From Magnetococcales bacterium (lineage in GTDB: Bacteria; Pseudomonadota; Magnetococcia; Magnetococcales; Magnetaquicoccaceae): a stretch of 64,000 bases of DNA. Under the pieces are notes generated by a model that was not told the origin of the DNA, did no database searches, and worked only from the letters and a program-made list of their open reading frames with translations. This document shows, piece by piece, positions 1 to 64,000 of the stretch (the first letter of the stretch is position 1; the number at the start of each line of letters is the position of its first letter). Position numbers and translations under genes: made by a program. The stretch covers positions 62,001 through 126,000 of the forward strand of contig JADGAZ010000004.1 of NCBI GenBank assembly GCA_015231755.1, in the 5' to 3' direction.

Positions 1-102
1 GTCGGCCAGGAGTACACGGCCCAATGGAAAACCAATCACCCGACCACAGTCTTCACCTTTCAAATGGATGAAGGCGTGCTCATGGTCCATGCCAGCCTGT
101 AG
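1..102 (+). CDS. C-terminal end of an unidentified protein (5' truncated by window edge)
   Basis: Frame 1 is open from the first base to a TAG at 100-102 and encodes 33 residues ending in VLMVHASL. The gene start is outside the window. It lies just upstream of a cheY-like gene on the same strand, so it may be a chemotaxis gene, but the visible tail has no motif that identifies it. Confidence 0.45.
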   Translation, partial: VGQEYTAQWKTNHPTTVFTFQMDEGVLMVHASL

Positions 103-213
103 AATCACCTGGGCCAGAAAAAACTTGAACCTTTGGCACTTTTCTGCGAAGGTATTGATTTTGACTTGATCGTATATCGTTTCAACCAGACCGACGGATT
201 GCAGAGAGGGAAT

Positions 214-588
214 ATGCGCGTATTGATCGTTGACGACTCCAGCGTCATGCGGAAAATTGTGGCTCGTGGCCTACGTCAGGCCGGTTTCAAAATCACGGAC
301 ATCCTGGAAGCCGGCGATGGCCAGCAAGGCATGGACCTGCTCAAAACCGACACCAACTTCAAGCTGATCCTCTCGGACTGGAACATGCCGATCATGGATG
401 GCCTGAATTTCGTCAAATCGGTCCGCAGCGGTCCTCCCGCCATCAAGAACATCCCCATTGTCATGGTTACCACCGAAGGTGGCGAAGCCAAAGTGGGTGC
501 CGCCATGGAAGCCGGTGCCAACGGTCACATCAAAAAACCGTTCACCCCGGAAACCCTCCAGGTCGAACTGGAACGGTTCCTGAAATAA
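214..588 (+). CDS. cheY: CheY-type single-domain response regulator
   Basis: A 124-residue stand-alone receiver domain. It has the acidic pair in VDDSS (residues 8-9), the phospho-acceptor Asp in the SDWNMP motif typical of CheY, the switch Thr in MVTTEG and the conserved Lys in HIKKPF. No output domain follows. In this family, phosphorylation by CheA lets the protein bind the flagellar switch and change rotation. The ATG at 214 is preferred over an upstream in-frame TTG because a purine-rich GAGAGGG ribosome site lies 4-8 nt before it. The CheX/CheC-like gene downstream and the flagellar block further on fit a chemotaxis role. Several CheY-like proteins may exist in such a genome, so pairing with a particular CheA is unknown. 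Confidence 0.9.
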   Translation: MRVLIVDDSSVMRKIVARGLRQAGFKITDILEAGDGQQGMDLLKTDTNFKLILSDWNMPIMDGLNFVKSVRSGPPAIKNIPIVMVTTEGGEAKVGAAMEAGANGHIKKPFTPETLQVELERFLK

Positions 589-617
589 CACGCCCACCCC
601 GCTTCACACATGAGGTC

Positions 618-683
618 GGCAGAAACACCATTGTTCGCAACCCGTTTCCCGGGTGCAGGCAATGGTGTTTCTGCCTTCTTTTC
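618..683 (+). terminator. intrinsic terminator after cheY
   Basis: A 16-bp perfect inverted repeat, with arms at 618-633 and 660-675 and sequence GGCAGAAACACCATTG in the left arm, is followed by TTCTTTT. This is a strong rho-independent terminator 30 nt after the cheY stop codon. Confidence 0.85.
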
Positions 684-822
684 CGCCGACTCGTTCCATC
701 CCGCCTCGGTTTCATCACCCTGTCCGTTAGTGCCAATTTTTTGAATGGTATAAAATTTGCTTTAAATCCCTCGCCAGATCCTTGGATCACACCCATGTGG
801 ATATATGAGCGAGCGTTAAGCG

Positions 823-2355
823 ATGGAAACACCCCAAGATATCGTAAAAAGGGCACGTCCCTTTTTCCTGAACTATGTCACCAAACTGGGTAACGACCTC
901 AACACCCTGACCGCTGCGCCTGTGGTCTGCTCGCTCCAGGAGATCGAGTTGAACAGAGGTCGCGACGATCTGGAGTTGTTGTTCGAGTCGGATCGCAGCG
1001 TCGCCTATGTCACCGAAGATGGCATGAACTCGGGCGATATCCACCTGATTTTTGACATTGCCACCTCCATTGCCCTGACCGGCCTCATGATGATGATGGG
1101 GGCTTCGGTCATTCAAAGCCAGGTCAAGAACAGAGAGTACAACGAAGAGATCCAGGAGGGTTTTCAGGAAGTCTCCAACCAGGTGGTGGGTGCCCTCAAC
1201 GACCTGGTGGAAAAAAAGCTCAGCGAAGGGGGCCATCTGTTTCTGGTCAGCACCACCCATGTCACCTATGGGGACTTCCCCACCACCTTCAAGGAGAACA
1301 CCACCTATCTGGCGGTGAAGGTTCAGATTCAGGTTTCCGACTTTCCGCCGCAAGACGCCTATTGGGTGTTGTCCCGAGGGTTTGCCGAAACCTTGTTGAA
1401 GGTCAAGATTCCCGGATCGGACGCCGAAATCGCCGCAGACACCCAACGTGGAAAAGGGGGAGGAGAAGCTGCCGCCAAGTCGGCGCCCGCAGCCGTGGAA
1501 CCCCCACCGCCTCCACCACCACCTCCGCCGCCTCCACCGCCGCCTCCGCCGCCCCCACCGCCGCCTCCACCGCCGCCTCCACCCCCACCGCCGCCTCCGG
1601 CCAAGTCTTCCGGTGCCGCCAAGGCTCAGGGTGGCAAAGGCCAGACCGGCAGCGCGCAGGGCAAGGGCGGCGCGTCGGCGGGAGCTGCCAAGGGGTTGGC
1701 GGGGGGAGGTGGTGATGACGAAGGGGAAATCGCCTTCCTGGATCCTTATGATCCCGGGGCGGGTCCGGGACGGGAAGTGATCGACAGTTCCATGGAAGAG
1801 GCGGGGAGCATGACCCGGGGAGGACTGGGGCCAAGCGGAAAATCCGGGGGCAAGGCCTCCATCGCCCAGGGCCAGATTTTCAGCCCCATCCCGACGATTC
1901 AATACGTCAAGGATTCCCTGCCCACTCCCAACGACGCAGGCAGTGTGGCGACGGTCATCACCGAGTATCCTTTCACCTTGAAGGAAGACGAACGGGTGAT
2001 CGTGGCCATCAACGCCATGCGTCAGGACGGCTACCGGTACATGGGGATCGAGCGTGGAGGAAAATTGATTCGGGTGGTCAGTCAGAGCGATCTGCGACAG
2101 ATCATGGGACCGTTTTTCGGCACCAAGGCCATGAACGCCCGGGACAAGGCGTTATGCAATCTGCCCATCGGCAAGATCAACGCCACCCAGAAGGTGATTT
2201 CCGTCACCTTGTCCAGTTCCATCGGGCAGGCGGCGGATTTGATGATGGAAAACCGTCTGCACGCCCTGGCCGTGGTGAGCAACCAGGGGGTGTTGCGGGG
2301 GTTTGTCACCCTGCACGGGCTGTTGGATTTCTATCGACGCAAGAAGCAGATCTGA
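823..2355 (+). CDS. CheX/CheC-like domain protein with polyproline linker and C-terminal CBS region
   Basis: A 510-residue protein with three parts. Residues about 1-195 resemble the CheC/CheX/FliY phosphatase fold, with a hydrophobic GDIHLIFDIATSIALTG stretch and an ExxN core (EVSN) inside a long helix. The residue four before the Glu is another Glu rather than the family Asp/Ser. Residues 227-259 are 33 consecutive prolines, encoded by all four Pro codons (1501-1599). A Gly/Ala/Ser-rich linker follows, then residues about 380-505 look like a CBS pair (IERGGKLIRVVSQSDLRQIM and LHALAVVSNQGVLRGFVTL). CBS pairs usually bind adenine nucleotides. The cheY gene upstream suggests CheY-P dephosphorylation or switch modulation tuned by an adenosine ligand. 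That role is inference. ATG at 823 has a GAGCG element upstream. Confidence 0.65.
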   Translation: METPQDIVKRARPFFLNYVTKLGNDLNTLTAAPVVCSLQEIELNRGRDDLELLFESDRSVAYVTEDGMNSGDIHLIFDIATSIALTGLMMMMGASVIQSQVKNREYNEEIQEGFQEVSNQVVGALNDLVEKKLSEGGHLFLVSTTHVTYGDFPTTFKENTTYLAVKVQIQVSDFPPQDAYWVLSRGFAETLLKVKIPGSDAEIAADTQRGKGGGEAAAKSAPAAVEPPPPPPPPPPPPPPPPPPPPPPPPPPPPPPPPPAKSSGAAKAQGGKGQTGSAQGKGGASAGAAKGLAGGGGDDEGEIAFLDPYDPGAGPGREVIDSSMEEAGSMTRGGLGPSGKSGGKASIAQGQIFSPIPTIQYVKDSLPTPNDAGSVATVITEYPFTLKEDERVIVAINAMRQDGYRYMGIERGGKLIRVVSQSDLRQIMGPFFGTKAMNARDKALCNLPIGKINATQKVISVTLSSSIGQAADLMMENRLHALAVVSNQGVLRGFVTLHGLLDFYRRKKQI

Positions 2356-2372
2356 TCCATCGCATGTGTCAC

Positions 2373-2433
2373 GATTGAAAGAAAAGAAGGGGTCTGGGGA
2401 ATGAATTCCCAGACCCCTTCTTTTCTTTCAATC
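2373..2433. terminator. bidirectional terminator palindrome, dispersed family copy 1
   Basis: Almost perfect 29-bp inverted repeat, with core GGGGTCTGGGG / CCCCAGACCCC flanked by GAAAAGAA and TTCTTTTC tracts. It sits between the convergent CBS-protein gene (ends 2355) and der (ends 2446), so it can stop transcription from both sides. Related copies occur at 17409-17428 and 30861-30920. Confidence 0.85.
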
Positions 2434-2445
2434 GTTGACGAAGAA

Positions 2446-3945
2446 TCAGGACCGGAAGGGTTGCTTGTCCGCGTAGGGATTCTCCTTGCCGCCACGGAAG
2501 TCAATCCGCAATGGCACCCCCTGAAACCCAAACTTCTCCCGCAACTGATTTTCCAGATAACGTCGATAACTCTCTTCCACCTCTTCGGGACGACTGACGA
2601 AAAAAACCACCAAAGGTGGCGCCACCCGCACCTGCGACGCAAAACGAAAACGCACCGGACGACCACTGCGCCGGGGATGGGGATTGGCCTCCTCCACCTC
2701 CGCCAGCCAACGGTTCAACACCCCGGTGGAAACCCGCTGCTGACCCGCCTCCCACACACGCCGCACCACCGGCAACAACCGATCCACCCCGTGCCCGGTC
2801 CGACCGGAAAGAAACACCACCGGCGCATGCGAAAAACGCGGAAAAGCCAAACCCAACTCCCGCCGAAAAGCACTCTCCGCCTCCCGTCCCCGAGGCACCG
2901 CATCCCACTTGTTGACCGCGAACACCAGACCACATCCGGCATCCAAAGCATGCCCGGCCACCCGCTGATCCTGTTCGGTGATGCCCCGCACCGCATCCAA
3001 CACCAAAACCGCCGTCTTGGCCCGATCCATGGCGTTCAAAGCCGCAATGGCCGCGTATTTCTCGATGCGCAACGCAATCCGCGCCTTGCGCCGCAAACCC
3101 GCCGTATCCACCAACACATAACGATTGCCCTGGGCATCGGTCAACGGCGCATCCACGGAATCCCGGGTGGTGCCGGGCTGATCCGAAGTCACCAACCGCT
3201 CTTCCCCCAACAACCGATTGACCAGCGTACTCTTGCCCGCGTTCGGACACCCGACAATGGCCACCCGTACCACCCCATCATCACGCCATTTGTCCGTCGG
3301 ACCACTGGCTTGCGGCACCGCCGCTTCTGCCGCCGCGGATTCTTCCTCTGCTTCGGGATCCAACTCCGGCTCAGGCTCCACGACAGGCAACGGACAACGG
3401 GAATGGGCCACCCGCAACAGGTCATCCACCCCCACCCCGTGGGTCGCCGAAACGGCCACCACAGTCTGCATCCCCAACCGGTAAAACTCCGCAAGCCCCC
3501 CCGCGCCCACATTGCCCTCGGACTTGTTGACCACACACACCACCGGCTTGCCGCAACGCCGCAACCGCTTGGCCAACTCCAGATCATCCGCCAAAGGACC
3601 GGTCCGGGCATCCAAGACAAAAAAGATCAGATCCGCCTCCTCGACCGCCAACTCCGCCTGCTCCCGCATCCGCGCCAGCAACGGCTCCCGGTCGTCGGAC
3701 TCAAATCCGCCCGTATCCACCACCCGAAACGCACGCCCATTCCACGTCACCATCCCGTACTTGCGATCCCGGGTCAAACCAGGCGTATCGTCCACCAACG
3801 CATCGCGGGACCGGGTCAACCGGTTGAACAGCGAAGACTTGCCCACATTGGGCCGTCCCACCAAAGCCAGCAACGGTCCGACTCCCGTGATCACATCCGC
3901 CCCGGCCCGCCACACCCGTCCCCGCCCACGCCCGCGCTTATTCAT
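2446..3945 (-). CDS. der: ribosome-assembly GTPase Der (EngA)
   Basis: A 499-residue tandem GTPase needed for 50S subunit assembly. The first G domain has GRPNVGKSS, PGLTRD, DTGG and NKSEG. The second has GCPNAGKST, DTAG and NKWD. The last about 110 residues form the KH-like domain that contacts rRNA. An acidic Glu/Ala-rich linker of about 30 residues joins the two G domains, as usual for Der. The ATG at 3945 overlaps the last codons of bamB by 8 nt and is chosen over an upstream in-frame start lying inside bamB. It is the last gene of the operon, and a bidirectional terminator follows. The bamB-der order is the same as in enterobacteria. Confidence 0.95.
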   Translation of the reverse strand: MNKRGRGRGRVWRAGADVITGVGPLLALVGRPNVGKSSLFNRLTRSRDALVDDTPGLTRDRKYGMVTWNGRAFRVVDTGGFESDDREPLLARMREQAELAVEEADLIFFVLDARTGPLADDLELAKRLRRCGKPVVCVVNKSEGNVGAGGLAEFYRLGMQTVVAVSATHGVGVDDLLRVAHSRCPLPVVEPEPELDPEAEEESAAAEAAVPQASGPTDKWRDDGVVRVAIVGCPNAGKSTLVNRLLGEERLVTSDQPGTTRDSVDAPLTDAQGNRYVLVDTAGLRRKARIALRIEKYAAIAALNAMDRAKTAVLVLDAVRGITEQDQRVAGHALDAGCGLVFAVNKWDAVPRGREAESAFRRELGLAFPRFSHAPVVFLSGRTGHGVDRLLPVVRRVWEAGQQRVSTGVLNRWLAEVEEANPHPRRSGRPVRFRFASQVRVAPPLVVFFVSRPEEVEESYRRYLENQLREKFGFQGVPLRIDFRGGKENPYADKQPFRS

Positions 3946-5128
3946 AACGCAACAGATCGCCCTCGTTGGTCCACAGATAGATGCCATCCTCCGTCACCAC
4001 GGGCAATGACAAAACCGGCCCAGAAAGCTTGTCCCGACCCATCACCCGACCGCTCAACGGATCGATGGCAAACAGATGCCTCTGATCATCCGCCACCAAA
4101 AGCCGTTCCTTGTACAGGATCGGAGTGGTCAACAAGCCATCGCTCAACCGCACACGCCACAACTCCACCCCATCATCCGCGCTCATGGCCGCCAGATTGC
4201 CATCCATGTCCACGACAAACAGACGCCCCGAAGACCACAACGGCTGACGTACCGCCGAAAGCCGTTTTTCCCAGATCCGGTTGCCGTTGGAGGCCAGACT
4301 GGCCATGACCCGTCCCTGATGATTCACCACAAAAGCCCGACGCGGCGACATCAACTGGGGTCCGCGCTCCTCGGACAACACCACCGAAGCGTCCACATCC
4401 TGCATCAGATCCAACTCGCTGCTGCCCCCGAGTACCCGCAGATTGTCCGACCAGACCCGCTTGCCATCCGCCAGTCGCAAGGCGAACACCTCGCCGGAAG
4501 AGTAACCGATGAACGCCAAACCATCCGCCGCCGCAGGAGTCGAGGCCCCCATGACCACCAACGCCTCGGACGGAGTGCTGTGCATCCAGACCCGCTGCCC
4601 GGTTTGGGCCTCCAGAGCGTGGGTACGGTTGTCCAGGGTTTGGAAGATGACCTTGCCCTCCACGGCCAAAGGTGCCGAATCCACGGCTGTGGTCAATTTG
4701 GTCCGCCACATCTCCGCACCGGTTTCGATGGACAAGGCGACCATGGATCCCTGTTCGGTGCCGGCGTAGACCCGTGATTCATCCATGTCCACCCCGCCCA
4801 TGACCGCGGAACCCAGGGAGACCTTCCAGATCACCTCACCGCTCTTGCGGTCCACTCGGGCCACATGGCCCTGGAATGTCCCGACAAAAATCGACTCCCG
4901 ACCCACAGCCACCCGACCCGGTTGCACAAAATGTTTGTCGGGGGAGCCTGCCAACGACCGGCTCCAGACCAGTCGCATACCCGTTTCGCTGCCCGGATCC
5001 GGGGACTGGAATCGGGCACTCTCCTTTTCGCTGCCCTTGCCCCCCAGCCAGGTGGGAGTGGCGCATCCGGAGAGCATGCCCATCATCACGGCCACCGCCA
5101 GCACCGATGCCAGACCTCGCCTTTTCAT
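3938..5128 (-). CDS. bamB: outer-membrane assembly lipoprotein BamB
   Basis: A 396-residue PQQ-like beta-propeller lipoprotein of the BAM complex, which folds outer-membrane beta-barrels. The chosen ATG gives MKRRG, a hydrophobic stretch and the lipobox LSGC, with acylated Cys at about residue 22. Repeated blade motifs with GxxxALDxxTG-type spacing (for example RVDRKSGEVIW, ALSIETGAEMW, ALEAQTGQRVW, ALRLADGKRVW, AMSADDGVELW) run through the rest. The ATG at 5128 is preceded by GGGGAGAAAAGAGG, and a weaker ATG lies at 5152. Its position between the yfgM-like gene and der is canonical. Confidence 0.93.
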   Translation of the reverse strand: MKRRGLASVLAVAVMMGMLSGCATPTWLGGKGSEKESARFQSPDPGSETGMRLVWSRSLAGSPDKHFVQPGRVAVGRESIFVGTFQGHVARVDRKSGEVIWKVSLGSAVMGGVDMDESRVYAGTEQGSMVALSIETGAEMWRTKLTTAVDSAPLAVEGKVIFQTLDNRTHALEAQTGQRVWMHSTPSEALVVMGASTPAAADGLAFIGYSSGEVFALRLADGKRVWSDNLRVLGGSSELDLMQDVDASVVLSEERGPQLMSPRRAFVVNHQGRVMASLASNGNRIWEKRLSAVRQPLWSSGRLFVVDMDGNLAAMSADDGVELWRVRLSDGLLTTPILYKERLLVADDQRHLFAIDPLSGRVMGRDKLSGPVLSLPVVTEDGIYLWTNEGDLLRYE

Positions 5129-5156
5129 CCTCTTTTCTCCCCGAATGCCCATGGAC

Positions 5157-5798
5157 TTACCCCCCCATCCGTTGAATCCGCCGCTCCAACCGCTTGCGCA
5201 AGCCACCCTCGGGCTTCAAGGAAAGCGCATCCTTGTACAGAGCCAACGCCCCCTTGTCATCCCCACTCCCGGAGGTCAACACCCCGGCGAACTCCAAAGC
5301 CTGAGGCTTGTAAACCGACTCCCGGGAAATGCCCTCCAACCGCTGCAACGCCAGTTTGGGATCATCGGCCAGCACATACGCGATCTGAAGAGTGGCCAGA
5401 TCCTTCAAAGGCGTCCCCGCCGAGGCGGATACCTCCTCCAGCAACCGCACCGCCGCATCCCGTTTGCCCTCTTCGGCCAGGGCGCGGGCCTCGGCAAGCC
5501 GGGCCATCAGGGCGTAACCGTGTTGACCATAGGTGGCGGCCACCTCGTTCAACGCCTTGCGACCCGCCGCATCGTCATCGCTCCGCACATCCATGGCCCC
5601 CAGATAATGGTCCGCCACTTCGATGTCACGTTTTTTCATGTACTCGGTCCAACCCACATAGGCAAACAAGCCCATAAACAGCACCACCAGTCCGCCGATG
5701 ATCCAGTGTCGGTTTCTCTGCCACATCCTGGCGACATTTTCCGCCTCCAGTTGTTCGTCCACCTCCTCGAAAATACCTTCCAGTTCCACCCGAGACAC
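5157..5798 (-). CDS. YfgM-like membrane-anchored TPR protein (SecYEG-associated)
   Basis: A 213-residue protein. A short cytoplasmic N-terminus rich in acidic residues is followed by one transmembrane helix (about residues 33-52, WIIGGLVVLFMGLFAYVGW) and a periplasmic TPR-like region with a GDDKGALALYKDAL repeat. The family (YfgM / TPR_21) is an ancillary Sec translocon subunit that works with periplasmic chaperones. The location between hisS and bamB matches the conserved neighbourhood, which supports the call more than sequence alone. The stop lies 28 nt before bamB, and the start is 19 nt after hisS. Confidence 0.85.
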   Translation of the reverse strand: MSRVELEGIFEEVDEQLEAENVARMWQRNRHWIIGGLVVLFMGLFAYVGWTEYMKKRDIEVADHYLGAMDVRSDDDAAGRKALNEVAATYGQHGYALMARLAEARALAEEGKRDAAVRLLEEVSASAGTPLKDLATLQIAYVLADDPKLALQRLEGISRESVYKPQALEFAGVLTSGSGDDKGALALYKDALSLKPEGGLRKRLERRIQRMGG

Positions 5799-5817
5799 GA
5801 TCGTTCCCCTTTTTCGA

Positions 5818-7098
5818 TTAAGATTTCACGTTGACCGACTGACCCGCACGCCCCAACCCAGCACCCACGGCCTCGATCAACCGCTCCACAGGCAGCGTCT
5901 GCTGCTCCCCGGTCTCCATCCACTTGATGGCCACCTGCTCCTCCTGAGCCTCCTGTTGACCGACGATCACCGCCACCGGCGCCAAAGAACGTCCCGCGTG
6001 TTTCATCTGGCTTTTCATGCCGCCGCCGCTCAGGTGCATCTCCACCGACAGTCCGGCTTCCCGCATGGTTTCGGCGAGTCGCAGGCCATAGGCCTCCACC
6101 GCGCCGTCACCCGCCACCACCAGATAGACATCCGGTCTGGCGACGGCGACCCGGGCCTCATCCATCAGCATCAACAACCGCTCCATGCCCATGGCAAACC
6201 CCACCGCCGGCGTGGCCACTCCCCCCATTTCGGCCACCAGACCGTCATAACGCCCGCCAGCGGCCACCGCGTTTTGCGATCCCAACCCCTCGGCCACCGC
6301 CTCGAAGGCGGTACGGTGATAATAGTCCAACCCCCGCACCATCAGGGGATTGAACCGGTAAGGCAATCCCAGACGATCCAGATGGCCCACCAGTCCTTGA
6401 AAATGGGCCTCGCACCCGCCACACAGATGGTCCCGCATCCGGGGCAGATCCTGCAACAAGGTGGCATCCTCCTCCTTGCAGTCCAGCACCCGCAACGGAT
6501 TGCGCACCAGACGACGCTGACAGTTGCCGCACAGCCGCTCCCGCAAGGACTCCAGATGGGCGGTCAACCGCTCCCGGTACGGCCCCCGACAGACCGGACA
6601 CCCCAAGGAGTTGATCTCCAGGGTGACCGCCCCCTGAATGCCGATCTCCCGCAACAGCCGCAGCACCAGGGCCATCATCTCCGCATCGGCCAACGGCCCC
6701 TCGGGACCGAACAGCTCACAGCCGATCTGATGAAACTGCCGATAGCGCCCCTTCTGGGGCCGCTCGTAACGAAACATCGGCCCCAGATAATAGACCCGCC
6801 AGGGCAAGGTGCGGTGACGGCTGTTCTCGATGAACGAGCGCACCGCCGAAGCGGTGCCCTCGGGACGCAGACACAAGGCGTCCCCGCCCCGGTCCTCGAA
6901 GACATACATCTCCTTTTCCACGATGTCGCTGGTCTCCCCCACGGCGCGGGAGAACAGTTCCACCCGCTCGAACAACGGGGTGCGCAGTTCCCGATAGCCG
7001 TACTGGGCAAAAATCCGGCGCGCGCGCTCCTCCAGGAAAATCCATCGTCCGCTCTCTTCCGGCGGGATGTCCCGCACGCCTCGCACCGTCTGAATCAT
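5818..7098 (-). CDS. hisS: histidyl-tRNA synthetase
   Basis: A 426-residue class II aminoacyl-tRNA synthetase that charges tRNA-His. Visible motifs are GVRDIPPEE near the N-terminus, motif 2 (FRYERPQKGRYRQFHQ), the His-A element VRGLDYYHRT, AAGGRYDGL, and motif 3 in GFAMGMERL. An anticodon-binding domain closes the protein. The open frame continues far upstream, but the ATG at 7098 gives the family N-terminus and overlaps the ispG stop in an ATGA. It is part of the nadE-der operon. Confidence 0.97.
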   Translation of the reverse strand: MIQTVRGVRDIPPEESGRWIFLEERARRIFAQYGYRELRTPLFERVELFSRAVGETSDIVEKEMYVFEDRGGDALCLRPEGTASAVRSFIENSRHRTLPWRVYYLGPMFRYERPQKGRYRQFHQIGCELFGPEGPLADAEMMALVLRLLREIGIQGAVTLEINSLGCPVCRGPYRERLTAHLESLRERLCGNCQRRLVRNPLRVLDCKEEDATLLQDLPRMRDHLCGGCEAHFQGLVGHLDRLGLPYRFNPLMVRGLDYYHRTAFEAVAEGLGSQNAVAAGGRYDGLVAEMGGVATPAVGFAMGMERLLMLMDEARVAVARPDVYLVVAGDGAVEAYGLRLAETMREAGLSVEMHLSGGGMKSQMKHAGRSLAPVAVIVGQQEAQEEQVAIKWMETGEQQTLPVERLIEAVGAGLGRAGQSVNVKS

Positions 7099-8216
7099 CG
7101 CTCCTCCAAACCATCCGACACCGATTGATTCCGCATACCCGCGACCAAAGCCTCCACCTCGGCCACCATCCGATCCAGCACCGCTCCGTCCGCCACCTTG
7201 CCCACCGGCTTGCCGGCCAGATACAGCAGATTCTCTCCGGATCCACCCACGATTCCCACCTGACTCTCCTTGGCCTCCCCCGGACCATTCACCACACAGC
7301 CGATCACCGATACCGTGACCGTTTCCCGGATGTGGGCCAGACGGGCTTCCAACTGCGCGGTCAGTTCGATCACCGGGAACTCCTGCCGGGAACAGGTGGG
7401 ACAGGCGATGATGGTCACCCCCCGATTGCGCAACCCCAGGGATTTCAGAATCTCGAAACCAACCCGCACCTCGTGGACCGGATCCGCCGACAACGACACC
7501 CGCAACGTGTCGCCGATGCCATCGGCCAACAGCAGACCCAATCCCACCGCGGATTTGACCGTTCCGGGAATCAATCCTCCCGCCTCGGTGATCCCCAGAT
7601 GCAACGGATAATCGACCTGAGAAGCCAGCATCCGGTAGGCGGCCACCGTCATGGCGGCGTTGCTGGCCTTCAGGCTCACCTTGATCTCCCGGTAGTCCAG
7701 ATCCTCCAGGATGCGGATGTGATGCAACGCCGACTCCACCATGGCCTCGGCGCAAGGCTCCCCGTAACGGGTCAACAGTTCCCGCTCCAAAGAGCCGGCG
7801 TTCACCCCGATGCGAATCGGCACCCGACGCTCCGCGGCAGCCCGGGCCACCTCCGCCACCCGCCCCCGGGAACCGATGTTGCCCGGATTCAAACGCAGTC
7901 CATGCACCCCCTTTTCCAGGGCGATCAGAGCCAAACGGTGATCGAAATGGATATCGGCGATCAGCGGCACCGGCGAACGCCGACACAGCGGCCCCATGGC
8001 ACAAGCCGCCTCCTCGTCGGGACACGACACCCGGGCAATATCCACACCCGCGTCCGCCAAGGCGACGATCTGGGCCAACGTGGCCTCCACATCCCGGGTA
8101 TCGGTGTTGGTCATCGACTGCACCGCAATCGGCGCATCTCCACCCACAGCCACCCGGCCCACCTGGATCCGACGGGTCACGCGCCGGGGCGCGGTCAGGG
8201 AAGGAGCGCGACTCAT
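7095..8216 (-). CDS. ispG: 4-hydroxy-3-methylbut-2-en-1-yl diphosphate synthase
   Basis: A 373-residue enzyme of the MEP isoprenoid pathway. It reductively opens MEcPP to HMBPP using a 4Fe-4S cluster. The N-terminal TIM barrel has VQSMTNTDTRD, RLNPGNIG and the GITEAGG loop. The cluster ligands are the two Cys of CPTCSRQ and the Cys of GCVVNGPGEAKE. Length matches the short bacterial form. The start overlaps the rodZ stop in an ATGA at 8213-8216, and the stop overlaps hisS, so translation is probably coupled through the operon. Confidence 0.97.
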   Translation of the reverse strand: MSRAPSLTAPRRVTRRIQVGRVAVGGDAPIAVQSMTNTDTRDVEATLAQIVALADAGVDIARVSCPDEEAACAMGPLCRRSPVPLIADIHFDHRLALIALEKGVHGLRLNPGNIGSRGRVAEVARAAAERRVPIRIGVNAGSLERELLTRYGEPCAEAMVESALHHIRILEDLDYREIKVSLKASNAAMTVAAYRMLASQVDYPLHLGITEAGGLIPGTVKSAVGLGLLLADGIGDTLRVSLSADPVHEVRVGFEILKSLGLRNRGVTIIACPTCSRQEFPVIELTAQLEARLAHIRETVTVSVIGCVVNGPGEAKESQVGIVGGSGENLLYLAGKPVGKVADGAVLDRMVAEVEALVAGMRNQSVSDGLEER

Positions 8217-10078
8217 CGTCCGCCCGTCCGCTTGCGCAACGTCTCGGCACTGAGTTGCAATCCCTCGACCATCTCACCCGCCTTTCCTGTCATCGGAACC
8301 TCCTGATTGCCCACCCGCACCCGCACCGATGCCGCATTACCCAAGGTCGCGGAATACCCCCCTCCCTCGGGTACGCGGAACACATAACCCGGCTGCAACA
8401 CCATATCCTTCACCACCGTGCCGTTGCTGTCGTAAATCTGCACCCAGACCAACTCTTTGGCCTGCAACGACACCGCGTTCGGAGACTCGGGAGCCAGATC
8501 CGCCTCCCCGTTCACCGGCTCGGGATAACGCTCCTTGATCCCCTTGGGAAGTTTCTTCTTGTTGGTCGCCGGGCTGTTGGTCGCCGGACCCGCCGCGGCT
8601 GCCGGAGGCGCAGTGGCCGCAGGGGGAGGTTTGGGTGGCTCCACCGCCGCCGGAGGTGGGGCGCTGGGCTTCTCGGCCGCGCCTCGGACCGGAACAAACG
8701 CCGCAGGAGGCCGTTTTTCCTCCACGGGATCCGCTTCCGCTGGCGGCTCCACCGGCATGGTACCCACCTCGGGGGGAGGCGGCGACTCGTCACGGCTGGC
8801 AAAACGACTCATCACCGCATCCAGCCAGGAACCCGACGATCCCCCCGCATCCTCGGCGGACGGATCCTCCGGTTCCGGCTCGGGCGCGGCTTTCACCGCA
8901 GTCTGGGCCACGGGAGCCGGTTCGGTTTTCTGCGGTGTCTTCGGCGTCTCCCCGGGTTTGACCTGGGATTTGGCCGGAGATTTGGGATCGGGTTTGACCT
9001 CGGGCTTGGGATCGGGTTTGACTTCCGGCTTGAGGGCAGGCTTGGCCTCGGGTTTGACCTCGGGCTTGGGATCGGGTTTGACTTCCGGCTTGAGGGCAGG
9101 CTTGGCCTCGGGTTTGACTTCGGGTTTGACTTCGGGTTTGACTTCGGGTTTGACCTCAGGTTTGACCTCAGGTTTGACTTCGGGCTTGGAAGCGGGTTTG
9201 GTCTCCGGTTTGGGCTCGGGTTTGGGCTCGGGTTTGGCTTCAGGCTTGGGCTCCAGTCTGGCCTCCGACTTGAGAGCGGGCTTGGCCTCGGGTTTGGCCT
9301 CGGGCTTAGCTTCAGGTTTGGCCTCGGGCTTGGTGGTCGGCCTGGGATCGGGACGCGCTTCGGGACGGGGATCTCCGGGTTTGGGCTTGCCCGCTCCCGA
9401 AGCCATCATGGCGAGCCGCTCGGGCGATGAATCGGTGGCAGGCCACGAGGAGGGATCCTCCGGCCCCAACGCCTTGACCACCGCCGCTGCCGGTGCCGCG
9501 GATTCCTTGGGTCGGGCGGGCAGATCTCCGCCATCCTCGCGTCCGGCGGGGCGGGTCGGCAACGCCTCTCCCACCCGCAAAGGCGCGGCGTTGGGGGGCG
9601 CCGGAGGACCGGAAAACTCCGGAACCTCATGCAGATGGCGTTCGTAATAAACATAAAGCCCCCCCAGGGCCAACAGACCCGCCACCGCCAAAGCCAAAGC
9701 AGGCCGATGACGGGAAGTGGGGGGCGCGGCGGCCAGATTGTCCGCCTGCAAAACCTGTCTGCCGTTATCCAGATCGGCGATGCAGGTCTCGATCAACTCC
9801 ATGTCTTCAAAGCCCAGATTGCGGGCGTACAGACGCAGGAATCCGGCCACGAACACCTGTCCCCGCAAGGTGTCGATCCGCCCCTCCTCCAGAGCCTGCA
9901 GATGGGTCACCCGGATCCGGGTTCGCCTGGCCATCTCATCCAGATCCCACCCCTGATCCTCCCGGGCGTCACGCAACAGCGCGCCCACCCGCGCCAAAGC
10001 GGGATGCACCACCCTGACCGGCTCGGGACCGGACTCCTCTTCCGCCTGATCCGGTTCGTTGCTTGGGGATTTCATCAT
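8213..10078 (-). CDS. rodZ: RodZ-like cytoskeletal protein with very long KPEx periplasmic spacer
   Basis: A 621-residue bitopic membrane protein. Residues about 24-88 form an Xre-type helix-turn-helix with the RodZ signature region (REDQGWDLDEMARRTRI, then FLRLYARNLG). About residues 125-144 are one transmembrane helix. Residues about 243-370 are K-P-E-A/V/P tetrapeptide repeats. The end (about 545-620) is the beta-rich DUF4115 domain (WVQIYDSNGTVV, VRVRVGNQEVPMTGKAGE). RodZ links MreB to the cell-wall elongation machinery. E. coli RodZ is about 340 residues, so the extra length is the repeat spacer. The ATG at 10078 overlaps the stop of the TPR lipoprotein gene as ATGA. Confidence 0.9.
   Translation of the reverse strand: MMKSPSNEPDQAEEESGPEPVRVVHPALARVGALLRDAREDQGWDLDEMARRTRIRVTHLQALEEGRIDTLRGQVFVAGFLRLYARNLGFEDMELIETCIADLDNGRQVLQADNLAAAPPTSRHRPALALAVAGLLALGGLYVYYERHLHEVPEFSGPPAPPNAAPLRVGEALPTRPAGREDGGDLPARPKESAAPAAAVVKALGPEDPSSWPATDSSPERLAMMASGAGKPKPGDPRPEARPDPRPTTKPEAKPEAKPEAKPEAKPALKSEARLEPKPEAKPEPKPEPKPETKPASKPEVKPEVKPEVKPEVKPEVKPEVKPEAKPALKPEVKPDPKPEVKPEAKPALKPEVKPDPKPEVKPDPKSPAKSQVKPGETPKTPQKTEPAPVAQTAVKAAPEPEPEDPSAEDAGGSSGSWLDAVMSRFASRDESPPPPEVGTMPVEPPAEADPVEEKRPPAAFVPVRGAAEKPSAPPPAAVEPPKPPPAATAPPAAAAGPATNSPATNKKKLPKGIKERYPEPVNGEADLAPESPNAVSLQAKELVWVQIYDSNGTVVKDMVLQPGYVFRVPEGGGYSATLGNAASVRVRVGNQEVPMTGKAGEMVEGLQLSAETLRKRTGGR
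8970..9350. repeat. tandem 12-bp / 60-bp coding repeats in rodZ
   Basis: Twelve-base units coding for KPEx tetrapeptides run through this stretch. The 60-bp blocks 9001-9060 and 9061-9120 are identical except for one base near the end (GACCT versus GACTT), which indicates a recent duplication. The array is prone to length change in multiples of 12 bp without frame loss. Confidence 0.9.
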
Positions 10079-10845
10079 GGATTTCGTTCCAGAATCGTCA
10101 GTTTCTCCGTTGCGCGCCGTCCCGCCCGACCCGAAGGATCCAGGGCGCGAATCTTGCGCAACCACTCCACGGTCTCCATGGCCCTGCCCTCCTGCTCCAA
10201 AGAGCCGACCATCCGTTCCATGGCCATCCGGTGTGCCGGCGCCTCCTCCAGCACCCGCAGCAGACGTTTTTGTTCCAGATCCAGCCGTCCCATGGCCCGA
10301 TGATGTTCGGCCAACTCCAACAAAGCCGGCACATATCCGGGCTTCACCCTCAACCCCTGCTCCAGCGCGTTCTCCATGGCGCGGGGAGACCCCTGACGCT
10401 TGTAAAGCAACGCCAGATTGAAATGCACCTCCTCGGGAGTGGGAAACTGAAGATCCGACAACGCCATCTGAAAACTCTCGCGGGCCTCGTCCAACCGGTC
10501 GAGCCGCATCAAGGCCACCCCGAGATTGTTATGAATCCGTCCATCGCCGGGTCGGATCCGTCGGGCAGCCTCCAGGGCCTCCAGGGCCTGCACCGGACGA
10601 CCCGATTGATCATACGCCATTCCCAGCAACAAAAGCACGTCCGCGTCATCCGGACGCAACTCCCGCGCCCGTCGCAACGCCGGCAATGCCATCTCCGGCA
10701 CCCCCCGTTCCAGGTAAGCCCGCCCCTTTTTCAAAGCGATGGGAAACGACTCCCCCTCCCCGGTTCCGGGCTGGGGTCCACCCCCGCATCCGGCCACCAG
10801 CCACACGCCGCACAGCAGCGCAGCCGATACAGTACGCAACCTCAT
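10075..10845 (-). CDS. PilF/PilW-like TPR lipoprotein
   Basis: A 256-residue lipoprotein. The signal peptide ends in the lipobox VAGC (Cys about residue 20) and is followed by about five TPR units (AYLERGVPEMALPALRRARELRP, AYDQSGRPVQALEALEAARRIRP, NNLGVALMRLDRLDEARESF). In pseudomonads and neisseriae, PilF/PilW promotes outer-membrane insertion of the type IV pilus secretin, and the gene stands just before rodZ and ispG as here. A pilA gene is present at 53327. The ATG at 10845 overlaps the nadE stop as ATGA. TPR lipoproteins are diverse, so the specific assignment rests mainly on gene order. Confidence 0.8.
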   Translation of the reverse strand: MRLRTVSAALLCGVWLVAGCGGGPQPGTGEGESFPIALKKGRAYLERGVPEMALPALRRARELRPDDADVLLLLGMAYDQSGRPVQALEALEAARRIRPGDGRIHNNLGVALMRLDRLDEARESFQMALSDLQFPTPEEVHFNLALLYKRQGSPRAMENALEQGLRVKPGYVPALLELAEHHRAMGRLDLEQKRLLRVLEEAPAHRMAMERMVGSLEQEGRAMETVEWLRKIRALDPSGRAGRRATEKLTILERNP

Positions 10846-12491
10846 GAGACCCGGAATCCATTGGTGATGGGATAACGCCGATCCTTGCCGAAAGCGCGAC
10901 GGGTCACCCGCACACCGGGGGCGGCCTGGCGCCGTTTGTACTCGTTGCCATCCACCAGACGCATCACCCGGATGGCCGTCTCCGGATCGATGCCACGGGC
11001 CACGATCTCCTCCAGTCCCTGCTCCTGTTCCACGTACAGTTCCAAAATCCGGTCCAAAACCGGATAAGGCGGCAAGGAGTCCTCGTCTTTTTGATCCGGG
11101 CGCAACTCCGCCGAAGGGGCCCGCTCCAGCACCCGCTCCGGAATGGGGGATAACGCCCCTTTGGCCTCGGCCCAACGGTTGCGCCACCGGCTGAGGGCGT
11201 AAACCCGCTCCTTGAGCAGATCCTTGAGCACCGAATACCCCCCGGCCATGTCGCCATACAAGGTGGCATATCCCACGCTCACCTCGCTTTTGTTGCCCGT
11301 GGTCACCACCATGCCCCCCTTCTTGTTGGCCAAAGCCATCAGCAGGGTGCCGCGAATGCGGGACTGGAGATTCTCTTCGGTGGTGTCTTCCGCCAGTCCG
11401 GCGAACACCGGGGCCAACTGCCGCCGAAAGGCATCGAACATCGGCCCGATGGCCACGGTTTCCAACCCGATTCCCAACCGTTGGGCAATCGTGGTGGCAT
11501 CCTCCAGACTGGCCTGCGAGGTATAATCGGAGGGCATCATCAAGGCGTGGACCCGTTCGGCCCCCAGCGCATCGACACCAATCGCCGCCGTCAAGGCCGA
11601 ATCGATCCCCCCGGACAACCCCAGCACCACGGAGCGGAATCCATTCTTGGCCACATAATCCCCAAGCCCCAACGTCAAGGCCCGATAGATCTCCGCGTTC
11701 TCCTCCAACTCCTCTGTCACCACCCCCGGCTCAAACCATACCCTCCCCCCCGGCTCCCGGCATACGGTCAACAGCGTCAGCTCCTCCTGGAAACCGGACG
11801 CCCGCACCGCCACCTCCCCGGAACGGTTCATGGCAAAGGATCCGCCATCGAAGACCAGCTCATCCTGTCCCCCCACCATGTTCACATACACCACCGGCAG
11901 ACCGCTTTCCACGATCCGATGCCAAGCGACCTGCTCCCGTTCCCGCTGCTTGCGGATGTGGTAGGGCGACGCGTTGATATTGATCAAAAAGGAGGCTTCG
12001 GTTTGAGCCAGACTGGCCACCGGATCCCCCGAACGCCACAGATCCTCGCAGATGGTGACGCCAAACGGCAAACCGCCAAAAGAAAAAGCCCGCACCGTGC
12101 GATACGGCTCGAAATAACGTTGCTCGTCGAAAACCCCGAAGTTGGGCAACCACCGCTTGCCCGCGAAACCTTCCTCCCGTCCCCCCGAGACGTAGACCCC
12201 GGCGTTGATCAATCCATGGGCACCCTGCCGGATCGACCCGTACACCCCGTCGATGGCCAGTTCCCCCAACGCCCGGTGCCACCGCCGTTCCACCTCCCGC
12301 AAACGGTCGAGAAACAAAGGCTTGTGCAACAAATCCTCGGGAGGATAGCCGGTCAGGGCCAGTTCCGGAAACACCACCAGACGCGCCCCGGCCTCGGCGG
12401 CGCGGCGCGCATGACGGATCATGATGTCCAGATTTTTTTCCAAGGCTCCCACATGGGGATTGATCTGGGCCAAGGCTATCAGGGATCGCAT
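10842..12491 (-). CDS. nadE: glutamine-dependent NAD+ synthetase
   Basis: A 549-residue two-domain enzyme that amidates nicotinate adenine dinucleotide. The N-terminal nitrilase-type glutaminase shows its Glu-Lys-Cys triad in FPELALTGYPPED, GKRWLPNFGVFDE and VTICEDLW. The C-terminal ATP-pyrophosphatase domain has the P-loop SGGIDSAL, TTGNKSE and the GDMAGGY loop. The ATG at 12491 gives MRSLIALAQINPHVG, the usual start of the glutaminase domain, and is preceded by GGAAAG. A further in-frame ATG lies at 12533. It appears to be the first gene of the operon that runs to der. Confidence 0.95.
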   Translation of the reverse strand: MRSLIALAQINPHVGALEKNLDIMIRHARRAAEAGARLVVFPELALTGYPPEDLLHKPLFLDRLREVERRWHRALGELAIDGVYGSIRQGAHGLINAGVYVSGGREEGFAGKRWLPNFGVFDEQRYFEPYRTVRAFSFGGLPFGVTICEDLWRSGDPVASLAQTEASFLININASPYHIRKQREREQVAWHRIVESGLPVVYVNMVGGQDELVFDGGSFAMNRSGEVAVRASGFQEELTLLTVCREPGGRVWFEPGVVTEELEENAEIYRALTLGLGDYVAKNGFRSVVLGLSGGIDSALTAAIGVDALGAERVHALMMPSDYTSQASLEDATTIAQRLGIGLETVAIGPMFDAFRRQLAPVFAGLAEDTTEENLQSRIRGTLLMALANKKGGMVVTTGNKSEVSVGYATLYGDMAGGYSVLKDLLKERVYALSRWRNRWAEAKGALSPIPERVLERAPSAELRPDQKDEDSLPPYPVLDRILELYVEQEQGLEEIVARGIDPETAIRVMRLVDGNEYKRRQAAPGVRVTRRAFGKDRRYPITNGFRVS

Positions 12492-12662
12492 GGTTGGGCT
12501 TTCCAGGCTGGTGAATGTCGTTTGATGCAACAAACCGCCACCAGTTTAATGGATCACGACGGTTTTTCCAAAGATCGAAATCGACCGGATCCATCATCGA
12601 CGCCGGGGCGCGATGATCCTGGTCCCGCCAAAAGAATCAGTTTAACACGAATCCGGCACAGC

Positions 12663-14780
<2,118 letters not shown>

Positions 14781-16112
14781 TCAGCCGTCGGAGGCACAGG
14801 TATTGGTGATCAGTTCGGGGCGGGCCGGACCATGCCAGACCAGATCGCTGCAATAGACCCGCACCACCCCGTCATTGCGTCGCAACGCGATCGACAGGGT
14901 AACACAAGTGTGGGCATCGGGTAGAGAGAAATAGGGCCCCGTCACCTGCACCTTTCCGAAATAACGCATGGCCCGCCGGAAATAATCCCGTCGCGACCAG
15001 TCCGCCCCCCTGGCATCCCCCAACGGAGAAAAAAAGTCATCCAACGTGGTCTCCAAAGAGGCCTTATTGATGTTGCGCCCCACCTGGATGCCATTTTCGT
15101 CCAACTCGAACCAGCGCAACACACCGGGATTGCGCAGATAGTCCACAAACATGAACGCCTTGTAGTTCTGAGACCCCCTGCTCTTGAGATCAAAGTTGCT
15201 CAACACCTCCCGGAACCGGTTCACATACCCGCTGATCTCCCGGGTTTGACGCTCCCCCTCCTCGGTCTCCTGATGCAACAAAGCGCAGGAAACCTTTTCG
15301 ATCTTTTCCGAAATCGCCGCCGTATCCGACAAAAACGGCGACGGTCGGGCAAAATAGAACCCCTGCACAAAATCCACATCCGCATTCAAGGCGATCCGGG
15401 CATGATCTTCGGTTTCGATGCCTTCCAGCAACACCAGTTTTCCTGCCTGATGCAGCATGGTGGTGATACTCGCCAAAAACGGCAACGCCCGGGGATTGAT
15501 GGCCGCCTGCACCACCAGGGAACGATCCAGTTTGACGATATCCGCATCCAGATTCCACACCCGGTCGAAATTGGATTGACCCGCTCCGAAATCATCCACG
15601 GCAATCAGGCATCCCAACCCGCGATAAAAATCCACCGCGTCCAGGATCATCTGTTCGTCGTTGATGCGATGCTCCAGAATCTCCACCACCACCCGGTCCG
15701 GCGCCAGATCATACAGCCGGAACAACTCCCGGGTGAAATTGAAATGGTCCGAATTGCCGGTGCTGATCACCTGGGGATTGAAATTGAGAAACAACCATCC
15801 CATCTGTTTGGGAGACTGGGCGACAAAATTGCGCATGTGCAGACTGCGGGTCAACCGGTCCACGGTGAGCAACTCCAGGGGGTGATGCTCTTCGCTGAAG
15901 ACGCTCAACGGCGGAACCGAGGCACCCTGGGCATCCTTCACCCGCAACAAGGCTTCATGTCCCACCACCCGCCGATGGGCCAGACTGTAGATGGGTTGAA
16001 AGGCACTGCTCAACACCTGGTCCTGATAGCGGACACAATGGGGATCGGTCGGGGTGTGCATGGGATCATTGAGGGAGACGGGTGGGTGGTTCAACATAGC
16101 GCAATCGTCCAT
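14781..16112 (-). CDS. EAL-domain c-di-GMP phosphodiesterase with C-terminal PDC/Cache-like domain
   Basis: A 443-residue soluble protein. The EAL domain is N-terminal: HEALLR, FNFNP, EILEHRI, DDFGAG (family DDFGTG), KLDRSLV, EGIETEDH and QGFYFARP. Most catalytic and metal-binding positions look present, so activity is plausible. The last about 150 residues resemble a PDC/Cache-type sensor (WSRRDYFRRAM, VQVTGPYFSL, TCVTLSIAL). No transmembrane segment was seen, so a sensor of this kind would be cytoplasmic. ATG at 16112 has AAGG 8 nt upstream. An earlier TTG at 16169 is less likely. c-di-GMP turnover would fit the flagella and pili encoded nearby, though no direct link is visible. Confidence 0.85.
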   Translation of the reverse strand: MDDCAMLNHPPVSLNDPMHTPTDPHCVRYQDQVLSSAFQPIYSLAHRRVVGHEALLRVKDAQGASVPPLSVFSEEHHPLELLTVDRLTRSLHMRNFVAQSPKQMGWLFLNFNPQVISTGNSDHFNFTRELFRLYDLAPDRVVVEILEHRINDEQMILDAVDFYRGLGCLIAVDDFGAGQSNFDRVWNLDADIVKLDRSLVVQAAINPRALPFLASITTMLHQAGKLVLLEGIETEDHARIALNADVDFVQGFYFARPSPFLSDTAAISEKIEKVSCALLHQETEEGERQTREISGYVNRFREVLSNFDLKSRGSQNYKAFMFVDYLRNPGVLRWFELDENGIQVGRNINKASLETTLDDFFSPLGDARGADWSRRDYFRRAMRYFGKVQVTGPYFSLPDAHTCVTLSIALRRNDGVVRVYCSDLVWHGPARPELITNTCASDG

Positions 16113-16372
16113 GATGTGCCTTATCGGCTCATATAAATAGTTGATATCATCCGCATCATCGGTCTTCAACCCTCTTCAGCAGGATCCGCACCATTCCCGC
16201 CTCCACCAAAAAACAATATAAAATTTTGTTTAAATTATATAAAATAAACACATCACCAAAAATGATTCATAAAAGCATATCAAATAAAATAAAAAGACAA
16301 AAGAACATCAACAATCGTTTGTTATCTGTGTGTTATTTATACAGACCCCGACTCAACCTGCCCATTTCACGA
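16113..16372. other. AT-rich intergenic region
   Basis: Strongly AT-rich, especially 16205-16345, unlike the flanking DNA. It separates two minus-strand genes. No gene, tRNA or clear terminator was seen. It may hold the EAL gene promoter. Confidence 0.6.
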
Positions 16373-17404
16373 TCATACCGAAACGATTGCCGACTGACGT
16401 TCCACCCAACGATGGATCCGATTGACAATCCGCTTGCACTCGGAATCGGACAACGCCGCATACAGAGGCAGAGCCAGGGCATGCTCCAAGAACCGTTGCA
16501 GTCCCGGCAGCGCCTGTCGGGACTCCGCAGCCGGACGAAACCACACCGGCGAACCACAGCCGATGCCGGCCCGTTGCAGAAAATCCGACAGACCGGCGCG
16601 GTTTGCCTCCTCTCCCATCATCAGGAAAAACACCGCCCACTCCCGGCCTCCCGGGGGATCCATCGGCAAACTTCCCCTGCCCGCCATCCGCAACAAGGCG
16701 CGATAACGCCCGACCAACTCCCGACGCCGCGCCAAGCGCCCGGGAAGAGACTCCAGTAAGGCGCACCCCAGGGCGCAGGCGGCAGCACTCGGGGGATGGC
16801 GTCGCCTGTGGGCCAAAGCGGTCACCAGTTCCCCATCCGTGGACAGCAGCACACACCCCGCCCCCACCGGCAACATTCCGGAACCGGACAGATCCACCAG
16901 TTGCACCGCCCCCCGACCCACCCCCGGCAATGGCCGCACCACCGAAGAAATCTCCTCCACCACCCATCTCCCCGCCTCCCCGGCAGGCAGGGTCACAGGA
17001 GACCCAAACGCATGCCGGATCACCTCTCCCCGCACCACGCCTCCCGCCACAGGTACAAACGGCGCCCCCATGGCCCGACCGCTGCCCGGATCCACATCCC
17101 GCACCGCCTCATGCCACCAGCACCCCCGCACCGCCTCCCGCCAGGCCGGATCCAACAACGGATCCACCACCAGCACATCACCGGCCCGCCAGCCAAGCGA
17201 CTCCCCCAGCAGACGCAACGCCTCGCCATGATCGGCGAAAGCCACGGCGCGCCGCTGCCACAAGGATTCCCATATCCCTTCCCAGCGTCGCAACGCCTCG
17301 ACATCCCGGAAGGGGGCGCGGGCAAGCTGATCCAGAAAAACACGGGCGTCGTCGCAGGAGAGATCCGGACGGGAAAGAAGAATCGGCGTGGGCAAAAAGG
17401 TCAA
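16373..17404 (-). CDS. degenerate DegT/DnrJ/EryC1-like aminotransferase-fold protein
   Basis: A 343-residue frame that follows the DegT/EryC1/StrS layout: AVAFADHGEALRLLGESLGWRAGDVLVVDP matches the family start, and the C-terminal part matches the small domain (LSDFLQRAGIGCGSPVWF, ALPLYAALSDSECKRIV). The region that should carry the PLP-binding Lys (family SFxxSKxLTTGEGG) reads VDLSGSGMLPVGAGCVLLST, so the Lys is missing. The only start giving the family N-terminus is a TTG at 17404 with no ribosome site, directly after a terminator hairpin. It may be a pseudoenzyme or a decaying gene. In this family, relatives use a sugar-nucleotide or a carrier-bound sugar as substrate. Confidence 0.6.
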   Translation of the reverse strand: MTFLPTPILLSRPDLSCDDARVFLDQLARAPFRDVEALRRWEGIWESLWQRRAVAFADHGEALRLLGESLGWRAGDVLVVDPLLDPAWREAVRGCWWHEAVRDVDPGSGRAMGAPFVPVAGGVVRGEVIRHAFGSPVTLPAGEAGRWVVEEISSVVRPLPGVGRGAVQLVDLSGSGMLPVGAGCVLLSTDGELVTALAHRRRHPPSAAACALGCALLESLPGRLARRRELVGRYRALLRMAGRGSLPMDPPGGREWAVFFLMMGEEANRAGLSDFLQRAGIGCGSPVWFRPAAESRQALPGLQRFLEHALALPLYAALSDSECKRIVNRIHRWVERQSAIVSV

Positions 17405-17408
17405 AAGC

Positions 17409-17428
17409 CTGGGGGAAAAATCCCCCAG
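17409..17428 (-). terminator. terminator after thiC, dispersed family copy 2
   Basis: CTGGGGGA / TCCCCCAG hairpin with a TTTT loop, followed on the minus strand by GGCTTTTG. The preceding GAGGAGGTC and the flanking tract resemble the copies at 2373 and 30861. It lies between thiC and the DegT-like gene, both read on the minus strand. Confidence 0.7.
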
Positions 17429-17463
17429 ACCTCCTCTTTATTTTCAAGAATGCAAAGGATGGA

Positions 17464-20030
<2,567 letters not shown>

Positions 20031-20092
20031 TCCCGGTCTTTTGTGCGGGTCGATGGCGCCAGACAACTCCGTTCATTTAGGAAGCTCGTTTC

Positions 20093-21226
20093 ATGACCAC
20101 CCAAATCGATGCCCCCTCGACCCTGACGCCTCTGCCGCCCCTGCGCATCGGCGAGTACACCATTCCGGTACCCATTCTTCAGGGCGGCATGGGAGTACGG
20201 GTTTCGGCCCACCGCTTGGCCGCCGCTGTGGCCAACGAAGGCGGAGTCGGCATCATCGCCGCCGTGGCCCTCTCCCTGGCCTCCCGCTACTACGAAAAAG
20301 GGCGGGACTACTACCGCGCCAACGTCAAAGCCCTGATCGAAGAGCTGGAAACCGCCCGCGCCTTGAGTCCAAACGGCATCATCGGCGTCAACTGCATGGT
20401 AGCCATCCGCGACTTCGAGGCCATGGTGCGCACCTCGGTGGAAAACGGCGCGCAAATGATCGTCTCCGGGGCCGGACTGCCCCTGCGTCTGCCGGAATTC
20501 GCCACCTCCAATCCCAGAACCGCCCTGGTTCCCATCATCTCCTCCCTGCGGGCGGCCAAACTGCTGGCCAAACGCTGGCACAAGCTCTACAAGCGCCTCC
20601 CGGACGCCATGGTGTTCGAGGATCCCAACCGGGCCGGGGGACACCTGGGGGTCAAGACCGCCAGTCAGCTCTTCGCCAAAGAGTACGATACCGATACCGT
20701 GGTCCCGGAACTGGCGGAATGGTCCCGCACCGAATACGGCGACGAAATCCCCATTGTCACCGCCGGCGGCGTGTGGGATCGCCACGACATCGATCACGCC
20801 CTCTCCCTGGGGGCCAAAGGGGTACAAATGGCCAGTCGTTTCATCTGCACCTTCGAGTGCGATGCCCACGACCGGTTCAAACAAGCCTTCATCGACGCCA
20901 AGGAAGGGGATGTGGTGATCGTGGACTCTCCGGCGGGTCTGCCGGGACGCGCCCTGAAAACCAGTTTCACCAACACCTTGCTGCGGGGCGGCGAAGTGGC
21001 CACCAACTGCATCGCCACCTGTCTGGAAGCCTGCCGCTGCCGGGAAGAAAAAGAGACCTTCTGCATCGCCCTGGCTCTGCATCGCGCCCAACAGGGGGAT
21101 CTGGAAAACGGTCTGGTCTTCACCGGCTCCAACGCCACGCGCCATACCGGACTGGTCCATGTGAGAGACATCTTCCAGGAACTGTTGTACGGCATTCCGG
21201 TGCGTCCCGTACCGATTCCCGGTTGA
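20093..21226 (+). CDS. nitronate monooxygenase-like FMN protein
   Basis: A 377-residue TIM-barrel flavoprotein of the 2-nitropropane dioxygenase / nitronate monooxygenase family. It has the N-terminal PILQGGMGVRVSAHRLAAAVANEGG, the EDPNRAGGHLG loop, IVTAGGVWD and a GAKGVQMASRF segment that binds the FMN phosphate. The C-terminal part has a Cys-rich ACRCREEKETFC element. Family members oxidise alkyl nitronates or act as FabK-like enoyl reductases. The natural substrate cannot be read from sequence. The nearest gene is a methyltransferase 43 nt downstream. Confidence 0.8.
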   Translation: MTTQIDAPSTLTPLPPLRIGEYTIPVPILQGGMGVRVSAHRLAAAVANEGGVGIIAAVALSLASRYYEKGRDYYRANVKALIEELETARALSPNGIIGVNCMVAIRDFEAMVRTSVENGAQMIVSGAGLPLRLPEFATSNPRTALVPIISSLRAAKLLAKRWHKLYKRLPDAMVFEDPNRAGGHLGVKTASQLFAKEYDTDTVVPELAEWSRTEYGDEIPIVTAGGVWDRHDIDHALSLGAKGVQMASRFICTFECDAHDRFKQAFIDAKEGDVVIVDSPAGLPGRALKTSFTNTLLRGGEVATNCIATCLEACRCREEKETFCIALALHRAQQGDLENGLVFTGSNATRHTGLVHVRDIFQELLYGIPVRPVPIPG

Positions 21227-21269
21227 ATCCCTCAAACACCAACACACTGAAAAAACTGGAAACCCGACC

Positions 21270-22457
21270 GTGCTGCCCGATCCCCGTTCCATTCATCGTT
21301 TCTTTTCGGGATTGTCCGAAGTCTGCCCGGTCTCCCGGTTGAGCCATGTCCATCTGATCCACTGGTCCACCGAGCCGCCCTCGCCCCTGGATCCCCTGCA
21401 AGAGGCGGGATTTTGCGGCACCGTGGTGGCGGCGCGGACCTCGCTGGCCGACGCCATCCGTCACCACCATCCGGGTCTGAGCGTCAAGCTCGACGACCAT
21501 CCCACGGCCCACGAACCGTCGGAACACCTGCTGATGGAACTGCCCCAAGGCCGGGAGGCGGCCCGACTGGCCATCGAGACCGCCTTGTCATCCCTCGCCC
21601 CCGAAGGACGGCTTTGGCTGTTCGGCGAACGGGAATCCGGCATCCGTTCCCTGTCCAAACGCTTTTCCGACACCGAAACCGCCTTGTGCAAAGGCCATCT
21701 GCGACTGCACACCCTTACCCCGGAGAGCCGGGCACTGCCGGAAAAAGGTCAGTCCGCCCCCTTCCGGCCCGAAGCCGACGGTTTTGCCTATATCAAGCAT
21801 GACGGCCTGCGCCTCGCGGTCAAGCCGGGAATCTTCTCCTGGCGCGCCATCGACGCAGCCACGCTGCTGCTGCTCGACGCCATCCGTGAGGCGCCCGGCG
21901 CCCGCGTTCTGGATTGGGGGTGCGGTTCCGGCGTGCTGGGAGCCACCCTGGCCCAACGTTTCCCGGAAACCCGCGTCACCTTAAGCGATGACCTGATCAC
22001 CGCCACCGCCTGCGCCCGGCGCACCGTGGAGATCAACGGCTTAAGCGACCGCTGCGAGGTGGTCACCGAAGATGGCATCGGTCCGGTGCTGGGCAAAAAG
22101 AAATTCGACGCCATCGTCACCAATCCCCCGTTTCACCGCGGGGTACGCACCGATCACGAGGCCACCTTGCATTTTCTCGCCGCCGCCGCCGCCCTGCTGG
22201 CTCCGGGTGGAACCTTGTGGCTGGTGGGCAACCGCTTCATGGATTACGGCACCTTGCTGAAAGAACACCTGGGAGAGGCGAAAGAATTCGACGGAGACGA
22301 CTCCTTCACCGTCTGGCGCGGAGTCAAAAGCGCCCTCAACCCCCGACAAAAATCCCCACACACCCGCCATTTGACCAGCACACGGGAAGACTCCCCCCGG
22401 AATCCCTTCCGGAACATGCCCTCAGGCCGCTGGATCGGAATGGATGAGTTGTCGTAA
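21270..22457 (+). CDS. RsmC/RlmG-like rRNA guanine-N2 methyltransferase
   Basis: A 395-residue SAM-dependent methyltransferase. The C-terminal half has motif I VLDWGCGSGVLG and the catalytic motif IV TNPPFHRG that marks RsmC/RlmG and related base N2-methylases. The N-terminal half resembles a second, inactive methylase fold, as in RsmC. The target is probably a guanine of 16S or 23S rRNA, but which one is unknown. The C-terminal about 35 residues are a polar tail with no match. Confidence 0.8.
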   Translation: MLPDPRSIHRFFSGLSEVCPVSRLSHVHLIHWSTEPPSPLDPLQEAGFCGTVVAARTSLADAIRHHHPGLSVKLDDHPTAHEPSEHLLMELPQGREAARLAIETALSSLAPEGRLWLFGERESGIRSLSKRFSDTETALCKGHLRLHTLTPESRALPEKGQSAPFRPEADGFAYIKHDGLRLAVKPGIFSWRAIDAATLLLLDAIREAPGARVLDWGCGSGVLGATLAQRFPETRVTLSDDLITATACARRTVEINGLSDRCEVVTEDGIGPVLGKKKFDAIVTNPPFHRGVRTDHEATLHFLAAAAALLAPGGTLWLVGNRFMDYGTLLKEHLGEAKEFDGDDSFTVWRGVKSALNPRQKSPHTRHLTSTREDSPRNPFRNMPSGRWIGMDELS

Positions 22458-22468
22458 AGCACATGGCT

Positions 22469-22510
22469 ATGGGTCGATTCCCGGTTTTGTTCAGCCGGGA
22501 TGAGACCCAT
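22469..22510. terminator. imperfect hairpin between convergent genes
   Basis: ATGGGTC-GATTCCCGG pairs with CCGGGAT-GAGACCCAT across a 10-nt loop. It lies between the plus-strand methyltransferase (ends 22457) and the minus-strand TOPRIM-like gene (ends 22533). No clear T tract is present, so terminator function is likely but not certain. Confidence 0.5.
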
Positions 22511-22532
22511 GGACATCGGGATTCGGTCAGGT

Positions 22533-23240
22533 TCAAAGAACTGCGATTTTTTGGGTCAATGCCGCGAAATGAGGACAATAACGAAGAATTCTGTCCATGT
22601 TGGCAGCCGCACGCCTGGAAAATTCTTGATAGCGGTCGGAATTTTTTGAAATACCTTTGGCCTTGTCCGGAACCGGGCGTCCCCGCCCCTTGCAATCCCA
22701 CTCCAACAAAACCAAACCCGGATTCTTGTGGGATTCGGGTGCCGAATCCTCAGTCAGACCGGCCAGCAGCCAACATTCCACCGCCTCCACTGCTGGCGCG
22801 AGGAAGATCCATGGACGGTCTTGTGAATCCATGCCGTCAGGCCACAACCAATCGGTCAAAACAGCCTCGATGTATTGACCACGACCTGCGGGCGTGGTCA
22901 GATCAAAATCATCCGACTGGACTCTTGTCATCTTTTGCAATTTTTCACAAATATCCGCATCCAGATGGACCAGAAAACCATCAAGGGGCAAAGAGGTGGC
23001 AAACAGCCCTCCTCCCGAAACCCTCTGCCGCCGCAGTGCCGGTGGATTGTCAAGACACCATTTGTATACCAGTCGCCACCCACCCTCCTGACCACCTCCC
23101 GCGCTCGTATTGTCCGGATTTGGCTGGATATTGACAAAATTCTGCGCCCCATATCCGTCCAAAGCCGCAGGCAGCAAGATCTTCAACACCACCTGATCGG
23201 TGGAGCCTTCGGTGACCATGCCAATACGTTTGGAGCTCAC
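22533..23240 (-). CDS. TOPRIM-like protein, partner of the AAA ATPase
   Basis: A 235-residue protein with TOPRIM-fold hallmarks: a Glu in VTEGSTD (residue 11), then HLDAD with Asp at about residues 94 and 96. Further on is AVEAVECWLLAG, a feature often seen in the TOPRIM parts of OLD-like proteins. The GTG at 23240 is chosen because it overlaps the ATPase stop as GTGA, and the first ATG is seven codons inside. It would be a metal-dependent nuclease or regulatory partner of the upstream ATPase. Base composition is clearly less GC-rich than its neighbours. I cannot name the exact family. Confidence 0.6.
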   Translation of the reverse strand: MSSKRIGMVTEGSTDQVVLKILLPAALDGYGAQNFVNIQPNPDNTSAGGGQEGGWRLVYKWCLDNPPALRRQRVSGGGLFATSLPLDGFLVHLDADICEKLQKMTRVQSDDFDLTTPAGRGQYIEAVLTDWLWPDGMDSQDRPWIFLAPAVEAVECWLLAGLTEDSAPESHKNPGLVLLEWDCKGRGRPVPDKAKGISKNSDRYQEFSRRAAANMDRILRYCPHFAALTQKIAVL

Positions 23241-24508
23241 AGGGACGATCCCAAGGCATTGGGGATCAAACCACTGATCCACATTTCCGACAAATTCTTG
23301 CCGCGTGCGATTTCGATCCACTCTTCCGGCATCATACCCGGACGGGGCTGCAACCGCTCGATTTTCGTGAAACCGGTACGTGGCTCACGACTGACCACGA
23401 AAATGCGTTGTTCTTCATTGAACAGGTCAAACGCATCCAACGAGGTGGGATTGTGACTGGTGAGAAAAACCTGTTGCGGTCCGATGCCGCTTGCCTGGAA
23501 TTTCTTTTCGCAGGTTACGGCGATCAATTTTTCCAGAAATGCCCGTGTGGCCGACGGATTCAAGGCATTGTCCACATTGTCGAGGGCAAAGATCTTGGGG
23601 GCTTCCGCATGCAACAGCACTACAGCCAGAAACAACAAAAAAAGTGTACCTTCGCTGCTGTCATAAGCGGACAGTGTGTCTCGTTTACGCCTCATGAAAC
23701 GATCTTTGAAATATAACGTTTCATTTCCTGTTTTGACCTGAGAAGAGACCTGATCCGCAAGAGATTGTTTTACAGCAAACTCACTGGCCCATCCAGGCAT
23801 CCAGATCAATCCAAGAATCTCCCTCATAAGGGATACACGATCTCTCGATTCACGATCCTTCGATTTATGGAATTGGTTCAAAACCGTCAAAGCCGCCTGA
23901 GGCAATCCCCCGCCCAACAATCCAACAGGTTTCACAGGCAAGGATTCGATTTCCACACCCCGCAAAAACGAGGTCTGAGGAGCATAGATACAAAATTTGG
24001 CCAGGGTGTTCAATTGGGCTGACAATTCGGGGGGAACATCGATGACCTCTTGAAACCGGTCCCATAAACCACGCTCAGGGGATACGTCCGCACGTTCTTT
24101 TTCAACCCCAAGCAGCTTGATGCCACGATTGCTGCGTCCCAGATAACTGACCGAATCATGCAGAATCTCTTCACTAAAAAAACGCAAAGACTGGTATTCT
24201 TCCCCCGCAGTGATGCGGACATTGTATTTCACATCATCATCCATTGCGGCTTCAAATCCGAAATTGCTTTTCAAGGCCTGATTTTTGAAAGCCGATTTGA
24301 ACAAAGTTGGCACCGAAAGCCGCACGCCCTTACGTTGCAATTCCGCTTCGGTAATGTCACGACTCAAGGAAGCGCTCAATACGCCAATGGCCTCCAGGAT
24401 ATTGGATTTTCCTGATCCGTTCGCACCAATGAACAGATTAACCCGTCCAAACTCCAGTTCGGCCTGGGTAATAGTCTTGAAACCGTTGATGGCAAGCTTT
24501 CTTAACAC
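23237..24508 (-). CDS. AAA_15-type (OLD/ABC-like) ATPase
   Basis: A 423-residue ATPase. Visible motifs are Walker A GANGSGKSN (residues about 28-36), an ABC-like SSEGTLFLLFLAVVLL signature, Walker B FALDNVDNALNP and the H-loop LTSHNPTSLDAF. The middle segment is family-variable. The GTG at 24508 gives VLRKLAINGFKTI, which matches the usual N-terminus of such ATPases; a TTG at 24607 would add 33 unmatched residues. The gene is less GC-rich than those around it and overlaps the TOPRIM-like gene. Two-gene AAA15 plus TOPRIM sets occur in phage-defence systems, so an anti-phage role is inferred. Confidence 0.8.
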   Translation of the reverse strand: MLRKLAINGFKTITQAELEFGRVNLFIGANGSGKSNILEAIGVLSASLSRDITEAELQRKGVRLSVPTLFKSAFKNQALKSNFGFEAAMDDDVKYNVRITAGEEYQSLRFFSEEILHDSVSYLGRSNRGIKLLGVEKERADVSPERGLWDRFQEVIDVPPELSAQLNTLAKFCIYAPQTSFLRGVEIESLPVKPVGLLGGGLPQAALTVLNQFHKSKDRESRDRVSLMREILGLIWMPGWASEFAVKQSLADQVSSQVKTGNETLYFKDRFMRRKRDTLSAYDSSEGTLFLLFLAVVLLHAEAPKIFALDNVDNALNPSATRAFLEKLIAVTCEKKFQASGIGPQQVFLTSHNPTSLDAFDLFNEEQRIFVVSREPRTGFTKIERLQPRPGMMPEEWIEIARGKNLSEMWISGLIPNALGSSL

Positions 24509-24636
24509 CGTTTTATCCGCTTGACCCCAAGGAGAGAATGGAATCCGGTTCTTGTTCGTATCAAAAACCGGGAATCCAGAATACCCAATCAGGGACAGGA
24601 TGTACAATGCTGTTTCTTTTCAGGAAAAAGATAAAC

Positions 24637-25158
24637 CTACACACTCTGATCTACCACCCCCACGCTCCCCCCCTCATCCCCCGCCAACCGCGCCAGCAAC
24701 CCGGTCATGCTCCGGATCTCCTCCGGGGTCAGGTGTGCGAGAATCCGCTCCCCGGCATGGTGCATCACCGCTTCCAAGGCCCGACCGATCAACGGCAAAG
24801 CCGCAGGGGCCAGACGCACCGGCTTGACCCGACGATCCCCGCTGACCGTCAAACGCACGATCAAACCCCGCCCTTCCAGTTGATGCAGCACCTTGGTCAA
24901 CCCCCCCGAGGTGATCAGCAGGGTTTGACGCAGTTGCGAAGGGGTCAATTCATAAGGCTCCGGGGAACGGCGCAGACTGGCCAGCACGTCGAACTCCGCC
25001 GGACTCAGGCCGAACCGCTCCATCACCCCGCAGGCCTGGCCATACATCACCCCGTGGGCGCGATGCAAGGTCAGGGTAAAGGGCAACAAGACCGGATCGA
25101 ACGCCTCGGACCAATGGTCCCGATGGGCCGCGATGATGCGCTGTATAAAGGTATCCAT
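24637..25158 (-). CDS. MarR-family transcriptional regulator
   Basis: A 173-residue winged-helix regulator. The DNA-binding core is LSPAEFDVLASLRRSPEPYELTPSQLRQTLLITSGGLTKVLHQLEGRGLI with the wing VSGDRRVKPV. ATG at 25158 has GGGGGAG before it. It is divergent from an RND efflux operon, and two identical palindromes lie between the start codons, so it probably represses that operon and itself until a toxic ligand binds. No ligand can be read from sequence. Confidence 0.9.
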   Translation of the reverse strand: MDTFIQRIIAAHRDHWSEAFDPVLLPFTLTLHRAHGVMYGQACGVMERFGLSPAEFDVLASLRRSPEPYELTPSQLRQTLLITSGGLTKVLHQLEGRGLIVRLTVSGDRRVKPVRLAPAALPLIGRALEAVMHHAGERILAHLTPEEIRSMTGLLARLAGDEGGSVGVVDQSV

Positions 25159-25188
25159 GACTCCCCCTTGACAGAATTTGACAAAAAA

Positions 25189-25202
25189 TATCTTGCAAGA
25201 TA
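25189..25202. promoter_or_regulatory. probable MarR operator 1
   Basis: Perfect palindrome TATCTTGCAAGATA, 31 bp upstream of the marR start codon. An identical copy is 46 bp away, about 4.4 helical turns centre to centre. Confidence 0.75.
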
Positions 25203-25234
25203 GATAAAATGTCAATATCCTTTCGCTCAAAATC

Positions 25235-25248
25235 TATCTTGCAAGATA
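25235..25248. promoter_or_regulatory. probable MarR operator 2
   Basis: Second perfect copy of TATCTTGCAAGATA, 37 bp before the start of the efflux operon. The two copies together cover the divergent promoter region. Confidence 0.75.
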
Positions 25249-25284
25249 AATAAAACCCCACTGCCATGTCAACGATTCCGGGAG

Positions 25285-26721
25285 ATGACCGTGTCACCCT
25301 TGCGTCCCTCGCTGGCCATTCTGTTTTCGACCGCCTGTCTGTGGGGATGCGCGCTGGTGGGCATGGATTATCGACGACCCGAGGCCGTGAATCCTCCCAC
25401 AGGCTGGCACGCGGCCCTGCCCCACGCCGGTTCTGGGGCCAGGATGACCTCCTGGTGGGAACAATTTCAGGATCAAACCCTCACCAGACTAATCCAGGCC
25501 ACCCTGGAGCAGCATCCCAGCCTGAACGCCGCTCAGGGCGCCATCGAGGCGGCCCGTGCGGCGCTGACCTATCAGCAATCCGCAGATCAACCCCAGGCCC
25601 GTTCGGCGGCACAACTGCAACGTGCGGGCAACAGCCCCAATCCCACCATTATTTCGTCCACCAGCCGGAGTGTGGCCGTGGACGCGAGTTGGGAACTGGA
25701 TCTGTTCGGACGGGTCAAACGGGCCACCGAAGGGGCCGAGGCCAAGGTGGCGGCGCGGCAGGCGGAGTGGCATGGCCTGAAAATTTCGCTGGCCTCCGAA
25801 ACCGCCTCGCTTTACAACGATCATCGCGCCTGCACGCGTCTGAGAGACAGCCTGCAAGAAGAGGTGGAATCCCGTCGTGCCAGCGCGCAGATCACCCGGG
25901 TGGCCACCCGGGCGGGTCTGATCGCCCCGGCGGACGAGGCGATGGTCCAGGCCCGGGTGGCCGACGCCCAGGCGCGTCTGGCGGCCCAGGAGGCGGAATG
26001 CGCCCTGTCCGTCAAGGGACTGGTGGCCCTGACCGGTCTGGATGAACCCCGGTTGCGTGCCTTCCTCCAAGAGGCTGGTCATCGTCCCCTGGTGGCCCCG
26101 CCACTGGCCGTGACCACCCTGCCTGCCCGCCTGCTGGCCCAACGCCCGGATCTGGCCGCCGCCGAACAGGAACTGGTTTCCGCCAATGCGGAGATCGGGG
26201 TGGCCGAAGGGGCCCGTTATCCGCGTTTTTCGCTGCTGGGCGCGGTGGGGGCCGGGGTGGTGACCATGGGAAGCGTCAGCCAGCCAAACCGTCCCTGGAA
26301 TTTTGGTCCGGCGCTGTCGTTGCCGCTTCTGGACGGGGGAGCCATCGAGGCCGGAGTACGGGCAGCCCGAGCGCGCCACACCATGGCCCTGGCCAACTAC
26401 CGTCGCGGGGTCCAGGAAGCGGTGCGGGAGGTGGAAAGCGCACTGGTCAATCTGGAGGCGGTCCGCCTTCGGGTGCAGGAAACACGGGCCTCGGCCCGCG
26501 GTGCGGCGGCCTATCGCAAGGCCGCGGAAGAGAATCTGCGTACAGGGGGGATCAGTCGTCTCGCCCTGGAAGAGGCCCGCCGACAACATCTGGAGGCGGA
26601 ACGGACGGTGATCCAACTGGAAGGACGGGAGGTGCAACAATGGATCAATCTCTACAAATCCTTGGGCGGCGGCTGGGAGTCGGACACCCCCTCTCCCCAA
26701 CCAGACCAGGATCCGGCATGA
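25285..26721 (+). CDS. RND efflux outer-membrane channel lipoprotein (NodT/OprM family)
   Basis: A 478-residue TolC-like channel. The signal peptide ends at the lipobox LWGC (Cys about residue 22). Two repeated outer-membrane efflux halves follow, with family stretches such as SWWEQFQDQTLTRLI, DASWELDLFGRVKRATE, LLAQRPDLAAAEQEL and ALSLPLLDGGAIEAGV. It forms the outer-membrane exit duct for the pump encoded downstream. ATG at 25285 is very close to GGGAG; the GTG two codons later has better spacing and may be the real start. The stop overlaps the adaptor gene as ATGA. Confidence 0.92.
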   Translation: MTVSPLRPSLAILFSTACLWGCALVGMDYRRPEAVNPPTGWHAALPHAGSGARMTSWWEQFQDQTLTRLIQATLEQHPSLNAAQGAIEAARAALTYQQSADQPQARSAAQLQRAGNSPNPTIISSTSRSVAVDASWELDLFGRVKRATEGAEAKVAARQAEWHGLKISLASETASLYNDHRACTRLRDSLQEEVESRRASAQITRVATRAGLIAPADEAMVQARVADAQARLAAQEAECALSVKGLVALTGLDEPRLRAFLQEAGHRPLVAPPLAVTTLPARLLAQRPDLAAAEQELVSANAEIGVAEGARYPRFSLLGAVGAGVVTMGSVSQPNRPWNFGPALSLPLLDGGAIEAGVRAARARHTMALANYRRGVQEAVREVESALVNLEAVRLRVQETRASARGAAAYRKAAEENLRTGGISRLALEEARRQHLEAERTVIQLEGREVQQWINLYKSLGGGWESDTPSPQPDQDPA

Positions 26722-27818
26722 GACCCTTGCTCCCCTGTCTGGCCGCTCTCGCAGCGGGATGCCTGGCTCTGCCGTTCCCGGTCACGCCGGCCCAGGCCGC
26801 CGACAAGCCCCCGGCGGTCCAGGAGGAGCGGGCCGCCCTCACCGTGACCCTGGCCAAACCCACCCGGGAAAACTGGCCCCGGACCCTGCTGGTGAGCGGA
26901 GGGATTTTCGCTTGGCAAGAAGCGGTGGTCGCCTCGGAGATCGGGGGATTGACCATCGTCTGGCTGCCGGTGGACGTGGGCAGTGTGGTGAAACGGGGTC
27001 AGGAGCTGGCACGGCTCTCCGACGAAGGGGTCAAAGCCACTCTGGCCCAACAAAAGGCCAACGTGGCCAAGGCCAAAGCCGCCCTGGCCCTGGCCAAGGC
27101 CAACGGGGGACGGGCCAGGGCCGTGGAGGGGTCCGGGGCCATCTCCGAACAACAGATCACCCAGTATCTCATCGGCGAAGAGTCCGCCGAAGCGGAGCTG
27201 GCCGCGGCCAAGGCCGCCTTGGAACACGAAGAGGTGCGACTGCGCCAAACCCGCATCCTGGCCGCCGATGATGGCATCATTTCTTCCCGCAGCGCCACGC
27301 TGGGGGCGGTGGTCCAACCGGGAGGGGAGCTGTTCCGGCTGGTGCGCCAAGGTCGACTGGAGTGGCGGGCGGAGGTGACGGATGGTCAACTGCCGTTGAT
27401 TCAACCCGGACAAAAGGCCCGCATCGAACTGGCCGAAGGCAAGTCCCTGGAAGCCACCGCACGACTGGTGGCGCCCACCCTGAACCCGGAAACCCGCAAG
27501 GGGTTGGTCTATTTTGATCTGCCGGACAAAGGAGCCTTCAAATCCGGAATGTTCTCCCAGGGGGAGATCCAATTGGGCGAGTCGAGCGCCCTGACTCTGC
27601 CCCAGTCGGCCATCGTGCTGTACGACGGTCACGCCTATGTGTTCGAGCTGGCCAACGGCGGCGACCGGGTGACCCGCCGCAAAATCACCACCGGTCGCCG
27701 GGTGGACAACCGGGTGGAGATCACCTCCGGCCTGGAGGAGAGCGCCCGGGTGGTGGGCAGTGGTGGCGCGTTTCTCAAGGATGGAGACCGGGTGCGGATA
27801 ACGGAGGCCACGCCGTGA
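26718..27818 (+). CDS. RND efflux periplasmic adaptor (membrane fusion protein)
   Basis: A 366-residue periplasmic adaptor. The N-terminus has a signal peptide ending near PAQAAD. The lipoyl/barrel-sandwich half-motifs are ASEIGGLTIVWLPVDVGSVVKRGQELARL and LAADDGIISSRSATLGAVVQPGGELF, separated by an Ala/Lys-rich coiled-coil hairpin. Beta-barrel and membrane-proximal domains follow. ATG at 26718 overlaps the preceding stop. The last codons overlap the permease start in GTGA. Confidence 0.92.
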   Translation: MRPLLPCLAALAAGCLALPFPVTPAQAADKPPAVQEERAALTVTLAKPTRENWPRTLLVSGGIFAWQEAVVASEIGGLTIVWLPVDVGSVVKRGQELARLSDEGVKATLAQQKANVAKAKAALALAKANGGRARAVEGSGAISEQQITQYLIGEESAEAELAAAKAALEHEEVRLRQTRILAADDGIISSRSATLGAVVQPGGELFRLVRQGRLEWRAEVTDGQLPLIQPGQKARIELAEGKSLEATARLVAPTLNPETRKGLVYFDLPDKGAFKSGMFSQGEIQLGESSALTLPQSAIVLYDGHAYVFELANGGDRVTRRKITTGRRVDNRVEITSGLEESARVVGSGGAFLKDGDRVRITEATP

Positions 27819-30800
27819 ATTTCTCGTCCCTGTCCATCCGGCATCCGGTACCGGCGATTTTGTTGTTCGCGCTGTTGACCCTGCTGGGATTGTCTTCATT
27901 CCGGGCCTTGGGGATTCAAAACTTTCCCGACATCGAAGTACCCACCATCACCGTGAGCGCCACCCTCGAAGGGGCGGCCCCGGCCCAACTCGAAACCGAA
28001 GTGGCCCGCAAGATCGAAGACGCGGTGGCCTCCCTGGGGGGGGTGGAACACATCCGCTCCACGCTGACCGACGGTATGGTGACGATCCAGGTGGATTTCG
28101 TCATCGACAAAAGCGCCGATGTGGCCCTCAACGAAGTCCGCAACGCCGTGGACGCGGTGCGCAGCGATCTGCCCCAGGATCTGACCACCCCTGTGGTTTC
28201 CAAACGCACCACCACCGGCGGCGTGATGATCGCCTTTGCCGCGACCTCCTCCAGTCTGGATGCCGGGGAACTCTCCTGGCTGGTGGACAACGATCTGGGC
28301 AAAACACTCGTGGCCGTGCCCGGAGTGGGCAAATTCAGCCGCATGGGCGGGGTGGACCGGGAAATCCGGGTGGATCTGGATCCAGCCCGCATGCGCGCCC
28401 TCGGCGTCACCGCCGAAGAAGTCTCCCGGATGCTGCGTCAGACCCGCAAAGACGCCTCCGGAGGACGGGGGGACATTTCCGGCAACGTCCAGGCCATCCG
28501 CACCCTGGCGGCTCCCGAGTCCCTGGCCGATCTTCAGAATCTGGAAATTCCACTTTCCGGGGGACGCTCCGTGGCCCTGTCGGAAATCGCCACCCTCACG
28601 GATGGCCACGCCGAACCCACCAGCATCGCCCTGCTGGACGGAGAACGGGTGGTCGGCTTCGAGCTGACCCGTTCCAAGGGGTCGAGTGAGGTCAGCGTGG
28701 CCCAGGAGGTGCGCCGCACCGTGGAGGCCTTCGCCCAGGAACACCCCCAGGTGACCATCCGGGAGGCCTACAACACCTTTGCCCCGGCCCTGGACAACTT
28801 TCGCGGCTCCATGGAACTGCTCTACGAAGGAGCATTTCTGGCGGTGGTGGTGGTCTGGTGGTTTTTGCGGGACGGACGCGCCACATTGATTTCGGCGGCG
28901 GCGCTGCCCCTGTCGATCATTCCGGCTTTTCTGGTCATGCGGCTGGCCGCTTTCAGTCTGGACACCCTCACGTTGCTGGCTTTGGCCCTGGTGGTGGGCA
29001 TTTTGGTAGACGACGCCATCGTGGAGGTGGAAAACATCGTCCGCCACATCAAGATGGGCAAAACCCCCTATCAGGCGGCCATGGAGGCGGCGGATGAAAT
29101 CGGCATGGCCGTCATCGCCACCACCTTGACCCTGGTGGCGGTCTTTCTGCCCACGGCTTTCATGGGGGGAATTCCGGGCAAATTTTTCCGTCCCTTCGGC
29201 ATGACCGCCGTGGCGGCCATTCTCGCCTCTCTGGTGGTGGCCAGACTGCTGACCCCGATGATGTGCGCCCATCTGCTGCGCCCCTTGAAACATGAACAAA
29301 AAGAAGGGGCATTGCTGCGCGGTTATCTGGTCTCGGTGACCGCCTGTCTGAATCATCCCCGCATCACGATGATCGCCTCCCTGCTGTTTCTGGCGGGATC
29401 CCTGGCTTTGGCGCCGCTGCTGCCATCGGGCTTCGTGCCGGCGGCGGACCGCTCCCAAACCCTGGTGACCCTGGAACTGCCCCCCGGCAGCGCCCTGGAC
29501 GACACCCTGGCCGCCTCCCAAAAGACCATCGCCCTGCTCAAACAGATTCCGGACGTGACCCGGATCTACGCCACGGTGGGATCGGCGGCCAGCGGCGAAG
29601 GGGGACCGCTGGGGGGAGGTGCCAGCGGCGACACCCGCAAGGCCACCTTGGTGGTCAGCCTGACGGATCGCACCACCCGTGAACTGAAACAGTCCGCCAT
29701 CGAGGAGGTGTTGCGTGCGCGACTGCGGGAGCTGCCGGGCATACGTTTCGCGATCAGCTCCAACGGTCCGGGGGTCAAGCTCACGGTGGTGCTGGTGGGC
29801 AACGAACCCGCGGCCCTGTCCACGGTGATCGACAACCTGGAACGGGAGCTGCGCACCCTGAAAGGAATCGGCAACATCCGCTCCAACGCCGGTCTGGAAC
29901 GTCCGGAAATTCATATCGTCCCGGATTTCGCCCGGGCCGCGGATCTCGGGGTTTCGGGGGAGGCCATCTCCCAGGCGGTACGGATCGCCACCGCCGGTGA
30001 TTTCAAGATGCTGCTGGCCAAGCTCAACCTGCCGGAACGACAGGTGCCCATCCGGGTGCGGCTGGCGGAAGGGGTGCGGCAGGATCTGGCGGCCATTCGT
30101 CAACTGCCCCTGGCCACCCGTACCGGCATTGTCCCTCTGGAAAGCGTGGCCACGGTGAGCATGCAGGGAGGATCGTCACAAATCGACCGTCTGGACCGCA
30201 TGCGGCGGGTCAGCATCGATGTGGAACTGGGTCAACGGGTACTCGGCGATGTGCTGGCCGAGGTCAACCGGCTGCCCACCTTGCAGAAATTGCCGGTCGG
30301 GGTCCAGCGTCCCCCGGACGGGGACGCCCAGCGCATGAAAGAGCTGTTCGGCAGTTTCGCCGGGGCCATGGCCATCGGGGTGATGTGCATCTATATCGTG
30401 CTGGTGCTGTTGTTTCACGACTTTTTGCAACCGGTGACCATTCTGGCGGCGCTGCCCTTGTCGTTGGGTGGAGCGTTCGTGTCGTTGCTGGCCACCCACA
30501 ACGCCTTTTCCCTGCCTTCGGTGATTGGCATTCTGATGCTCATGGGGATTGTCACCAAGAACTCCATCTTGTTGGTGGAGTACGCGGTGGTGGCGCGGCG
30601 GGAACGGGGTTTGAACCGTCGCGAAGCCCTGCTGGATGCCTGTCGCAAACGGGTACGGCCCATTGTCATGACCACCATCGCCATGGGAGCCGGCATGTTG
30701 CCGGTGGCGTTGGGGATCGGGGCCGAGCCGAGTTTCCGGTCGCCCATGGCCATCGTGGTGATCGGCGGTCTGCTCGCCTCCACGCTGCTGTCGCTGTTGG

Positions 30801-30865
30801 TGATTCCGGTTTTGTACGGCTATGTGGATAATCTGTCGAATATCTTCAAAAAAACAACCCATTGA
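27815..30865 (+). CDS. RND-family inner-membrane efflux pump
   Basis: A 1016-residue proton-driven RND permease with 12 transmembrane helices and two large periplasmic loops. The proton-relay Asp pair is present in TM4 (VVGILVDDAIVEVENIV). The start NFSSLSIRHPVPAILLFALL and the end TTIAMGAGMLPVALGIGAEPSFRSPMAI are typical of the HAE-1-like group. Start is GTG in a 4-nt overlap with the adaptor. Likely substrates are hydrophobic or toxic compounds; specificity is not readable. The operon ends at a bidirectional terminator. Confidence 0.94.
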   Translation: MNFSSLSIRHPVPAILLFALLTLLGLSSFRALGIQNFPDIEVPTITVSATLEGAAPAQLETEVARKIEDAVASLGGVEHIRSTLTDGMVTIQVDFVIDKSADVALNEVRNAVDAVRSDLPQDLTTPVVSKRTTTGGVMIAFAATSSSLDAGELSWLVDNDLGKTLVAVPGVGKFSRMGGVDREIRVDLDPARMRALGVTAEEVSRMLRQTRKDASGGRGDISGNVQAIRTLAAPESLADLQNLEIPLSGGRSVALSEIATLTDGHAEPTSIALLDGERVVGFELTRSKGSSEVSVAQEVRRTVEAFAQEHPQVTIREAYNTFAPALDNFRGSMELLYEGAFLAVVVVWWFLRDGRATLISAAALPLSIIPAFLVMRLAAFSLDTLTLLALALVVGILVDDAIVEVENIVRHIKMGKTPYQAAMEAADEIGMAVIATTLTLVAVFLPTAFMGGIPGKFFRPFGMTAVAAILASLVVARLLTPMMCAHLLRPLKHEQKEGALLRGYLVSVTACLNHPRITMIASLLFLAGSLALAPLLPSGFVPAADRSQTLVTLELPPGSALDDTLAASQKTIALLKQIPDVTRIYATVGSAASGEGGPLGGGASGDTRKATLVVSLTDRTTRELKQSAIEEVLRARLRELPGIRFAISSNGPGVKLTVVLVGNEPAALSTVIDNLERELRTLKGIGNIRSNAGLERPEIHIVPDFARAADLGVSGEAISQAVRIATAGDFKMLLAKLNLPERQVPIRVRLAEGVRQDLAAIRQLPLATRTGIVPLESVATVSMQGGSSQIDRLDRMRRVSIDVELGQRVLGDVLAEVNRLPTLQKLPVGVQRPPDGDAQRMKELFGSFAGAMAIGVMCIYIVLVLLFHDFLQPVTILAALPLSLGGAFVSLLATHNAFSLPSVIGILMLMGIVTKNSILLVEYAVVARRERGLNRREALLDACRKRVRPIVMTTIAMGAGMLPVALGIGAEPSFRSPMAIVVIGGLLASTLLSLLVIPVLYGYVDNLSNIFKKTTH

Positions 30866-30920
30866 AAAAAAAGCGGGGATCTGGGGGATTCTTCCCCCAG
30901 ACCCCTTCTTTTCTTTTAAT
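30861..30920. terminator. bidirectional terminator palindrome, dispersed family copy 3
   Basis: Inverted repeat with GGGGATCTGGGGGA and TCCCCCAGACCCC cores and A-rich/T-rich flanks, between the convergent RND permease and SAM hydrolase genes. Near identical to the copy at 2373-2433. Confidence 0.85.
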
Positions 30921-30923
30921 ATT

Positions 30924-31703
30924 TCACGAATCCTCTTCCACGCGGATGACCAACTCGGTTCCCAGCGAACGGTCGAAATGAGCCGCGGCACTGCCCTGAT
31001 TGACCACCACCTCCACGGTACCAAAACCGCCGATGATCATCGCAGCCGACCCCACCGGAACACTCGAAAAAGTCGAAACCAACGAACCGCAAGCCACCCC
31101 ATCCAGCCACCCCTTCACCGAACGGTCCCGGAGCTTGTCTCCAGGCAACGCGGTCACGAGGTTGCCGTAACGGTCCTGAAACACCACCTCGGTACGCCAC
31201 GCCCCGTAACCCGCCGAACGCCAACCCGGATCGTTCAACAACACCGGAGGTGTGATCAACGGCGTACCCAACTCCATGGGGGAACGGCCATGCAACAGAT
31301 GAGCCGCCGCCGGAGCGAACAGATCCCGCCCATGAAAGGTATGACTGACCGTCTCTTCATCCCCCACGCCATCCAAAGCCAACAGACGGGCATCGGGACG
31401 GGTCAACACCGGGGTGAGGAGTCCATTGTTCGGACCGATGAAAAACGATCCCCCGGACTGAACCACCAATCCCCGTCTGCCGCTGCCCACACCCGGATCC
31501 ACCACGCACAACCAGACCGCCGGCGATGGCATATGGGGCAGACAACGCTCCAGCATCCAGGCACCACTTTTGATGGCAAACGGTGGAATGTCGTGAAACA
31601 GATCCAACACGTTTACCCGAGGAAAAAGGCGTGTCAACACCCCTTTGACCTGTCCGACATAAGGATCGGAGGTGCCAAAATCGGTCAGAAGCACCACCGG
31701 CAT
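30924..31703 (-). CDS. SAM hydroxide adenosyltransferase (DUF62 family)
   Basis: A protein of about 259 residues of the DUF62 / SAM chlorinase-fluorinase family. Characteristic elements are VLLTDFGTSDPYVGQVKG, LFHDIPPF, CVVDPGVGSGRRGL, IGPNNGLLTP and the FHGRDLFAPAAAHL motif. Most bacterial members hydrolyse SAM to adenosine and methionine with a water-derived nucleophile; the halogenase-specific insert of fluorinases was not noticed. The ATG at 31703 gives the family start, though an upstream GTG at 31727 is possible. It follows the fliT-like gene on the same strand without an obvious terminator. Confidence 0.88.
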   Translation of the reverse strand: MPVVLLTDFGTSDPYVGQVKGVLTRLFPRVNVLDLFHDIPPFAIKSGAWMLERCLPHMPSPAVWLCVVDPGVGSGRRGLVVQSGGSFFIGPNNGLLTPVLTRPDARLLALDGVGDEETVSHTFHGRDLFAPAAAHLLHGRSPMELGTPLITPPVLLNDPGWRSAGYGAWRTEVVFQDRYGNLVTALPGDKLRDRSVKGWLDGVACGSLVSTFSSVPVGSAAMIIGGFGTVEVVVNQGSAAAHFDRSLGTELVIRVEEDS

Positions 31704-31786
31704 GGGCTGAGAGGAAGAACCAAACACGAGCAGGATCTCTCTATTGGAGGAAAAGCGAAAGATGGCACGTCCAAAGGACAGGGCAG

Positions 31787-32155
31787 TCAGGCCCGATGAT
31801 GGAACCGACGCGAGCCCTGGGCTGCTGCTCCGTATCCCTGACGCAGGGATTGCACCCGCCGGTTTTCGGAAAAAAGCTGATCGGCCACCTCGGACTTGTG
31901 ACGCAGAAGAATGGGCTGCACTTCGTTGATACGTTTGACGAGACGATTCAGCCGTTCACGGGTACCATCTCCCGGAGTCACCCCATCCGGGAAACGGTCC
32001 GTCAACGACTCCAACTCTGCCATACCGACATCCCACACCCGCATCAATCCATCGAACTGCTGGGCGGAAAGCATTTCGGGGGTGGCACATTGATCCAGCA
32101 CGGCATTGAGCCGCGCCACGATCCCGATAATGGCACTGCTGTTTTTTCCGTTCAC
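31787..32155 (-). CDS. FliT-like flagellar chaperone
   Basis: A 122-residue, mostly helical protein. Its C-terminal part (RINEVQPILLRHKSEVADQLFSENRRVQSL) resembles FliT, which binds FliD and modulates flagellar gene control. It overlaps the fliS stop as ATGA, the usual fliD-fliS-fliT order. FliT family members diverge strongly, so context carries much of this call. Confidence 0.6.
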   Translation of the reverse strand: MNGKNSSAIIGIVARLNAVLDQCATPEMLSAQQFDGLMRVWDVGMAELESLTDRFPDGVTPGDGTRERLNRLVKRINEVQPILLRHKSEVADQLFSENRRVQSLRQGYGAAAQGSRRFHHRA

Positions 32156-32586
32156 GCCAGTCCCTCAAGACGGCGTTGGGGGGCGTCAAAGGGGGGAAGC
32201 GGAGGCACGGCCTCGCTTTTGACCTGACGCACCGCGTCACGCCACCCGTCCAGCAACGTGTTCAAATGACGGATCACCTCGCGAATGAACTCGGGATCCT
32301 TGCGCAGATTGGCCTGGGTAAGCCGATCCAGCATGTAGCCGTACAGATCGAACAATTGAATGGCAAGCTCGCCACCTTTTTCAAAGTTCAAGGTGTTTTG
32401 CAATTCGGCGACGATGGCAATGCCGCGACGCAGGCTCATTTTATGATCGCTCAGACGCCCGTTACTCAACTCTTCGATGGAGCGTTCCAGAAAACGGATC
32501 GCCCCTTCGTAAAGCAGGATCAGCAAGTCCTCCCGGGAGGCGGTATTGGCCCGGGAACTTTTATAACTGCGCAAGCCATAAGACAT
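32152..32586 (-). CDS. fliS: flagellin export chaperone FliS (copy A)
   Basis: A 144-residue helical-bundle protein. The family features are ASREDLLILLYEGAIRFL, SLRRGIAIVAELQNTLNFEKGGELA and LFDLYGYMLDRLTQANL. FliS binds the C-terminal disordered tail of flagellin and prevents early polymerisation. Copy B lies 15 nt upstream on the same strand. Confidence 0.93.
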   Translation of the reverse strand: MSYGLRSYKSSRANTASREDLLILLYEGAIRFLERSIEELSNGRLSDHKMSLRRGIAIVAELQNTLNFEKGGELAIQLFDLYGYMLDRLTQANLRKDPEFIREVIRHLNTLLDGWRDAVRQVKSEAVPPLPPFDAPQRRLEGLA

Positions 32587-32601
32587 GGCGGGTATTCACC
32601 C

Positions 32602-32997
32602 TCAATGGTCCATGGAAACCGCGACCGCAGGCGCCTGAAGCCCCCGCCAGCCATCCAGCAAAATGCGCAACTGTTCGATCACCCGGTAAATGAATTCGGA
32701 CTCATGGGTGAGACCCGCCTGGGTGAGACTGTCGAGCATATAGCTGTAAAGATCATTCAATTGAGCCGGCACCTGTCCACCCTGGGAGAAATCGAGGGTT
32801 CTTTGAAACTCCTCGATGATGCGGCGACCGCGCTGCATCCAGTGTTTGAACTCGGCCACCCGACCATCTTCGCACGCCCTGGCGGCCTGCTCCAGAAACT
32901 GGATGCTGCCTTCGTAAAGCTGGACCAACACGTCCAACTGGGAAAGATTCTCCTCGTTGACCGGAGGGGGGGGAACGGATTGCGTGGGGGTTTCCAT
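32602..32997 (-). CDS. FliS-like chaperone (copy B)
   Basis: A 131-residue FliS paralogue (LDVLVQLYEGSIQFLEQAA, GRRIIEEFQRTLDFSQGG, LNDLYSYMLDSLTQAGL). It is clearly diverged from copy A. The N-terminus begins with a short Pro-rich stretch. ATG at 32997 is preferred over an upstream frame extension. With three different flagellins nearby, the two FliS proteins may serve different clients, which is inference. Confidence 0.88.
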   Translation of the reverse strand: METPTQSVPPPPVNEENLSQLDVLVQLYEGSIQFLEQAARACEDGRVAEFKHWMQRGRRIIEEFQRTLDFSQGGQVPAQLNDLYSYMLDSLTQAGLTHESEFIYRVIEQLRILLDGWRGLQAPAVAVSMDH

Positions 32998-33113
32998 GTG
33001 TTGAATTTCCACTGCCTTTCTCCATGTACTGCCGGATGGCACAAAAAATCCCGACTTCCTTGTTTCACATGACGGGACCATTGACCAATCCCGTCGGACA
33101 TTACCCCGTCAGG

Positions 33114-34574
33114 TCAACCGCTCAACTTTGAAATGGAACTGAGCAGCGAACCGCTGGAGCTGTTCATTTTGGTAATCAACTGCTCCAGATTGGAAAATTT
33201 CTTGGTGAGGTTTTCCCGCACCTGTTCCAATCGGGTATTTTCCCGTTCAATACTCTTCGCCAACCGATCGAGCCGCGCCTTCAGACCATCCTTGCGACCC
33301 GTCACCGCGCCATTGGTGCTGGAGGTCAACGAATCGATGAGGTCGGCCATGCGGAAGGCCACGCCCTCGTTGAACGAATCCCCGGTGGAGGTATGTTCGG
33401 AGGTGAACAGTTTGGTGACACTGTTGAAATCGAAAGCCAACGCATCATCCAGGGATGAGCTGTCGAAGCTGATTTTGCCGGTCTTCTGATCGGTGCGCAA
33501 CCCCATGGACGCCAGGGTCGAATAAGGCGACAGGACACCCGAAGAGTTCTCGGTCTGGGTGTTGAGCACCGAGCGCATTTGCGAAAGCACGCTGCGGGCC
33601 ACGGTATCGCCGGAAAGGGTATCCGACTTGTGGGTATTGACGTAATCCACCACCGCGTTGTAGCTGTCCAGAAAGCCGGTCAAAACCGTTTTCAAGGCGG
33701 TGGTGTCATTCTGGATGGAGACGTTGATGGTGGAGCCAACGGTGGAAATCGCATCGTTGTAACCATCCCCGTCGCTGTCGGTGGCGGTGGTACCGCTGGT
33801 GACGGACTGAAGATTCAGGGTCACACCGGTGAGGGCGTCGGTCACCTGATTGGAAGAACTGACCACATCGATGCCATCGATATTCATGACAGCGTCTTGT
33901 GGCGCGACAGTCTGGGTGAAACTGAAACCCGACGTGACAGCAGTGATGCGATCGCCCTTGGTGCCCCCCGAATCCGTATAGGTGCCACTGTCTTTGGCGG
34001 TGAGGATCAGTCGATACTTGGAGCCATCGTAAAGCACGCTGGCGCTCACCCCGTCCTCGTCACCATAATCGATCCCGTTAATGGCGGAAGCCAGATCGCT
34101 CAAGGTCATGGTCTCCAGGTCGGAGGAGTCCATGCCCGAGGTGGTACCGGTGCCGTAGGTCAACCCATTATAGGTGAAGGAAAGATTGGCTCCGGAACCC
34201 AGGGTGGCGGTGGTGGAGGATAACCCCGAGGAGGCATCCATGGCGTAGGTGTCATAGGTGGCCAACTGCCCCACGGCGATGGAATGGATGGAAGCCAAAG
34301 CGGTACTGTCGGCGCTCGCGGTGATGTAGTCCGTATCCGACGAGGTGACGGTATGGGGGGACCAAGCCGAAGTCTCCTGAAGTTCTTTGGACTTGGCTTC
34401 CAACGCGAGCATTTTGGTTTCCAGCTCGCCGACGGCGGTCTGCTGACCCGTGAAGAAAGTCTGGTCACGCTCGTAAGCCTTCAGACGGGTCTTCTGCGCG
34501 TTGACCAGCTGATCCACCATGTCCGCGGGCAATCCGCTGGCCATGCCCGAAATGGTTACGCTACCGAGTGCCAT
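33114..34574 (-). CDS. fliD: flagellar filament cap protein FliD (HAP2)
   Basis: A 486-residue filament cap. The N-terminal part VTISGMASGLPADMVDQLVNAQK and coiled-coil at about residues 40-70 are typical. The C-terminal end is another coiled coil (RLAKSIERENTRLEQVRENLTKKFSNLEQLITKMNS). The middle is Ser/Thr/Gly-rich and variable, the exposed part of the cap. ATG at 34574 has GGAGAAGAG before it. Confidence 0.95.
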   Translation of the reverse strand: MALGSVTISGMASGLPADMVDQLVNAQKTRLKAYERDQTFFTGQQTAVGELETKMLALEAKSKELQETSAWSPHTVTSSDTDYITASADSTALASIHSIAVGQLATYDTYAMDASSGLSSTTATLGSGANLSFTYNGLTYGTGTTSGMDSSDLETMTLSDLASAINGIDYGDEDGVSASVLYDGSKYRLILTAKDSGTYTDSGGTKGDRITAVTSGFSFTQTVAPQDAVMNIDGIDVVSSSNQVTDALTGVTLNLQSVTSGTTATDSDGDGYNDAISTVGSTINVSIQNDTTALKTVLTGFLDSYNAVVDYVNTHKSDTLSGDTVARSVLSQMRSVLNTQTENSSGVLSPYSTLASMGLRTDQKTGKISFDSSSLDDALAFDFNSVTKLFTSEHTSTGDSFNEGVAFRMADLIDSLTSSTNGAVTGRKDGLKARLDRLAKSIERENTRLEQVRENLTKKFSNLEQLITKMNSSSGSLLSSISKLSG

Positions 34575-34627
34575 GCTCTTCTCCTCATCATTGACTGGAA
34601 ATCGGCTGGAACCCAGGCGGTATCGCC

Positions 34628-34942
34628 TCAGGTTGCGCCATACAACAATTCCCGCAACTTCCGAACCTTGCTGGCCAAGCGATGCATCTCCCCGCCGGAG
34701 ATACCGCCAATCACCACCCGGTTGTCCCGACAGCTCACCTGGATCGAGGGATGGCCCTGCCCCTCTTCCACCACCCGGCAACGCACCGCATTCAGGCCAT
34801 CGAGAATCCGGTTGGCCTCCGCCACCAAAGACTCCAGGAAAAGAGGCTCCATTTCCAGCACAGGTTCAAGCGCATGCGTGGTCGTGACACCAACTGCCGT
34901 CGGATGGGGGATCTCAATCCGGTTGTTTTCCGATGATTTCAT
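34628..34942 (-). CDS. FlaG-like flagellar protein
   Basis: A 104-residue protein. The C-terminal half (LVAEANRILDGLNAVRCRVVEEG, VVIGGISGGEMHRLASKVRKL) resembles FlaG, a small protein encoded before fliD and thought to affect filament length. It is weakly conserved, so position before fliD is the main evidence. ATG at 34942 is preferred; a GTG at 34963 would extend it by seven residues. Confidence 0.55.
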   Translation of the reverse strand: MKSSENNRIEIPHPTAVGVTTTHALEPVLEMEPLFLESLVAEANRILDGLNAVRCRVVEEGQGHPSIQVSCRDNRVVIGGISGGEMHRLASKVRKLRELLYGAT

Positions 34943-34968
34943 CCCTGCCCCCCTTCCGCTCAAAAAAA

Positions 34969-35007
34969 CCGGTCCGACCGATCATACAATCTTATCGGTT
35001 GGACCGG
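34969..35007 (-). terminator. terminator hairpin between flagellin and flaG
   Basis: Arms CCGGTCCAACCGAT and ATCGGTCGGACCGG (minus strand) with an 11-nt loop, followed by TTTTTTT. It stands about 115 nt after the flagellin stop and only about 27 nt before the flaG start. Confidence 0.8.
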
Positions 35008-35120
35008 AATTTTTCTTGCGTCAAGAAATCGCTCACCGTCCGTTATGATCATTTTCCAGGCGACACCTATGGATCTCCTTAAAGATCCGGCCATGCAGCC
35101 CGCCTTCACGGCCTGGAAAA

Positions 35121-35942
35121 CTACTTGCCGAGCAACTGCAAGGCCAACTGGGGCTGTTGATTGGCCTGGGCCAAAACCGCCGTACCGGCCTGTTGCAAAA
35201 TCGCGTTGCGGGTCAAGGTGGCGGTTTCGCTGGCGATGTCCGCGTCCATGATGCGGGAACGGGCCGCCGACATGTTCTCCACCACGTTGGACAGATTGGC
35301 GATGATCGCATCGAAGCGGTTCTGGATCGCGCCCAGATTCGCCCGGCTTTCGGAAACGCTGTCCAAGGCGCTGCTGATGGTGCTCAGAGCCTGAGACGCC
35401 CCGGCAGCGGTGGAGATGGTCACAGCACTCACACCCAACGCACTCCAGGTGGCCGCCGCAATGGAAACCTTGATGGTCTGCCCTTCCTTGGTGCCCACCT
35501 GGAACACCTTGCCCACGAAATTACCGTCCAGCACCTTGGAGCCGTTGAACTCCACGTCCTGGGAGATACGATGAATCTCGGACAGAAGCTGGGTCACCTC
35601 TTTCTGGAGGTCGGCCCGGTCATCACTGGTATTGGTGGCGTTGGCCGCCTGCACCGCCAACTCCCGGATCCGCTGCAAGGCGTTGCCGCTCTCTTGCAGG
35701 GCGCCTTCCGCCACCTGGGCCAGGGAGATGCCATCGTTGGCATTGCGGACCGCCTGATTCAGACCGCGAATCTGGGAGGTCATGCGGGTGCTGATGGCCA
35801 ATCCGGCCGCGTCATCCTTGGCCGAGTTGATCCGCAAACCCGAGGCCAGACGGGCGAAGGTCTGGCTCAAAGAACCGGTGGATCGCTCCAGATTCCGTTG
35901 GGCGTTGAGAGAAGCGACGTTGGTATTGATAAAAAGTGGCAT
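35121..35942 (-). CDS. flagellin A (273 residues)
   Basis: A compact flagellin with only the D0 and D1 parts of the filament subunit: N-terminal [14 protein letters not shown] and [21 protein letters not shown], and C-terminal [45 protein letters not shown]. The middle variable part is short. Preceded by a fliW gene 33 nt upstream on the same strand, so both probably come from one transcript starting at the sigma-54-type site at 36608. Confidence 0.96.
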
Positions 35943-35975
35943 GGCTTTAATCCTTCTTCATTTCGCAAGTATCGG

Positions 35976-36467
35976 TCAGGAAACCGCAACCATTTGTTTG
36001 ACAGCTCTTTTTCCTCTCGTTTGCTCCCGGTAGGCGCCACGCATCTCATAAGGGATCAACGGCTGACGCGCCGAATATTCCTTGATTACCACCTGCCGAC
36101 CCCGACGATTGCGCACATTCACCACCACCGGTCCGGCCAGATTGGTTCTCATCTCCTCGGGTTTGCCATCCGGAATGGTCAGCAGCGAAAAGACTTCCAT
36201 ATCTTCGCCCTTCTCCAGACCGATGGCCGCGGTATCCGCATCCTCGACGAGAAACTCCAGTTCCGAGAAGAAGTCGAATGGATTGATCACGATGAACGCG
36301 ATTTCCGGCTCATCCACGGATTGCAACCAAAAGAATGACGAGTCATCCGAATAAGGAAACATGAGATACTGTTTGCTGTTGGGGAATCCCATCATGCCCT
36401 GTTCGAGGGTGATCAACTCATCCTCCATGTACTTCAGGGTCCCGAACCGCGTCCCGTGCACTTCCAT
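35976..36467 (-). CDS. fliW: flagellin assembly factor FliW (copy 1)
   Basis: A 163-residue FliW: TLEQGMMGFPNSKQYLMFPYSDDSSFFWLQSVDEPEIAFIV and the PEEMRTNLAGPVVVN stretch. FliW binds free flagellin and antagonises CsrA, which otherwise blocks flagellin translation. The tail of about 20 residues is Arg/Lys-rich. The flagellin gene follows directly. A second copy lies at 39181. Confidence 0.94.
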   Translation of the reverse strand: MEVHGTRFGTLKYMEDELITLEQGMMGFPNSKQYLMFPYSDDSSFFWLQSVDEPEIAFIVINPFDFFSELEFLVEDADTAAIGLEKGEDMEVFSLLTIPDGKPEEMRTNLAGPVVVNVRNRRGRQVVIKEYSARQPLIPYEMRGAYREQTRGKRAVKQMVAVS

Positions 36468-36607
36468 GACTCTTCACTCCTTCTATTGCCGCAGAAGCAT
36501 CCCGTTTTCATGAAACCGTTGCCGGACCTCATCGCACCAGACCAACCGCGCATCCCGTGCATTTTTTTCCGATCAGACGGCTGACAATCTCGACTGTCCT
36601 TAAATAA

Positions 36608-36624
36608 AGCATCTTCCATGCCAA
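36608..36624 (-). promoter_or_regulatory. sigma-54-type promoter for fliW-flagellin A
   Basis: On the minus strand it reads TTGGCATGGAAGATGCT, with the GG and GC elements exactly 10 nt apart. It lies about 140 nt before the fliW start. Confidence 0.75.
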
Positions 36625-36789
36625 ACAATTTATCGCATCCAACCCGACTTTACTGGCCTTGTACCACCCTCTTCAGGCAAAAATTGCCTCCGACCAGCCC
36701 CCTGCCCTGCCAATTCGTCAAAAAAATCCACCTGCACCCCATACCGCCGATTCATCCGATTTCCGACACCCAGACATTGCTTTGACACC

Positions 36790-36826
36790 CCATCCCAACC
36801 CCGCCGGTACAGCGGGGTTGGGATGG
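36790..36826 (-). terminator. hairpin after giant flagellin
   Basis: A 15-bp perfect inverted repeat (CCATCCCAACCCCGC and its complement) with a 7-nt loop, 12 nt after the stop codon. There is no clear T tract, but the position and stability support termination or 3'-end protection. Confidence 0.7.
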
Positions 36827-36838
36827 AGATTCCATGGA

Positions 36839-39133
36839 CTATTTCAACAACTGCAAAGCCAACTGAGGCTGCTGATTGGCCTGTGCCAGAATGGCCGTAC
36901 CCGCCTGCTGCATGATCGACAACTTGGTCAGGTTGGCGGTCTCGGCTGCCACATCCGCATCCAGAATGCGGGAGCGGGCCGCGGAGACGTTCTCCACCAC
37001 GTTGGAAAGATTGGCAATATTGGCCTCGAACCGATTCTGGATGGCACCCAGTTCCGCCCGGGTCGAAGAAACCCGGTCAATGGCTCCGGCGATGATGGCC
37101 AACATCTGACCGGCGGCCTTGGCCCCGTTCAACGGCGGATTGGTGTCATTGGTGGTCGGCGGATTGAAAGGCAGAGTCGGATCCGTGGGCACCGAGGCGC
37201 CGGTGATGTCCACCAAAGGCGACGGCGGAAATTTATTGGATCCCGAGGTGTCAATCAGCCACTCCGGCACCACCAGATGTTCGTTCGCAGCTGGCTTGGC
37301 GCCGTACTTGGCCGCATACGAGACCGCGAAATCCCGGGAATCCAGCACACGGGCCATGTTGTCGGCAGCCGTGTTGGCCTGGGCCACCGTGGAACCGAGA
37401 TTGGAAGCGGCCTTGCCACCCGCCGCGATCACCTTGGCGATGTCGATGGACAGATTCTTGCCGGCATCGGCCTTGCGGGCGGCGGCGGCGGCGGTTTCGA
37501 TGTCCGAACCCTGGCTGATGGCGGCCCGGAACGCATTGACCACATCCAGGATGTTGCCCACCGGCACATCCTTGACACCTGAAGCGTTCACCGCATTTTC
37601 CAACACCACCGAGGTGCTGGTGGAGGTGTTGATGGCGTTCACCACCGCGTCCTTGGTGGCCACAGCCTTGGCCGCTTCCGCAGCGGAACTCGCCGTACCA
37701 CCACTGTTGGCATTCTTGGCCGCCGCCACGATCACCTTGGCTTCATCCAGCGTCAACGAACTGCCGGCATCGGCGCGCACCGCAGCCCGAGCGATTTCGT
37801 CGGCGCTATCGCCGTTGGTGATACCCGTGGTGATGGCACTCACCACATCCGCCTGGTCATTGGCGTTCACATGGGTGGCGGCCACCCCGGCGGTCACCAG
37901 ACCGGAAACCGAACCATCGGATCCGGAGATGGCCGTGACCACCGCGCTGCGGGTGGAGGTCTCAGCCGCCTTGTAGGCCGCGGCGGCAATCACCTGGGCC
38001 TTGTCCAAAGAGAGACTGGAGTCGGCGTTGCGAATAGACTGAGCCGCGGCGGCGTTGCGGGCATCCACCACGCTGGCACCGGGACGGGAAGCGGCAATCA
38101 CCGCAGCAGCCGCCACCTTGGCCTGATTGGAACTGATGCCCGAATTGGCGGCGGTAATCGTCGCGGCCACGGTCTCCACGGATTCGCTGCCAGTCAGAGA
38201 CAGATTGGTCAACGCGGTTTCCACCGTGGTATCCTCGGTGCCGCTGTTGGCCGCCTTGATCGCCGCCTTGTAGACATCGGCCTTGATGGTCGTGGAGGTG
38301 GTGGACAACGAACCCAGATTGTTGGCCACGTCCGAAGTGCCGGGAGATGCAGCGCCGGACACGGCGGTATCGGCGGCGTTCAAAGCCGCGATATTCCCCT
38401 GGAACGCCTGGATCATGCTGTCGGCCACCTTGGTGGGATCCGTGGTCCAGGGGGCCGACTGGGAAGAGTCGGCATTGGCGATGGCATTGATGCCCACCGC
38501 CACGTTGGAACTGAACAGCTTGGAGTTGGCCAGGGCCGGACTCGGAGCCTTGATGACCATCCCTTTGATCTTGGTGTTGAACACGCTCTCCGGCGCATTG
38601 GGGTTGGCCAGTTGCTTCTGGGAGAGCAGGGTCTCGGCGCGGGCGTCGGCCAGGGTCACGGTGACGGTCTGGTCCTCCCGGGCGCCGACGTGGAACACCA
38701 GCGGCTGAGTCTCGCCATTGAGCATCGGCCAGTTGTTGAACTCGGTCTCCTGGGCCACCCGCTCCAGTTCACCGAGCAACTGGCTGATCTCTTGTTGCAA
38801 GCTGGCACGATCCGCGTCACTGTTGGTGGCGTTGGCCGCCTGGACCGCCAGTTCGTTCATGCGTTGCAGCATGTTGGAGTGCTCGGCCAAAGCCCCTTCG
38901 GCCACTTGGGAAACCGAAATGCCGTCATTGGCATTCCGCACCGCCTGGGTCAAACCCCGGATCTGGGAAGTCATACGATTGGAAATCGCCAGTCCGGCGG
39001 CATCATCACCCGCCGTATTGATACGCAGTCCCGAGGAGAGACGGGCGAACACCTTGTTCAACTCCCCGCTGGAACCCAGCAGGTGCCGTTGAGAATTCAA
39101 GGAGGCGATGTTGGTATTGATATAGAGCGGCAT
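36839..39133 (-). CDS. giant flagellin with about 470-residue inserted region
   Basis: A 764-residue flagellin. The N-terminal D0/D1 (about residues 1-165, [35 protein letters not shown]) and C-terminal D1/D0 (about 668-764, ending [13 protein letters not shown]) are conventional. Between them is an Ala/Ser/Thr/Asn-rich domain with related helical units (SLSLDKAQVIAAAAYKAA near residue 374, SLTLDEAKVIVAAAKNA near 463, NLSIDIAKVIAAGGKAA near 566). These would lie on the filament surface. It follows its own fliW and sits at the end of the flgK-flgL-fliW operon. Confidence 0.92.
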   Translation of the reverse strand: MPLYINTNIASLNSQRHLLGSSGELNKVFARLSSGLRINTAGDDAAGLAISNRMTSQIRGLTQAVRNANDGISVSQVAEGALAEHSNMLQRMNELAVQAANATNSDADRASLQQEISQLLGELERVAQETEFNNWPMLNGETQPLVFHVGAREDQTVTVTLADARAETLLSQKQLANPNAPESVFNTKIKGMVIKAPSPALANSKLFSSNVAVGINAIANADSSQSAPWTTDPTKVADSMIQAFQGNIAALNAADTAVSGAASPGTSDVANNLGSLSTTSTTIKADVYKAAIKAANSGTEDTTVETALTNLSLTGSESVETVAATITAANSGISSNQAKVAAAAVIAASRPGASVVDARNAAAAQSIRNADSSLSLDKAQVIAAAAYKAAETSTRSAVVTAISGSDGSVSGLVTAGVAATHVNANDQADVVSAITTGITNGDSADEIARAAVRADAGSSLTLDEAKVIVAAAKNANSGGTASSAAEAAKAVATKDAVVNAINTSTSTSVVLENAVNASGVKDVPVGNILDVVNAFRAAISQGSDIETAAAAARKADAGKNLSIDIAKVIAAGGKAASNLGSTVAQANTAADNMARVLDSRDFAVSYAAKYGAKPAANEHLVVPEWLIDTSGSNKFPPSPLVDITGASVPTDPTLPFNPPTTNDTNPPLNGAKAAGQMLAIIAGAIDRVSSTRAELGAIQNRFEANIANLSNVVENVSAARSRILDADVAAETANLTKLSIMQQAGTAILAQANQQPQLALQLLK

Positions 39134-39180
39134 GGTTCGATTTCCTTCAGGTTCTGGTCAGTCGATTTCGATGGACAAGA

Positions 39181-39735
39181 TCAGCCAACGGCGGCGATTT
39201 TCTGGGGGACCACCTTGTCCCGTCGAAAACGTCGGCGCGCATCCTGCCGACCCACACGCCGATTCTCGGCTTCACGCTCTTGCATATAGGTTTGACGCAA
39301 ATCTTGCGGAATCAACGGCTGCCGGGGAGAATACTCCTTGATCAGGATCTGACGCCCCATGCGGTTGACGGTGTTCACCACCACCGGACCGGCCAGATTG
39401 GTCCGCATTTCCTCGGGACGCCCTTCCGGGATGGTCACCAGGGAAAAAATTTCCACCTCATCCCCGCTGGGACAACCGATCGCGTCCGCGTCCGCATCCT
39501 GGATGACAAACTCCATCTCCGCGAAAAAGTCGAACGGATTGATCACGATGAAGGCGATCTCGGGTTCATCCACCGATTGCAGCCAGAAGAACGACGAGTC
39601 CTGACCATACGGAAACAGAAGAAACCGCCTGCTCAACGGAAAACCAAGCAATCCCTCGTTCAGGATGATCACTTCCTCTTCTTTGAACTCCAGCACGCCG
39701 AACCGGGTACCGTGAATTTCCATTGCCATTGCCAT
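39181..39735 (-). CDS. fliW: flagellin assembly factor FliW (copy 2)
   Basis: A 184-residue FliW (ILNEGLLGFPLSRRFLLFPYGQDSSFFWLQSVDEPEIAFIV, PEEMRTNLAGPVVVN), closely similar to copy 1 but with a longer basic C-terminal tail. ATG at 39735 is chosen for spacing from GGGAG, although three more in-frame Met codons follow within 15 nt. It lies between flgL and the giant flagellin, so it probably serves that flagellin. Confidence 0.93.
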   Translation of the reverse strand: MAMAMEIHGTRFGVLEFKEEEVIILNEGLLGFPLSRRFLLFPYGQDSSFFWLQSVDEPEIAFIVINPFDFFAEMEFVIQDADADAIGCPSGDEVEIFSLVTIPEGRPEEMRTNLAGPVVVNTVNRMGRQILIKEYSPRQPLIPQDLRQTYMQEREAENRRVGRQDARRRFRRDKVVPQKIAAVG

Positions 39736-39755
39736 TGCCTTCACTCCCTTGAATC

Positions 39756-40946
39756 TTATCGAATGAAATCTATTAAAGAGTTGTTCATGACCTGTCTTTG
39801 CGAGGCGGTCATAACCTGCATGGACTGGGAGGCCTGCTCCAAGTCGGACAACACCTTGAACAGATCGGCTTCCACGTTGTCGGCACGCACCTTGGTCAAC
39901 GAGCTTTCATCCGACTCCAAGGTGGTGGTCACGGCCTGAACCTGCATGTTGCGAATACCCGTGACACCCTGAAGATCGGAGACCTGCGCTCGGCTCTCCT
40001 GTACCCGATTCAATTGCAATGCCACTTCTGTCGGGTCGGCGCGTAATAATGCCCCACGCAAGGCCGCCATCGAGCCGAGCAGGTTGACACCACGACCATA
40101 ATTTCCTGATCCTTCCAGGAGTTCCTCTCCTGTCACATTGCCGGGAAGCGTCTCTCCCTGACGGACCCGGATCTGTCGATCCTCGGTTCCGCCCTGATAC
40201 TGAGGCACCACCTCGAAGTAATAGGCGTCCCCGGTTTTGGGGGTGCCGGTCACGGTGAATTTGACACCCTGCCCCAAATCCAACTGACCATTGTCATCCA
40301 GGGAGGCGGCTTCCTGATCCACTCCGTTGATATTGGCCTTGTATTGATTGCTGGCCGCCAGATAGGAAATTTTGACGCTCAGCGGCAAATTGCTCGGGGT
40401 CTGCCCCTTGGTGACGGAAGCGGTGAAACCGGTCCCCGCCGCAGCCAGACTTTTGCCACCTTCGCTTTTCACCTGGACATCAGTGGCCATGAGGTTGCTT
40501 GCGTCGAAGGGAGAGCGCAGCTTGCCGCCCCCGAACAAGGGGACCTCGTCGAGTTCGCTGTTGGCGGTGGAAATCATGTCCTGATACCAAGCGAGGGGCT
40601 TCTGGGCTGCAGCCGTCAGGATGGTGGGATTGCCCCCGACCATGCTTTCCCCGAGCTGCAACACCAGATCCTGGGCATCCAACAAAGCGTCATGAATCTG
40701 ACTCATATGACTGTCCGCCAGAGTCAAACGTTCGGCAGCGGACTGCGTGGTCTTTTTCAGGCTCTGCACCCCGGAAAGATCCGAAGAGAAGATCATGTGC
40801 CGGTAGACCCCGGACGGGTCATCGGAAGGACGATTGGTCCGGTTGCCGGTCACGCTTTGCTCCTGGACCTTCAGAATCTCCTGCTGCTGATTCTGCAAGG
40901 CGTTGGCGCCGGTCTTGTACAGCATCGTATTGGTAACACGCATCAT
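39756..40946 (-). CDS. flgL: hook-filament junction protein FlgL (HAP3)
   Basis: A 396-residue flagellin-like protein. The N-terminus RVTNTMLYKTGANALQNQQQ with TGNRTNRPSDDPSG and the C-terminal helix (SLTKVRADNVEADLFKVLSDLEQASQSMQVM) are typical of FlgL, which joins hook to filament. It follows flgK by 19 nt, and fliW copy 2 comes 20 nt later. Confidence 0.94.
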   Translation of the reverse strand: MMRVTNTMLYKTGANALQNQQQEILKVQEQSVTGNRTNRPSDDPSGVYRHMIFSSDLSGVQSLKKTTQSAAERLTLADSHMSQIHDALLDAQDLVLQLGESMVGGNPTILTAAAQKPLAWYQDMISTANSELDEVPLFGGGKLRSPFDASNLMATDVQVKSEGGKSLAAAGTGFTASVTKGQTPSNLPLSVKISYLAASNQYKANINGVDQEAASLDDNGQLDLGQGVKFTVTGTPKTGDAYYFEVVPQYQGGTEDRQIRVRQGETLPGNVTGEELLEGSGNYGRGVNLLGSMAALRGALLRADPTEVALQLNRVQESRAQVSDLQGVTGIRNMQVQAVTTTLESDESSLTKVRADNVEADLFKVLSDLEQASQSMQVMTASQRQVMNNSLIDFIR

Positions 40947-40965
40947 GGGACAGACTCCTTACACC

Positions 40966-42726
40966 TTAAACCATTTGAATGATGGTCTGCATCAACTCGT
41001 CGGCGACGCCAACCATCTTGCTGGACGCCTGAAAGGCCCGCTGAAAACGAATCAAATCGGTCAACTCCTCTTCCAGGGAGACCCCGGAGATCGACTCCCG
41101 AATGTCAGACAAAAACGACTGTGCCGACTGCTGGGCAAGCAGGGACTCCTTGTCCAGATTGATGGTCGAACCCAGCTCACCCACCATGGTGGCGTAATGG
41201 CTGGTCAAAGAGGCGTTGTTGCCGAACAGGTCGAACTTGGCGGTACGCAGATTGCCCAGAGCCAAAGCCCCATTGCTGCTGGCGTCGTCGTGGGTGACTT
41301 TGGTGGGATTGGACAGATCGTCCACATTCAACCGCCCCACACCCACCCGATCGGGATCCGTCAGCAACTCGGCGTTGACCGTCATGTCTCCGGCTCCCCG
41401 ACCGCCGAACAACGCACCGATGCCCAGGGCCGCCAGCAGACCGCTTTCATCCACCACCACACCCAGCTTGCCACCGGAATTCTCGGCGCTGATTTTCAAT
41501 TTCTTGTCGCTGGTGATCTCGGCCTTGACCCCGTCCAGACCATCGATGGCCTGTTGCACCTGAGTCAACGACATGTCGGTGGTAATGTTCACGGTCACCG
41601 GTGTCAGGGCGTCATCCGAAGTGCCGGTGGCAAAAACGATGCGTCCATCCACCACCCGGTTGGCGTCCACCGGACCTTTCTTGTAGTCGTTGGAGGTGGT
41701 ATCCGTCACCAGACTGGCCAGGGAGGTGTCCAGGTCGTTGCCCAGCGACACCGCACCGGTCAGACTGGTGACCAGATTCTTGCCCACGGACTGGGAGTTG
41801 ACCTTGTTGAACTGAAAACGCACCTCGTCGGCCAAGGTCTCCAAACGGGTGAGATATCCGTTGGCGCCATGCACCACTTCGTCCCGCAATTCCAGCAAGG
41901 CGCCCAGTTGCCCCCCGCTGACCTTGCTCGAATCAAACTCCCGGTCACCGATCTTGATCCCCTGGAAACCGGTATCCGTCACCTGGGTGCTGCGACCGAA
42001 CTGGGCGGAGTAGACCGAATCGGCCAACAACTCCTGCCCTTTGGAGGTCATCACCTGCACGTCGCCGTTATCAAATTCCAAGGTGCGGATGTCGATGATC
42101 TGGCCCAATTCCATGATCATTTTCTGGCGCTGATCCTTCAGATCCAACGAAGGATTGGTGGCCTCATTGCGCACGATCAGGTTGTTGATTTCCTTCAAGG
42201 ACTTCAACCGGGTGTTGATGTCCCCCAGAACCACACTGATCTCATTGTCGAGAGGCAGGGCCGACTCGCTCAAGGAGGTGGCCATTTTGTTGAACTCATT
42301 CGCGACGCCATCGGCCTTGGAGACCACCTGATAACGGGCCACAGCATTGCCCGGATTGTCCGCCAGGGTGTCCGCCGCGTCGTAAAAGGCTTCCAGCCCC
42401 TGGGAAAGACCACTGCCATCCATGTCGTTGAACACATCCTCGACCAGCGACATATACTTTTCCCGGGTTTGCAAACGTCCCAACTCACCGGTTCCCAGTT
42501 CCAGACGGCGATCCACCAGTTGATCCATCTGGCGACGCACATCCGCAATCCGCACACCGGTTCCACCCGCCACGGTCTGGGAGCCGGGAATCGACTCCAA
42601 TTCCACGGTCTGCCGGGAATAGCCCGCCGTGTTGGCATTGGTGATGTTGTGCGAAATGGTTTGCAATGCCCCCTGGGAAGCAAAAATTCCCAATTTGGAA
42701 ACATTCAACAGGTTACCGAGTGACAT
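40966..42726 (-). CDS. flgK: hook-filament junction protein FlgK (HAP1)
   Basis: A 586-residue protein. The start MSLGNLLNVSKLGIFASQGALQTISHNITNANTAGYSRQ is the FlgK/flagellar rod-hook signature. The C-terminus (ISGVSLEEELTDLIRFQRAFQASSKMVGVADELMQTIIQM) is also diagnostic. It is the first gene of the flgK-flgL-fliW-giant flagellin run, driven by a sigma-54-like site about 80 nt upstream. Confidence 0.96.
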   Translation of the reverse strand: MSLGNLLNVSKLGIFASQGALQTISHNITNANTAGYSRQTVELESIPGSQTVAGGTGVRIADVRRQMDQLVDRRLELGTGELGRLQTREKYMSLVEDVFNDMDGSGLSQGLEAFYDAADTLADNPGNAVARYQVVSKADGVANEFNKMATSLSESALPLDNEISVVLGDINTRLKSLKEINNLIVRNEATNPSLDLKDQRQKMIMELGQIIDIRTLEFDNGDVQVMTSKGQELLADSVYSAQFGRSTQVTDTGFQGIKIGDREFDSSKVSGGQLGALLELRDEVVHGANGYLTRLETLADEVRFQFNKVNSQSVGKNLVTSLTGAVSLGNDLDTSLASLVTDTTSNDYKKGPVDANRVVDGRIVFATGTSDDALTPVTVNITTDMSLTQVQQAIDGLDGVKAEITSDKKLKISAENSGGKLGVVVDESGLLAALGIGALFGGRGAGDMTVNAELLTDPDRVGVGRLNVDDLSNPTKVTHDDASSNGALALGNLRTAKFDLFGNNASLTSHYATMVGELGSTINLDKESLLAQQSAQSFLSDIRESISGVSLEEELTDLIRFQRAFQASSKMVGVADELMQTIIQMV

Positions 42727-43135
42727 GATTCAAGACGCTCCACAATGACGTTGATGGCATCCGGGAAGGAAACCCCGGTCTCCAACTTGCCGTTGCCGAG
42801 AATAATGCAGAAGGCATGCCAAACAATAAAAGCTCTTCACAAACCGCAGCACGTTCTCGCAACTCACCCCGCAGTGAATTGTTTTAATTGATTATTCAAT
42901 AGCGTAAGCGAAACCCACGCAACCGCCCATTCCCCGCATGGTCCCGATCCGAAAAAAGTGTCCCTGGAGAAAAAAACGAAGCACAGGAAAAAGCGTCCCC
43001 TCCCCTGACGGAAAAACGCGGCAATTGTTTCCCCTGGGTGACTTGCCAGTCAGGTCGTGTTACCGTTTTGTCCCCTGGGAGAGAAACGACAAACCCCCAA
43101 CGCCATATATGGTTATTTTTTGCAAGGAGAGCGTC
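42727..43135. other. intergenic region between flgK and suhB
   Basis: About 400 nt between divergent genes. It contains the sigma-54-type site for flgK at 42806-42821. A stretch near 42880-42905 is AT-rich and could hold the suhB promoter. No gene is evident, and the in-frame extension upstream of suhB lacks a ribosome site. Confidence 0.65.
42806..42821 (-). promoter_or_regulatory. sigma-54-type promoter for flgK-flgL-fliW-giant flagellin
   Basis: On the minus strand it reads TGGCATGCCTTCTGCA, a good match to TGGCACG-N4-TTGCW with GG and GC 10 nt apart, about 80 nt before the flgK start codon. Confidence 0.8.
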
Positions 43136-43930
43136 ATGCAGTTTTCACCCCCGATGAACGTTGCGGTGCGCGCCGCGCTCAAGGCAGGCATCCTGGCCCG
43201 GGAGTGGTTCGACCGCCGCCACGAACTGGAAGTGAAAAACAAGGGAAAAAACGATCCGGTCACCGGCGCTGACCTGGTGGTGGAGGAGGAACTGCTGCTC
43301 GCGCTGAAAAAAGCCTATCCGCGTTACGGGGTGATGGCCGAGGAACAAGGGGGAAAACTGACACTGGATCGCCCCTGTTGGATTGTTGACCCCATCGATG
43401 GCACCCTCAATTTCATTCACGGCCTGCCCCACTTCGCCATCTCCATCGCCTTGATGGAAGGGGGAGTAATCCAGGGAGGACTGGTTCACGATCCCATACG
43501 CGACGAACTGTTCGTGGCGGAACGGGGCCGGGGAGCCTATCTGAATGATCGCCGCATCCGGGTGACCCGACCCCAAGGCATCAACGGCGCGCTCCTGGCC
43601 ACGGGATTTCCCCATCGACGCCCGGAACGACTCCCAGGTTATTTGAAGGCATTCGAAAGTTTTTGCGCCGTGGTCGCGGATCAACGGCGTCTGGGTTCGG
43701 CGGCGCTGGATCTGGCCTATGTGGCGGCGGGACGGTATGACGGCTTCTGGGAGATGGGACTGGCGCCCTGGGACATCGCGGCGGGCACGCTGCTGGTGCG
43801 GGAAGCGGGGGGAATGGTGAGCGATTTCGCCAACGGGGAGCAGTTCCTGACCTCGGGCAATGTGATCGCCGCCCCCGAGGCCATTCACGGCACCATGCTG
43901 GAGATCATCCGTCAGGCCGGAATCGCCTGA
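43136..43930 (+). CDS. suhB: inositol-1-monophosphatase family protein (SuhB)
   Basis: A 264-residue Mg2+-dependent phosphatase. Metal-binding motifs are EEQGG, IVDPIDGTLNFIHGLPHF and APWDIAAGTLLVREAGG. SuhB also acts in ribosomal RNA antitermination in some bacteria. ATG at 43136 has AAGGAGAG before it. It stands alone between flagellar genes on the opposite strand. Confidence 0.93.
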   Translation: MQFSPPMNVAVRAALKAGILAREWFDRRHELEVKNKGKNDPVTGADLVVEEELLLALKKAYPRYGVMAEEQGGKLTLDRPCWIVDPIDGTLNFIHGLPHFAISIALMEGGVIQGGLVHDPIRDELFVAERGRGAYLNDRRIRVTRPQGINGALLATGFPHRRPERLPGYLKAFESFCAVVADQRRLGSAALDLAYVAAGRYDGFWEMGLAPWDIAAGTLLVREAGGMVSDFANGEQFLTSGNVIAAPEAIHGTMLEIIRQAGIA

Positions 43931-43946
43931 CGGCACAACCTGTGAT

Positions 43947-43999
43947 TCTTTCCGGCTCCCCCCGCGGACATCACATCCAGCGGCGGGAACCGGAAAGAG
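43947..43999. terminator. bidirectional terminator-like hairpin between suhB and flagellin C
   Basis: Imperfect stem TCTTTCCGGCTCCC with GGGAACCGGAAAGA between two convergent genes. The loop includes a GCGG/CCGC stretch. No long T tract is present on either strand. Confidence 0.6.
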
Positions 44000-44006
44000 A
44001 ACATCA

Positions 44007-44879
44007 TCAGATTCTGGAAAGCAGACTCAAGGCGATGGTGGGCTGCTGATTGGCCTGAGCCAGAATCGCCACCCCCGCCTGTTGCAGAATGCTGTTGCGG
44101 GTCAGATTCGCAGTCTCCTGGGCAATGTCGGCATCCTGGATGCGGGAACGGGCCGCCTGGGTGTTCTCGGAAACATTGGACAGATTGGAGATGATGCTCT
44201 CGAACCGGCTCTGCACGGCACCCAGATTGGCCCGAATATCCGAAACGGAATCCAGGGCGCTATCCAACACGCTGATGGTCGAATTGGCCTTGGCCTGGGT
44301 GGACACACCCCAGTTGGTCGTCACAGCCGTGCTAAGTCCCAAAGTGGACACCACGGTACGGGCGATGGTCACCTCGATCGCCTGTCCGGCGTCGGGACCG
44401 ATCTGGAAGCTGCCCGCGAAATAGTTGCCCGCCGCCTTGAGATCCACACCGTTGGTACTGCCGCCGAACAAGGGATTGCCATTGAACTGGGTGGCCTTGG
44501 CGATCCGATCCACCTCGGAGAGCAATTGGGACAGTTCCGTTTGCAAGGAAGCGCGATCGCTGGTGCTGTAGGTGGCATTGGAAGCCTGTACCGCCAACTC
44601 CCGCATTCTTTGCAGCGCGGAAGAGGTTTCATCCAGGGCGCCTTCCGCCACCTGCACCAAAGAGATTCCATCATTGGCATTGCGGGCCGCGACGTTCAGA
44701 CCACGAATCTGAGCGGTCATGCGGTTGATGATGGCCAGCCCCGCCGCGTCATCCTTGGCGCTGTTGACCCGCAAACCCGACGACAAACGCTGAAAGGTTT
44801 GACTCAAGGCGTCGGTGTGCTTGCCAAGCTGCCGTTGCGCATTGATGGACGCGATACTGCCATTGATGGTGAGAGCCAT
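44007..44879 (-). CDS. flagellin C (290 residues)
   Basis: A short flagellin with D0/D1 only: [40 protein letters not shown] and the C-terminal [48 protein letters not shown] at 44879 has GAGGAGG before it. No fliW precedes it, unlike the other two flagellins. The leader to a likely sigma-28 site is about 375 nt. Confidence 0.95.
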
Positions 44880-45518
44880 TGTAAAATCCTCCTCGCAAGT
44901 AATAAAGATGCCCGAAGAATGGTTCATCCGGGCCTGTTGTGGGCCTTCCCTGGCATTGCCTGTGGGTTACTCGTTTTATGGGCTTAACCCTCACCCCAAT
45001 CCTGACGTCGGACGCATCCCAAAACGTCCATGACTTGATACCTCGCTTCAGCCGCCTGATCTTCCGGAAGATCCATACCTTTGGATCATCACGGCTTCAA
45101 TAATCAGAATAAAATTCAAGCTTATCCATTTATCGTTCTTCTAAACCCTCGACTTGAGCACTATTTCCATTTTCTTCATCCCATCCTGTCATTTTCCACA
45201 GCGTACCTTCCGGCTCTTCCCGTCAATTTCGGCCAAAGTAACGCTTAATCAAATTATCGGATAGACGAAGCGTGACTTGAGAAGTTTTTTGAGCCTGGGC
45301 CAAAATCTCCCCCATCCATCCCGACCACCCGACCGCGCACCAACGCGAACGCAGGGATTCCCGGGACAGCCATACCCGTGAACCTCTGCACGATCATTTT
45401 GAAATGATTGGATTTAAATCAGAAAGAAACCGGAAGGACCAACGCAAGACCAAGCAAAATCACCCCAAAGCACAAAACCGCCCCCCCGCTCACGCCCCTC
45501 GCATGGCCTGCGCCCCCG
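44880..45518. other. long intergenic region upstream of flagellin C
   Basis: About 640 nt. No gene was found in either strand. A sigma-28-like promoter is at 45254-45281 on the minus strand, leaving a leader of about 375 nt for flagellin C. Small palindromes (ATCATTTTGAAATGAT and GATTTAAATC near 45397-45418) lie between the promoter and the histidine kinase stop. Confidence 0.6.
45254..45281 (-). promoter_or_regulatory. sigma-28 (FliA)-like promoter for flagellin C
   Basis: On the minus strand TCAAG and CCGATAA are separated by 15 nt, close to the FliA-type consensus. It is about 375 nt from the flagellin start, which is unusually far. Confidence 0.5.
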
Positions 45519-47867
45519 TTATTGAGGAGGGAGGGGGTGAGCCGGATGGGCCATGATCCGCTTCAAAAAAGGCACCAGACGGATGAACAGCCATTCCCCC
45601 CGATCCAGCAGCGCCGACAGACCCTCCATGCGCCCTTCCATGGCCTGCTGCTCCACCTGAATCAAAACCCCACGGAGGGCGACCGCCCCCATGGCGCCGC
45701 ATTGGGACTTCATGCCGTGGGCCGCACGGGAAATCCCCTCCAGATCGCCGCTCGCCAACAACCGGCGCATCTCCCGCCATTTGCCGGGAACGTCCTCCAA
45801 AAACATGTCCACGATATTCACAAAGGCGTCCGGCACCCTGGACAACTCCCGGCGCAATACCTCCAGTACCGCAACATCCAACAGGGCAAGCCCCTCTCCG
45901 GCGTCAGCCTCCTCCTGAAAAACGGCTGAAGGCGACATCGATCCGACACTTTCCGCGGATTCCGGAATTTCCACCGCTTCAGATCCAGCTCCAGTCCCTT
46001 CCCCGGCATCGGCATCCCCTGGCCCCAACCAGCGCACCAACCGATCGTGCAGCTTGCGAATGCGCAACGGCTTTTCCAGATGATCGCTCATGCCCGCCAC
46101 CCGGGCCCGTTCCTTGTCCTCCGAGGAGACATGACCCGTCAGGGCGATGATGGGCAACGGTTGCTCCCGCCCCTGAAGCCGCTCCCACTCCCGGATCCTC
46201 CGACAGGCCTCGTAGCCGTCCATGCCCGGCATGCGCACATCCATCAACACCAGATCGAAACGCGCCTCGGCCACCCGCTGCAAAGCCTCGTCACCCGAAC
46301 CCGCGCATACCACCTCCGCAGACCAATCCCGCAACATCACCTCGGTCAACCGTTGGCTCAACGGGTCGTCATCCACCACCAGCAACCGCGCCCGCCTGGA
46401 ATGCCATCCGGCCAGCATCCCCCCCCTGGCCGGGTCCACACCTCCGGTCCCGGCCAGGGACGCCGGGACCAACTCCGGGATGTCGAAACGCAACGCCACG
46501 ACAAACACACTCCCTTGACCCGGATGACTGCTCGCCTCGATGCTCCCTCCCATCAACTCCACCAGACGATGACAGATGGCCAGACCCAATCCGCTTCCCC
46601 CATACCGACGGGCCACAGAAGCATCCCCTTGCGCATAAGGGGTGAACAGTTGCTCCATGTGTTCCGGTGTCATGCCGATCCCGCTGTCTTCCACCCGCAG
46701 GATCACCCGACAGGACTCCGGAGCCAAGGCCGCCACCGAAACCGTCAGCACAATCTCCCCTTGCTTGGTAAACTTGACCGCATTGGAAAGCAGATTCATC
46801 AACACCTGCCGCACCCGCAACGGATCCCCCAACAGGGTCTCGGGCAAGGCCTCGTCCACGACGCGCCGAAATCCGATCCCTTTCCGACACATCGCCGCCT
46901 CGAACAGGCTCTCCAGATCCGAAAAAAGCCGCCGCGGCGCAAAGGAGATCACCTCCAGCACCATCCGTCCCGCCTCGATCCGGGAAAAATCGAGGATTTC
47001 GTTGATGATGGCCAACATCGCCTCGTTGGAGCGTTGCAGCAGCTCCACCTTTTCCCGTTGCGACCTGGAAAGCTCCATGGCCGCCATCTGATCCACCAAA
47101 GCCACGATGCCGCTCATGGGGGTACGGATTTCGTGGCTCATCACCGCCAGAAAGGCGCTTTTGGCCTGATTGGCCGCCTCCGCCGCCTCCCGGGCGCGGG
47201 CCTCGGCCTCGACCTGCTTGCGGGCGGTGATCCACTCGACAAACAGAATCACCCCTCCCACCTCCCCCTCTTCTCCGTTATCCCGCTCCCGCCGCCAGGG
47301 ATGGGCGCTCCACTGCAACCACTGCTCGCGACCGTCCGCATCCCGCAGACTCACCTCCCGAACCACCACCGACTCCCCGGTCAGACACACTCCGGGCAGC
47401 TCGGACCAGCCAGGAGGCATCACCGGCACCAACTCCCCCAGTCGCACCCCGCGCCATCCTTGTTCCGGCAGTTTCAACTCCCCACGCCAACGGCGACCGC
47501 ACTCCAGATGACGCATCTCCCGGTCGAACATGGCCATGGCCGCCGGGGCATGCTCGATGAAAAAACGCAAACGTCGCTCTCCGGCCTGCAAACGCCGATT
47601 CAGAAAGTGGACCCGCGTGATCACCAGCGCCACATAACCCGCCAACGCCACGATCAACGCCGGAATCACCTGTCCCACCCGCCACTCGGGAAACAGCAAA
47701 CGGGCCTCCACCATCCAATCAAAAAAGCGCAACGCCTCCAGCGACCAAAAGGCCGTACCGAACAACACCAACGCCAGCACCGTCTCCCGCAACAAAAGAC
47801 GACGCCGCTCCCTGCCCATCGGCGTGCTCCAATCGGGCTTGAACCGACGCCAAAAGCCCTCTTTCAT
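45519..47867 (-). CDS. hybrid sensor histidine kinase (PAS-HisKA-HATPase-REC-HPt)
   Basis: A 782-residue membrane kinase. Two N-terminal transmembrane helices (about residues 27-45 and 66-86) are followed by a PAS-like region, HisKA with the phospho-His in VMSHEIRTP, a HATPase with NLLSNAVKFTKQGEI, DSGIGM and GGSGLGLAI, a receiver domain (VVDDDPLSQRL, LMDVRMPGMDGYEA, ALTGH, EKPL) and a C-terminal HPt with the His in AAHGMKSQCGAMGA. This arrangement relays phosphate to an unknown regulator. ATG at 47867 follows GGGAG. A small membrane protein gene precedes it by 22 nt, possibly in the same transcript. Confidence 0.93.
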   Translation of the reverse strand: MKEGFWRRFKPDWSTPMGRERRRLLLRETVLALVLFGTAFWSLEALRFFDWMVEARLLFPEWRVGQVIPALIVALAGYVALVITRVHFLNRRLQAGERRLRFFIEHAPAAMAMFDREMRHLECGRRWRGELKLPEQGWRGVRLGELVPVMPPGWSELPGVCLTGESVVVREVSLRDADGREQWLQWSAHPWRRERDNGEEGEVGGVILFVEWITARKQVEAEARAREAAEAANQAKSAFLAVMSHEIRTPMSGIVALVDQMAAMELSRSQREKVELLQRSNEAMLAIINEILDFSRIEAGRMVLEVISFAPRRLFSDLESLFEAAMCRKGIGFRRVVDEALPETLLGDPLRVRQVLMNLLSNAVKFTKQGEIVLTVSVAALAPESCRVILRVEDSGIGMTPEHMEQLFTPYAQGDASVARRYGGSGLGLAICHRLVELMGGSIEASSHPGQGSVFVVALRFDIPELVPASLAGTGGVDPARGGMLAGWHSRRARLLVVDDDPLSQRLTEVMLRDWSAEVVCAGSGDEALQRVAEARFDLVLMDVRMPGMDGYEACRRIREWERLQGREQPLPIIALTGHVSSEDKERARVAGMSDHLEKPLRIRKLHDRLVRWLGPGDADAGEGTGAGSEAVEIPESAESVGSMSPSAVFQEEADAGEGLALLDVAVLEVLRRELSRVPDAFVNIVDMFLEDVPGKWREMRRLLASGDLEGISRAAHGMKSQCGAMGAVALRGVLIQVEQQAMEGRMEGLSALLDRGEWLFIRLVPFLKRIMAHPAHPLPPQ

Positions 47868-47889
47868 CCGTTGCCGCTCCCGGAGCGCA

Positions 47890-48132
47890 TCACCGGTCCG
47901 CCCCCAAAAAAGCGCGAATCGGTCGGGACCACTCCGCCGACAAACCCGCACGGTCGAGAATCGTCGGATTCTGACGAATCACCTGGGCCATGGTCCCGAT
48001 GCCCACCAATAATAACATAAGCCATATCAACAGTTTGGCACTATTGGCCATAATCTTGATCACCCCCAACAGCGTCAGCACCCCACCCCCGATCAACACC
48101 AGCCAGGTCATTCCATCTCCGCCGCCGCCCAT
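47890..48132 (-). CDS. small two-helix membrane protein of unknown function
   Basis: An 80-residue protein with two hydrophobic segments (MTWLVLIGGGVLTLLGVIKIM and LLIWLMLLLVGIGTMAQVI) and a polar C-terminus. The ATG at 48132 has a strong GGGAGG site, so this short form is favoured over a longer 125-residue reading. No family was recognised. It lies 22 nt before the hybrid kinase and might be its membrane partner, which is speculative. Confidence 0.6.
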   Translation of the reverse strand: MGGGGDGMTWLVLIGGGVLTLLGVIKIMANSAKLLIWLMLLLVGIGTMAQVIRQNPTILDRAGLSAEWSRPIRAFLGADR

Positions 48133-48288
48133 GCGCACCTCCCATTTCACAGTTTCATGCGTGTTTATCCAATTGACCATCCCCTTCATAACGTTTAAAT
48201 ACAATGACGGAAAAGCCCTCCATTCGCCAGCCTCGGCGCGCCGGACCTCCCCTCCCTCTTCCAACAAAAAAACATGGTAAAATTGCGA

Positions 48289-48316
48289 TTGACTTACACA
48301 AAATAATTGGATAATC
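48289..48316 (+). promoter_or_regulatory. possible sigma-70 promoter for coaBC
   Basis: TTGACT at 48289-48294 and a GATAAT-like element about 15 nt later, 32 nt before the TTG start. The spacing is a little short. Confidence 0.4.
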
Positions 48317-48347
48317 TTTTCTTGACTTCAATCAAGGGAGCGTCCTA

Positions 48348-49616
48348 TTGAATTTCTGGAATGGCAAACAAATCGTGATCGGATTGGGGGGTGGCATCGC
48401 CGCCTACAAAACCCTGGAGGTGATACGTCGTCTCCGGGAAGCCGGCGCCCGCATCACCCCGGTCCCCACCCAGGCCGCCTTGCGCTTCGTCACCGGACTC
48501 ACCCTGCAAGCCCTCAGCGGCGAGCCGACCCGGGAGGATCTTTTCACGCCCCTGGCCCCCGATGGCATGGATCACATTCGTCTGGCCCAGTCGGCGGATC
48601 TGGTGATCGTGGCGCCGGCCACCGCGGATCTGCTGGCCCGCATGGCCACGGGTCAGGCCGACGACCTGTTGAGCGCCTTGCTGCTGGCCCGTCGCGGACC
48701 GGTGCTGGTGGCCCCGGCGATGAATCCGGCCATGTGGGAGCATCCGGCCACCCGACGCAACGTGGCCACCTTGCACGCAGACGGCATCGGCTTCGTGGGT
48801 CCGGAAAGCGGTCCCATGGCCTGCGGAGATCAGGGAACCGGACGCATGGCGGAACCCACCACCATCCTGGAAGCCGCCCGTCGCACCCTCACCCCGAAAA
48901 TTCTGGCGGGTCGCCGGGTGGTGATCACCGCCGGTCCGACCCGGGAAGAGCTGGATCCGGTCCGTTTCCTCTCCAACCACTCCTCGGGCAAGATGGGCTG
49001 GGCCGTGGCCCTGGCCGCCCTGCGGGCCGGAGCGCGGGTGGATCTGGTACATGGTCCGGTGGCGATGCCGGTTCCCTGGGGTGCGGTGCCCCATGCGGTG
49101 GGATCGGCCTGCGAAATGCTCGACGCCACTTTGGATGTATGGCTCTCCGCGCCGGGCAATCCCCGCTGCGATGCGGCCATTCTCACGGCGGCGGTGGCCG
49201 ACTACCGGCCTGGAAAACGCTTGAACGACAAAATCAAAAAAGAGAACGCCCTCTCGGAGTTGCATCTGGAACTGACCCAGAATCCCGACATTCTGGCCAT
49301 GCTGTCGGCCTGGACCGGAATACGCACCCGGGACGGACACCAAAGGGTGATTGTGGGCTTCGCCGCCGAAACCGGTGACGCCCTCACCCGTGGCAAGGCC
49401 AAACGGATCCGCAAAGGGTGTGATCTGTTGGCCATCAACGATGTCAGCGCGCCGGGTTGCGGATTCGGGGCCGATACCAACGCCGTCACCCTGATCGGTC
49501 GGGACGGACGCGAAGAGGCCTGGCCCCTGTTGCCCAAGGAACAGGTGGCCGAAAAACTGATCCAGGCTGTGGCCACTCTCGTTGACATCCACGCAACACT
49601 CAAGGAGAACACATGA
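48348..49616 (+). CDS. coaBC: bifunctional phosphopantothenoylcysteine decarboxylase/synthetase
   Basis: A 422-residue coenzyme A enzyme. The CoaC half is a flavoprotein decarboxylase (GGGIAAYKTLE, DHIRLAQSADL, PAMNPAMWEHPATRRN, CGDQGTGRMAEP). The CoaB half ligates cysteine to 4'-phosphopantothenate (ITAGPTREELDPVRFLSNHSSGKMG, and the KIKKE loop with its catalytic Lys). The start is TTG at 48348, with GGGAG at good spacing and no better ATG nearby. Confidence 0.95.
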   Translation: MNFWNGKQIVIGLGGGIAAYKTLEVIRRLREAGARITPVPTQAALRFVTGLTLQALSGEPTREDLFTPLAPDGMDHIRLAQSADLVIVAPATADLLARMATGQADDLLSALLLARRGPVLVAPAMNPAMWEHPATRRNVATLHADGIGFVGPESGPMACGDQGTGRMAEPTTILEAARRTLTPKILAGRRVVITAGPTREELDPVRFLSNHSSGKMGWAVALAALRAGARVDLVHGPVAMPVPWGAVPHAVGSACEMLDATLDVWLSAPGNPRCDAAILTAAVADYRPGKRLNDKIKKENALSELHLELTQNPDILAMLSAWTGIRTRDGHQRVIVGFAAETGDALTRGKAKRIRKGCDLLAINDVSAPGCGFGADTNAVTLIGRDGREEAWPLLPKEQVAEKLIQAVATLVDIHATLKENT

Positions 49617-49647
49617 CTGCCGCAAGGCGGGAGGGGGGGAGTGCAAC

Positions 49648-50109
49648 ATGCTGAAATTCTCAAAAAAGCTGCTTTATGCCATCGAGGCGGTGACGGATAT
49701 CGCCTACAATTCCACCGGTGAACCGGTGCAAATCCGCGAAGTGACCAGTCGCCAGGGGGTGCCGCAACGGTATCTGGAACAGGTGATGCAACGGCTGGTC
49801 CGGGCCGGCATCCTCAAAGGGGTGCGGGGGCCACGGGGGGGATATCTGCTGGGTCGGGAACGGTCGCGCATTTCGGTGGGGGACATCGCCCGGGTGGTGA
49901 TGGACGTGGCCGAATCCGGGGAGTCAGGTCTGCCCACCGACACGGCCACCGGACCCATCGGTCGTGTGGTCATCCGTCCCCTGTGGGGGGAGTTCCAGGA
50001 AAAAATCCTGGTGATGATGGATACCGTGACCATCGAGGAGTTGACCACCCGCGCCTTTCGCGGCGGCGTGCCCAGCGAAAGTTGCGACCGGATCACCTAT
50101 TCCATTTAA
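49648..50109 (+). CDS. Rrf2-family regulator lacking Fe-S cysteines
   Basis: A 153-residue winged-helix protein (LKFSKKLLYAIEAVTDIAYNS, VTSRQGVPQRYLEQVMQRLVRAGILKGVRGPRGGYLLG). The three closely spaced Cys used by IscR/NsrR for a cluster are absent, and only one Cys is present near the C-terminus. Fe-S-free members such as CymR act in cysteine metabolism together with CysK. A cysK gene lies about 1 kb downstream, so control of that cluster is inferred. ATG at 49648 follows a G-rich purine tract. Confidence 0.85.
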   Translation: MLKFSKKLLYAIEAVTDIAYNSTGEPVQIREVTSRQGVPQRYLEQVMQRLVRAGILKGVRGPRGGYLLGRERSRISVGDIARVVMDVAESGESGLPTDTATGPIGRVVIRPLWGEFQEKILVMMDTVTIEELTTRAFRGGVPSESCDRITYSI

Positions 50110-50154
50110 ACACGAAAAAATAACGGTGGCGAAATCGACCAGCGCGCCTGCACA

Positions 50155-50417
50155 ATTTCCTTACCTGGAGTTCAAGGATCTCTTCGGACTGGTGGGTTCC
50201 CGGGACCGCCATACGCGGCGCGTTTCGCAACGGTCTGATCGAACACGGGGATATCTGGATGCAAATGATCGTGGACCGCAATCTGTCGTCCCACACATAT
50301 GATGAAAAACAGGCCGCAACCCTTGCCGATACGATCATGGCACGGTATTACCCCGCCTTCAAAAGCATGGCCCTCCATTTTTCCCGGCGTTACGATCAAC
50401 AGGAGGAGGAAACGTGA
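50155..50417 (+). pseudogene. frameshifted, 5'-truncated HI0074/HepT-like gene remnant
   Basis: Translating in two frames gives fragments that join as YLEFKDLFGLVGSRD then AIRGAFRNGLIEHGDIWM, and later DRNLSSHTYDEKQAATLA to a TGA at 50415-50417. The match is to the C-terminal part of the HI0074 nucleotidyltransferase substrate-binding family (HepT-like, toxin-antitoxin related), whose marks are IRxAFRxGLI and RNLTSHTYDE. One extra base near 50205 breaks the frame, and the first about 40 residues of the family are missing. The stop overlaps the start of the next gene as GTGA. Confidence 0.7.
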
Positions 50418-51124
50418 GCTACGGATTGCCCCCCGATCCCCCTCCCCATGGGGTGCTGCTCATCGGCGCCGGAGGACTCGGGTGCGCCGCCGCCTTGGCG
50501 CTGGCGGGAGCGGGTGTTCGTCGCATCACTCTGGCGGATCCGGATACCGTGGCCCTGTCCAATCTGCACCGGCAGATTCTCTATCACACCGCGGACGCGG
50601 GGGCCAAAAAGGTGGATCAGGCGACCAGACGACTCGCAGAGACCACACCGGGCCTGAGCGTCGCGGGCGTATGTGTCCGCCTCGACACCCCCGAAGCCAT
50701 CGGCCAGGCGGCCCGGGGCCACGCCGTAACCCTCGACGCTTCGGACAACTTCACCACCCGCTTCGCCGCCAACGACGCGGCGATCCGTTTTGGATTTCCC
50801 CTGGTTCACGGAGCGGCCACAGGCTTTGCGGGTCAACTGATGACCATCGATCCGGGCCGTTCGGCCTGTCTGCGCTGTCTGTTCACCGCCCCGCCCGCAG
50901 CCGAAGGCCCCACCTGCCAAAACGAAGGGGTACTCGGCCCCCTGGTGGGCGAAGTGGGCTGGCTCATGGCGCTGGAAGCGGTTAAACTCCTGGAACAGAT
51001 CGGTCAACCGCTGTGGAATCGACTGCTGACCATCCACGCTCTGACCGGAAAACGCCGCGCGGTGCCTTTGCGGCCCGACCCGCGCTGCCGGTGCCACCCA
51101 CAACCCGGACCCGTGACGCCATGA
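50414..51124 (+). CDS. E1-like ThiF/MoeB adenylyltransferase, active-type half
   Basis: A 236-residue Rossmann-fold enzyme. It keeps the nucleotide loop GAGGLG, the acidic DPD, the NLHRQ motif with catalytic Arg, AKK, and DASDNFTTR. Zinc-binding Cys pairs are CLRC and CRC near the C-terminus. It starts only 14 residues before the first beta strand and lacks the N-terminal helix with the RYSRQ motif that in MoeB reaches into the partner's ATP site. ThiF/MoeB enzymes adenylate the C-terminal Gly of ubiquitin-like sulfur carriers. GTG at 50414 has AGGAGGAGG. cysK starts inside its stop codon (ATGA). Confidence 0.85.
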   Translation: MSYGLPPDPPPHGVLLIGAGGLGCAAALALAGAGVRRITLADPDTVALSNLHRQILYHTADAGAKKVDQATRRLAETTPGLSVAGVCVRLDTPEAIGQAARGHAVTLDASDNFTTRFAANDAAIRFGFPLVHGAATGFAGQLMTIDPGRSACLRCLFTAPPAAEGPTCQNEGVLGPLVGEVGWLMALEAVKLLEQIGQPLWNRLLTIHALTGKRRAVPLRPDPRCRCHPQPGPVTP

Positions 51125-52050
51125 GAAAAAAAATCCACGCCAACATCACCGAAACCATCGGCAACACGCCACTGGTGCGCATCCATCGCATGCACGGATC
51201 GATCCCGGTGGAGATCCTCGCCAAGTTGGAATACTTCAATCCCATGGGTTCGGTGAAAGATCGCATCGCCCTGGCCATGATCGAAGCGGGGGAGCGGGAA
51301 GGACACATCGACGCGGATACCGTGGTGATCGAACCCACCTCGGGCAATACCGGCATTGCCCTGGCCGGGATCTGCGCGGCCAAGGGATTGAAACTGATTC
51401 TCACCATGCCGGACTCCATGTCCCAGGAACGGCGCAAGCTGTTCGCCCTGCTGGGTGCCCGGGTGGTGCTGACCCCGGCCAAGGAGGGGATGCGCGGCGC
51501 CATCCAGAAAGCCAAGGATCTGGTGAAACAGGAAAAAAAGGGCTTCATGCCCAACCAGTTCGACAATCCGGCCAATCCCCGCATCCACGCCGACACCACC
51601 GCCCAGGAGATCCTGGACGATACCGATGGCCAACTGGATATCCTGGTGGCCGGCGTGGGCACCGGAGGGTCTCTTTCCGGACTGGCGGAAACCCTGAAAA
51701 AAGCACTCCCTGCCCTGTGGGTGGTGGCGGTGGAACCGGCCAACTCTCCGGTCCTTTCCGGCGGCATGCCCGGCCCCCACAAGATCCAGGGACTCGGTGC
51801 CGGATTCATTCCTCCGGTCCTGGACCGCTCCCTGATCAGCGAGGTGATACGGATCGGGGATGACCAAGCCATCGAAGCGGCCCGCCGTCTGGCCTCCGAA
51901 GAGGGCATCGCCTGTGGCATCTCCGGAGGCGCAGCCATGGCCGCCACCTTGCTGGTGGCCAGCCGACCGGAGTTTGCCAACAAGCGGGCCGTGGTGATCG
52001 TGCCGGATCTGGCGGACCGCTATCTGTCCACGGAACTGCCCCCCTCATGA
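51121..52050 (+). CDS. cysK: cysteine synthase (O-acetylserine sulfhydrylase family)
   Basis: A 309-residue PLP enzyme. The PLP Lys lies in EYFNPMGSVKDR, followed by the TSGNTGIALAG phosphate/substrate loop, GTGGSLSG and the late GISGGAA motif. It makes cysteine from O-acetylserine (or O-phosphoserine) and sulfide or a thiocarboxylate. The CysK-versus-CysM subtype cannot be settled here. It overlaps both E1-like genes by 4 nt, so translation is coupled. Its place between them suggests that the sulfur donor could be a carrier protein. Confidence 0.9.
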   Translation: MRKKIHANITETIGNTPLVRIHRMHGSIPVEILAKLEYFNPMGSVKDRIALAMIEAGEREGHIDADTVVIEPTSGNTGIALAGICAAKGLKLILTMPDSMSQERRKLFALLGARVVLTPAKEGMRGAIQKAKDLVKQEKKGFMPNQFDNPANPRIHADTTAQEILDDTDGQLDILVAGVGTGGSLSGLAETLKKALPALWVVAVEPANSPVLSGGMPGPHKIQGLGAGFIPPVLDRSLISEVIRIGDDQAIEAARRLASEEGIACGISGGAAMAATLLVASRPEFANKRAVVIVPDLADRYLSTELPPS

Positions 52051-53090
52051 TCGACCCGCCCCTTCCCACGGACCTGGAATGGAACGAACGCTACTCCCGT
52101 CAAATCCTGCTCCCAGAGATCGGCGGTCACGGCCAACACCGTCTGACCCGCGCCACCGTGGGAATCGTCGCCGACAACGAGGGCGCCATCCTGCTGCCCA
52201 CCTTGCTCTATCTGGCGGCAGCGGGGGTTGGCCATCTGCGGGTGACGGACTCCCATCCGGAACGACTCGCCCCCAGCCTCGACTGGGCCAGGGCCAACAA
52301 TCCCACGGTCCGCATCGAAACCCGTCCCATTGCTTCCCCGGATCCCCAATCCCGCGCCCACTGGCTCCACGGGCTGGAACTGGTGCTCGACCTCAACCAC
52401 AACGGGTCTGAACTCAATTCCGCCTGTCTGGCCCAACGCATTCCCCTGCTGACCACCTGGATCGGCCCCGAGGGGCGTGGCTGGATCACCGGTTCCCGGG
52501 CCGGCTCCGATCCCCGCCTGCCCTGTCTGGCCTGCATGGATCCGACCGGATCCTCCCCCCCGCCACCGTCGAAAAATACCCTGGAACCTCCCTGGGACAC
52601 CCTCTGGCGCGGTCTGGCGGGAACCCTGCTCGCCACGGAAGCCCTTAAAAGCCTGCTCGGCCTCGACGATCCATCGGTCTGGACCCATGCCCTCTCCCTG
52701 GACCCGGCCCTGGGGGATTTTCAGCGCCTGCCCCGCGCCAAAAATCCCGCCTGCCCGGTCTGCGCCAAGTCTCTCGATCTTTCCGGGATCCGGACCCGGC
52801 CACCCGTTCCGCCCCATCCCGATCACACCCCCGCAGGCGTCCCGCCCCACATCGACACCATCGACATCTCCGCCGATCACTGTCCCATGACCTTCGTGCG
52901 GGTCAAACTCAGACTCGAAACCCTGCAACCCGGTCAACCCCTGCGGGTGCGCCTCTCCGGGGGGGAACCCCTGGTCAATGTCCCCCGCACCCTGCGGGAA
53001 CAGGGACACCGGGTCTCCGAACCCTGGGAAGAAGAGGGACACGCGGGATTGTTCGGCCTGATGGTCCACAAAAACGACCAAAACGGTTGA
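52047..53090 (+). CDS. E1-like pseudo-half fused to a TusA-like sulfur-transfer domain
   Basis: A 347-residue protein. The N-terminus ERYSRQILLPEIGGHGQHRL is typical of MoeB/ThiF, but the nucleotide loop reads VADNEGA instead of GxGGxG, and the NLxRQ and downstream Lys positions are missing (DSHPERLAPSLDW). The zinc ligands CLAC and CPVC remain. After a Pro-rich linker, about residues 270-345 form a TusA/SirA-like domain with Cys in the CPMT motif and a typical PLVNVPRTLREQGH strand. So it is an inactive E1-type fold with a persulfide-carrying domain. ATG at 52047 overlaps cysK by 4 nt. It is the last gene of the run. Confidence 0.75.
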   Translation: MIDPPLPTDLEWNERYSRQILLPEIGGHGQHRLTRATVGIVADNEGAILLPTLLYLAAAGVGHLRVTDSHPERLAPSLDWARANNPTVRIETRPIASPDPQSRAHWLHGLELVLDLNHNGSELNSACLAQRIPLLTTWIGPEGRGWITGSRAGSDPRLPCLACMDPTGSSPPPPSKNTLEPPWDTLWRGLAGTLLATEALKSLLGLDDPSVWTHALSLDPALGDFQRLPRAKNPACPVCAKSLDLSGIRTRPPVPPHPDHTPAGVPPHIDTIDISADHCPMTFVRVKLRLETLQPGQPLRVRLSGGEPLVNVPRTLREQGHRVSEPWEEEGHAGLFGLMVHKNDQNG

Positions 53091-53208
53091 CAATTTTTGT
53101 CAGTCGCAGCCCATTCCTGTCACCCGATCCCCAGAAAAACAACCGATCCGAGCATACCAGCCATGCCATCTCCTTGTCATGGCTCGATTTCTACCATTCA
53201 TTAGTGTG

Positions 53209-53224
53209 TGGCACACCAATTGCT
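53209..53224 (+). promoter_or_regulatory. sigma-54 promoter for pilA
   Basis: TGGCACACCAATTGCT, matching the sigma-54 consensus with GG and GC 10 nt apart, about 103 nt upstream of the pilin start. Pilin genes are classically under RpoN and PilR. Confidence 0.85.
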
Positions 53225-53326
53225 TTATGAATGATGAATCCGGGCACCATCCCGACAACACTTTCAAAAACATGATTCGGTTGACCCATAACCCGATCGA
53301 CACCAAAACACTTGAGGAGAACACAC

Positions 53327-53830
53327 ATGAACACCCAACTTCGCAAACAAGCCGGTTTCACTCTCATCGAACTGATGATCGTCATCGCCATCATCGGCAT
53401 TCTGGCCGCCGTCGCCATCCCGGCCTATCAGGACTACATCGGACGCGCCCAGGCCACAGAGGGCTTTTCGTTGATGTCGGGCCTGAAGACCCCGGTGGCG
53501 GAATACCTGGCGGACAAAGGCTCATTCCCGACCGGCGTGGTCGCCTCCGGTGCGACGGCCACCCAACTTACGGGCACCCCCGCCGGCAAATATGTGAGTG
53601 GCATCGCCTTCACCACGGCAGCCGCCCCCAACGCCGCGACCCACTTCCAGATGATCGCCACCTACAACGCCGGCATCAACGCCAAGGTCGCGGGCAAGCA
53701 ACTCACCCTCTACACCACCGATGGCGGTCAGACCTGGACCTGCGCCGGTGTCAGCACCCCCGCCAACCTGACGGCGATTGCCGCTGCCAACGCAGTCGAC
53801 AACAACGTGCTGCCGAACGCCTGCAAATAA
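53327..53830 (+). CDS. pilA: type IV major pilin
   Basis: A 167-residue prepilin. The leader NTQLRKQAG is cleaved before [28 protein letters not shown], with Glu5 of the mature form present. The rest is a globular pilin head with two Cys near the C-terminus (TWTCAG and NACK) forming the usual D-loop. ATG at 53327 follows GAGGAG. A terminator follows. The PilF-like lipoprotein at 10075 suggests a working pilus system elsewhere. Confidence 0.95.
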
Positions 53831-53880
53831 TCCATCGTATCAAGCGGTTGCAGCAACCACAAACCGCGCATGGCACCACG

Positions 53881-53911
53881 ACTGCTCCCCACCCGGGGAG
53901 CAGTTCTTTTT
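53881..53911 (+). terminator. intrinsic terminator after pilA
   Basis: ACTGCTCCCC / GGGGAGCAGT stem with a 4-nt loop, followed by TCTTTTT, about 50 nt after the stop codon. Confidence 0.9.
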
Positions 53912-54020
53912 CTGAGAACGGCTACCGTTCCGATCTTTATCTTTTTCCCCATTGACGAACAGGCTTACATTTTTTCATTGTGTTGTTTGACCATTCGACC
54001 TCTTGATTCACAGGTCCATC

Positions 54021-56318
54021 ATGAAAACCATTGCCCAACGCATCGCCGAAGAACTCTCGGTGCAAGAATCCCAGGTCGCCGCCGCCGTGGCCCTGCTGGA
54101 CGAAGGGGCCACGGTGCCCTTCATCGCCCGCTACCGCAAAGAGGTGACCGATAACCTGACCGATACCCATCTGCGCCATATTCACGAGCGTCTCGGGGTG
54201 CTACGGGAGTTGGAAGAGCGTCGCACCGCCATTCTGAAATCCATCCGGGAGCAAGAAAAACTCACCCCGGAACTGGAGCAGGCCCTGCTGACCGCCGAAA
54301 CCCGCACGCGCCTGGAAGATCTGTATCTGCCCTTCAAGCCCAAACGCCACACCAAGGCGGCTTTGGCCATCGAGGCGGGTCTGGAGCCTCTGGCGGACCA
54401 ATTGCTGCGTCATCCCACCCTGCCCATAGAGCAGCTCGCCCAGCCATTCCTCAACCCGGACAAGGGCATCGGGGATATTCCGAGCGCCCTGGAAGGGGCG
54501 CGTGAGATCGTGATGGAACGGTTCGCCGAATCCCCGGAGGTGACGGGACGGCTGCGGGAGATGCTCTGGGATCAAGGGGTCATGCAATCCAAACTGGTGA
54601 AGGGCCAGGAGGAAAAAGGCGCCAAGTTCGCGGATTATTTCGCCGCCAACGAACCGATCCGCAAGGTGCCGCCCCATCGGGTGCTGGCCATGCTGCGGGG
54701 CAAGGAGGAAGGGGTGTTGCGTCTGAGCCTGGATCACGAAGAGGAAATCGCCTCGTCTTCCGGAGAAGCCAGCGTGTGTATCGCCACCATCGCCCGTCAT
54801 TTCAATCTGGCGGAGCGGGGCAGACCCGCGGACGCTTGGCTTCAGGAGACGGCCAGACAGACATGGCGCAAGAAGGTCAAGCCCCGGCTGGAAAGCGACT
54901 TGATGAAAAAATTGATGGATACCGCCCACGAAGAGGCGATCCGGGTGTTTGCCCGCAACCTGAAAGAGCTGCTGCTGGCAGCACCGGCGGGCATGCTGCC
55001 GGTGATCGGACTGGATCCGGGTCTGCGCACCGGGGTGAAAGTGGCGGTGGTGGATGCCACCGGCAAGGTGGTGGCCACGGATACCCTCTATGCCCATCCC
55101 CCCCGCAACCAGTGGCGGGAGTCCATGGCGCGGCTGGCGGAGTTGTCCCGCCGTCACGGGGTGAATCTGGTCAGCATCGGCAATGGCACCGCCTCCCGGG
55201 AGACCGAACGGCTGGTGGCGGAACTGGCCAAGACCATGCCCGAGTTGGCCTTGCGGCATGTGGTGGTGAGCGAGGCCGGGGCATCGGTCTACTCCGCCTC
55301 GGAATACGCCGCCCTGGAGTTGCCCGACATGGATGTGTCGTTGCGCGGCGCGGTCTCCATCGCCCGTCGCCTGCAAGACCCCCTGGCGGAACTGGTGAAA
55401 ACCGATCCCAAATCCATCGGCGTGGGGCAGTATCAACACGATGTCAATCCCCGCCGTCTGGCCGAGGCCCTGGACGGAGTGGTGGAAGACGCGGTCAACG
55501 CGGTGGGGGTGGATGTCAACACTGCCTCGGTGCCCTTGCTGGAACGGGTCTCGGGGCTGAACAAAACCCTGGCCAAAAACATCGTCGCCCATCGGGATGC
55601 CAAAGGTCCCTTTGCGTCACGTCAGGCCCTGCTGGCCGTGACCCGCTTCGGACCCAAGGCGTTCGAGCAGGCCGCCGGATTCCTGCGCATCCGCAACGGA
55701 GCCACCCCCCTGGACGCCTCGGCGGTCCACCCGGAGTCCTACCCGGTGGTGGAACGGATTCTCAAACGGGTCGGGGTGGAAATCCACAAACTGATCGGCA
55801 ATCCCACCCTCTTGAAAACCCTCTCCCCCAAGGAGTTCGTGGACGCCCGTTTCGGCGAACCCACGATCCACGACATTTTCGCCGAACTGGAAAAACCGGG
55901 CCGGGATCCCCGTCCGGAGTTTCGCACCGCGACGTTCAAGGAGGGGGTGGAAAACCTCGACGATCTGCAACCGGGCATGATCCTGGAAGGGGTGGTGAGC
56001 AACGTCACCAATTTCGGAGCGTTCGTGGATATCGGCGTGCATCAAGATGGGCTGGTTCACATTTCAGCCATGGCCCATCATTTTGTCAAAGATCCCCATG
56101 CGGTGGTCAAGGCCGGAGAGGTGATCAAGGTGCGGGTGCTGGAGGTGGACAAACCCCGCCGCCGCATCGCCTTGTCCATGCGACTGGAAGACACCCCCAC
56201 CCCGGCAGCCTCCACCCCGACTCCCCAACAACCATCCCGCCAGCCCACCCGCCAGCCCCCCACCCCACCCGCCGACAGCGCCATGGCGGCGGCGTTTTCC
56301 AGGGCGAGGGGAGGTTAA
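54021..56318 (+). CDS. tex: Tex family RNA-binding protein
   Basis: A 765-residue protein with the Tex layout: the N-terminal helical domain (DEGATVPFIARYRKEVTDNL), a YqgF-like RNase H fold (PVIGLDPGLRTGVKVAVVD), two helix-hairpin-helix parts (NTASVPLLERVSGLNKTLAKNIVAHR) and a C-terminal S1 RNA-binding domain (LQPGMILEGVVSNVTNFGAFVDIGVHQDGLVHIS). The last about 45 residues are Pro/Thr/Gln-rich. Tex is implicated in transcription and RNA metabolism. ATG at 54021 is preferred to a TTG at 54003. Confidence 0.95.
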   Translation: MKTIAQRIAEELSVQESQVAAAVALLDEGATVPFIARYRKEVTDNLTDTHLRHIHERLGVLRELEERRTAILKSIREQEKLTPELEQALLTAETRTRLEDLYLPFKPKRHTKAALAIEAGLEPLADQLLRHPTLPIEQLAQPFLNPDKGIGDIPSALEGAREIVMERFAESPEVTGRLREMLWDQGVMQSKLVKGQEEKGAKFADYFAANEPIRKVPPHRVLAMLRGKEEGVLRLSLDHEEEIASSSGEASVCIATIARHFNLAERGRPADAWLQETARQTWRKKVKPRLESDLMKKLMDTAHEEAIRVFARNLKELLLAAPAGMLPVIGLDPGLRTGVKVAVVDATGKVVATDTLYAHPPRNQWRESMARLAELSRRHGVNLVSIGNGTASRETERLVAELAKTMPELALRHVVVSEAGASVYSASEYAALELPDMDVSLRGAVSIARRLQDPLAELVKTDPKSIGVGQYQHDVNPRRLAEALDGVVEDAVNAVGVDVNTASVPLLERVSGLNKTLAKNIVAHRDAKGPFASRQALLAVTRFGPKAFEQAAGFLRIRNGATPLDASAVHPESYPVVERILKRVGVEIHKLIGNPTLLKTLSPKEFVDARFGEPTIHDIFAELEKPGRDPRPEFRTATFKEGVENLDDLQPGMILEGVVSNVTNFGAFVDIGVHQDGLVHISAMAHHFVKDPHAVVKAGEVIKVRVLEVDKPRRRIALSMRLEDTPTPAASTPTPQQPSRQPTRQPPTPPADSAMAAAFSRARGG

Positions 56319-56358
56319 ACCGTTCCCATCTCGGGATGCATGGTTTCACTGATGGGGT

Positions 56359-56404
56359 CCAGGGGCCAATGGCCCCTGGTGGGATCCAAGGGCTTCGCCC
56401 TTGG
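56359..56404. terminator. double hairpin after tex
   Basis: Two adjacent hairpins, CCAGGGGCC-AAT-GGCCCCTGG (56359-56379) and CCAAGGGC-TTC-GCCCTTGG (56386-56404). They lie about 40 nt after tex and before the convergent msrQ gene. Further small GC palindromes (GCGCGC, CTGCCGCAGG) lie at 56450-56490. Confidence 0.65.
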
Positions 56405-56570
56405 GACTGCTTCCTTTAGCCACTTTCACAACAAGACAAATAGCAAAACCATGCGCGCAGCGCGCCCATCCAGCCTGCCGCAGGCGGTGCCTTTGGGGCA
56501 AACGGAGAATTGGCCAACACTCAGCATTCCGAAATGGGTGAGGTTTAGAAGAGCTGTCAACACATCTGCA

Positions 56571-57167
56571 TCACATTGACACCCCGCCTCGCATCCCCCC
56601 CGGTGCGAGGCGTCGCCATACCCGCCACCCCAACAATCCCCCCAGCACCCCCGCATGCACCAGCGGCATCCGATAATCCGCCTTGGTCATCAAAAAATAA
56701 TGCCCAATGACCAACAACGCCGCCGGATAGACCAAAAGATGCAACCGGCCCCACTGTTTTCCCAAGCGCCGCATCCAGCCTCGGGTGGAGGTGATCGCCA
56801 AAGGGAGCAACAACAAAAAAGCGACAAAACCCACCGTGATGTAAGGACGCTTGAGCAGATCCCGCCAGATCCCCTCCCATGAAAAAAAGTGCTCCAGCAC
56901 TCCATAACAGGTCACATGGAGCAACGCATAGAAAAAACACAGCAGGCCCAAGGGACGCCGCCACCGACTCCACCCGCTCCATCCGGTCAGACGGCGCAAG
57001 GGGGAGATGGCCAACGTCAACAGCAGCCACCACAAGGCCCAATCCCCGCTCCCCCGGATCAACCGTTCCACCGGATTGGCCCCCAGGGTATTTTGCCACA
57101 CCCCCAGCGCCAACCAGATTAGGGGAATCAAACCCGCCAGCCATCCGTACCGTTGCAAGCGTTCCAT
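56571..57167 (-). CDS. msrQ: MsrPQ heme-binding membrane subunit MsrQ
   Basis: A 198-residue membrane protein of the ferric reductase-like family with about six helices and conserved His in HVTCYGVLEHFF and the YPAALLVIGHYFLM region, which bind heme b. MsrQ passes electrons from the respiratory chain to MsrP. It starts 9 nt after msrP. Confidence 0.92.
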   Translation of the reverse strand: MERLQRYGWLAGLIPLIWLALGVWQNTLGANPVERLIRGSGDWALWWLLLTLAISPLRRLTGWSGWSRWRRPLGLLCFFYALLHVTCYGVLEHFFSWEGIWRDLLKRPYITVGFVAFLLLLPLAITSTRGWMRRLGKQWGRLHLLVYPAALLVIGHYFLMTKADYRMPLVHAGVLGGLLGWRVWRRLAPGGMRGGVSM

Positions 57168-57176
57168 GCCGACGCC

Positions 57177-58121
57177 TCAAAATTGACGGGTCAGATCCAT
57201 CCCCGCATACAATCCGGCCACCTGCTCCCCGTACCCATTGAAAGGCAAGGTATCCCGACGCAAAAACTCCCCGATGCGCCGCTCCTTGCTCTGGTCCCAG
57301 CGGGGATGGGGAACCGCCGGGTTGACGTTGGCATAAAAGCCATACTCAGCCGGGGCGTGTTGATTCCAGGAGGTGACCGGTTGTTCCGTGGTCAAGGAGA
57401 TGCGCACAATGGACTTGATGCTCTTGAAACCGTATTTCCACGGCACCACCAGACGCAACGGGGCACCGTTCTGGTTGGGCAGAACCCGGCCATACATGCC
57501 CACCGCCAGAATGGTCAACGGATGCATGGCCTCGTCCAGACGCAACCCCTCCCGGTAAGGCCAGGGCAACAGATCCCTTTTTTGCCCCGGCAACCGCTCC
57601 GGATCCAACACCGTCTCAAAGGCCACATAACGGGCCTTCGATCCCGGCTCGAACCGCTTGAGCAGCGCCGCCAACGGAAAACCGACCCAGGGAATCACCA
57701 TGGACCAGGCCTCCACGCAGCGCATGCGGTAGACCCGCTCCTCCAAAGGATGGGGCTTGAGCAGCTCTTCCAGCGTCACCCGACCGGGCCGCCCCACCTC
57801 CCCGTCGATCCACACACTCCAGGGTTGGGTCACCAGCGTGGCCGCCTGTCTGGCGGGATCCTCCTTGCCGCTGCCCAGCTCATAAAAATTGCAATAGCCG
57901 CTGGCGTCTTGAAAAGGGGTATGCTTTTCGTTCAAGGTCACCACCCCCGGACGCACCTCCCCCAAGCCCTCGCCCTTCTCCATGGCCGCCAATGGATCCA
58001 GCCCCAACACCGCCCCGGCTCCCACCACCGCGGCAGACTGCATCAAACGTCGCCGCTGCTTGAACCACGCCTCCGGCGTGATCTCTTCTGGTTTCAACTC
58101 CGGATTCCAGCGCAAAGGCAT
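57177..58121 (-). CDS. msrP: periplasmic methionine sulfoxide reductase catalytic subunit MsrP
   Basis: A 314-residue molybdopterin protein. The twin-arginine signal is in [18 protein letters not shown]. The Mo-ligand Cys is in [15 protein letters not shown]. Later blocks ([37 protein letters not shown]) are typical of YedY/MsrP, which repairs oxidised methionines in envelope proteins. ATG at 58121 follows GAGGA. It forms an operon with msrQ. Confidence 0.95.
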
Positions 58122-58220
58122 GTCGTCCTCCCTCAAAGGTGATTTACCGAACGGACGGTCAAGAAAAAAACATAACCCAATGCCCGCCCCGCAGCCCTCA
58201 GGCCGCGCCATTCGGCTGGA

Positions 58221-59318
58221 TCACTCCCGCACGATCGAGATGGGCGTCAGCACCGGGACCACGGATTCCACCACACTGGAAATGATGGGGGATTCGTTTC
58301 CCTCGCTTCCATCCCGGGTGGTCAGGGAGTCGGCGGACTCGGCTTCGGCGGGACGCATGCCATCCTCCGAACCACCCTCCTGGGCCGGAACTTCCACCGG
58401 GGTCGCCTCGGTTCCCTTGGCCGGAGGCTTGGCGGCGGGGCTCTCGGAAGAGTGGCTGGCCGATGGCTTGGCGGTTGAACGGGTCGGCGCCCGGGAGGCG
58501 AAAGTCGGGGCGGACGGGCAGGAGGTGCCCTTTTCCACGCGACAGTTGGCCGCCAGCACCACCCGACGCCAATCCCCCAGGGACACGAAACGATATCCTT
58601 CCCGTTCGGCGGCCTCCAGCACCAGGGGCATGGCCCGCAAGGTGACCGGATGCTGACTGTGAAACAACAATACCGCACCGGGATGAAAATGGCGAATCAC
58701 ATTTTTGGCCATGGTTTCGGCACTGATGCCGGTCCAGTCCCGGGAGTCGATGGACCACAGGACCGTTTCCATGCCTTGTTCCTTGGCGGTACGCACCAGA
58801 TGTTCGTTGAAGTCCCCATAGGGGGGACGGAAAAAATTCACCGGCACCCCCAGGCTGTTCAGGGCCTCCTTGCCCTGACGGAAATCCTCCAGCAGGCTGG
58901 CCTGGGAGAACCACTTGACCCGTTGATGACGGAAAGAGTGGTAACCGATCTCGTATTGACTGGCGTGGATTTTTCGGACCACCTCGGGCAACAGTTTGAC
59001 CTTGGAGCCGACGTAAAAAAAGGTGGCGGGGGTTTCGTGTTGTTTCAGCAGTTCAGAGAGGGCCAGATCCTGTTCATCCGGACCGTCATCGAAGGTCAGG
59101 GTCATGACGCGTTCTTCGGGCTGTGTGAGGGCATCCACCGTCAAGACCACCTCTCCCCCGGGATACAAAAAACGCGGGGTGAACTGGGAGGTATCATATT
59201 TGACGGCCGGTTTACCCGATTCTTCGGTTTTGGCGTGGGCCAGAGATCCGGCATGGCAACAACCGATCAGAATCGCCGTCACGGCAATCCAACGGGAAAG
59301 GGGAATCGATATGGACAT
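58221..59318 (-). CDS. secreted polysaccharide deacetylase (NodB domain)
   Basis: A 365-residue exported protein. After a signal peptide with GCC at about residue 20, the NodB domain shows TFDDGPD, HSFRHQ (the metal His pair), RPPYGD, and VLLFHSQ. The C-terminal about 110 residues are low-complexity Ser/Ala/Pro/Glu-rich. It removes acetyl groups from cell-wall or secreted glycans; the substrate is not known. Confidence 0.9.
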   Translation of the reverse strand: MSISIPLSRWIAVTAILIGCCHAGSLAHAKTEESGKPAVKYDTSQFTPRFLYPGGEVVLTVDALTQPEERVMTLTFDDGPDEQDLALSELLKQHETPATFFYVGSKVKLLPEVVRKIHASQYEIGYHSFRHQRVKWFSQASLLEDFRQGKEALNSLGVPVNFFRPPYGDFNEHLVRTAKEQGMETVLWSIDSRDWTGISAETMAKNVIRHFHPGAVLLFHSQHPVTLRAMPLVLEAAEREGYRFVSLGDWRRVVLAANCRVEKGTSCPSAPTFASRAPTRSTAKPSASHSSESPAAKPPAKGTEATPVEVPAQEGGSEDGMRPAEAESADSLTTRDGSEGNESPIISSVVESVVPVLTPISIVRE

Positions 59319-59671
59319 TTGGAAATTTTAAAACACCAATGCTAGGGCCACGGTTGACCGACCGGATAAACACTCAAAAAGTCGATTGTGGAGGAAACGA
59401 TCGCAAACCGCCAGGAAGCAATCCCCATTTTCAACCCAATCCTTGCAGAAATCAACATCCATGCCAGACCCATGCATCGAAAACCTGTCAGCACGCCACC
59501 ATAATTTTTTCAGGAAATGACAGGCACCCCCGCGCAACCGGATCCTCTCACGACATGGTTCCCCCAGGCTTCACGACATGATATGCTGTTGACAGTATTC
59601 ATGAGATCCTCTTTAAAATGGAATTTCCGCTGCTCTTCAGACACTACTCAAGCCAAACAGGAATACCCGCG
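59319..59671. other. intergenic region upstream of the cyclase gene
   Basis: About 350 nt. It holds a good sigma-70 promoter at 59589-59617. No gene was found in the rest. Confidence 0.6.
59589..59617 (+). promoter_or_regulatory. sigma-70 promoter for the cyclase-REC-MBL operon
   Basis: TTGACA, 17-nt spacer, TTTAAA. The -10 element ends right before an in-frame ATG at 59618, which therefore lies upstream of or at the transcript start. Confidence 0.65.
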
Positions 59672-62600
59672 GTGAACTGTTCCCAATGCCATCTGGACAA
59701 CCGTCAAGGCGTCCGCTATTGCACCCGCTGCGGAACCCCCTTGCTGGCCATCTGCCCTCAATGTCACGCCCCACACGCCGCGGAAGACCTCTACTGCGGA
59801 GAGTGCGGCATACGTTTGCCGGTTTTCGCCCACAGCCGCACGCTTTCCCCGCTGGTGACCACGACGGGTGGACTGTCCGCCACACCGACCACGCCGATTC
59901 CCATGGAGTCGGAACGCAAAAATGTGACGGTGCTGTTCGCCGACATTTCCGGCTTCACCGCCATGAGCGAAAAAATGGATCCGGAAGAGGTCACCAACAT
60001 CATGAACGGCTGCATGAAAATGCTGGCCGACATCGTTCACCGCTACGAAGGTTATGTGGACAAGTTCATCGGTGACTGCATCATGGCCCTGTTCGGCGCC
60101 CCGGTCACCCACGAAAACGATCCGGAACTGGCCCTGCGGGCCGCCCTGGACATGCAAAAAGAGATGGAAGAGTACAACCTCCGGCTCCAGGGCCGGGTGG
60201 AAAATCCCCTGACCCTCCACACCGGCATCAACTCCGGCATGGTGATCGCCGGCGGGGTGGGCTCGGACAAGAAAATGGAATATACGGTGATGGGGGATAC
60301 GGTCAATCTGGCCGCCCGCCTCGAATCCCTGGCTAAACACGGACAAACCTTCGTTTCCGGCTACACCTACAACCTCACCCGCCAGCACTTTGAATTCGTG
60401 CGCCACGAGCCCATCAAGGTCAAAGGCAAAAAGGATCCGGTGGCGGTCTACGAGGTGATCCGTCCCAAAAGCCGTCAGGAACAAAACAACGATCCCAACC
60501 ACGCCGCCTCCCCCCTGGTGGGCCGGGGCCGGGAGATGGAAACCCTGCGCACCTGCATGGACCGTCATGCCGCCGGACAGGGCATGGCGGCGTTTCTCAT
60601 CTCTCCGGCGGGTGTGGGCAAGAGCCGCATCCATCAAGAAATCAAAAAACAGTTCCTCAAAGGAGAACGGATCCAGGTGCTGGAAGGCATCTGCCGCTCC
60701 TTCAACCGCGACACCAGTTACGCAGTGTTCATCGAGATGTTCCGGCAGTTGTTCAACATCGACTCCGAAGATCTCGAAGAGTCCATGGCCCTGAAATTGA
60801 CCACCAATTTCCCGCTGCTGCTGGGACTCCGGAACGATACCTTCTCCGACGAAATGCGCAAGGCTATGGTGTTCATCGGCGCGGCCATGGGGCTGAAACT
60901 CGGGGCCGAATTCGACATTCCCCTCGACAAGATGAGCGCCCAGGAGATCAAAATGGGCATTTTCCGCGCCACGGCCTGGTTCCTGCAAAACCTAGCGGCG
61001 CGCAAACCCCTGATTCTCACCCTGGAAGATCTCCATCTGGCCGACGCCACTTCGGTGGAACTGCTCGCATCCCTGTTTGAAAGCGTCAAGCAGGCGCCGA
61101 TCCTGCTGTTGCTGCTCATGCGCCCGGTGAGCGATCACCCGTCCAACAAGCTCCCCCTAATCGCCGACAAGGAACTCGACGATCTGGCCATCGAAATCCA
61201 CTTCAAGCAGCTCACTCCCGCCGAATGCGACGAGTTGGCCCGACGGCTGCTCAACTCCGACGAGGTGCCGGAATCCGTCTTGCATCTGATCCGCAACCGG
61301 GGGGATGGCAACCCGATGTTCATCGAGGAGATCATTCGCAATCTGGTGGACGAGGAGATCGTGGAACTGGTTCCCGGAGAACCCCCGCGGGTGATCAAAA
61401 ACCTCGACGAGGTGACCATTCCCTCGTCGATTCAAGGCATGTTCATCGCCCGCATCGACAAGCTGCCGGTGGAACTCAAAGAGGTGCTGCTCACCGCCGC
61501 AGTGATCGGACCCTTGTTCCGGCTGGCCCTGCTCGCCCGACTGTTCACCAACAGCGAACTGGAACCCCGTCTGGCCCGCCTGGTGGAAATGGGATTGATC
61601 TTTGAATCCAAATCCTTCCCGGAAATCGAATACAGCTTCCGCAACATCATGATCCAGGAGGCGATCTACTCCACCCTGCTGCACAAGAAACGTCGGGAAC
61701 TGCACGCGGAAGTGGCCGAGGAGATCGAATCCCTCTACGCGACCCGCCTGGATGACCATTTCGAGATTCTCGCCCAGCACTATCTGCGGGCCGATCATCC
61801 GGAGCGGGCCTATCTGTATCTGGTGAAAAGCGGCCTGAAGGCCAAAGAGAACTATGCCAACGGCGCGGCCCTCAGCGCCTTGGACAAGGCCGCCGAACTG
61901 GGCCGGACCCTGCCGGCTCCCCCCCTGCCCCTCATGGAGACCCTGGTGGCACTCTCCGATGTACAAGAACTATGCGGGGAGTTCCAGGCTGCCATCCAGA
62001 CCCGTCGGGAAATCATCTCCGCCATCCGCGAGCCTGTGAGCCGCATCGACCATATGCGTCGCATCGGCCGTCTGCACGAAAAACTGGAAGACTACGCACA
62101 AGCCATGACCGTCTACGGCGAGGCCCACGACGAACTGGCCGCCTTCCCGGACTCCATCGAAATGGGGCTGCTGCTCACCAACGAAAGCTGGATCTTGAAC
62201 CGCCTCGGACAGCGGGACGAAGCGGCGACACGGGCCAAACGGGCATTGGAAATTTTCGAGGCCCACAACGCCAAAGAACAGATCGCCATGGTGTGCAACA
62301 ATCTCGGGGTGATCCTGGAACATCAAGGCGACCTGCCCCAGGCGCTACAGTTCAACGAAAAGAGCCTGAAAATCTTCTCCGAACTGGGGGACAAACGCCA
62401 GACCGCCAATCTATATCTGTCCATGGGCTTCCTGCACGAAAAAAACGGCGCCATGGTCGAAGCGTTGAAATTCTTCGAGCTTTCCCACGACATCATGCAG
62501 CGCATCGAAAATCCCTTCGGGGTGGGCACCGCCCTGATGCGCAAAGGGATCTGTCTCAACCGGCTCAACCGCCTAAGCGAAGCGGAAAAAGCCCTCAAGG

Positions 62601-62932
62601 AGGCCTTGAGGATCCACCGTCAGCTCAACCTGACCCGCAAGGTGGTCTCCAATCTGTGGACCCTGTGTGAACTGTATCTGGCCCTGGGTTCCGCCTCCAA
62701 GGCCTTCAAACACATGGAAGAGGCCAAAACCATCGCCGCGGCCCGAGAGGATCTGCCGGATCTGGCCCAGTGCGCCCTGCTGGAGGCCCGCATCCGCATC
62801 CAGGAACACAATCCCCCGGAGGAGGCATTTCAGGAAGCCATCCGGCTGTACCTCCTCTGCGGACGCCAATCCGCCGCCGAGGCCGTCGAACAGGAACTGG
62901 AACGCCATCGCCAGGGGAAATCCACCTCATGA
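59672..62932 (+). CDS. zinc-ribbon / class III nucleotide cyclase / AAA ATPase / TPR signalling protein
   Basis: A 1086-residue protein. It begins with a double zinc ribbon (CSQC, CTRCG, CPQC, CGECG). A class III cyclase domain follows (VTVLFADISGFTAMSEKMD and FIGDCIMALFG with the two metal Asp, VMGDTVNLAARLES with the Asn and Arg). Next are an AAA/STAND-like ATPase (ISPAGVGKSR, LILTLEDLHLAD) and TPR units to the end. GTG at 59672 is chosen because the promoter's -10 abuts the earlier ATG at 59618, and MNCSQC is a common start for such proteins. It overlaps the next gene as ATGA. Confidence 0.85.
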   Translation: MNCSQCHLDNRQGVRYCTRCGTPLLAICPQCHAPHAAEDLYCGECGIRLPVFAHSRTLSPLVTTTGGLSATPTTPIPMESERKNVTVLFADISGFTAMSEKMDPEEVTNIMNGCMKMLADIVHRYEGYVDKFIGDCIMALFGAPVTHENDPELALRAALDMQKEMEEYNLRLQGRVENPLTLHTGINSGMVIAGGVGSDKKMEYTVMGDTVNLAARLESLAKHGQTFVSGYTYNLTRQHFEFVRHEPIKVKGKKDPVAVYEVIRPKSRQEQNNDPNHAASPLVGRGREMETLRTCMDRHAAGQGMAAFLISPAGVGKSRIHQEIKKQFLKGERIQVLEGICRSFNRDTSYAVFIEMFRQLFNIDSEDLEESMALKLTTNFPLLLGLRNDTFSDEMRKAMVFIGAAMGLKLGAEFDIPLDKMSAQEIKMGIFRATAWFLQNLAARKPLILTLEDLHLADATSVELLASLFESVKQAPILLLLLMRPVSDHPSNKLPLIADKELDDLAIEIHFKQLTPAECDELARRLLNSDEVPESVLHLIRNRGDGNPMFIEEIIRNLVDEEIVELVPGEPPRVIKNLDEVTIPSSIQGMFIARIDKLPVELKEVLLTAAVIGPLFRLALLARLFTNSELEPRLARLVEMGLIFESKSFPEIEYSFRNIMIQEAIYSTLLHKKRRELHAEVAEEIESLYATRLDDHFEILAQHYLRADHPERAYLYLVKSGLKAKENYANGAALSALDKAAELGRTLPAPPLPLMETLVALSDVQELCGEFQAAIQTRREIISAIREPVSRIDHMRRIGRLHEKLEDYAQAMTVYGEAHDELAAFPDSIEMGLLLTNESWILNRLGQRDEAATRAKRALEIFEAHNAKEQIAMVCNNLGVILEHQGDLPQALQFNEKSLKIFSELGDKRQTANLYLSMGFLHEKNGAMVEALKFFELSHDIMQRIENPFGVGTALMRKGICLNRLNRLSEAEKALKEALRIHRQLNLTRKVVSNLWTLCELYLALGSASKAFKHMEEAKTIAAAREDLPDLAQCALLEARIRIQEHNPPEEAFQEAIRLYLLCGRQSAAEAVEQELERHRQGKSTS

Positions 62933-64000
62933 ACACCCCCCGTACCGCCTTGACCGTAGACGACGACTCCAGCACCCTGCTGCTGATTCGCACCCTCCTG
63001 GAAAAGGCGGGCTACCGGGTTGTGGAAGAGAATGTGGGCATGCATGTCTTGTCCCGGATCGAACAGGAACGCCCGGACCTGATCCTGCTGGACATCATGA
63101 TGCCCGGCATCGATGGTCTGCAACTGTGCCGCTCGATCCGGGCCCGTCGGGAGTTCGACCACTGCAAGGTGGTGATGGTCACGGCCAAGCCCTACGAATA
63201 CGATCGACAACGGGCCATTCAGTTCGGAGCCGACGCCTATTTCATCAAGCCCATCGATCCCGCCGCCTTTCTCGAAGGGCTGGAACGGGTCTTCGAGGAT
63301 GCCATGCAGTTGCGTTTCTGGGGCGTACGCGGCACCCTGCCGGTTCCCGGACCCGACTCCCTGCGTTACGGGGGCAACACCAACTGCATCACCTTGCACC
63401 TCACCAAGGGACCGATGTTCGTATTCGACGCCGGCAGCGGTATTCGCAATCTGTCCGATCATCTGCTGGCGGCCCGAAAATTCCCGATTTCCGCCAAATT
63501 TCTCATCTCCCACCCCCACTGGGACCATATCAACGGCTTACCCTTTTTCGTGCCCCTCTACATCAAGGGCAACGAATTTGAAATCTGCTGCGCCAACCAA
63601 AATGGCATCAGCACCCGCAAAATGATCTCCGATCAGATGGATGGGGTTTATTTCCCGATCAAGATCAAGGAACTCAGCGCGAGAGTCTATTTCCGCGACC
63701 TGCAAGAGGAACGCTGGGAGGTGGGACATGGGGCCACGATTTCCACCATGCTGCTCAATCATCCGGGGGTATGTCTGGGGTATCGGGTGGACTACGGAGG
63801 ACGCAAGGTGGCCTACATCGCCGATCAGGAGTTGCCGCCACCGGGTCATCCCCACCACAACCCGGCTTACGAACAAAAACTGATCCGGTTCGTGGAACAG
63901 GCGGACGTTCTGATCATGGATGCCACCTTCAGCGACGCCGAATACCGGCAACAGGAGGGCTGGGGTCACTCCGGCGTCAAACAGGCCACAGATCTGGCCC
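62929..64000 (+). CDS. receiver domain fused to a metallo-beta-lactamase-fold hydrolase (3' end outside window)
   Basis: At least 357 residues. The N-terminal receiver has the acidic VDDDSS, phospho-Asp in LLDIMMPGIDG, VTAK and FIKPID. From about residue 125, an MBL fold begins (LRFWGVRGTLPVPG, YGGNTNCITL) with the metal motif HPHWDHINGLPFF. A related GHS/DAT set follows. The MBL part resembles metal-dependent phosphodiesterases and hydrolases of the lactamase_B_2 type. It may degrade a cyclic nucleotide made by the upstream cyclase. The stop codon is beyond the window. Confidence 0.85.
   Translation, partial: MNTPRTALTVDDDSSTLLLIRTLLEKAGYRVVEENVGMHVLSRIEQERPDLILLDIMMPGIDGLQLCRSIRARREFDHCKVVMVTAKPYEYDRQRAIQFGADAYFIKPIDPAAFLEGLERVFEDAMQLRFWGVRGTLPVPGPDSLRYGGNTNCITLHLTKGPMFVFDAGSGIRNLSDHLLAARKFPISAKFLISHPHWDHINGLPFFVPLYIKGNEFEICCANQNGISTRKMISDQMDGVYFPIKIKELSARVYFRDLQEERWEVGHGATISTMLLNHPGVCLGYRVDYGGRKVAYIADQELPPPGHPHHNPAYEQKLIRFVEQADVLIMDATFSDAEYRQQEGWGHSGVKQATDLA

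Follow-up and report, generated by a model that had tools for sequence, protein, structure and literature searches.

In OLD nucleases, the ligands of one metal ion (metal A) are a glutamate and a DxD motif, and those of the second (metal B) are an acidic residue located four positions after this glutamate and an S/T-x-E motif; a lysine follows later in the sequence (PMC7049728, PMC6755086). The Gabija protein GajA is described as having likely lost ATP hydrolysis and kept nucleotide binding, and some OLD-family ATPases are not defensive, as seen for Cran1, which has a role in the cell cycle (PMC12796447). PDC-M31 is listed in PADLOC-DB 2.0.0 as a phage defence candidate, that is, as a computational candidate. 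Searches of the open-licence literature revealed no experimental paper under the name PDC-M31, and none was found there for DUF4276 combined with defence terms. Here we describe a gene pair encoded in a 64,000-nt stretch of DNA (the window) from an uncultured magnetotactic lineage, and we compare it with these systems.

Anatomy of the gene pair

The first-pass annotation had described two genes that overlap by GTGA and are lower in GC than their surroundings. Both open reading frames lie on the minus strand exactly where they had been placed (Table 1), with the ATPase gene (A) upstream of the second gene (B), and the overlap suggests that their translation is coupled. The GC content is 48.9% for the ATPase gene and 53.5% for the second gene compared to 61.7 ± 3.3% for the 40 other ORFs of the window, which bears out the difference in composition. 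At third codon positions the values are 53.5% and 55.1%, respectively, compared to 73.1 ± 4.8% for the same 40 ORFs. Other genomes and viral contigs have A and B conserved side by side, so the two are not chance ORFs. The genome containing the window has a single copy of the pair, which is flanked by an rsmC-like gene (a methyltransferase-like gene, identified by reading) and a gene for a MarR regulator. Rfam searches gave no match at positions 20000-27000, and no tRNA was found in the window. One promoter-like and two terminator-like sites were detected, which is no more than in shuffled sequences.

Table 1. Coordinates of the two genes, their motifs and the repeat surrounding them. Positions are those of the window.
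Feature	Position	Strand	Remarks
ATPase gene (A), PDC-M31A	23237..24508	-	GTG start, 423 aa; RecF/OLD-like ABC ATPase (AAA_21)
Walker A GANGSGKS (A residues 28-35; K34)	24404..24427	-	K34 in 26/26 homologues covering the site
Walker B/D-loop IFALDNVDNALNP (A residues 306-318)	23555..23593	-	Asn311 at the position of the expected catalytic Glu
GTGA overlap	23237..23240	-	B start codon on A stop codon; read from the sequence
Second gene (B), PDC-M31B	22533..23240	-	GTG start, 235 aa; TOPRIM-like predicted nuclease
EGSTD motif of B (E11, D15)	23196..23210	-	Both residues in 27/27 homologues
DxD motif of B (D94-A-D96)	22953..22961	-	27/27 homologues
E155 of B	22776..22778	-	Place of the OLD metal-B Glu; E in 26/27 homologues, D in one
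K199 of B	22644..22646	-	Place of the OLD catalytic Lys; 27/27 homologues
Inverted repeat, left arm	22476..22488	+	13 bp, perfect; flanks the A-B pair
Inverted repeat, right arm	24564..24576	-	Same 13-bp repeat GATTCCCGGTTTT

The 13-bp repeat occurs in the 3.84-Mb genome in the two listed copies only, and an inverted repeat of 13 nt placed in this way was obtained for 7 of 3000 random intervals. A second genome of the genus (G006) retains the left arm, and the pairs of other genomes have no comparable flanking repeat. The inverted repeat may mark the boundary of an insertion, or it may be part of a hairpin at positions 22455-22535.

Both proteins match the candidate defence family PDC-M31

A search against defence-system models, which had been proposed as a check for this locus, assigned both genes to the same family. 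The ATPase matches the PADLOC model PDC-M31A with an E-value of 8.9e-98 (profile positions 2-389 of 395), and B matches PDC-M31B with 2.3e-18 (positions 1-226 of 233). PDC-M31B models were the only PADLOC models matched by B up to an E-value of 1. Furthermore, B has no Pfam family at an E-value of 1 or better and no NCBIfam family, and searches of NCBIfam and PDB sequences with B yielded nothing meaningful. With PHROGs, general ATPase families only were found for A and nothing for B. The first gene had been called an AAA15 ATPase; AAA_15 does match (1e-13), but AAA_21 is the best Pfam family (9e-22).

To place B, an alignment of 20 B sequences (A4) was used that includes the window, a relative and viral contigs. 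All 20 match PDC-M31B, the best with 7e-77, and some show weak matches to RloB, DUF4276, OLD-like TOPRIM and Toprim. The A4 members have no clear match to the Pfam family DUF4276 (PF14103), the best being 4e-4. A profile-profile comparison of B with DUF4276 gave an E-value of 4e-12 over 199 columns, which is the value of a single comparison, and two unrelated controls gave nothing. In addition, the B protein of Pseudanabaena is annotated as a DUF4276 family protein. The second gene, which the first-pass annotation could not assign, has thus found its family in PDC-M31B, a remote relative of DUF4276. From these sequence comparisons we judge the window pair to be a divergent member of the catalogued candidate defence family PDC-M31. 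The earlier description of the locus as a candidate defence module is upheld, both by the matches of the two halves and by relatives located in mobile and defence contexts (see below).

B carries a predicted TOPRIM active site

The EGxTD and DxD motifs noticed earlier are present in B as EGSTD and DAD. Residues E11, D15, D94, D96, E155 and K199 agree with TsOLD and BpOLD in order and spacing when the sequences are compared. In the B protein encoded on the Enterobacter plasmid, which is a strong PDC-M31B match (3.2e-92), the equivalent of E155 is apparently missing. The predicted model of B has a pLDDT of 85, and the four best rows of the VIA comparison with this model are C-terminal TOPRIM regions of OLD proteins, with Z-scores of 6.2-6.8, values below 8 not being decisive; retron Eco2 and GajA rank below these regions. 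Foldseek searches with the B model gave no match at an E-value of 0.001 or better and no significant match to viral models, among which an RloB-like protein was found at rank 19. When the B profile was compared with OLD TOPRIM regions collected here, again as a single comparison, the result was not significant (E-value 0.086, covering 24 columns over the EGxTD motif). Judged by its conserved residues, B is probably a TOPRIM-type metal-dependent nuclease.

The ATPase has an asparagine at the catalytic position

The predicted model of the ATPase (pLDDT 86.8) matches Rad50, SMC, PtuA, GajA and PARIS ATPases in the PDB with Z-scores of 16.5-18.9, and the protein also resembles RecF and RecN. The Walker A motif and the ABC-like signature reported for this gene were confirmed, the latter as the signature-like motif SSEG. 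The reported Walker B motif is not of the usual form, since it reads ALDNVD and has an asparagine in place of the catalytic glutamate. N311 is present in all 27 aligned ATPase homologues, in which the Walker B motif has the form DN[VIL]D..LNP; the Walker B region was not part of the patterns used to fetch the viral homologues. The asparagine was also read in three of four plasmid members, which were inspected by pattern. DUF4276-adjacent ATPases of the phylum have DEPELGLHP or close variants at this place (DE in 20 and EE in one of 22 proteins), and in OLD proteins Walker B is EE or ED wherever the motif was found. Because the catalytic glutamate is replaced by asparagine, ATP hydrolysis by PDC-M31A is probably slow or absent. 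In the open-licence literature, no report was found of the Walker B asparagine across PDC-M31 or of the link to DUF4276.

Location and inheritance of the pair

In five genomes of the genus, the pair is found at four different chromosomal sites. The window and G006 have a common site between the rsmC-like methyltransferase gene and marR; contig C26 of G006 begins inside the ATPase, and thus the junction of A and marR is left uncovered there. Contig C30 of the same genome (positions 1-1201, L044) has an unrelated gene upstream of marR, not the ATPase. In G008 the pair is located elsewhere and rsmC and marR are 51 bp apart, showing that the site occupied in the window is empty, and in G002 it lies some kilobases off, at the opposite side of this neighbourhood. 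The pair is absent from the near-complete congeners G001 and G003. In the rsmC-marR gap of G003 (contig C13, L050 2940-4750), an ORF of about 215 aa (SQAVTFDDVWKMFQENAQ...) is present instead in two almost identical copies arranged in tandem, which identifies this gap as a variable spot.

Within the genus, a tree of A gives the same order as a two-gene core tree. Since A follows the species here, two histories are equally likely: the pair resided in the genus and was relocated and lost, or it was transferred repeatedly. Beyond the genus, A of other Magnetococcales groups with viral contigs and with a genome belonging to a different family of the phylum, and the ATPases of viral contigs are nearer to A of the window than the ATPase of G013, a genome of the same family as the window. 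This mixed tree and the nearer viral ATPases indicate horizontal transfer. Homologues that are inherited vertically and are syntenic in related genomes had been named as the pattern that would speak against a defence module. Such a pattern was found in part: the tree does follow the species in the genus, but the differing sites, the congeners lacking the pair and the mixed tree beyond the genus do not fit it.

The distribution also bears on a different function, in which A and B would serve DNA repair or chromosome maintenance in the manner of RecF, RecN or Rad50 and, like archaeal Cran1, would have no role in defence. The likeness of the ATPase to Rad50, SMC, RecF and RecN would agree with such a function, as would the cell-cycle role of the OLD-family member Cran1 (PMC12796447). 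However, the pair is rare and patchy, B being present in 12 of 398 genomes of the phylum, and its positions shift; it is missing even from the near-complete congeners G001 and G003 and is carried by phages and plasmids. We therefore regard a function in repair or chromosome maintenance as very improbable.

Mobile and defence contexts

All 18 viral contigs with a full-length ATPase match (IMG/VR entries, taken as labelled there) have the B gene directly behind it, and B directly follows the ATPase in each of nine Magnetococcales genomes. In one contig, an evident prophage, the pair is located between replication-type genes and the genes for the small and large terminase. Plasmid copies were detected on mobilizable plasmids of 5.8 kb and 10.3 kb and on one conjugative plasmid. 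On the conjugative plasmid pE5_001 of Enterobacter hormaechei (L135 8001-16008), a complete CBASS operon (effector, cyclase, E1-E2 and JAB) and a tyrosine integrase come after the pair, and the three together are a small plasmid-borne defence island. In the congener G009, the pair is located next to a CRISPR array. This array (L047 11213-16150, G009:C149) is long, has a 28-bp repeat (TCTCTTGGCCGCCTACGCGGCGGCAAAC) with a period of about 60 bp and extends from directly behind the pair to the end of the contig.

The presence of the pair within a prophage and on plasmids, both small mobilizable ones and a conjugative one, could also mean that it is used by mobile elements competing with each other, as in prophage exclusion or plasmid incompatibility, and not for host immunity, the chromosomal copies being remnants of such elements. 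We consider this unlikely, because the chromosomal copies of five species of the genus keep the motifs, and no evident phage or plasmid genes were seen in the stretches read. The biochemistry would be the same in this case, so that the beneficiary and not the mechanism would be another one. Carriage on plasmids, together with the coupling of A and B, would likewise suit a toxin-antitoxin-like pair in which B is toxic alone and is neutralised by A, thereby maintaining mobile elements, and the Pfam text for AAA_21 indeed describes a putative AbiEii/type IV toxin-antitoxin domain. In that description, however, the toxin would be the ATPase and not B. Moreover, defence by an ATPase and a TOPRIM effector on separate chains is already known from PARIS, and on one plasmid the pair is found beside CBASS. 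A toxin-antitoxin function is thus improbable.

Proposed mechanism

We consider it probable (roughly 0.7) that the pair belongs to PDC-M31 as a divergent module and acts as an anti-phage (or anti-mobile-element) abortive system, in which the ATPase would be a nucleotide gate for the TOPRIM nuclease B. We infer the role in defence from the family, the context and the analogy with PARIS and OLD. PDC-M31A would bind ATP as a RecF/OLD-type ABC ATPase and assemble head-to-head; having asparagine instead of glutamate, it could be a nucleotide-gated scaffold or sensor with slow or no ATP turnover. PDC-M31B, a TOPRIM-type metal-dependent nuclease produced from the coupled downstream cistron, would be held by A. 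An infection cue or the loss of ATP would then free B or switch it on. The nuclease would attack nucleic acid, with tRNA (the target of AriB) or DNA (the target of OLD) as possible substrates. This cleavage would stop phage growth at the expense of the cell. ATP binding and assembly, nuclease activity, gating, trigger, target and the defence phenotype of the pair are all predicted here.

More tentatively, PDC-M31 might form a distinct split ATPase-TOPRIM defence class, which we see as possible, if doubtful. Hydrolysis would then have been lost family-wide through the exchange of the Walker B glutamate for asparagine and a changed D-loop, and a switch set by ATP occupancy would free the nuclease when infection alters nucleotide levels or the assembly of A; the DUF4276-linked relatives would have kept the hydrolytic site.

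With this analysis, a pair from an uncultured magnetotactic lineage is now placed in a listed, uncharacterised candidate defence family. PDC-M31 gains a testable anatomy, consisting of a TOPRIM active site predicted for B and an ATPase differing from its closest relatives at the hydrolysis residue. The copy located beside CBASS on the Enterobacter plasmid is a tractable version for work in the laboratory.

Comparison with known systems

OLD proteins of classes 1-3, GajA of Gabija and retron Eco8 likewise combine an ABC ATPase with a TOPRIM domain, and the order of their catalytic residues is the same as in the window pair. They are single chains, and Gabija has a helicase and the retron a reverse transcriptase as partner, whereas the window pair consists of two chains and has neither of these partners. 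The OLD family proper (classes 1-3) was rejected as an assignment, since ATPase and TOPRIM are encoded here by separate ORFs. Gabija, Septu and retrons were rejected as well: no GajB helicase, PtuB HNH nuclease or reverse transcriptase is the partner of the ATPase, the partner being PDC-M31B.

PARIS (AriA and AriB; class 4 OLD) likewise has its ATPase and its TOPRIM-type effector split over two neighbouring genes, and the PARIS complex is matched by the ATPase model with a Z-score of 16.9. B of the window does not match any AriB model, and PARIS was rejected. A hit of the ATPase to the AriA model was not counted as PARIS, because it is of a general AAA type, covering the same stretch of the protein with the same length as the Pfam AAA_21 hit. 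The resemblance to OLD and PARIS proposed in the first-pass annotation thus holds for the OLD-type order of TOPRIM residues kept in B, but does not extend to membership in PARIS. RloB and HEC-01B matched B relatives weakly (RloB 7 of 20, best 0.0034; HEC-01B 2 of 20, best 3e-5), in both cases far below PDC-M31B.

Pairs of an AAA ATPase and DUF4276 have their two genes in the same order as the window pair, and the remote homology between B and DUF4276 extends over about 200 columns. The ATPases differ in that the DUF4276-linked proteins keep the catalytic glutamate, which is replaced in PDC-M31A. DUF4276 genes are common in Magnetococcales, with up to seven matches per genome, and an AAA ATPase is encoded upstream in those inspected (L165-L188); the two apparently form an amplified two-gene module in this order. 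With PDC-M31 itself, the window pair shares gene order and size, and both proteins match over nearly the whole models. B of the window is a divergent member, scoring 64.8 bits compared to 306.5 bits for the member encoded on the Enterobacter plasmid.
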